From a virus, in IMG/VR virus record IMGVR_UViG_3300037485_002034, positions 1 through 24,393 of that record: a stretch of DNA of 24,393 nt; one strand, written 5' to 3'. Under the pieces are notes generated by a model, which saw only the letters and a list, made by a program, of their open reading frames with translations, had not been told where the DNA came from and ran no database searches. Shown one piece after another: positions 1 to 24,393 of the stretch. Both the position numbers and the translations under genes were made by a program. Positions within the stretch are counted from its first letter, which is position 1; each line of letters starts with the position of its first letter.

Positions 1-882
1 AGTCGTGTTGGAAAACCCTGCATTCACCCCCACTGCTGTATTTGTGTTTACATTCCCCCCTCCTCTCCCAACAGGAATTAGATTATAGGAATTTGCGCTA
101 ACAGTATTTGCAAAAATAGCACCCGTAACTCCCAAACTAGCTGCCGTAATTGCCCCCGTCGTGGTACTGGTAGAAGTTGTTGCACTGGTTGAAACCAAGT
201 CACCCGTTACCGTACCACCGGACAAGGGCAAAGCATTCGTAATTCCGTACCCTGATAACGTTGTGGGCGTTCCGGTGATTGCTGACCAAGGAGGTGTGAT
301 ATTAATAGCCTCGCTAACACCTGTTATCCGACCCTTAGCATCAACAGTAAAAGGTCTAACCTGAGTCGATAAGGCGTTATAGGTTCCGGCTGTTACTCCA
401 GTATTTGCTAAAGTTATTGCGCTTGAAACATTAGCTGAACCATCAAAACTAATTGAGTAAGTAGCATCCCCCGTCGTTGAAATTGTCCGGGCATTTGTTA
501 GTTTTAACGCCTCCCCCGCCGTTGCTGAGCTTGATATTTCAACATAAACAGAACCTGACCATCGGTAGACTTTGTTAGTATCTTCGGTGACATAAATTTT
601 CCCAGTCTCACCCGCAACCGGAAACGCTGCAAGGTTAGCAAAATTCAAAACATCGTCAACATAAGATGGCAAAACCGATGCTGAAATTGTGCCAGACGCG
701 GCGTTTAATGTCGTTAAAACTCCGTTACCAGTAGACGCGATCGCACCAACATCAGAAGCGGTTAAGCTAATTTGATTTGTAGGAACCTTAGCACTTGAAT
801 TTAAGGTAGCCACGCCATTAGCCATAGCTTTCTCTAATTGTAAAACAATCAAAGAATAATCAATATCAGAAAACATTCCCAT
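1..882 (-). CDS. Phage tail fibre protein, C-terminus beyond window
   Basis: The frame is open from ATG at 882 to the left edge, giving 294 visible residues. The protein opens MGMFSDIDYSLIVLQLEKAM. It then shows tail-fibre hallmarks: GETGKIYVTEDTNKVYRWSG at about residues 90-110, FTVDAKGRITGV, ITNALPLSGGTVTG, and a closing NTAVGVNAG stretch. Such Gly/Thr/Ala-rich shafts are known from trimeric fibres that bind host receptors. NTAVG-type repeats often precede a C-terminal intramolecular chaperone domain, which would lie outside the window. A GAGG Shine-Dalgarno sequence 8 bases upstream supports ATG 882; ATG 876 is the alternative. It is the last visible gene of the minus-strand operon, one base after the preceding stop. 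The specific receptor cannot be inferred. Confidence 0.85.
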   Translation of the reverse strand, partial: MGMFSDIDYSLIVLQLEKAMANGVATLNSSAKVPTNQISLTASDVGAIASTGNGVLTTLNAASGTISASVLPSYVDDVLNFANLAAFPVAGETGKIYVTEDTNKVYRWSGSVYVEISSSATAGEALKLTNARTISTTGDATYSISFDGSANVSSAITLANTGVTAGTYNALSTQVRPFTVDAKGRITGVSEAINITPPWSAITGTPTTLSGYGITNALPLSGGTVTGDLVSTSATTSTSTTTGAITAASLGVTGAIFANTVSANSYNLIPVGRGGGNVNTNTAVGVNAGFSNTT

Positions 883-883
883 T

Positions 884-1336
884 TTAATATCCTCTTACTA
901 ATCGAACTGATTTACCACTAGGAATTACCAACTCAACAGCAGGATATAAAACATTATTAATGGCTTCAAAATTTAGATTTTCATTAGTTGAAAACGTCAA
1001 GCCATTAATAGTTACATCCCCCGCGAGTACCTTTAAATAAATGAAATAACTACCAGTTGCAATTGTTGTATTTGTTGTTAGCAATCTACAATCTAACCCG
1101 GCTGTTGTTGTTGGTAAAGAGACTGGGACTCTACCACTTGATAAAGATGGAATCTTGGCGTTAATCGCTGTTAATGTTGCCTCTTTGGTGAGCGTAGAGA
1201 TATCATCAAAACAACTCAATACGGCGTTGTATTTTAATGCGGCTTGGTAGGCTGCATTTTCGCTTAATTGCATTTGCTCATCTAAGGCAACTAAGAGACT
1301 GTTTAGATTTGTCTGAGCTTCGACTGATAATGACAT
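884..1336 (-). CDS. Putative tail-fibre-associated phage protein (150 aa)
   Basis: Function is not recognised. The N-terminal half (about residues 1-70) looks helical and alanine-rich. The C-terminal half is a likely beta domain with Thr-rich strands, ending in PSGKSVRLVRGY. ATG 1336 is preferred over TTG 1339 because AAGGAG lies 6 bases before the ATG but only 3 before the TTG. The start overlaps the stop of the 56-residue ORF upstream, and the stop is one base before the tail-fibre start, so the three are probably translationally coupled. Position between a baseplate-like protein and a tail fibre suggests a fibre adaptor or tail-tip component. That role is inference from context only. Confidence 0.6.
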   Translation of the reverse strand: MSLSVEAQTNLNSLLVALDEQMQLSENAAYQAALKYNAVLSCFDDISTLTKEATLTAINAKIPSLSSGRVPVSLPTTTAGLDCRLLTTNTTIATGSYFIYLKVLAGDVTINGLTFSTNENLNFEAINNVLYPAVELVIPSGKSVRLVRGY

Positions 1337-1506
1337 CAAACACTCCTTGAACTAGATGATGATCTTTTAGAATTAGATTGTTTTGGAATTACAACCGTCT
1401 GTCTTTGAGTTGATAGAATAACTTGATTGTATTCGTTTCTAACTTGAGGTTGAGTTAACTTTAATATTTTTATTAACTCTTGTGAGACATAACTTAAATT
1501 TCTCAT
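1336..1506 (-). CDS. Small basic, Ser-rich ORF (56 aa)
   Basis: ATG at 1506 opens a 56-residue frame, MRNLSYVSQELIKILKLTQP onward, ending with a serine-rich basic tail (SKRSSSSSRSV). Its stop TGA shares its A with the ATG of the next gene, and its start is one base after the stop of the 617-residue gene. It therefore fills the only gap in this operon. No Cys, Trp or recognisable domain is present. Only a weak Shine-Dalgarno (GGAT) precedes it, so coupling to the upstream gene is likely. The tight junctions are the main evidence that it is translated; function is unknown. Confidence 0.5.
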   Translation of the reverse strand: MRNLSYVSQELIKILKLTQPQVRNEYNQVILSTQRQTVVIPKQSNSKRSSSSSRSV

Positions 1507-1507
1507 A

Positions 1508-3361
1508 TTATCCAAAAATTAACGCCATTTTCCTTGCTGCTCTTTCAATCATAGCATCAAAATCTAGGATGGGTAAACACCCCAGTGAAACTTCTTGAGA
1601 AATTGCTGACAATACACTTCCACTGTAAACATAGGAAACCCCTAACTTCATGTTTCCAGACAAAGATCCAGAGGATAAACTTACAGCTATACCTGGCGAT
1701 AAAAATAAACCAGGAATATAATTGGTCGGTTCTAAAGCTATCAAACTAAATCCAGTAATAGCAGAAATATTAAAAGTTTGAGACGTTAGCCCTGTTGTGA
1801 TTCCAGAAGGAGAATCCTGTCTATATAAAACGCCGTTAATCAAAAGGTAGAAACGAATTAAGGAAACGTTGAAACCTCCCGATGGATAGGTTATTAGTGC
1901 CGAAATCCCATGACTACTCAAAACTGATTCACTAGCACCCCAAAAAACCCTGGATTCTCCCGTCTTTGTAGAAACAATTGCCAACAATGCCTCTGATGAC
2001 TGGATAGCGTCAATACCCCGAAAAGTGGCTACACCATCACGACTGAGGGTTATTTTTTGCCCTACAGTATTAGTTAAGAATCCAGATAAAAACTGCTCAG
2101 GTGTATCTAAAAACTCGAATATTCGAGACTGCGATCCATGAATCATCCCCCCAATCATCCTGCCAACTTTTACCCCTACAGAATCTGGTAAAACCCGACC
2201 CGTATAGTTTTCGTCTTTATAAATCAATCCCCCTTGTGGCTGCCTATAAATCAGACCACCCTCAACTAAAACGCCCGACTGAACCCCGCAGCTAAGTGTG
2301 AAACTTAAAACAGATCCGGGTGCTATCTGCAATTCTGAAGACTTGAAACCAACGGCTATCTCAACAGCGACAACCCAGTTATAGGGTAATGGTCTTTGGA
2401 AGACAAAAAAGCCTAGCTTGGTATCAACAGAAACCCATTCCCCAATACCATCCATATCGTTTCCGTCGCCCGTATCATTCTCGGTAACAAGCTCCCCAGA
2501 TTCGATATTGACAAAGCCTAAAACCCTTGCGAATATCTTTCCACTCAGTAAATTAGAAACAGGCTCCGAGCCATTTAGAAAACAGTTTAAACGGAGTCTT
2601 CTACCTACTCCCATCTCTGATTCGTACAGATTCAGAAAAGCTAATCTAATTGGTGATTGGTCGGGATCGAATAATGATCCACTACCATCGGGAGTATAAA
2701 CGGGGCGTGGGAAAAACGGGTTATTTGCCAAGATTTCAGCGTCAATATTTGCTGCGGGTTGATGACAGCCAAAAACTCCGGTGGTGCCACCAATTGGGAA
2801 TGCTCCGTAGTTTGTAGATCCAAGATTTAAAACCCATTTATTCCCTAAACTATCAGAAATAACTTTAACCCCATCAACAGCTTGCGGGGTGTTTAGCCTC
2901 ATGTAATAAGCACCCAAACTGGTAACAGTTCTTGTTTGCCCCTGAATGGCGTTTGTTGGTAGTGCCAGAGGGTTTGCTACAGATGACGGGGTGATAGTTA
3001 GATCGGTGTTTTGACTCAAGAGTAAGTCAGAGAATGTTGCTAAAGTTTTGCCGTTGTCTTCCCAGTTTTTCCAGATTCCGATAACATGACCATTGGCTTT
3101 GTCGTTATTAGGTGAAGCAATTAAGAGATAATAAGGAAATAAAGTTCCCTCGGTTCTATTGGCAGAATTAAACTGAACTCTAATTCGACTCCCGACTGTA
3201 TAATTTGCCAGTACAAGTGTTGAGCAAAAATTAACACCCGATTCATTAAAGGCTTGAATCCCTAAATAAATCGTGCCATTTGTTGTTAAACTTCCTCCCG
3301 TTTCAACTGATACAGTAGGGGGAAGACATTGATTCAAATTACCAGGAAAAATCGTACTCAT
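1508..3361 (-). CDS. Putative phage tail/baseplate structural protein (617 aa)
   Basis: This large beta-rich protein has few charged clusters. Near the N-terminus (about residues 20-95), IYLGIQAFNESG and LFPYYLLIASPNNDKA resemble fibronectin-III-like or carbohydrate-binding beta sandwiches of tail proteins. A similar beta domain lies near the C-terminus, with an amphipathic helix at the end (DAMIERAARKMALIFG). The middle contains paired GGLIY repeats (VEGGLIYRQPQGGLIYKDEN). ATG 3361 is the first start after an in-frame stop at 3391-3389. No strong Shine-Dalgarno precedes it. It lies between the portal and tail-fibre genes. I infer a baseplate or receptor-binding role; the exact family is not recognised. 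Confidence 0.6.
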   Translation of the reverse strand: MSTIFPGNLNQCLPPTVSVETGGSLTTNGTIYLGIQAFNESGVNFCSTLVLANYTVGSRIRVQFNSANRTEGTLFPYYLLIASPNNDKANGHVIGIWKNWEDNGKTLATFSDLLLSQNTDLTITPSSVANPLALPTNAIQGQTRTVTSLGAYYMRLNTPQAVDGVKVISDSLGNKWVLNLGSTNYGAFPIGGTTGVFGCHQPAANIDAEILANNPFFPRPVYTPDGSGSLFDPDQSPIRLAFLNLYESEMGVGRRLRLNCFLNGSEPVSNLLSGKIFARVLGFVNIESGELVTENDTGDGNDMDGIGEWVSVDTKLGFFVFQRPLPYNWVVAVEIAVGFKSSELQIAPGSVLSFTLSCGVQSGVLVEGGLIYRQPQGGLIYKDENYTGRVLPDSVGVKVGRMIGGMIHGSQSRIFEFLDTPEQFLSGFLTNTVGQKITLSRDGVATFRGIDAIQSSEALLAIVSTKTGESRVFWGASESVLSSHGISALITYPSGGFNVSLIRFYLLINGVLYRQDSPSGITTGLTSQTFNISAITGFSLIALEPTNYIPGLFLSPGIAVSLSSGSLSGNMKLGVSYVYSGSVLSAISQEVSLGCLPILDFDAMIERAARKMALIFG

Positions 3362-3737
3362 GAAAATTCTTACAGAAAGTGGTTTAGGTCAAACTCTAGC
3401 AAATATTATTAAATCTCAATCACCTATCCAGAAAGGATCTGCTAGGCAATCAAAGCCTCAAGGTCAATCCGTAGCTGTTCAATTAAATATGTCTATTCCG
3501 GGGTTTCCTTCAGTGATTAGAGCTTTTGCTTTTAATCCTATTCAAGTAGGATCAAATAACGTTAGCTTAGTTAGATTATCCGAGCCTATCAATGGGTGTG
3601 ATTGGGGTGCTTTTTCTGGTTCCCCTAGTCAGGTTGTTAACTCAAGATCGGAAGTTAACGTATCCCAAACACCTCAATCTACAGATAGCAGAAAAATCAA
3701 AATTGAGATCAAGATTGGTTACACCGGAAAGTTATAA
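3360..3737 (+). CDS. Lone plus-strand ORF, probable phage protein (125 aa)
   Basis: It starts MKILTESGLGQTLANIIKSQ and continues with a beta-like segment (VAVQLNMSIPGFPSVIRAF, about residues 38-56), ending in a basic strand (KIKIEIKIGYTGKL). Composition looks protein-like. Its ATG shares two bases with the ATG of the opposite-strand 617-residue gene, and its last codons overlap the end of the minus-strand portal frame. It therefore fills the 370-base gap between them exactly, and no competing minus-strand ORF occupies the gap. A weak AGGAA lies 11 bases before the start. There is no room for an intergenic promoter. Function is not recognised. Confidence 0.55.
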   Translation: MKILTESGLGQTLANIIKSQSPIQKGSARQSKPQGQSVAVQLNMSIPGFPSVIRAFAFNPIQVGSNNVSLVRLSEPINGCDWGAFSGSPSQVVNSRSEVNVSQTPQSTDSRKIKIEIKIGYTGKL

Positions 3738-4754
3738 ATATGGGTTACTCTCCTCTGGTTTTTCCTCTGTTGATGCCTCTGATTGCGCTTGTTCCTGCGC
3801 TTGTTTTTGCTGTTCGGCTACCATGAGTTTTTCAATTAATTCTTGGTTAAAATCCTCCTGTCTTCTTTGGCTTAATCCTAAGTCTTTTCTAAGCTGATTC
3901 AATGCCTCTAAATCAGTGGGATTAAATAAACCCGTTTGAATACAGGTCATAATATTAGAAACCCGCATTCCCGACTGTGCCGGATCTAAGAACTGTTCGG
4001 CTTCAAAAGTTCCGTAATTATCCTGTATTCCAAAGTTCCACATCAATAAAGGGCGACAAACGTTATTAATTAATCTATCTCTAAATTGTCTGGCTATTTC
4101 CTCAATTAAGCCATCTAAAATCAATCTATGTCCTGAGTTCAAGCCAGCCTGTCCGAGCGTAGCAGTGCCTTCATTAAAGATGGTATAGGGGATTCCATAA
4201 GCCAACCATCTATACTTATCTAGCTTTTCAGAAGTTAAATTAAAAAAACCTTCTCCTCCGGTTTGGGGAATTGTAGTAATAGTGTTATTTTTATCCGTTC
4301 CCACAATCGATCCATTGGCTAAATCCTTTAATTGATCTAAAGCCTGAGCTAATGCCGATGTGTTTTTAGTCTGTCCGTATTCGTCAAGGATAGGCTTGCC
4401 GTTCGAGTCCATCATCGGGATTGGTTCAGTTGACGGAACTTGTACGATAGTTAACCCCGTCGCTTGCCGTTGACAAGCTACACTCCATTCCCGCATCAGT
4501 AACTTATGAAATTCCCAGAAAGGATAGGCTGCTGCGGCTTGCGGATCTCCGTTCGGGTCATTGCTATCAATTGGGGTATTTGAGATGTGCAAACATTTAG
4601 AATAAGGAATCCCGACCTCACCCTTGCTTGACGAATAAATTATCCGATCTATCTGACCGGATTTCCCTGCAAACTTAATCCGACTAGGCTCTAAAATATT
4701 GAATCGTTTAATCCTTAATTCTCCCTTGTGTCCCTCCATCTCCGTACTAAACAC
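3732..4754 (-). CDS. Phage portal protein, C-terminal part (frameshift-split)
   Basis: The portal forms the dodecameric DNA gate at the capsid vertex. These 340 residues look like the body and C-terminus of a Mu gp29-type (DUF935-like) portal. Seen: an EPSRIKFAG / GVPYSK-like region at about residues 22-55; a central GEGFFNLTSEKLDKYRWLAY segment; GIPYTIFNEGTATLGQAG; and a helical stretch (LILDGLIEEIARQFRDRLIN) before NFGIQDNYGTFE. The tail is Gln/Glu-rich. GTG 4754 is only nominal: the same frame is open upstream to 4778 and reads NGEIVFSTEMEG, which continues the sense of the preceding frame. The gene is probably not an independent start. It is inverted relative to the capsid genes. Confidence 0.7.
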   Translation of the reverse strand: MFSTEMEGHKGELRIKRFNILEPSRIKFAGKSGQIDRIIYSSSKGEVGIPYSKCLHISNTPIDSNDPNGDPQAAAAYPFWEFHKLLMREWSVACQRQATGLTIVQVPSTEPIPMMDSNGKPILDEYGQTKNTSALAQALDQLKDLANGSIVGTDKNNTITTIPQTGGEGFFNLTSEKLDKYRWLAYGIPYTIFNEGTATLGQAGLNSGHRLILDGLIEEIARQFRDRLINNVCRPLLMWNFGIQDNYGTFEAEQFLDPAQSGMRVSNIMTCIQTGLFNPTDLEALNQLRKDLGLSQRRQEDFNQELIEKLMVAEQQKQAQEQAQSEASTEEKPEESNPYL

Positions 4755-5077
4755 AATCTCGCCATTTGAAGGATAACATCAGACAATGATCCTTCCATCG
4801 TTTCCCAACAGGAATTAATAAACTCTACAGGGGTAAAGTTGCCAGAAGGGAAAGAGGCAATATTACTATTCCCGTGCTTAAATGTTCCTGTTATTGCGAT
4901 CGCTCTCGAAGCTTTAACAGTCAAAGCCGCGCCCGAAATTGGATCGGCTTTGAGCATTGCAGCTAAATCTTTAATTGGGTATTTTCCCCTAGTGTTCAAA
5001 CTAGAGACAAAATCCCAGATTAAATTATCAAGACTGGGTGATATTTGACCCGGAAGGTAACTTAATTTTTCAACCAT
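4715..5077 (-). CDS. Phage portal protein, N-terminal part (frameshift-split)
   Basis: This 120-residue frame has a portal-like N-terminus: SPSLDNLIWDFVSSLNTRGK at about residues 13-32, then LKADPISGAALTVKASRAIA and EFINSCWETMEGSLSDVILQ. The last part (MARLCLVRRWRDTREN) looks like out-of-frame readthrough. Joining it to the downstream frame by -1 at the AAA run (complement of 4765-4767) gives about 448 residues, close to the size of DUF935-type portals. ATG 5077 overlaps the stop of the XRE gene by 8 bases, suggesting coupled translation. Whether the break is a mutation, a sequencing error or a recoding site cannot be decided here. Confidence 0.65.
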   Translation of the reverse strand: MVEKLSYLPGQISPSLDNLIWDFVSSLNTRGKYPIKDLAAMLKADPISGAALTVKASRAIAITGTFKHGNSNIASFPSGNFTPVEFINSCWETMEGSLSDVILQMARLCLVRRWRDTREN

Positions 5078-5354
5078 TATCGACCCCCAACAATAAATAA
5101 ATCAATTCAGACGAAGTTAGACTCAAAACCCTGGAAATGTTAACAACCTCAACACTTGATATCTGCAAAACTCCAGACTCTTTTCTACTGATAGAAGCCT
5201 GCTTATAGTTAAGTAATTCTCCTAACTCAGATTGTGTCATACTCCTATCTTCTCTTAGTCTCTTTAACCTTTGTCCAATACGATCTAAATATACTAAATT
5301 GGTATATTTTTTACCAGAGTTTGAGTTAACAGAATAGTATTGTAATTGACCCAT
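5070..5354 (-). CDS. XRE-family helix-turn-helix regulator (94 aa)
   Basis: Residues 24-90 form a Cro/C1-type DNA-binding domain: IGQRLKRLREDRSMTQSELG (helix 1 and start of helix 2), then NYKQASISRKESG (recognition helix, about 50-61), ISSVEVVNISRVLSLTSSEL and LIYLLLG. The first 20 residues are polar and unmatched. No other domain is present, so it is a minimal repressor or regulator, possibly autoregulatory. AGGGG lies about 6 bases before ATG 5354. The opposite-strand protease gene starts only 16 bases away. It overlaps the portal gene by 8 bases, an odd place for a regulator. A terminase small subunit was considered, but the XRE pattern is clearer. Confidence 0.8.
   Translation of the reverse strand: MGQLQYYSVNSNSGKKYTNLVYLDRIGQRLKRLREDRSMTQSELGELLNYKQASISRKESGVLQISSVEVVNISRVLSLTSSELIYLLLGVDNG
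5287..5309. promoter_or_regulatory. AT-rich palindrome, candidate operator
   Basis: Arms AAATATAC and GTATATTT (8 bp, perfect) flank a 7-base centre TAAATTG. The site lies inside the first codons of the XRE gene and about 60 bases upstream of the plus-strand protease start. That is where a promoter for the right-hand operon would have to lie, because only 16 bases separate the two genes. Binding by the XRE protein is inference. Confidence 0.35.
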
Positions 5355-5370
5355 TATTTACCCCTTCCCT

Positions 5371-6261
5371 ATGGGTGTTTCTTGCTTTGACGGTATAGGT
5401 GGATTGTGTCAGTTTTCTGAAGACAACCCCACCGGAGAACTAATTAAAAACGCTCTGGTTTTGATTGAGGGAACGCATAAAGACAACCAAGGGGTAGTCC
5501 ACGAGTTCCCGTCAGAACGGATATTGAGGATTGCACAACGGACAAATGCGGCAATGTCTCAAGGTTATGAGATTCCACTTATGTCCGATCATAGCAAGCA
5601 ATTGATCGGGGCGGACGGTGAACTCAAAAAACTTGGGATTTTTGTTAGTCCTTTCGAGTGTCGGGTTATCCGTCAAGAGGATTTACCTAACCCAAAAATG
5701 CAACACTTAATCGGAAAACTTGGTGCATTTTCCAGGGTTAATATTCTTAATAAGGTTAACGAAGTCCGATCAAAACTAATTAATCTCCTAAGTCCGGGTG
5801 TTGATCTCAAGCTCGAAAGGTTGGCAGAAGTATCCGCCGTTGCCTTTCCTGCTATTCACGGCCCCGCGCTTTTCGCTGCGTCATCTACTGTTCAAGACTT
5901 GAGTTTTGCTTCGGTCAAAGAGGAACAGGGAACGTTTAAGCGACAAAGAGAGGATCTATTAGAGGAGTTTGAAATCCTATTACAAACTATCCAACGGATT
6001 CAAAAAGCCTCACCTGAACAATTGGTAGCAGTAAGTCCCGAACAATTGTTATCGACTGCGATTGACGAATTTACGGCAGAAATTAAGCAGTATTTTGGGC
6101 TTGATAATCTGAGTCAATCAATAAATCAAGAGCCTGAATTACCGTATAACTCAAGCCCTTATGCCAACGAATTAGTCAAGGGGCAAGCCACTTATTCCCT
6201 GAGTAACACTACTTCTGATTTTGGCAGTACGGGGTTAAGACGACGGAAAAAGAACCGATAA
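5371..6261 (+). CDS. Prohead (head maturation) serine protease
   Basis: This protein cleaves scaffold and capsid precursors during head assembly. The visible pattern fits HK97 gp4-type (S78-like) proteases: His74 in LMSDHSKQ, Ser121 in KLGAFSRVN, and Glu153 in LAEVSAVAFPA. The His-Ser and Ser-Glu spacings (47 and 32) are close to those of HK97 gp4 (His65, Ser115, Glu148). After residue 170 comes a Glu/Gln-rich helical region (about 185-240) and a basic end (GLRRRKKNR), suggesting a fused scaffold-like segment released by autocleavage. ATG 5371 follows a stop at 5347 and has no Shine-Dalgarno, so TTG at about 5404 is an alternative. It heads the plus-strand operon. Confidence 0.8.
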   Translation: MGVSCFDGIGGLCQFSEDNPTGELIKNALVLIEGTHKDNQGVVHEFPSERILRIAQRTNAAMSQGYEIPLMSDHSKQLIGADGELKKLGIFVSPFECRVIRQEDLPNPKMQHLIGKLGAFSRVNILNKVNEVRSKLINLLSPGVDLKLERLAEVSAVAFPAIHGPALFAASSTVQDLSFASVKEEQGTFKRQREDLLEEFEILLQTIQRIQKASPEQLVAVSPEQLLSTAIDEFTAEIKQYFGLDNLSQSINQEPELPYNSSPYANELVKGQATYSLSNTTSDFGSTGLRRRKKNR

Positions 6262-6298
6262 TTTTGTTATTTTCACGCTAAATTTTAAGGAGACAAAA

Positions 6299-6802
6299 AT
6301 GAGTTTTTACCAATACGAACCGCCTGTAGCGATGTTCTCAATGGCGGAAGTTGATAAATATAATCGGTATGAAGGATCTGGGATGGCGTTGTTTGCTACA
6401 GAGCCTGCGATGGTGCGCGTCTCCCCTCCTGGCCCCAAAAAATTAACAGGGTATGGCAAACAAGTCCGGGGTGTTATACGAGGTGTGAGTGGTGCTGCGT
6501 CGGGTACTGCTGGTGCTGTATCTGGAGCGTCGAGAAGTGTTGGCATGGGTACTGGTATAGGAATCCAGAGACTCGGTAGAGGTCTTCGTTCCGCAGCAAC
6601 GGGAATGGGTGATAATTTTGTCGGCAAAGGAGTTGGTGGGTTAGGTACGGGGTTAAACAAAGCTGGTCTTATGGTTAGAAAAAACCCACGACTAGCTGCT
6701 GCTGCAATGTTAGCTGGTGCTGTGGGGGCTGGCGGGACAATGTTTATGCGTCGTCGCAGATCTAAAACTGGAAAAATGATTGTTGAACAAGTGAGACGCT
6801 AA
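6299..6802 (+). CDS. Small head-region protein with C-terminal RRRRSK-GK tag (167 aa)
   Basis: Domains in order: an acidic/aromatic N-terminus (about 1-35, with GMALFATEP); a Gly/Ser/Ala-rich low-complexity middle (about 55-125); a hydrophobic Ala/Gly helix (about 132-149) that could span a membrane or pack in a helix bundle; and the C-terminal motif RRRRSKTGKMIVEQVRR (151-167). The motif recurs at the ends of the next three proteins. AGGAG 7 bases upstream supports ATG 6299. It sits between protease and scaffold, where internal or ejected head proteins are often encoded. Function is not recognised; an internal capsid protein or membrane-active ejection protein is a guess. Confidence 0.65.
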   Translation: MSFYQYEPPVAMFSMAEVDKYNRYEGSGMALFATEPAMVRVSPPGPKKLTGYGKQVRGVIRGVSGAASGTAGAVSGASRSVGMGTGIGIQRLGRGLRSAATGMGDNFVGKGVGGLGTGLNKAGLMVRKNPRLAAAAMLAGAVGAGGTMFMRRRRSKTGKMIVEQVRR

Positions 6803-7296
6803 TGATTATTGTTCGGAGGGTTATACACAAAAAAACTACTTCTTTTGGGCTTTTTACCCCTGAGCAATTAGGTCAAACATTCCAGTGCAATTTTGCCAAA
6901 AAAGTAGCTCAAAACACAAAGCAATCATACAGAGGGATCTCAGATCCGTGGGATGAGCCATTTAGTCGCAAAGTAGACCCAAAAGGGAATCCCAAAATGC
7001 CTCCATCTCCACGACTCCTTAGTCCTGGTGTAGATCTAAGGGGTTTTTACTCTTTTGATCGGTTCGTAAAAAGGAATGCAAAAGGAAAGAATATATCTCC
7101 CCCTAAAGTCTCAACGGGAAGCCTAGCTCCTTCTGTGAGCAGTGGCTTTAAAACTACAATAAACAGCAGTGGAATACCCGCTCCGTTAATTGGTGCTGCG
7201 TTAGGGATAGGTGTTGCCGCAACCGCTCATTATTTCTGGAGAAAACGCAGATCCAAAAACGGTAAACAAATTGTTGAGAGGGTAAGGAGAAAATGA
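6802..7296 (+). CDS. Small head-region protein with C-terminal RKRRSK-GK tag (164 aa)
   Basis: The N-terminus MIIVRRVIHKK is followed by SFGLFTPEQ, then a basic Pro/Ser-rich middle. A hydrophobic Gly/Ala segment (about 127-145, APLIGAALGIGVAATAHYF) follows, and then the shared end motif RKRRSKNGKQIVERVRRK (147-164). It overlaps the upstream stop by one base (TAATG) and the downstream start by four (ATGA), so translation is probably coupled. The first 27 bases nearly repeat at the start of the 7580 gene, marking the two as paralogues. Function is unknown. Confidence 0.65.
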   Translation: MIIVRRVIHKKTTSFGLFTPEQLGQTFQCNFAKKVAQNTKQSYRGISDPWDEPFSRKVDPKGNPKMPPSPRLLSPGVDLRGFYSFDRFVKRNAKGKNISPPKVSTGSLAPSVSSGFKTTINSSGIPAPLIGAALGIGVAATAHYFWRKRRSKNGKQIVERVRRK

Positions 7297-7583
7297 TCAT
7301 CATAAGAAGAATAAGATCCCCTTCTTTTGCTCAATTTGGCTTCAGCCCATTTGGTCGAATAGAGCGGGTAAACAAAGGGGCAGAACGTCAAAGAGTAACC
7401 TTGCAAAAGGCTTTAGATGCCGCAAAATCTGAAGGCAAAAACCTCCGAGATCCCAATGTTTTAAGACAGGTTATGCTCCCAGTCGCCCAAGCTAATAAGG
7501 GTCGTACTGGTGGATCTGCTTTCACCCGAAGGCGGAGAACCAAAAAAGGCAAAATAATCATAGAACAGGTAAACAGGAAATGA
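7293..7583 (+). CDS. Small basic head-region protein with RRRRTK-GK tag (96 aa)
   Basis: It starts MIIIRRIRSPSFAQFGFSPF and ends RRRRTKKGKIIIEQVNRK (79-96). The middle is polar and basic, and unlike its neighbours it has no clear hydrophobic helix. It overlaps both flanking genes by four bases (ATGA). It is the third member of the tagged array and shows that the end motif is kept even when the hydrophobic segment is missing, so the motif probably has its own role. Function is unknown. Confidence 0.6.
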   Translation: MIIIRRIRSPSFAQFGFSPFGRIERVNKGAERQRVTLQKALDAAKSEGKNLRDPNVLRQVMLPVAQANKGRTGGSAFTRRRRTKKGKIIIEQVNRK

Positions 7584-7864
7584 TTATTATTCGGAGGGTT
7601 AAACATCGAAATCAATTAGCTTCTTTTAATGCCCTATTATATGGTGCGGCTGCGGTTGGGAGTGTAGGACTAGGCGCTTTATATGGTCGTAGTCAACTCA
7701 GGCAAGATAACAGAGAATACCTCAAAAAACATTCAAGAGTTAGACAAGGACTTCTCATCTTATCAAGACCTGAAGCTGCTATCGGTATCGGCGCAGGAAA
7801 GATGTTTTCCCGTCGCAGAAGAACCAAGAATGGAAAAGTTATTGTAGAACAAGTTAGGAGGTAA
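7580..7864 (+). CDS. Small head-region protein with RRRRTK-GK tag (94 aa)
   Basis: The N-terminus MIIIRRVKHR matches the 6802 protein. A hydrophobic Ala/Gly segment (about 13-36, LASFNALLYGAAAVGSVGLG) follows. The end motif is RRRRTKNGKVIVEQVRR (78-94), preceded by a short Gly-rich hydrophobic run (AAIGIGAGKMF). It overlaps the upstream stop by four bases. Its last codons contain a perfect AGGAGGT Shine-Dalgarno for the next gene. It is the fourth member of the array; function is unknown. Confidence 0.6.
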   Translation: MIIIRRVKHRNQLASFNALLYGAAAVGSVGLGALYGRSQLRQDNREYLKKHSRVRQGLLILSRPEAAIGIGAGKMFSRRRRTKNGKVIVEQVRR

Positions 7865-7867
7865 TCA

Positions 7868-8875
7868 ATGGACGATATTCAACAAGCGTTAGAGCAATCA
7901 ACATTAGCAATTGAAGATTTACAGCAACTTTTAAGTGTTACAACGTTCCCTGAAATTCACGAAGCTACTGCGGCTTCCGTAGCTTTTTTGCTATCAACTC
8001 AAGCTGTGTTGGATCAAGAAGATGGGGATGTTTTACCTGAAGATGAAGTTGATGATGCTGTTGCCGAGGGAATTGAAGATGTCGCCTCTACCATGTATCA
8101 AATCTTTGGTATTGATGTAGAAGAATCCCGAATGGAAGATGAAGGCGAGATGGAAGAATACTCCCAAGATATGGGGTATGTTGCTTCATTTTCTCAGGGA
8201 TTTGGTCAAACTTTAGCGGGTTTGATTGAGCAACGTTTTAACTCAATTAAAGATGGTGTTGCTGTTGTTAGTGAAATCACCGGATTAAACGAGCGAGATA
8301 TTTCTAGCCTGTTTGATGGGACGCTGGCAATCGAACCCGAAACCGCCGCCGAATTAGCAGACGCTTTCCAATTGGGCGGTCAAGATTACAACGATTTTGT
8401 GAGTCTAGCTGCGAATGCTTTTACTGAGTTAGGGGGATCTCCCGATGATTCCTACTCCCTGAGTGAAGGCATCTATGCTGAACCCGTTGCCACCATGAAT
8501 GCTGACATCGGACTTCGCGCCGAATTTGAGGCACTCAAGGAACAGCAAGCCATTGGTGAAACACTCCGAGCTATCGAGCGCCAATGTGATCAGATGATTG
8601 CCAATGGGATTTTAACAACCCATGAGCGCCGTTTACTGATTGGAGAATTTGAGACGGGTCAAGATCGGACGGCTCAATTTTCCTCGGCTTGTGAAGGGTT
8701 AAGCGTCCCACCGGGTCAACAGTTAGATCGTCTGCAATATTACCTTTATATTGCCAACGCTCGCGGCCCTATCGCTCAATTTGGACAAATGGCTAATGAC
8801 CCGATTGACACCGACTTCTCCCATGAAGATGTGCAATCTATTCAGTCATTCCGCACCCGTAATGGATACGTTTAA
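7868..8875 (+). CDS. Putative capsid scaffolding protein with HTH-like segment (335 aa)
   Basis: It is strongly acidic in residues 48-100 (QEDGDVLPEDEVDDAVAEG and EDEGEMEEYSQD). Residues 115-182 resemble a Cro/C1-like fold (SEITGLNERDISSLFDGTLA, then an ETAAELADAF helix). A helical region (215-310) follows, with AIERQCDQMIANGILTTHER. Location between protease and decoration/capsid genes, plus acidic helical character, fits a scaffold. The C-terminal layout is reminiscent of the scaffold half of Mu gpI-type proteins. AGGAGGT at 7856-7862, 5 bases before ATG 7868, predicts strong translation. No capsid-binding motif is proven; a minor virion protein is the alternative. Confidence 0.5.
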   Translation: MDDIQQALEQSTLAIEDLQQLLSVTTFPEIHEATAASVAFLLSTQAVLDQEDGDVLPEDEVDDAVAEGIEDVASTMYQIFGIDVEESRMEDEGEMEEYSQDMGYVASFSQGFGQTLAGLIEQRFNSIKDGVAVVSEITGLNERDISSLFDGTLAIEPETAAELADAFQLGGQDYNDFVSLAANAFTELGGSPDDSYSLSEGIYAEPVATMNADIGLRAEFEALKEQQAIGETLRAIERQCDQMIANGILTTHERRLLIGEFETGQDRTAQFSSACEGLSVPPGQQLDRLQYYLYIANARGPIAQFGQMANDPIDTDFSHEDVQSIQSFRTRNGYV

Positions 8876-8884
8876 GGAGAAAAA

Positions 8885-9796
8885 ATGAAAGTAACCCGTT
8901 TTTATTCAGACCCTCCAATTATCGCGGTAAATACTAATACCGAAGCCGCGTTTTCTTGCTGCTTAGAGGAGTCGGACATCCCATCTATTGCAGGATCTAA
9001 ATCCGTTCCTGCGGGTGTTTTTCTTGCTAAGAAATCTACAGGCGGTCATCGCCCATTGGGTAGATCCAAAATTCTTGCTCCCTATGTTTCCGGTGAAACT
9101 GTTGTAATTGTGGAATGCCCCCAGGTTTTCAAGATTGGAGATGTACTTCGCTACATTGCAGCACCAGGGGTTTCACGATACACAGAAGAAACCGCTATTC
9201 GTGCAGCTACAGCCCCGCTATTTGGGACTGTGACGGGTATTGATTCCTTGAATCAAAGACAGATTACGACCGTTACTTTTGCCTCGGTTGCTGTTGGCAA
9301 TATTTTTACTGTTTCTATTAACGGCGTTCCCATTTCTTACACAGCTACGGCTGCATCAAATCAGAATGTAGCTGATGGATTAAAAACTGCTATCACCAAA
9401 GCACAATCTGGGTCTTCTCCCTTAGAAGAAATCCGTGTGACAACTCCGGGCGGTGTCCTAACATTAACTACCGATCAAGAAGGAATCATTTTCACAACGG
9501 CTGTAACGGTAGCTCAGGGTGTTGCTGGCACTTTGGGAACTGCGGTTGCTGATGTTTCTACGGCAATCGGAACCCTAACCATTACCCCTCAAGGTGGTAA
9601 TGCGTCTCTGGCAATTGGAGCCAAGATCGGTACGATTGGGGATGTTGTTGTCGGTGTGTTGAATAACAGTATCTCGCTCTATGACGGTGATCAGTTTATC
9701 GCTCCGTACTCAGGTGGTGTCGTTTATATTGATGCGTTGCCATACATTGACGGTGACATTCAAACCCAATTGCCAAAGTTAACCTTTATTCCTTAA
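8885..9796 (+). CDS. Putative capsid decoration protein (303 aa)
   Basis: The flanks (about residues 30-110 and 235-303) look like a small beta head protein: SVPAGVFLAKKSTGG, VVIVECPQVFKIGDVLRY and a C-terminal IDALPYIDGDIQTQLPKL. An inserted domain (about 120-225) has the pattern FTVSINGVPISYTATAAS / VADGLKTAI / TTPGGVLTLTT, a beta fold often seen inserted in phage head or tail proteins and probably surface-exposed. AAGGAG precedes ATG 8885. Position just before the major capsid gene matches lambda gpD order. Homology to gpD itself is not visible, so the call rests on synteny. Confidence 0.6.
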   Translation: MKVTRFYSDPPIIAVNTNTEAAFSCCLEESDIPSIAGSKSVPAGVFLAKKSTGGHRPLGRSKILAPYVSGETVVIVECPQVFKIGDVLRYIAAPGVSRYTEETAIRAATAPLFGTVTGIDSLNQRQITTVTFASVAVGNIFTVSINGVPISYTATAASNQNVADGLKTAITKAQSGSSPLEEIRVTTPGGVLTLTTDQEGIIFTTAVTVAQGVAGTLGTAVADVSTAIGTLTITPQGGNASLAIGAKIGTIGDVVVGVLNNSISLYDGDQFIAPYSGGVVYIDALPYIDGDIQTQLPKLTFIP

Positions 9797-9812
9797 CGGA
9801 GGGAATTAATTA

Positions 9813-10940
9813 ATGTACATTGCAGATTTCTTAAATACTGTATCGGCTGCACAAGTTCAACTTTTGTATGAAGATACTTTTCAATTCCTGGTTGACCCTG
9901 ATAAAGAATCCCTCCTGCAACGGATGGGCAAAAAACCCGATCCGGGGGTTCTGAGTCAATATAAACTGATGGATGATTTTGTCACCCTTGAGTTTTCCGA
10001 TGACCCTGATGTGTTGGCATATCTTGTTAAACAAAACCTAGCAATCGCTTCTGTGATTTCTACCGATGGTGAGGTTGTCTCAACGGGCGCGGGTAGCTTA
10101 ATTAAGTTTGATGGAGACTTCTTTAAGCTGGCGATCGCCCATAACTGGGATGAGAAAAAGCAGGAGCAAATGCTGAAGTTTAAACGGATGTTGCCGGGCA
10201 ATATGTCCCAGACATTCGTTGATATGCTGTTTGGTTCCGTTGCCAGTCTACAGCCTAGAGTTGTCAAACTTGCAAACGTTCTGACTTGGCAAGTATTACA
10301 GTCGGGTCAAGTCAGTTATACCGACCCCCGATCCGGTGTAACGGCTAAATTGCAATATACCACTACAGCCGATCAGTATCCTACTGCTTTGACGACAACG
10401 GCTAAATGGGATGCTTACACTACTGCCACGGGGTTACAGGATATTGAGGATCATCTACTCAACTTCTATGACAAGAAGGGTTATTACCCAGACAAGATTG
10501 TGATGAGTAACCGTCTGGCTATTCACCTTTCCAGACAAGAATCAACCCGTAACCGAGCGTTATCCACTGGGATGCTGTCTAATGTTCCGGCTGCGGGTGT
10601 GGCTAGTGCCGTTTCACCTGAGATTTTAATGCGGGTCGTCCCTCAACTGGCAATGTCCAAAACTCAATTAGAGATTTACGATGCCCAATACGAGATCGAA
10701 ACATCACCGGGTCAAACAGTCAAAGGTCGCTACCTGAACGATAACGCCTACTGTTTCCTGACTACTGGCATGGGTAAACGATTGTTCGGCCCCACAATTG
10801 AAAATGAAGGGAGATCCGGTCTGTTTGTGAAGACTGAACAATTGCAAACTTCCCCCCCCCGTGACCGTTCCTACTGCGTTGGCAAAATGGTTCCTTTTTT
10901 CCCACAGCCTGACTTATTGGGAGGTCGGACAGTCGCATGA
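9813..10940 (+). CDS. Major capsid protein, lambda gpE-like
   Basis: This is the shell-forming protein. Features of the gpE-type family are visible. The N-terminus is helical. The middle contains VLQSGQVSYTDPRSGVTAKL and QYPTALTTTAKWDAYTTATG, then DKIVMSNRLAIHL. The C-terminal part has QYEIETSPGQTVKGRYLNDN, YCFLTTGMGKRLFGPTIE and KTEQLQTSPPRDRSYCVGKM. Length (375 aa) suits the family. GGAGGG lies about 10 bases before ATG 9813. The last four bases overlap the next gene (ATGA). A run of nine C at 10852-10860 encodes Ser-Pro-Pro-Arg near the C-terminus. No N-terminal delta domain is evident, which fits a separate scaffold. Confidence 0.85.
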   Translation: MYIADFLNTVSAAQVQLLYEDTFQFLVDPDKESLLQRMGKKPDPGVLSQYKLMDDFVTLEFSDDPDVLAYLVKQNLAIASVISTDGEVVSTGAGSLIKFDGDFFKLAIAHNWDEKKQEQMLKFKRMLPGNMSQTFVDMLFGSVASLQPRVVKLANVLTWQVLQSGQVSYTDPRSGVTAKLQYTTTADQYPTALTTTAKWDAYTTATGLQDIEDHLLNFYDKKGYYPDKIVMSNRLAIHLSRQESTRNRALSTGMLSNVPAAGVASAVSPEILMRVVPQLAMSKTQLEIYDAQYEIETSPGQTVKGRYLNDNAYCFLTTGMGKRLFGPTIENEGRSGLFVKTEQLQTSPPRDRSYCVGKMVPFFPQPDLLGGRTVA

Positions 10941-11407
10941 TAGATACCACTAGACCTGTAAAGCTTCTCAAAATGGCGGTCAATCGAGGGAATATCTATC
11001 ACCCTCGAATCTATAACCCCGGCGAATTACCAGAGGAAGTGTTAGCACGGGTTGATATTTTGCAACAGGACGAAGCCAAAAGTCCCGATGCAGTGTTAAC
11101 CCCAACTATCAATAACTCGGACGTGAAAGTTGAGAATAGCATCTCATTTTCTGTAGAAGCTCCGAGTACAATTCCCAAAGCCTATCCCACTGAAACCGTT
11201 GTTGTTGGTGCTGTTTTACCCAAAACAGATATTAATAAAGCCACGATTGACGAGCTTTCTAAATTGCCGGGTGTTGGGGCTGCGATCGCCACTAAACTCG
11301 ACAAAGCACGGGAACAACAAACCTTTACCTCTATTGAGGATTTAGATACAAGAATCCCCCTTAGAGGTAAGTCTTGGGACGAATTAAAAGAATCTATTTT
11401 GATCTAA
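10937..11407 (+). CDS. Head-completion-region protein with helix-hairpin-helix (156 aa)
   Basis: The N-terminal domain (about 1-48, VKLLKMAVNRGNIYHPRIYN then GELPEEVLARVDILQ) resembles the short domain found after capsid genes in Mu-like prophages (HI1506-type); that comparison is from memory. A variable linker follows. The C-terminal domain (about 95-152) is a ComEA-like helix-hairpin-helix: INKATIDELSKLPGVGAAIA, then an EDLDTRI helix. The LPGVG hairpin is the classical non-specific DNA-backbone contact. It overlaps the capsid gene by ATGA. A role at the head-tail junction touching packaged DNA is inference. Confidence 0.65.
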   Translation: MIDTTRPVKLLKMAVNRGNIYHPRIYNPGELPEEVLARVDILQQDEAKSPDAVLTPTINNSDVKVENSISFSVEAPSTIPKAYPTETVVVGAVLPKTDINKATIDELSKLPGVGAAIATKLDKAREQQTFTSIEDLDTRIPLRGKSWDELKESILI

Positions 11408-11964
11408 TGATTTATACAACTCCTGACCGCATAGCTCGAATATTAAGAGGGAGGCTTGAACTTAGTACAACTGCGTCAGGTGTTCCCTTTGGATCTAGCT
11501 TTGGTGCTAAGGAAGTTGACTTAGATTTGTTGGATCAGAAGGGCAGTCAAATTGAGGCTCAGGTTAATTCAATTCTTAACTTTGTTTACGAATTACCTAT
11601 ACCTTCAAATGCCCGCGATGCCTTACAGATTATTAGTTCTATTGTTGAGGATTTGACGGTTGCTTCCCTTGCGGTGGTGCATTTTCAACAGATGCAAAAC
11701 CCACAAATGGGGGGAGATATGGGGTTTGGGGCTATCCTTTACCGGAACGCCCTGTACACCCTTAGACAGTATGTGGCGGGTTATCAATTAGATTTCAACA
11801 TTCCGGGTTTACCTCCTCCTATGGCTAACCCGATGATGCCGACCCAAACCTTAAAGTTGCCCGGCGTTAAGTTGAAAGTTTTAACCCCAGGAACATATAC
11901 CCGACAAACCACAATTGTTACCCAGAAAAATCCTTGCCCAGCCGATAAAATTAATTGGAGTTAA
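11407..11964 (+). CDS. Putative head-tail adaptor (gp6/DUF1320-like), 185 aa
   Basis: ATG 11407 overlaps the previous stop by one base (TAATG) and is preferred over earlier in-frame non-ATG codons. MIYTTPDRIARILRGRLEL, EVDLDLLDQKGSQIEAQVNS and ARDALQIISSIVEDLTVASL match the usual helical layout of head-tail connectors that stack on the portal. These typically start with a short (A/T)TxxD helix and then a bundle of amphipathic helices. The C-terminus is Pro/Met-rich (GLPPPMANPMMPTQ), probably extended. Placement between capsid and tail genes agrees. The family is recognised by pattern only. Confidence 0.55.
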   Translation: MIYTTPDRIARILRGRLELSTTASGVPFGSSFGAKEVDLDLLDQKGSQIEAQVNSILNFVYELPIPSNARDALQIISSIVEDLTVASLAVVHFQQMQNPQMGGDMGFGAILYRNALYTLRQYVAGYQLDFNIPGLPPPMANPMMPTQTLKLPGVKLKVLTPGTYTRQTTIVTQKNPCPADKINWS

Positions 11965-11980
11965 AAACAGAAAATTAATT

Positions 11981-12373
11981 ATGATCAATGCTTTTGTAGA
12001 TAGAGCACCGTTAAATGGATTTATATTAGAAAGACGGAGAACAATTTCTGTTACTGTAACAATAGCAGGGACGGGGTTAACGGGCGGGAAAATCAAATTT
12101 GTAGCTAAAGAGTTAATTGCTTTACCTGACTTAGATGATTCCCGATCTAAGATTATTAAAACAACCCCGACTCAAATTGTTATTGATACCGAAACCAGTA
12201 ACAGTCAGAGAATTGTAGCAAGGTTTGATATAGGGCCGTTAGATACTAATGCGTTAACAGTTGATACCCTTTATTGGGGGATTCAGTTTGAAACTTCGGG
12301 CGGTGTGATTCCCTTTAATGAATTACAAGGGATTCTGAAGATTGAAAATGATCGGGTTAAAACTTTAGTTTAG
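11981..12373 (+). CDS. Small beta protein, BppU-N-like (130 aa)
   Basis: The sequence opens MINAFVDRAPLNGFILERRR and follows with ISVTVTIAGTGLTGGKIKFV. Alternating strands and a closing YWGIQFETSGG / LQGILKIENDRV resemble the N-terminal beta domain of BppU-type baseplate proteins. The resemblance is weak and a neck or head-completion role is equally possible. The frame is open upstream into the preceding gene, but ATG 11981 gives a normal 16-base spacer; no good Shine-Dalgarno precedes it. Confidence 0.5.
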   Translation: MINAFVDRAPLNGFILERRRTISVTVTIAGTGLTGGKIKFVAKELIALPDLDDSRSKIIKTTPTQIVIDTETSNSQRIVARFDIGPLDTNALTVDTLYWGIQFETSGGVIPFNELQGILKIENDRVKTLV

Positions 12374-12389
12374 TGCGTGTGAGGATAGA

Positions 12390-14735
12390 ATGATTGACTT
12401 TCCAGCTTTGTTTCCGAGCCTTGTTAAATACATCCCGAACTGGATGGAAAAATTCTATCCTCGCATGGCACAATTCGCACGGGGTGAGGGATACCCGTGT
12501 GGCAACAAAGGGGTTTTTATCCCCCGTCGGAATAAGTGTTGGACACACCCAAAAACGGGTCAACGGATGAGAAAACCGCTAACCTATCAAAACTATCAGG
12601 ACGCTAAGGAAAAATCTCAACGCAGTAGAACTGAGAAGGGTAGAACTGCACTAGCTAATCGTGAGCAATCATTTAGAGATAAGGCTAGAGAAAAAGCTAG
12701 AGGGTGGCAGAATAAAACACCGGAACCCGAAGTGGCTTTAAAAGTAGGAACTAAACAGGTTAATATCAAGGGTTCGCCTGAGTTGTATAAAGAATTAAGT
12801 CTCACCCACGATCCGTCTCTAGGTTGGCAGATTACCAACAAAAAAGGGGATGTTTTAAGACAACCTAAAAATGGGAAACTAGAACCAACTCACCGATTCA
12901 AGGAAAAATCTCAAGCTCAAAACTTTGCTAAACAGGTGATAGCAAAAGTTGATAGGATGACGGGAAAACCCGCAACCAAATCAGAACCCAAACCAACCCC
13001 CGATTCAACAGGGGTTAAGGGTGCGGGGGGTAAATCAGTCGATCAACAATATAAGGATATAATTGCTAAGTCGAAAGATCCAAAGGCAACAGAGGAAGCT
13101 ATATCACAGGCTTTATCAGATACTTTAGACTTTGAGAAAAAAACTTATGAGCGATATTTAGAATCCCAAAAAAATGGGACTGTTCCCAAGGGATACGAAA
13201 AACATTATCAAGATCATATTGATCAATATAAACCCGTTATTGAGGCGGAACAATTCTTAAAAGAGAGAAGAAAAAAAGCTCTTGATGGTGACTTTGAAAC
13301 AGAGGCAGAAGTAAGACCTTATTTATTGAAAATGATGGATAAATATAAAAAGGACTATGATTATTATGACAGTCCAGAATATGCCGAAAAACGGGAAAAG
13401 TTCAAATCCATTGTAGGTGAAGCTCCATTGCCGCCCGTACTATCTGGCAAGATTCCTGCTAAAGACTTAAGACAGACATTAAAACCAGGCGATAAACTAT
13501 TAAGAAAACAAGCTACTTATGGATATGCAGGGAGTTCTAGTGGCAATACTCCGACCGGATGGAAATACTCGGACGGTGGGGAAGTAACCAAGGTTGCAAT
13601 TAAGAATGTTTCCACAAAAATAAACTACGGGATGGGGGATCGGATGTTTGATGATTCCGTCCCCATGCGCGATATCTCCCACGTCATCCGAGATGGTAAA
13701 CGTTACAAGGTAGATGATTCTGATAGCTCCCCCAATGATTTAGGTGTCATTGAAAAGGCTAAACCAAAAACCGGATCAGCAAGGGTTAAGGGTGCGGGGG
13801 GTAAATCAGAGTCTACTGAACCTCAGAAAAAAGTTGAACTAGATCAAAGGAAAAAGGATATAGGAATACCGAGTAGCGATGTTGAATACGATAAATGGCT
13901 AGAAGGAAAAACTCAATCACTCAAGGGACAGGAACGAAAAGAGATTAAAATAAAAACCCATGCTAAGGGCGAAATCTCTGTTCCGGGTACGGAGTACGAG
14001 GGGTTGGCTGTCCATCCGGCAAAAAATGCACAGTTAAAAGAAGTTTACAATGTGACCCATTTAAAAACAGGCTTGAGTGTAGGAGAGTTTGTTGATGAGT
14101 CGCAAGCTAAAAAAGCCGTAGCAGGGCTTTTGGAAACCGGAGTTGACTGGGGAAAAGAAGATATTAGAGGGGATAAAAATATAGGGAAGGTTTCAAGTAC
14201 ATTAAAAAATGTTAGGACTTCTGATATTCGACAAACCAAGAAAAAGCTGTTTGAGCAAGCAAAATCAGAAGGGATAGAAGTTGATTTTGACAATGAAGAA
14301 TCCAAAAAAGGTTTTGTTGACAAGATTTATCAACACATAAAAAAAGGTGGAATGAGTCGTATTGAAAACGATTATGACTCGTTTCTTAGAGCGTCTCCAA
14401 AAAGTGCCAGAGAGCTAACGACCGCTTATTTATTTGATAAACCAGATTCAGACAATATAGAATCACTAGAAGAAATAAAGCGGATGGCTAGAAATGGAAA
14501 AGTAAATGGGAAAGTTTTATATGAATCCTATTGGCATTTTAAAGACAAAAAGAAAAATGATTTCAATTCTAATTTAATCCTAGCTAACTTTGGAAATAGT
14601 AACTTGAGGAGACTAAAATCTAAACTTGCTAACTTTGCCAAACCCGGATGCTGTTGTGAAGCATCCAAACCATTAAAACGCAGGAAAACAAAACAAACCC
14701 CTAGACTGAAAAGAAGGGGGAATAGATATGCTTGA
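12390..14735 (+). CDS. Large modular basic phage protein (781 aa)
   Basis: Function is not recognised. Modules seen: an N-terminal helical segment (1-30, PALFPSLVKYIPNWMEKFYP); a two-Cys motif (about 37-50, CGNKGVFIPRRNKC); a Lys/Arg/Glu-rich helix (60-110); a small domain (115-185); a linker with VKGAGGKS (209-216); a coiled-coil-like region (220-340); a beta region (350-450) with GDKLLRKQATYGYAGSSSG; a second VKGAGGKS linker (466-473); a further mixed domain; and a highly basic end with CCC and KRRKTKQTPRLKRRGNRYA. GAGGAT 4 bases before ATG 12390 supports the start. It overlaps the next gene by 8 bases. It could be an ejected virion protein or cargo carrying swappable domains. Confidence 0.6.
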   Translation: MIDFPALFPSLVKYIPNWMEKFYPRMAQFARGEGYPCGNKGVFIPRRNKCWTHPKTGQRMRKPLTYQNYQDAKEKSQRSRTEKGRTALANREQSFRDKAREKARGWQNKTPEPEVALKVGTKQVNIKGSPELYKELSLTHDPSLGWQITNKKGDVLRQPKNGKLEPTHRFKEKSQAQNFAKQVIAKVDRMTGKPATKSEPKPTPDSTGVKGAGGKSVDQQYKDIIAKSKDPKATEEAISQALSDTLDFEKKTYERYLESQKNGTVPKGYEKHYQDHIDQYKPVIEAEQFLKERRKKALDGDFETEAEVRPYLLKMMDKYKKDYDYYDSPEYAEKREKFKSIVGEAPLPPVLSGKIPAKDLRQTLKPGDKLLRKQATYGYAGSSSGNTPTGWKYSDGGEVTKVAIKNVSTKINYGMGDRMFDDSVPMRDISHVIRDGKRYKVDDSDSSPNDLGVIEKAKPKTGSARVKGAGGKSESTEPQKKVELDQRKKDIGIPSSDVEYDKWLEGKTQSLKGQERKEIKIKTHAKGEISVPGTEYEGLAVHPAKNAQLKEVYNVTHLKTGLSVGEFVDESQAKKAVAGLLETGVDWGKEDIRGDKNIGKVSSTLKNVRTSDIRQTKKKLFEQAKSEGIEVDFDNEESKKGFVDKIYQHIKKGGMSRIENDYDSFLRASPKSARELTTAYLFDKPDSDNIESLEEIKRMARNGKVNGKVLYESYWHFKDKKKNDFNSNLILANFGNSNLRRLKSKLANFAKPGCCCEASKPLKRRKTKQTPRLKRRGNRYA
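13012..13038 (+). repeat. 27-bp direct repeat, copy 1 (encodes VKGAGGKS linker)
   Basis: This stretch is identical base for base to 13783-13809. It encodes the linker at about residues 208-216 of the 781-residue protein, directly after a Pro/Lys/Thr-rich stretch. Confidence 0.9.
13783..13809 (+). repeat. 27-bp direct repeat, copy 2 (encodes VKGAGGKS linker)
   Basis: Identical to copy 1, 771 bases downstream and in the same reading frame (771 = 3 x 257). The pair brackets a 249-residue central module. Recombination between copies would remove that module cleanly without a frameshift. Confidence 0.9.
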
Positions 14736-15174
14736 TCCTATATGTAATCGATTAGCTAAATATTTACAAGAATGGTTAAATTCTGAACTTAAAAAGATTG
14801 ACCCCAATCTGATCGCGTGTCGGGATACGGTTTGTTATGATGCCGTCAATCCTGATTTATCGCGGTTTCCATTACTCAAAGTTTATCGGTTGTCTGACAA
14901 CTTTGAGTATGGACACCCGAAAAGCCAAACCAGCTTTGTAATTTCCTATTGCCTATCATTCCCAGATCAAGAGCTTTTGCCGGGCATTTTGAGATGGGTT
15001 AGTTGGCAATTAAACGAAGCTCTAACTCAGTGGAAAGAGTCTAAGAACTGTTCCCCAATCATAGCACAAGGAAGTTTTAGATCCGAGTACAGGATCATGG
15101 TTAATGAACTGTCTCAACCCGTCTATGCTTTCTTGCGTTTTAGTTTTACTGGAATTGATTATTTAGAGGCTTAA
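14728..15174 (+). CDS. Putative tail terminator / neck protein (148 aa)
   Basis: Size, order and fold pattern suit a tail terminator, the ring protein that caps tail polymerisation. Helix 1 is ICNRLAKYLQEWLNSELKKI. Strands follow (FPLLKVYRLSDNFEYG and TSFVISYCLSFPDQE), then a helix (GILRWVSWQLNEALTQWKES) and closing strands (YAFLRFSFTGIDYLEA). The ATG overlaps the upstream stop by 8 bases, with GGGGGA upstream. It lies four bases before the tail-tube gene. The family is not proven by motif, so the call rests on position and predicted alpha/beta order. Confidence 0.5.
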   Translation: MLDPICNRLAKYLQEWLNSELKKIDPNLIACRDTVCYDAVNPDLSRFPLLKVYRLSDNFEYGHPKSQTSFVISYCLSFPDQELLPGILRWVSWQLNEALTQWKESKNCSPIIAQGSFRSEYRIMVNELSQPVYAFLRFSFTGIDYLEA

Positions 15175-15178
15175 AACA

Positions 15179-15988
15179 ATGGCTCAGTCACAACGCGACG
15201 CGGTAACGTTTCAGTTTATTGCCAATACCAACGCAACGCTAAGGGATTTAAAAACCGGACTCGTTTACAACTGGAAAACCCCATCTAACATTGCCATTAA
15301 CCCTAACCGCCAAACTCGGAAAACAACCCGACGCAACAACTTAGGAGAAAACATTACCGACGATATTCTAATTCAAAGTTCTGATCCCGTAGCAACACTA
15401 ACCTACTCAGGTTTCAACTTTGAAATGCTTGCCTTTGCTATGGGAAAACAACTTGAATCCGGCACTTACGACGTTACTCAACCCTTTCAAGTTCAGGCCA
15501 AGACAGCCACTTACGCGGCTGCAACAACTGGACAGGTGGGATTTGGTATCGTTGCCGATGCCGAGACCTATGGCTCTAAAACCGATATTACCGGAGCTAA
15601 AAAATCGGTTCCTTTAACCCAGCAGCCCTTCGCTAGTTTTGTGGCAACAACTGCTAATACTTTTGCTGTTGGTGCTAATCGGGCTTTGAAATTTTCCGAT
15701 AACTTGGTTGAGGACGGAGCATTTGTTACCCTTTCAATTAGTCGGTCAATCGCTGGCAATTCTATGGGTAATCCTTTGAATGCCCATGAGTTTTCTGGGT
15801 TAGTCGTCGGGACTGATAAGCGGGTAATGATTATCTATATTCCAGAGGTAATTATTGACCCATCTCAAGGTCAATTTGATCCTAGTTCTGAACAGCTACA
15901 AATCCCTATGCAAATCATCCAACCCCTTGATTGGTGTGACCCGTTCAAACTAATTGACACCGCACAAACCGTATATTGCGCAGCTTAA
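15179..15988 (+). CDS. Putative major tail tube protein (269 aa)
   Basis: This protein would polymerise into the inner tube through which DNA passes. It is beta-rich: VTFQFIANTNATLRDLKTG, then DPVATLTYSGFNFEMLAFAM, a Thr/Ala-rich middle (100-160), and HEFSGLVVGTDKRVMIIYIP followed by LQIPMQIIQPLDWCDPF. It precedes the chaperone pair and tape measure, as tube genes normally do. ATG 15179 is four bases after the previous stop, with only a weak Shine-Dalgarno. No sheath gene is visible in this window, so a non-contractile tail is favoured but not certain. Confidence 0.6.
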   Translation: MAQSQRDAVTFQFIANTNATLRDLKTGLVYNWKTPSNIAINPNRQTRKTTRRNNLGENITDDILIQSSDPVATLTYSGFNFEMLAFAMGKQLESGTYDVTQPFQVQAKTATYAAATTGQVGFGIVADAETYGSKTDITGAKKSVPLTQQPFASFVATTANTFAVGANRALKFSDNLVEDGAFVTLSISRSIAGNSMGNPLNAHEFSGLVVGTDKRVMIIYIPEVIIDPSQGQFDPSSEQLQIPMQIIQPLDWCDPFKLIDTAQTVYCAA

Positions 15989-15992
15989 AAAT

Positions 15993-16508
15993 ATGACTGA
16001 GATTAAAAAAAGACAACCCAGACGGACGGCGACAGTTAATTATTATGACCCGATAACAGGGGAATTTATCACCTCTGAATTAATCACGGCTGCACCCTTT
16101 GTTAAATGGGGGAAAATTGCAGAAATTCAGAAGTTAATCCTTGAGTTATATGTTGAGACTGGGGGATCTATTAGTGACTTATTTTGCCATGAAACCTTTA
16201 TCCCATTGTGCCAACAATTATCAACATTAATTCCGGTTGTCGGTCAAACCCGCCCGATTGATTTTCAGGCTTTACTCGATGCTGATGACTGGCCCCAAAT
16301 CACACGGCTATTCATTACCACGTCCTACGATGACGCTGGCAATCGAGATGTTGACGCTAAAGGCGAAGCCACTTTAATCGAGCCCGGAATAATAGCGGAT
16401 CTGCACAATCTCAATTTTTTGCAAATCCTAGTGGACAAAGAGAGGGAACGGCAGAAAAGGCTGGAGAAGCAACTCGCCGAATCAGAAGCAGTGGAAGCTA
16501 CGAAGTAG
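15993..16508 (+). CDS. Tail assembly chaperone (lambda gpG-like)
   Basis: These chaperones wrap the tape measure and recruit tube subunits. The 171-residue protein begins MTEIKKRQPRRTATVNYYDP, then has ELITAAPFVKWGKIAEIQKL and mixed helices. It ends with a charged coiled-coil tail (KERERQKRLEKQLAESE). ATG 15993 is chosen over an earlier TTG (15954), which would overlap the tube gene. A second frame overlaps its 3' end, and T TTT TTG at 16415-16421 sits in the correct phase for -1 slippage. Gene order (tube, this gene, tape measure) is that of gpG in lambda-like phages. Confidence 0.7.
   Translation: MTEIKKRQPRRTATVNYYDPITGEFITSELITAAPFVKWGKIAEIQKLILELYVETGGSISDLFCHETFIPLCQQLSTLIPVVGQTRPIDFQALLDADDWPQITRLFITTSYDDAGNRDVDAKGEATLIEPGIIADLHNLNFLQILVDKERERQKRLEKQLAESEAVEATK
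16415..16421 (+). promoter_or_regulatory. Slippery heptamer T TTT TTG, probable -1 frameshift site
   Basis: In the gpG-like frame the codons are TTT (416-418) and TTG (419-421), preceded by T415. This gives the canonical X XXY YYZ pattern. A -1 slip continues at GCA (16421) in an open frame to 16792. No ATG exists in that frame before 16622, so independent initiation is unlikely. Confidence 0.65.
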
Positions 16509-16792
16509 ACCTATTAGCTCAGTTAGTAGAAGCTTATGAACCTCAAGGAGCGATCGCCCTCTCGAAAGAGTACCCGGCTGAGTTCCTTGAGTGTTTGTTA
16601 TTTCAAACTGTTGAGCATCGGATGAGCGACGAGGATAGGGCAAAACGTCAAGCTGAGGAAACTTTGAAAGATCAAAAAGCCGATCTCCTAAAACGGGAAT
16701 TGAGGATCTCAATCTCAGGGGAACAGATACCACGGATTCTGTCTATGGCTTCATTCTTTCCAGATGCCAACACGGGGGAAAATGGGGATTAA
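16421..16792 (+). CDS. gpT-like extension, made by -1 frameshift from the gpG-like gene
   Basis: Reading in the -1 frame gives 123 residues. The first 30 are low complexity (ANPSGQREGTAEKAG...). A helical domain follows: SYEVDLLAQLVEAYEPQGAI, EYPAEFLECLLFQTVEHRMS, a charged helix, and SISGEQIPRILSMASFFPDA. The fusion with the upstream 143 residues is about 266 residues, equivalent to lambda gpGT. The long form would link chaperone and tube protein. Slippage further downstream in the overlap (16421-16508) cannot be excluded. The first start codons in this frame are TTG 16595 and ATG 16622, both poor. Confidence 0.65.
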   Translation, partial: ANPSGQREGTAEKAGEATRRIRSSGSYEVDLLAQLVEAYEPQGAIALSKEYPAEFLECLLFQTVEHRMSDEDRAKRQAEETLKDQKADLLKRELRISISGEQIPRILSMASFFPDANTGENGD

Positions 16793-17240
16793 ACTTAGCA
16801 TTGATTCATCAGAAATCAACAAAGAAATTAAACGAATAGCAGGTTTTAAATTAAAAGCTGAGGATATTCGAGCCGCCGCCCCCGCTATTCGTTTAATGAT
16901 GCAGGAAGATCTAGATACCCGTTTCAATAACGCCCCATTAACGGAAGTTGGAGGGGATGTTTACGGAGACGTTCAATGGCGATCGCTCTCGGAATCTTAT
17001 TTAGTCCAAAACCCTAGACGTTATGGGGGGCAAATCCTTAGAGACACAGGAGAACTTCAACAGTCATTAACAGCCGAGGGTCATCCCTACGGTGTTTTTG
17101 AAGTCACTGAATCACAGATTGTATTTGGGACGGCATTAACCAAAGCATCTCGATTGCAACGTGATAGACCGTTTATATTTTGGCATCCAATCTTATTAGA
17201 AAAGATTGCTAATTATTTAGTTAATTGGGTACAGAGTTAA
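16782..17240 (+). CDS. Tail completion/virion morphogenesis protein (Phage_tail_S-like)
   Basis: From ATG 16782 it is 152 residues: MGIKLSIDSSEINKEIKRIA, a helical N-terminus. Then come RYGGQILRDTGELQQSLTAE (about 80-100), IVFGTALTKASRLQRDRPF and a closing helix. The GxILRDTGxLxxS motif and the later RPF are typical of Mu gpG / P2 gpS-like tail completion proteins (Phage_tail_S), which act at the head-proximal tail end. ATG 16764 is an alternative start adding MPTRGK. GGGGG lies 3 bases before 16782, an unusually short spacing, so the start is uncertain. It overlaps the gpT-like frame. Confidence 0.7.
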   Translation: MGIKLSIDSSEINKEIKRIAGFKLKAEDIRAAAPAIRLMMQEDLDTRFNNAPLTEVGGDVYGDVQWRSLSESYLVQNPRRYGGQILRDTGELQQSLTAEGHPYGVFEVTESQIVFGTALTKASRLQRDRPFIFWHPILLEKIANYLVNWVQS

Positions 17241-17259
17241 TTAAAGGGGGGATGGGGTA

Positions 17260-20200
17260 ATGGTAGAACAAGGCGCGAGTTTAAAACTAGGTCTGATTGA
17301 TGATGGTTTTGCTAAAGGTGTTGGGAATATCTCAACACAGTTAACCTATATGGTAGTCGGCTTAACCGGAACTGGGTTGGCTTTGCCGTTGCTTGAAAAG
17401 GGGTTAAGATCGTCCGCGTCTGCATTTGTTATTGGGGCTAAGAATGCCGATGATTTTGCCAGAAATATGCGGAAAGTTATCAGTTTAAATACTGAGCTTT
17501 CTACTATTATCGGCAGGGCTTCTAATATTGCTTTTTATGCTCAACAATTTGCACTTTTAGCTAAGGGTGCGAGTGATGCCTATGTATCTTTAAAACGCAT
17601 TCCTGAGACATTAGAACAGATGCAACGTTCAGGGGTAAGCACTGATTCTATTCAGGGGTTTATGACGTTGAGGGATGCCATATCAGGGAGTCAGGTAGCA
17701 GTAGAAAGTTTTGCTCAGGTAGCTGTTGCCAAATTAAACGCTGTTGAGAGTGCGTCCGCCCGTGTGGGAACCATCCTCAAATCCTCCACTGAATTTACCG
17801 AAGCGGGTACGGCTAAACGAGCAACGGCTACAGACTTAAATAAAAACAGAAAACAAATTCAATCGTTACTAAGAGATAAATTAGATAATTCAATTACAAC
17901 AACAGAAGCATTATTAGGACAATATGAAGTTCTATCTGGGGGGTTTACATCTGAGAAATCATCTCAACAGGTACTAGAACCTGGTCTAAAATTAATCGGA
18001 ATTGCGGGTGCTGGTGGTCAAGCCGTTGATCCTACTGCTACCCTTCAGTTGTTGACAAAAACCCTCCGAGCCTATGGATTAGAAGCATCTCAAGCTACCC
18101 GTGTCAGTGCAATCTTAAACGGTACGGTAGAGAATGGGATTACAACGATTCAGGAATTATCCCAAACTTTTGGACAGGCTTCTCAGGTTGCCAAAACCGC
18201 AGGAATTAGTATTGAGGATTTAGCTGCTGCCACTGCTGTTTTAACGGCTCAGGGTACATCAACACCCGTGGCGCTAACGGGGATTCAGGCTTTAGCTAGA
18301 AGTATTATTGACAAAACCCCTGAAGCTGCAAAAGAGATCGCTAAACTACGAGATAAAGAAGGAAAACGGATCAGGTTTGATATTAGAGAAGTTCAGGAGA
18401 AAGGGTTAGCAAAATCAATTCAAGATGTTTTTGAGGCAACAGGGGGAGATCAAACTAAATTAGCTCAAATTCTTCCCGACACTTTAGCCTATCGGACTGC
18501 TTTAGGGTTAAGTTCCAACAAAGGACAGGATTACAAGAATGTCACCGCAGCAATCAAAGCTAATGCCAATGCTCAGAGTTTAGATGAAGTTGCTAAAACT
18601 GCTACAGATGACAGGATTTCTAGGTTTCAAAAGATAGCCAACCGATTTGAAGAAACTATCATTCAGTTAGGAGAATCCCTCGCCCCCGTATTTGAACCCG
18701 GACTTGCTTATTTAGAAAAATTAAGTAAATTTATTGCCAATATTCCCGACCCCGTAAAGAAAGCGATTGCTTCTTATTTATTATTTAAAATTCAAGTTAA
18801 TTCCGCAGGGATAGCGTTTAAACAGTTAGTTGGTGCTATTGTTCCGGTAATTACTAACTTAGCATTAATAAGAGTTATCAGTTTGGCTTTATCCGGTCAA
18901 CTCGGAAAACAGATCGGAATTATTAAAGATTTAATCGTACAGAAGAAAGGATATAGATCGGTCATCAAGCAGATGATTGGTATAGACCAAAGTTATAAAT
19001 TAGCGGTAGGAGAAACAACAGAAGCATTAGCTAAACAGGGAGCGATTCAAAAAACAGTTAATAGTGTTGTAGCCAAAACCAAAAATATTATTGATAAGAA
19101 TATAGATGGTTTTGTCGGACAACAGAATGCAATTCATGGGACAGGGAAAACAGTTGACGGCGTTAAATCAAAATTCCTAAGTTTTACCGAAGCGATTAGA
19201 ACGACATCGGTTGGCAAAAAAATAGAGGAATTAACCGAGAAATTCACGGGACAGAAAGACGCTCTTAAGGGGTTAGCAGATACTGCACACAAATATTATT
19301 CAGGATTGAAAGAAGCTGCGGGAGAAGGCATTGAGAAAATAAAAGGCCCTCAACCCTCTCAAATGGATCGGCAAGTTGAAGCCTATGCTGCCAAAAGACG
19401 CGCCGAAATAGAGAAAAATATCCCGGATTCCCCCGATAGTTTTGGGGGGATGTTAGAAGTAGATCCCGAAGCAAAAAGAGATCAGCGCCGGAGGGAAGTA
19501 TTGGCAGAACGTGATAGACGCAGGGAAGTTAGAAAGCAAAAAAAACTACAGCAACAAATTTTAGAAAAGGAAAAGTTAGCTGCTCAACAATTAATAGATT
19601 TACAATCAGAAGCGGTTTTGGCCGGTATTGGAGGTAAAACCTTTGGGGAGGGATTAGGATCGGGATCTCCTGTTGTTGTTGGAGATTTTGGGGCTTTTGC
19701 TGACAGAGAAAAAATTGATGCCGATAATCAACGCAAAAAAGTTTTAGAGGATATTAAGAATAGAAGGGCTGCAAAGGTAATAGAAGAACAGACTCAGGGA
19801 AAAATTTTTGGCGCATTTGAAGGGATATCTATGTGGATGCCTGGTTTGCCATCTGAAATGCCCGGAGAGTCTTTTGGTGAGTTTATGGAAGCAAACCCAG
19901 ATCCCGATCCTAACAAGAGGAAAGAACTAAGTAGAGATGAACTAAGGGAAAAGGCTCGGAGTCGTGGTTTTAGTAGCCTTAACGACACTAAAAAAGCTTT
20001 TGAAGCCAAAAGATTATCAGGAATAAATGAGAAATTAACCGTTTGGCAATCCCTTGGTTATGTAGGGGAGAAAACAGGAAAGGCGGCTTGGGCTGGGACT
20101 GTAGAAGGATTGGGATTAATTAGTGAATTAGCAGGGGAAGCGTTAACGGCACTTGGCCCTATTGTTCCACTTGGGTTGGCTATTGGTGCGGCGTTTGCAC

Positions 20201-23200
20201 TTGCAGGAAAAGAGATTCTTCATATATTTGGTTTTGGTACAGCAAACAAGATCAGTAAAGGCATTGACGAAGTAACCAAGGCACTCAAGGAATTAGAAAA
20301 GGAATCAGGAAAGGATGGGGCTTTACTGGCATTCAAAGCCAATTTAGTTGCCCTCTCGGAATCCAACACCGGAAACGCGGACGCACTCGATCCCCTCAAA
20401 AACAAATTAAACGAATTAAAAGAAGCTGGCAATCTTACCTCTGGACAGTTCACAACTATGTCCAAGGCTATGCAAAAAGCCGGGGAGGATGGGAAAATCA
20501 CGGCTCAGGAATTATCAATACTTCAAAATCAGATTGAGGCTTTTAGAGCAGGCGCACCGGGTGAAATTGAGAAGGGAATTGGTGATCGGATTGGGGAAAT
20601 TTTCTCGTTAGAAGGTTTAGGAAAAGCTACTAATTTTATAGGAAATCTCAATGCTGCGGTTATCACTACTCTTTACAACCCACAGAAAGGTATAACAACT
20701 GTTGCAGAAGCAAACGCAAATAGAGAAGGCGATCGCCTAATCAAACTGCAATCTAAACTCAGGAATGACATTTTAGATCCTGTTGGTGATAAAACTGTTG
20801 AGACAATTAAACAAACTAAAGAACTTAACGCTGGTTTATTCCAAACAGAAGAAGCCAGAAAATTAGCATTGAAAGGATCGCAAGTTCAAGGTATTGTTCT
20901 GGAAAAAGAGAATAAGGAAACTAACAACTTAATTAAAGCCAACGAAATATTAATATCTGGTTATCAAGCGCAACAAAAAGAACGGCAAAAACTACTTGAT
21001 GAGACTACAGACACAGGATTAAAACAACAATTAAATGATCAATTTGATGCTGCTCAAACTCAAATAGATAACCTTCAAAAACGCACAGAGGCATTAAAAC
21101 AAGCTAGGGAACAAATCACCAAATATTATAATGAGACTCTACCAGTATTACAGCAAGCGGTGGTAGCTTCATCTGTTAACCCATTAGAGGGAAATAACGC
21201 TTTAGATGATGCCTTCTCAGTGTTTAAAGAAAAATATATTGACGAGGGTAAAGTATTCCTAAAAGATGTTCAACAGCAAAGAACTGAAGGGCAAACGGTA
21301 CTAGATCAAATCCTGCAAAACTATGACCGGAATCTATTGAAAAGTGGTGATGTTGCCAACAAAGTTAAAGATGTTCTGGATAAGTCATTTATAACCTTAA
21401 CTAAGGATGGAAGACAGATTAAGGGTTCTATCTTTGATATTGACACCCAGAAAAATCTAATCAGTCAAATCGCCCAATTTAACTCTCAAGCGACGGCAGA
21501 AAGGATCTCCCAAATTGAGTTAGAGTCTTCTACCGCAGTAACAGCCGGACAACTCCGTCAAGCCACAGAGGAAGATGTTATCAAAAGAACCTCTGGACTG
21601 CAACAGGAAAAATTAGGGTTACAGAAAAAACAACTTGAGTCAGAAATTGAACTCCGTTTACAATATGGAATCAAAGTTACCGACCTAGAGAATCAACTTA
21701 AACAGACAAACCTTGAGATTGCACAAGCTGAATTTAATGAACGGGAAAAGCTAATTCAGAAGCGATTAGAGCGTCAAATTCAAGCAATAGAAACCGAGAA
21801 AACCTTAATTTCTGCCCAGGTATCTGAACGGGGTTTGTCAGAAGAAAATGCTCAGGCAAAAATGGCGGGCTTGCAGATTAAAGAATCCAAGTTGAGAGTC
21901 GATGAAGCAAAACGTCAACTTGAACAATTCAAAGCTAATGGGGTTAAAAATGTAGCATCTGAGAATGAATACGCACAAGCTAGAAACCAAGTTAGAGAAG
22001 CCGAAGCTAAGGAAAAAGAGCGATTAATTCAACAGGAATTGCAGGAGAAAATCAAATCTTTAGATATTGAACAATTAGCGGTTGAAGTCGGACTTTCTGA
22101 ACGTACAACATCAGAAAAGAGCGCTCAAAATGCAATTGGTAAATATCGAATTGATCAAGAAAAACTAAAGTTAGCCGATTTAGATCGGCAATTAGAGAAA
22201 TTAAAATCTAATGGCAATAAGTCAGTTTCTTTAGAACAAGAGGTTGCGATCGCTCGCTCTCGCATTAGAAAAATGGAGGCAGACGAAAAAAACCGATTAG
22301 AAGATTTGGATTTTGAAACCCAGAAAAAACAACTTGAGAATGAGAACCAATGGGCGGGATTAAGAAGACAGGCTTTAGAGTCTGAATATGACTTACTCCA
22401 AAAACAAGCGCAACTTGTAGAAGCTATCACCAGCAGTAGGAATCAATTAGCTAACGCTGAATCGCGTTATGTGCAATCACAGCTACAGAACCAAGCTAAG
22501 TTAACCCGTGATCCTTTAAAACAAGCTGAAATTGAATTAAGAATAATTAAAGAAAGGGAAGTTGATTTAGTTCGGACTCAAAAAGCTGAATTAGAAAGTT
22601 TAGCCACCCGACAAAAACTTGCGGACTTGGATTTAAAGCGTCAAGTTTTCCAGATTCAATCACAAAAACTTGAGGCAGAATCTCAGGCTCAAATCTTAAA
22701 GTTTGAACTAGAAAGGGCAATCAAGCAAAAGAGATCGCCCGAAGAAATTGAGGCGATTAAACTTCAAATTCAAGGCAATAAACAACGTACAGAAGCACTA
22801 AGTCAACAATTAAACTTAACAGTTCAACAAATAAACCAACAGGGAGGAATAAACAAGAATGAACAAAAACGAGTTAGATTAACTCAACAGATTGAATCAG
22901 AGAATGCCAAAATTGAAAAGAAATTAGCCAAGCAAAAACTGATACAGGAACAGATTGATAAAGTTACCAAGTCGTTTGTTTTAAGTCAGCAACAAATCCA
23001 ACAGGGATATGACAAACAAACGGCTGCCCTGGAGAAACAGAACGCAATCTTTAGCTTTCAAAAACAATTAATTGAGGCTAAACAACGGGCTATTAGTGAC
23101 AGGTTAAATATAGTTACTTCTGAACTGGGTTTAGCTTCCCAATTAATAGTTAACGATAAACAAAGACAGGTATTAGCTCAGGCGACGGCTACCATCAAAT

Positions 23201-24099
23201 TAAAAGCGTTAGATCAGCAACAGAAAGCCGAGCGCGAGGTCTTATTGCTTAATCAACAGCAAGCTAAAGTTCAGCAACAGATTGATGCTATTAAATTAAA
23301 AGGGCAACAGGCTCAAAATAAAGCTGAGGTAGCGCAGGCTCAAGCTGATTTGGCTAAACTCGAAGCGTCAGGAGCTACACCAGAAGAAATCGTTGCGGGT
23401 CAAATGAATCTTGAAGCGAAGCTAATGGCAGGACAAGGATTAGCTTTGCAAGCCTCACTTTTACCATTGCAGTCTCAACTATCGGATTTTTCCCAACAAC
23501 AGGAAATTAGGAGTTTAGACCAAAAACAAAAGCTAGACCGGATGCAAGCTAAGTCTGAATTAGCATCAACATTGCCAGAGGGAGAACAGCAGGCACAACT
23601 AAAGCAACAGATTATCAATGAAGCCTTGGGTGACGTATATGGCAAGAAGGTTACCGACTGGAACTATACCAGCGTCCTAGATCAAATTCAACGAGGTAAT
23701 CAAGCTGACCTGAGCAGATTAATTACAGGGAAGGATCAAAGGGCGATGCGTCACCGCTCTGGTTCTGTTTATATTGACTATGGAAAACCGCCCGAAGTTC
23801 AAGGGTTGAACGTTCCAACAGATCGCCTTGATGAGATATTTAAAAAAATACAAGCACTAAGTGACCCCGTTTCTCCTGACTTACAGATGGGGACACCTTC
23901 CGTACCAAGTCTTAGTATTGGACAGACGGAGTACACTCGGTTTCAGCAAACTGCTCAGAACGTAGAGAACAACGTCAAGATGGAAGTGGGGGGGATAGAA
24001 ATAACAGTTACATCCCCAGGTGATGTTGGTAAAGATTTAGAACAGGAAATGTTAAATACTTTTGATCGGATTATGATTGAGACTAAGAGACGGATGTAA
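17260..24099 (+). CDS. Tape measure protein (2279 aa)
   Basis: This protein sets tail length and occupies the tube lumen. Residues about 180-480 carry a TP901-type tape-measure domain: QLLTKTLRAYGLEASQATRV, TTIQELSQTFGQASQVAKTA, LAAATAVLTAQGTSTPVALT and RFEETIIQLGESLAPVFEPG. Likely membrane-spanning stretches lie at about 27-48, 521-546 and 961-984. From about 1390 to 2080 it is Gln/Lys/Glu-rich coiled coil with a tandem 91-residue repeat at 1501-1682. The end (about 2150-2279) is less helical. GGGG before ATG 17260 supports the start. Assuming about 0.15 nm per residue, it implies a roughly 340-nm tail. Confidence 0.9.
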   Translation: MVEQGASLKLGLIDDGFAKGVGNISTQLTYMVVGLTGTGLALPLLEKGLRSSASAFVIGAKNADDFARNMRKVISLNTELSTIIGRASNIAFYAQQFALLAKGASDAYVSLKRIPETLEQMQRSGVSTDSIQGFMTLRDAISGSQVAVESFAQVAVAKLNAVESASARVGTILKSSTEFTEAGTAKRATATDLNKNRKQIQSLLRDKLDNSITTTEALLGQYEVLSGGFTSEKSSQQVLEPGLKLIGIAGAGGQAVDPTATLQLLTKTLRAYGLEASQATRVSAILNGTVENGITTIQELSQTFGQASQVAKTAGISIEDLAAATAVLTAQGTSTPVALTGIQALARSIIDKTPEAAKEIAKLRDKEGKRIRFDIREVQEKGLAKSIQDVFEATGGDQTKLAQILPDTLAYRTALGLSSNKGQDYKNVTAAIKANANAQSLDEVAKTATDDRISRFQKIANRFEETIIQLGESLAPVFEPGLAYLEKLSKFIANIPDPVKKAIASYLLFKIQVNSAGIAFKQLVGAIVPVITNLALIRVISLALSGQLGKQIGIIKDLIVQKKGYRSVIKQMIGIDQSYKLAVGETTEALAKQGAIQKTVNSVVAKTKNIIDKNIDGFVGQQNAIHGTGKTVDGVKSKFLSFTEAIRTTSVGKKIEELTEKFTGQKDALKGLADTAHKYYSGLKEAAGEGIEKIKGPQPSQMDRQVEAYAAKRRAEIEKNIPDSPDSFGGMLEVDPEAKRDQRRREVLAERDRRREVRKQKKLQQQILEKEKLAAQQLIDLQSEAVLAGIGGKTFGEGLGSGSPVVVGDFGAFADREKIDADNQRKKVLEDIKNRRAAKVIEEQTQGKIFGAFEGISMWMPGLPSEMPGESFGEFMEANPDPDPNKRKELSRDELREKARSRGFSSLNDTKKAFEAKRLSGINEKLTVWQSLGYVGEKTGKAAWAGTVEGLGLISELAGEALTALGPIVPLGLAIGAAFALAGKEILHIFGFGTANKISKGIDEVTKALKELEKESGKDGALLAFKANLVALSESNTGNADALDPLKNKLNELKEAGNLTSGQFTTMSKAMQKAGEDGKITAQELSILQNQIEAFRAGAPGEIEKGIGDRIGEIFSLEGLGKATNFIGNLNAAVITTLYNPQKGITTVAEANANREGDRLIKLQSKLRNDILDPVGDKTVETIKQTKELNAGLFQTEEARKLALKGSQVQGIVLEKENKETNNLIKANEILISGYQAQQKERQKLLDETTDTGLKQQLNDQFDAAQTQIDNLQKRTEALKQAREQITKYYNETLPVLQQAVVASSVNPLEGNNALDDAFSVFKEKYIDEGKVFLKDVQQQRTEGQTVLDQILQNYDRNLLKSGDVANKVKDVLDKSFITLTKDGRQIKGSIFDIDTQKNLISQIAQFNSQATAERISQIELESSTAVTAGQLRQATEEDVIKRTSGLQQEKLGLQKKQLESEIELRLQYGIKVTDLENQLKQTNLEIAQAEFNEREKLIQKRLERQIQAIETEKTLISAQVSERGLSEENAQAKMAGLQIKESKLRVDEAKRQLEQFKANGVKNVASENEYAQARNQVREAEAKEKERLIQQELQEKIKSLDIEQLAVEVGLSERTTSEKSAQNAIGKYRIDQEKLKLADLDRQLEKLKSNGNKSVSLEQEVAIARSRIRKMEADEKNRLEDLDFETQKKQLENENQWAGLRRQALESEYDLLQKQAQLVEAITSSRNQLANAESRYVQSQLQNQAKLTRDPLKQAEIELRIIKEREVDLVRTQKAELESLATRQKLADLDLKRQVFQIQSQKLEAESQAQILKFELERAIKQKRSPEEIEAIKLQIQGNKQRTEALSQQLNLTVQQINQQGGINKNEQKRVRLTQQIESENAKIEKKLAKQKLIQEQIDKVTKSFVLSQQQIQQGYDKQTAALEKQNAIFSFQKQLIEAKQRAISDRLNIVTSELGLASQLIVNDKQRQVLAQATATIKLKALDQQQKAEREVLLLNQQQAKVQQQIDAIKLKGQQAQNKAEVAQAQADLAKLEASGATPEEIVAGQMNLEAKLMAGQGLALQASLLPLQSQLSDFSQQQEIRSLDQKQKLDRMQAKSELASTLPEGEQQAQLKQQIINEALGDVYGKKVTDWNYTSVLDQIQRGNQADLSRLITGKDQRAMRHRSGSVYIDYGKPPEVQGLNVPTDRLDEIFKKIQALSDPVSPDLQMGTPSVPSLSIGQTEYTRFQQTAQNVENNVKMEVGGIEITVTSPGDVGKDLEQEMLNTFDRIMIETKRRM
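21760..22305 (+). repeat. Tandem 273-bp coding repeat in the tape measure (2 copies)
   Basis: Copy 1 is 21760-22032 (residues 1501-1591) and copy 2 is 22033-22305 (1592-1682). They align without gaps; I count 33 identical residues over 88 by hand. Shared positions include SER..SE..AQ, RQLE..K.NG.K.V and AR...R..EA. A degenerate half copy seems to precede copy 1 (LQYGIKVTDLENQLKQ...). Duplication of such units is a simple way to lengthen a tail. Confidence 0.75.
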
Positions 24100-24103
24100 G
24101 TTG

Positions 24104-24145
24104 TTTTTATTAAATTGTATGTTCTATACTACAACTTAATAAAAA
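24104..24145. promoter_or_regulatory. AT-rich 16-bp inverted repeat, candidate operator
   Basis: Left arm TTTTTATTAAATTGTA (24104-24119) and right arm TACAACTTAATAAAAA (24130-24145) are complementary at 15 of 16 positions around a 10-base centre. The right arm covers the -35 region and ends one base before the extended -10. No U-tract follows the hairpin on the plus strand, so a terminator is less likely than an operator. Confidence 0.5.
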
Positions 24146-24146
24146 A

Positions 24147-24155
24147 TGATATAAT
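24147..24155 (+). promoter_or_regulatory. Extended -10 promoter (TGATATAAT)
   Basis: A consensus TATAAT at 24150-24155 is preceded by TGA, forming the extended -10 TGnTATAAT. The -35 region (around 24127-24135) is weak. It would start transcription near 24162 for the gene at 24226, giving a leader of about 65 bases. Confidence 0.6.
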
Positions 24156-24171
24156 TAATAATAACAAAACC

Positions 24172-24197
24172 CCTCGCGGTGCGTGAACACCCAGAGG
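24172..24197 (+). promoter_or_regulatory. Hairpin in the 5' leader
   Basis: CCTC pairs with GAGG and GGTG with CACC, separated by a 2x2 internal loop (GC/CA) and closed by a six-base loop CGTGAA. It lies in the presumed leader, 28 bases before ATG 24226, and is GC-rich in an AT-rich spacer. No known riboswitch is recognised. Confidence 0.45.
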
Positions 24198-24225
24198 CAG
24201 TAATCACTTAATAGGAAATGACCAC

Positions 24226-24393
24226 ATGAATAATACTATCAAATCCGATCACGCTACGGTTAAATTTTTTGAAGGATTAGAGGTTGACGGCTATCGGATG
24301 CCTAACGGTGATTTTCGGGTTGGGACTACGGGAGCTAGTCAAGCCGTAGGATTCTCAAAAGGTTGGCTTTCACAGGTTCACACTAGAGAAGGC
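24226..24393 (+). CDS. Partial protein, possible antirepressor-like cyanobacterial family
   Basis: The first 56 residues are visible and the gene continues past the right edge. It begins MNNTIKSDHATVKFFEGLEV, then DGYRMPNGDFRVGTTGASQA, then GFSKGWLSQVHTREG. This beginning resembles a widespread cyanobacterial protein type often found near phage genes, whose members look like phage antirepressors; that comparison is from memory. The gene has its own promoter region and leader, so it starts a new transcription unit after the tail operon. AGGAA lies about 8 bases before the ATG. A regulatory role is inference. Confidence 0.5.
   Translation, partial: MNNTIKSDHATVKFFEGLEVDGYRMPNGDFRVGTTGASQAVGFSKGWLSQVHTREG

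Follow-up and report, generated by a model that had tools for sequence, protein, structure and literature searches.

The internal head proteins of phage T4 form a diverse set of defence proteins in which the capsid targeting sequence (CTS) alone is conserved (PMC3012670), and one of them, IPI*, is injected into the host as an anti-defence protein (PMC3012670, PMC5694885). Prohead proteases of the T4 and phiKZ types cut after Glu at a P3-x-P1 motif, and the gp245 protease of phage SPN3US cuts after AxE with a preference for Ser at P1' (PMC10052503, PMC5694885). Here, we analysed IMG/VR virus record IMGVR_UViG_3300037485_002034 over positions 1 to 24,393 (hereafter the window), where an array of small tagged genes lies between a prohead protease and a scaffold. 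We report the anatomy of these genes, their variation among related phages and the enrichment of a short motif, AxF, in the array and its neighbours, and we compare the locus with the T4 and SPN3US/phiKZ systems.

The tagged four-gene array

The initial annotation had reported four consecutive genes ending in nearly the same residues, and all four open reading frames were recovered with mutual overlaps of 1-4 bases and with the tags at the claimed coordinates (RRRRSKTGKMIVEQVRR, RKRRSKNGKQIVERVRRK, RRRRTKKGKIIIEQVNRK and RRRRTKNGKVIVEQVRR for genes 1 to 4). All lie on the forward strand. Gene 1 (6299-6802; family A) carries the leader MSFYQYEPPVAMF-S, a second AxF at residue 32, a Gly/Ala segment and a tag encoded by 6749-6799. 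Gene 2 (6802-7296; family B3) has the leader MIIVRRVIHKKTTSF-G, a Gly/Ala segment and a tag at 7240-7293, while gene 3 (7293-7583; family K) begins with MIIIRRIRSPSFAQF-G, has no hydrophobic segment and ends with a tag at 7527-7580. Gene 4 (7580-7864; family L) begins with MIIIRRVKHRNQLASF-N, has an AxF immediately before its Gly/Ala segment and is tagged at 7811-7861. An N-terminal MII(V/I)RR in three of the four proteins and a Gly/Ala-rich hydrophobic segment in the products of genes 1, 2 and 4 were likewise found as described. The bodies do differ, but to call them unrelated slightly overstates the case, since several families share, besides the hydrophobic segment, certain parts of their bodies. 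To these features we add three: an [AT]xF[GSN] motif common to all four proteins, with F at residues 13-16, the variability of the array in related phages, and the existence of decayed copies.

The C-terminal tag follows the consensus FxRRRR[ST]KxGKxIVEQVRR in all four genes. A single tag used as query retrieved the other three at E-values of 3.5e-7 to 2e-4 and nothing more in the whole record. Between paralogues the DNA encoding the tag is 59-73% identical, with 4-7 identical codons per 10-14 shared residues; this divergence rules out a recently duplicated piece of DNA and implies that the protein sequence has been kept by selection. In a low-confidence structural model of the gene 4 product, the tag is predicted to form a β-hairpin (strands 75-81 and 87-93) around an N-G turn. 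The initial annotation knew of no named family for these proteins, and indeed none of the four matched Pfam, PHROGs or PADLOC, nor did the tag profile match any sequence in the PDB.

Distribution and variability

The protease, the capsid protein and the tag profile were used as queries to gather relatives, giving about 20 to two dozen IMG/VR contigs of the lineage. Tagged genes were present wherever a contig covers the slot between protease and scaffold, and their number varied from 3 (L011-L013 and L015) through 4 (the window), 5 (L027), 6 (L007) and 8-9 (L005, L006, L008, L014 and L026) to 11 (L019/L052). The expectation that tagged genes cluster beside prohead proteases was borne out, the tag being confined to this slot in the records of the lineage, including those of 31-85 kb. 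About 12 tagged families could be distinguished, and their order is fixed across relatives. Most of them contain a Gly/Ala-rich hydrophobic segment, mostly lying within 17-25 residues of the C-terminus and directly before FxRRRR; family K is found in nearly all arrays.

The array varies even though the flanking major capsid protein is 96-99% identical across the lineage. In relatives, gene 1 retains its N-terminal 30 residues and its tag, and the body between them is swapped. In L005, an internal deletion in family K fuses the leader half to the end of the tag, with a junction that appears to lie at the short repeat GGCAAAA. Frameshifts interrupt family L in L006, L014 and L035, and family B in L008 and L009. 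A decayed gene of L006 survives only as remnants of the leader (MIIIRII-stop) and of the tag (AFTRRM-stop-TKNGKIIVEQVRR-stop).

Outside the lineage, the tag was absent from 50,697 isolate phage records queried with the gene 4 protein and one tag segment. Its common occurrence on non-phage cellular proteins would have spoken against the interpretation in the initial annotation. Searches with the tag profile, which detects phage contigs and thereby serves as its own positive control, found no full-length tag at E <= 0.01 among 293 genomes from the order of Planktothrix, and 386 genomes from its phylum yielded no match at E <= 1e-4. Four weak partial matches in the order (E 7e-4 to 0.007) span model positions 4-35 of 44 and all stop short of the C-terminal end of the tag. 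The tag is hence not common on cellular proteins, and its absence from the cyanobacterial genomes searched led us to reject a cellular or host sorting signal. Tags of the PEP-CTERM, GlyGly-CTERM and LPXTG types come with a recognition motif ahead of a transmembrane helix, a signal peptide and a matching cellular sortase. Read from the sequences, the proteins lack a signal peptide as well as any LPXTG or PEP motif; their MIIVRR-type leader and the helix-free family K argue against these types as well.

The host is Planktothrix, a bloom-forming cyanobacterium, named by CRISPR spacers. The phage is matched by six spacers, carried in CRISPR arrays of four genomes from the genus to which Planktothrix paucivesiculata PCC 9631 belongs, over 35/35 to ~38/45 bases, at positions 16040-16074 (35/35), 10140-10180, 5626-5660, 5884-5923, 11922-11966 and 14659-14692 of the window. 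Two of these targets fall inside the protease gene, and the tagged array is targeted by none of the six. A scan of the genome contigs with the major capsid protein revealed no prophage, the sole match being a CRISPR spacer.

Head genes and the AxF motif

The array is embedded in a block of head genes, all on the forward strand, with the order protease, cargo, scaffold, decoration protein and major capsid protein shared by the window, the relatives with coverage and the Pseudanabaena phages PA-SR01 and Pam2. The protease (5371-6261) matches phrog_976 (E 1.5e-5) and is 30% identical to the 'Mu-like prophage I protein' of PA-SR01 (E 5e-24). Aligned by eye with the PA-SR01 clade, it keeps the His of DHS (residue 73) and the Ser of LSPG (residue 140). 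The family relation and these putative catalytic residues point to a Mu gpI-like prohead (head maturation) protease, an assignment made from sequence, the structural model having a pLDDT of only 34. Its AxF-like sites are LCQF-S, PALF-A and a C-terminal SDF-GSTGLRRRKKNR, the last reading SNF in relatives. The scaffold (7868-8875) is assigned from its location and its acidic character (pI 4.1; net charge of -49); it has sites VASF-S, TAQF-S and IAQF-G and is about 29% identical to its PA-SR01 homologue (E 4e-5), with RTAQF-SSA aligned to RVAQF-SGI. Downstream lie a conserved decoration/head protein (8885-9796; phrog_909, E 2e-4; PA-SR01 homologue, E 1e-4) and the major capsid protein (9813-10940; phrog_29, E 5.6e-18; PA-SR01/Pam2 capsid protein, E 1e-25).

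Several other features of the region deserve mention. Short basic ends resembling the start of the tag occur in the scaffold (SFRTRNGYV, 8840-8872) and in the protease (RRRKKNR, 6226-6258; RRRRKN in relatives). A 781-residue basic protein with a net charge of +48 and no family match (12390-14735, forward strand) has MAQF-A at residue 27 and, towards its C-terminus, LANF-G, LANF-A and an Arg/Lys-rich tail; by its sequence it may be a further packaged head cargo. The head-region protein encoded at 10937-11407 ends in a helix-hairpin-helix-like stretch (VNKATIDELSKLPGVGAAIATKLDKAR), and the gene following the capsid gene in PA-SR01 (L018, 10354-10878) contains a stretch similar in look. On the reverse strand of the window, a frameshift due to sequencing error or mutation breaks a Mu-type portal gene (3732-5077) that forms a single frame of ~470 codons in six relatives. 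Between portal and protease lies a reverse-strand HTH repressor-like gene (5070-5354); PA-SR01 likewise has a small reverse-strand gene ahead of its protease, and Pam2 a reverse-strand HTH regulator upstream.

Matches of its protease, major capsid protein, scaffold and decoration protein mark PA-SR01 as a genuine, though distant, relative. Proteins of this clade occupy the same place between homologous protease and scaffold, and they too vary among related contigs and show a basic leader with AxF and Gly-zipper segments. They differ in being long and modular, in carrying as many as 7 AxF sites (often IRKSANF) and in the absence of the C-terminal tag. Those of PA-SR01 and Pam2 are all annotated as 'hypothetical protein'; a gel in the PA-SR01 paper has four bands. 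The scaffold of the clade has a net charge of -43 to -47. In one slot protein of ~310 residues (L072 2867-3796; L078 3955-4905), a start of MRHFVNFG replaces AxF and the charge is near neutral; it may be a cargo whose site has changed, or else an enzyme.

In the tagged proteins of the window clade, [AT]xF lies at residues 13-21 of every distinct body, with a small residue directly after it. With Ser also allowed in the first position, the motif ends at residues 10-24 in 17/17 distinct bodies; in 2000 shuffles the expected number was 2.2 and the highest 9. The residue following it is G, S, N, A or Q at all 17 sites. When every pair of residues at gaps of 0-3 was counted in the tagged bodies, A.F proved the most over-represented (28 observed, 10.7 expected, p 7e-6). 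In a separate test on PA-SR01 at gaps of 0-2, covering its protease, cargo and scaffold genes, A.F was again the top pair (17 against 5.5, p 6e-5); the rest of that genome, where AxF also arises by chance, shows no excess, with 49 occurrences against 60 expected. Part of the excess stems from modules related to one another, IRKSANF in the PA-SR01 clade and the MIIVRR leaders in the window clade, and the sites are therefore not fully independent. The 12 residues preceding AxF sites have a charge of +2.1 to +2.5, compared with +0.7 in the background.

By analogy, AxF with a small P1' would match the P3-x-P1 layout of known prohead proteases, with Phe as P1. Its presence in the leaders of all 17 bodies and its enrichment in protease and scaffold make the leader a candidate propeptide. 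The leader ending in AxF, rather than the C-terminal tag, is the best match to a T4-type CTS; such a leader recurs in the distant PA-SR01 clade, which has no tag. A protease site at the F before RRRR was also considered and is unsupported, the residue two positions before that F being A, T, H, S, K, V or M. Because no consistent AxF site precedes it and because it is restricted to one clade, the tag is probably kept on the mature protein, where docking or DNA binding would be a likelier role than that of a cut-off signal.

Interpretation and comparison with known systems

Sorting of these proteins to the prohead as internal head proteins, on the T4 pattern, is the best-supported reading. We consider it probable that the array is a hypervariable locus of head cargo in a Planktothrix phage lineage, with the leader cut at AxF and the tag retained. 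The sorting signal proposed in the initial annotation, with capsid targeting as its example, stands insofar as prohead-sorted internal proteins are concerned; the CTS-like element would be the AxF leader, and the C-terminal tag less so. Each gene can be seen as a cassette made of a short, usually basic leader ending in AxF, a variable body, which in most cases includes a hydrophobic helix rich in Gly and Ala, and a C-terminal tag that is basic and modelled as a hairpin. From these features we infer cleavage, packaging, ejection and separate roles for leader and tag. The cargo would be made beside the acidic scaffold, and its basic ends would recruit it into the prohead core; the charges (-49 for the scaffold, +12 to +25 for the cargo and +7 to +9 for the tag) are compatible with a tag that docks the cargo to the scaffold or to DNA. 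Next, the prohead protease would cleave behind each AxF, so that the cargo loses its leader and the scaffold, with its three sites, falls into fragments. The mature basic cargo, still tagged, would remain with the packaged DNA and enter the host together with it on ejection; there, the bodies might act at the membrane, as the Gly/Ala-rich stretch in most of them suggests, or against host defences. By analogy with the T4 internal proteins, the variability of the array suggests an arms race. A more specific model, which we offer only tentatively, is a two-ended cargo-loading cassette: a leader for a protease of new AxF specificity would be combined with a basic β-hairpin that docks the cargo on the scaffold core, and anti-host effector bodies would be gained and lost in an arms-race island.

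Other functions can be envisaged for such basic, partly hydrophobic proteins. The Gly/Ala helices could be ejected, oligomerise in the host membrane and form or gate a DNA channel, as do gp7, gp16 and gp20 of P22, a phage in which ejected conduit proteins are known (PMC8402733); the basic tag would then be the positive flank of a tail-anchored helix. The position of the hydrophobic segment, in most families just ahead of the tag, fits this idea, and so do the similarly Gly-zipper-like slot proteins of PA-SR01 (one sub-threshold Pfam match, E 4e-5). An essential conduit, however, would hardly consist of 3 to 11 genes of varying kind in a lineage that tolerates single losses and frameshifts, and the near-ubiquitous family K lacks a hydrophobic segment altogether; we therefore regard a conduit as unlikely. 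Still less probable, in our judgement, is a basic set that compacts or charge-balances the packaged genome with the tag as a DNA-binding tail. The strong positive charge of all the cargo, whose tag would outlast removal of the leader, and the contacts of T4 internal protein lysines with DNA phosphates (PMC3012670) agree with it, but pure electrostatics needs neither the conserved GKxIVEQV half of the tag nor such diversity of bodies. That the genes encode non-virion proteins, for example late host-takeover or membrane proteins that only neighbour the head genes, with AxF and tag unrelated in cause, seems very improbable given the AxF sites that the array has in common with protease and scaffold, including an aligned scaffold position, and a slot fixed across two clades.

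If the array does encode head cargo, the rule of a leader with AxF, plus the clade-specific tag, would predict packaged head proteins and their cut sites in a group of freshwater cyanophages, a prediction testable on the cultured phages PA-SR01 and Pam2. The hypervariable locus would also be a likely place of effectors delivered into bloom-forming Planktothrix.

We place the array as working like the T4 internal proteins and not as a member of that group, because homology to the T4 internal proteins or Alt was not found when the four window proteins were compared with Pfam and PHROGs, the tag profile with the PDB, and gene 4 and a tag segment with isolate phages. As in IPI-IPIII and Alt with their CTS, diverse bodies share one conserved short end, which in T4 serves entry into the prohead core; as in T4, too, a single locus is hypervariable among closely related phages, and the leader would, as a candidate propeptide, correspond to the cleavable N-terminal propeptide of 10-20 residues in T4 (PMC3012670, PMC5694885). 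The window lineage differs from T4 in its putative cut after AxF instead of Glu, in the additional conserved basic C-terminal tag and in runs of up to 11 genes. With the ejection proteins of SPN3US/phiKZ, cut after AxE or SxE, it would share a P3-x-P1 type of motif, Ala at P3 (SPN3US), a small P1', motifs repeated within propeptides and a protease with C-terminal self-cleavage; it also has paralogous cargo comparable to gp53/gp54 with their identical N-termini. It is set apart from them by a putative Phe at P1, by short putative propeptides (13-21 residues) and by its C-terminal tag.
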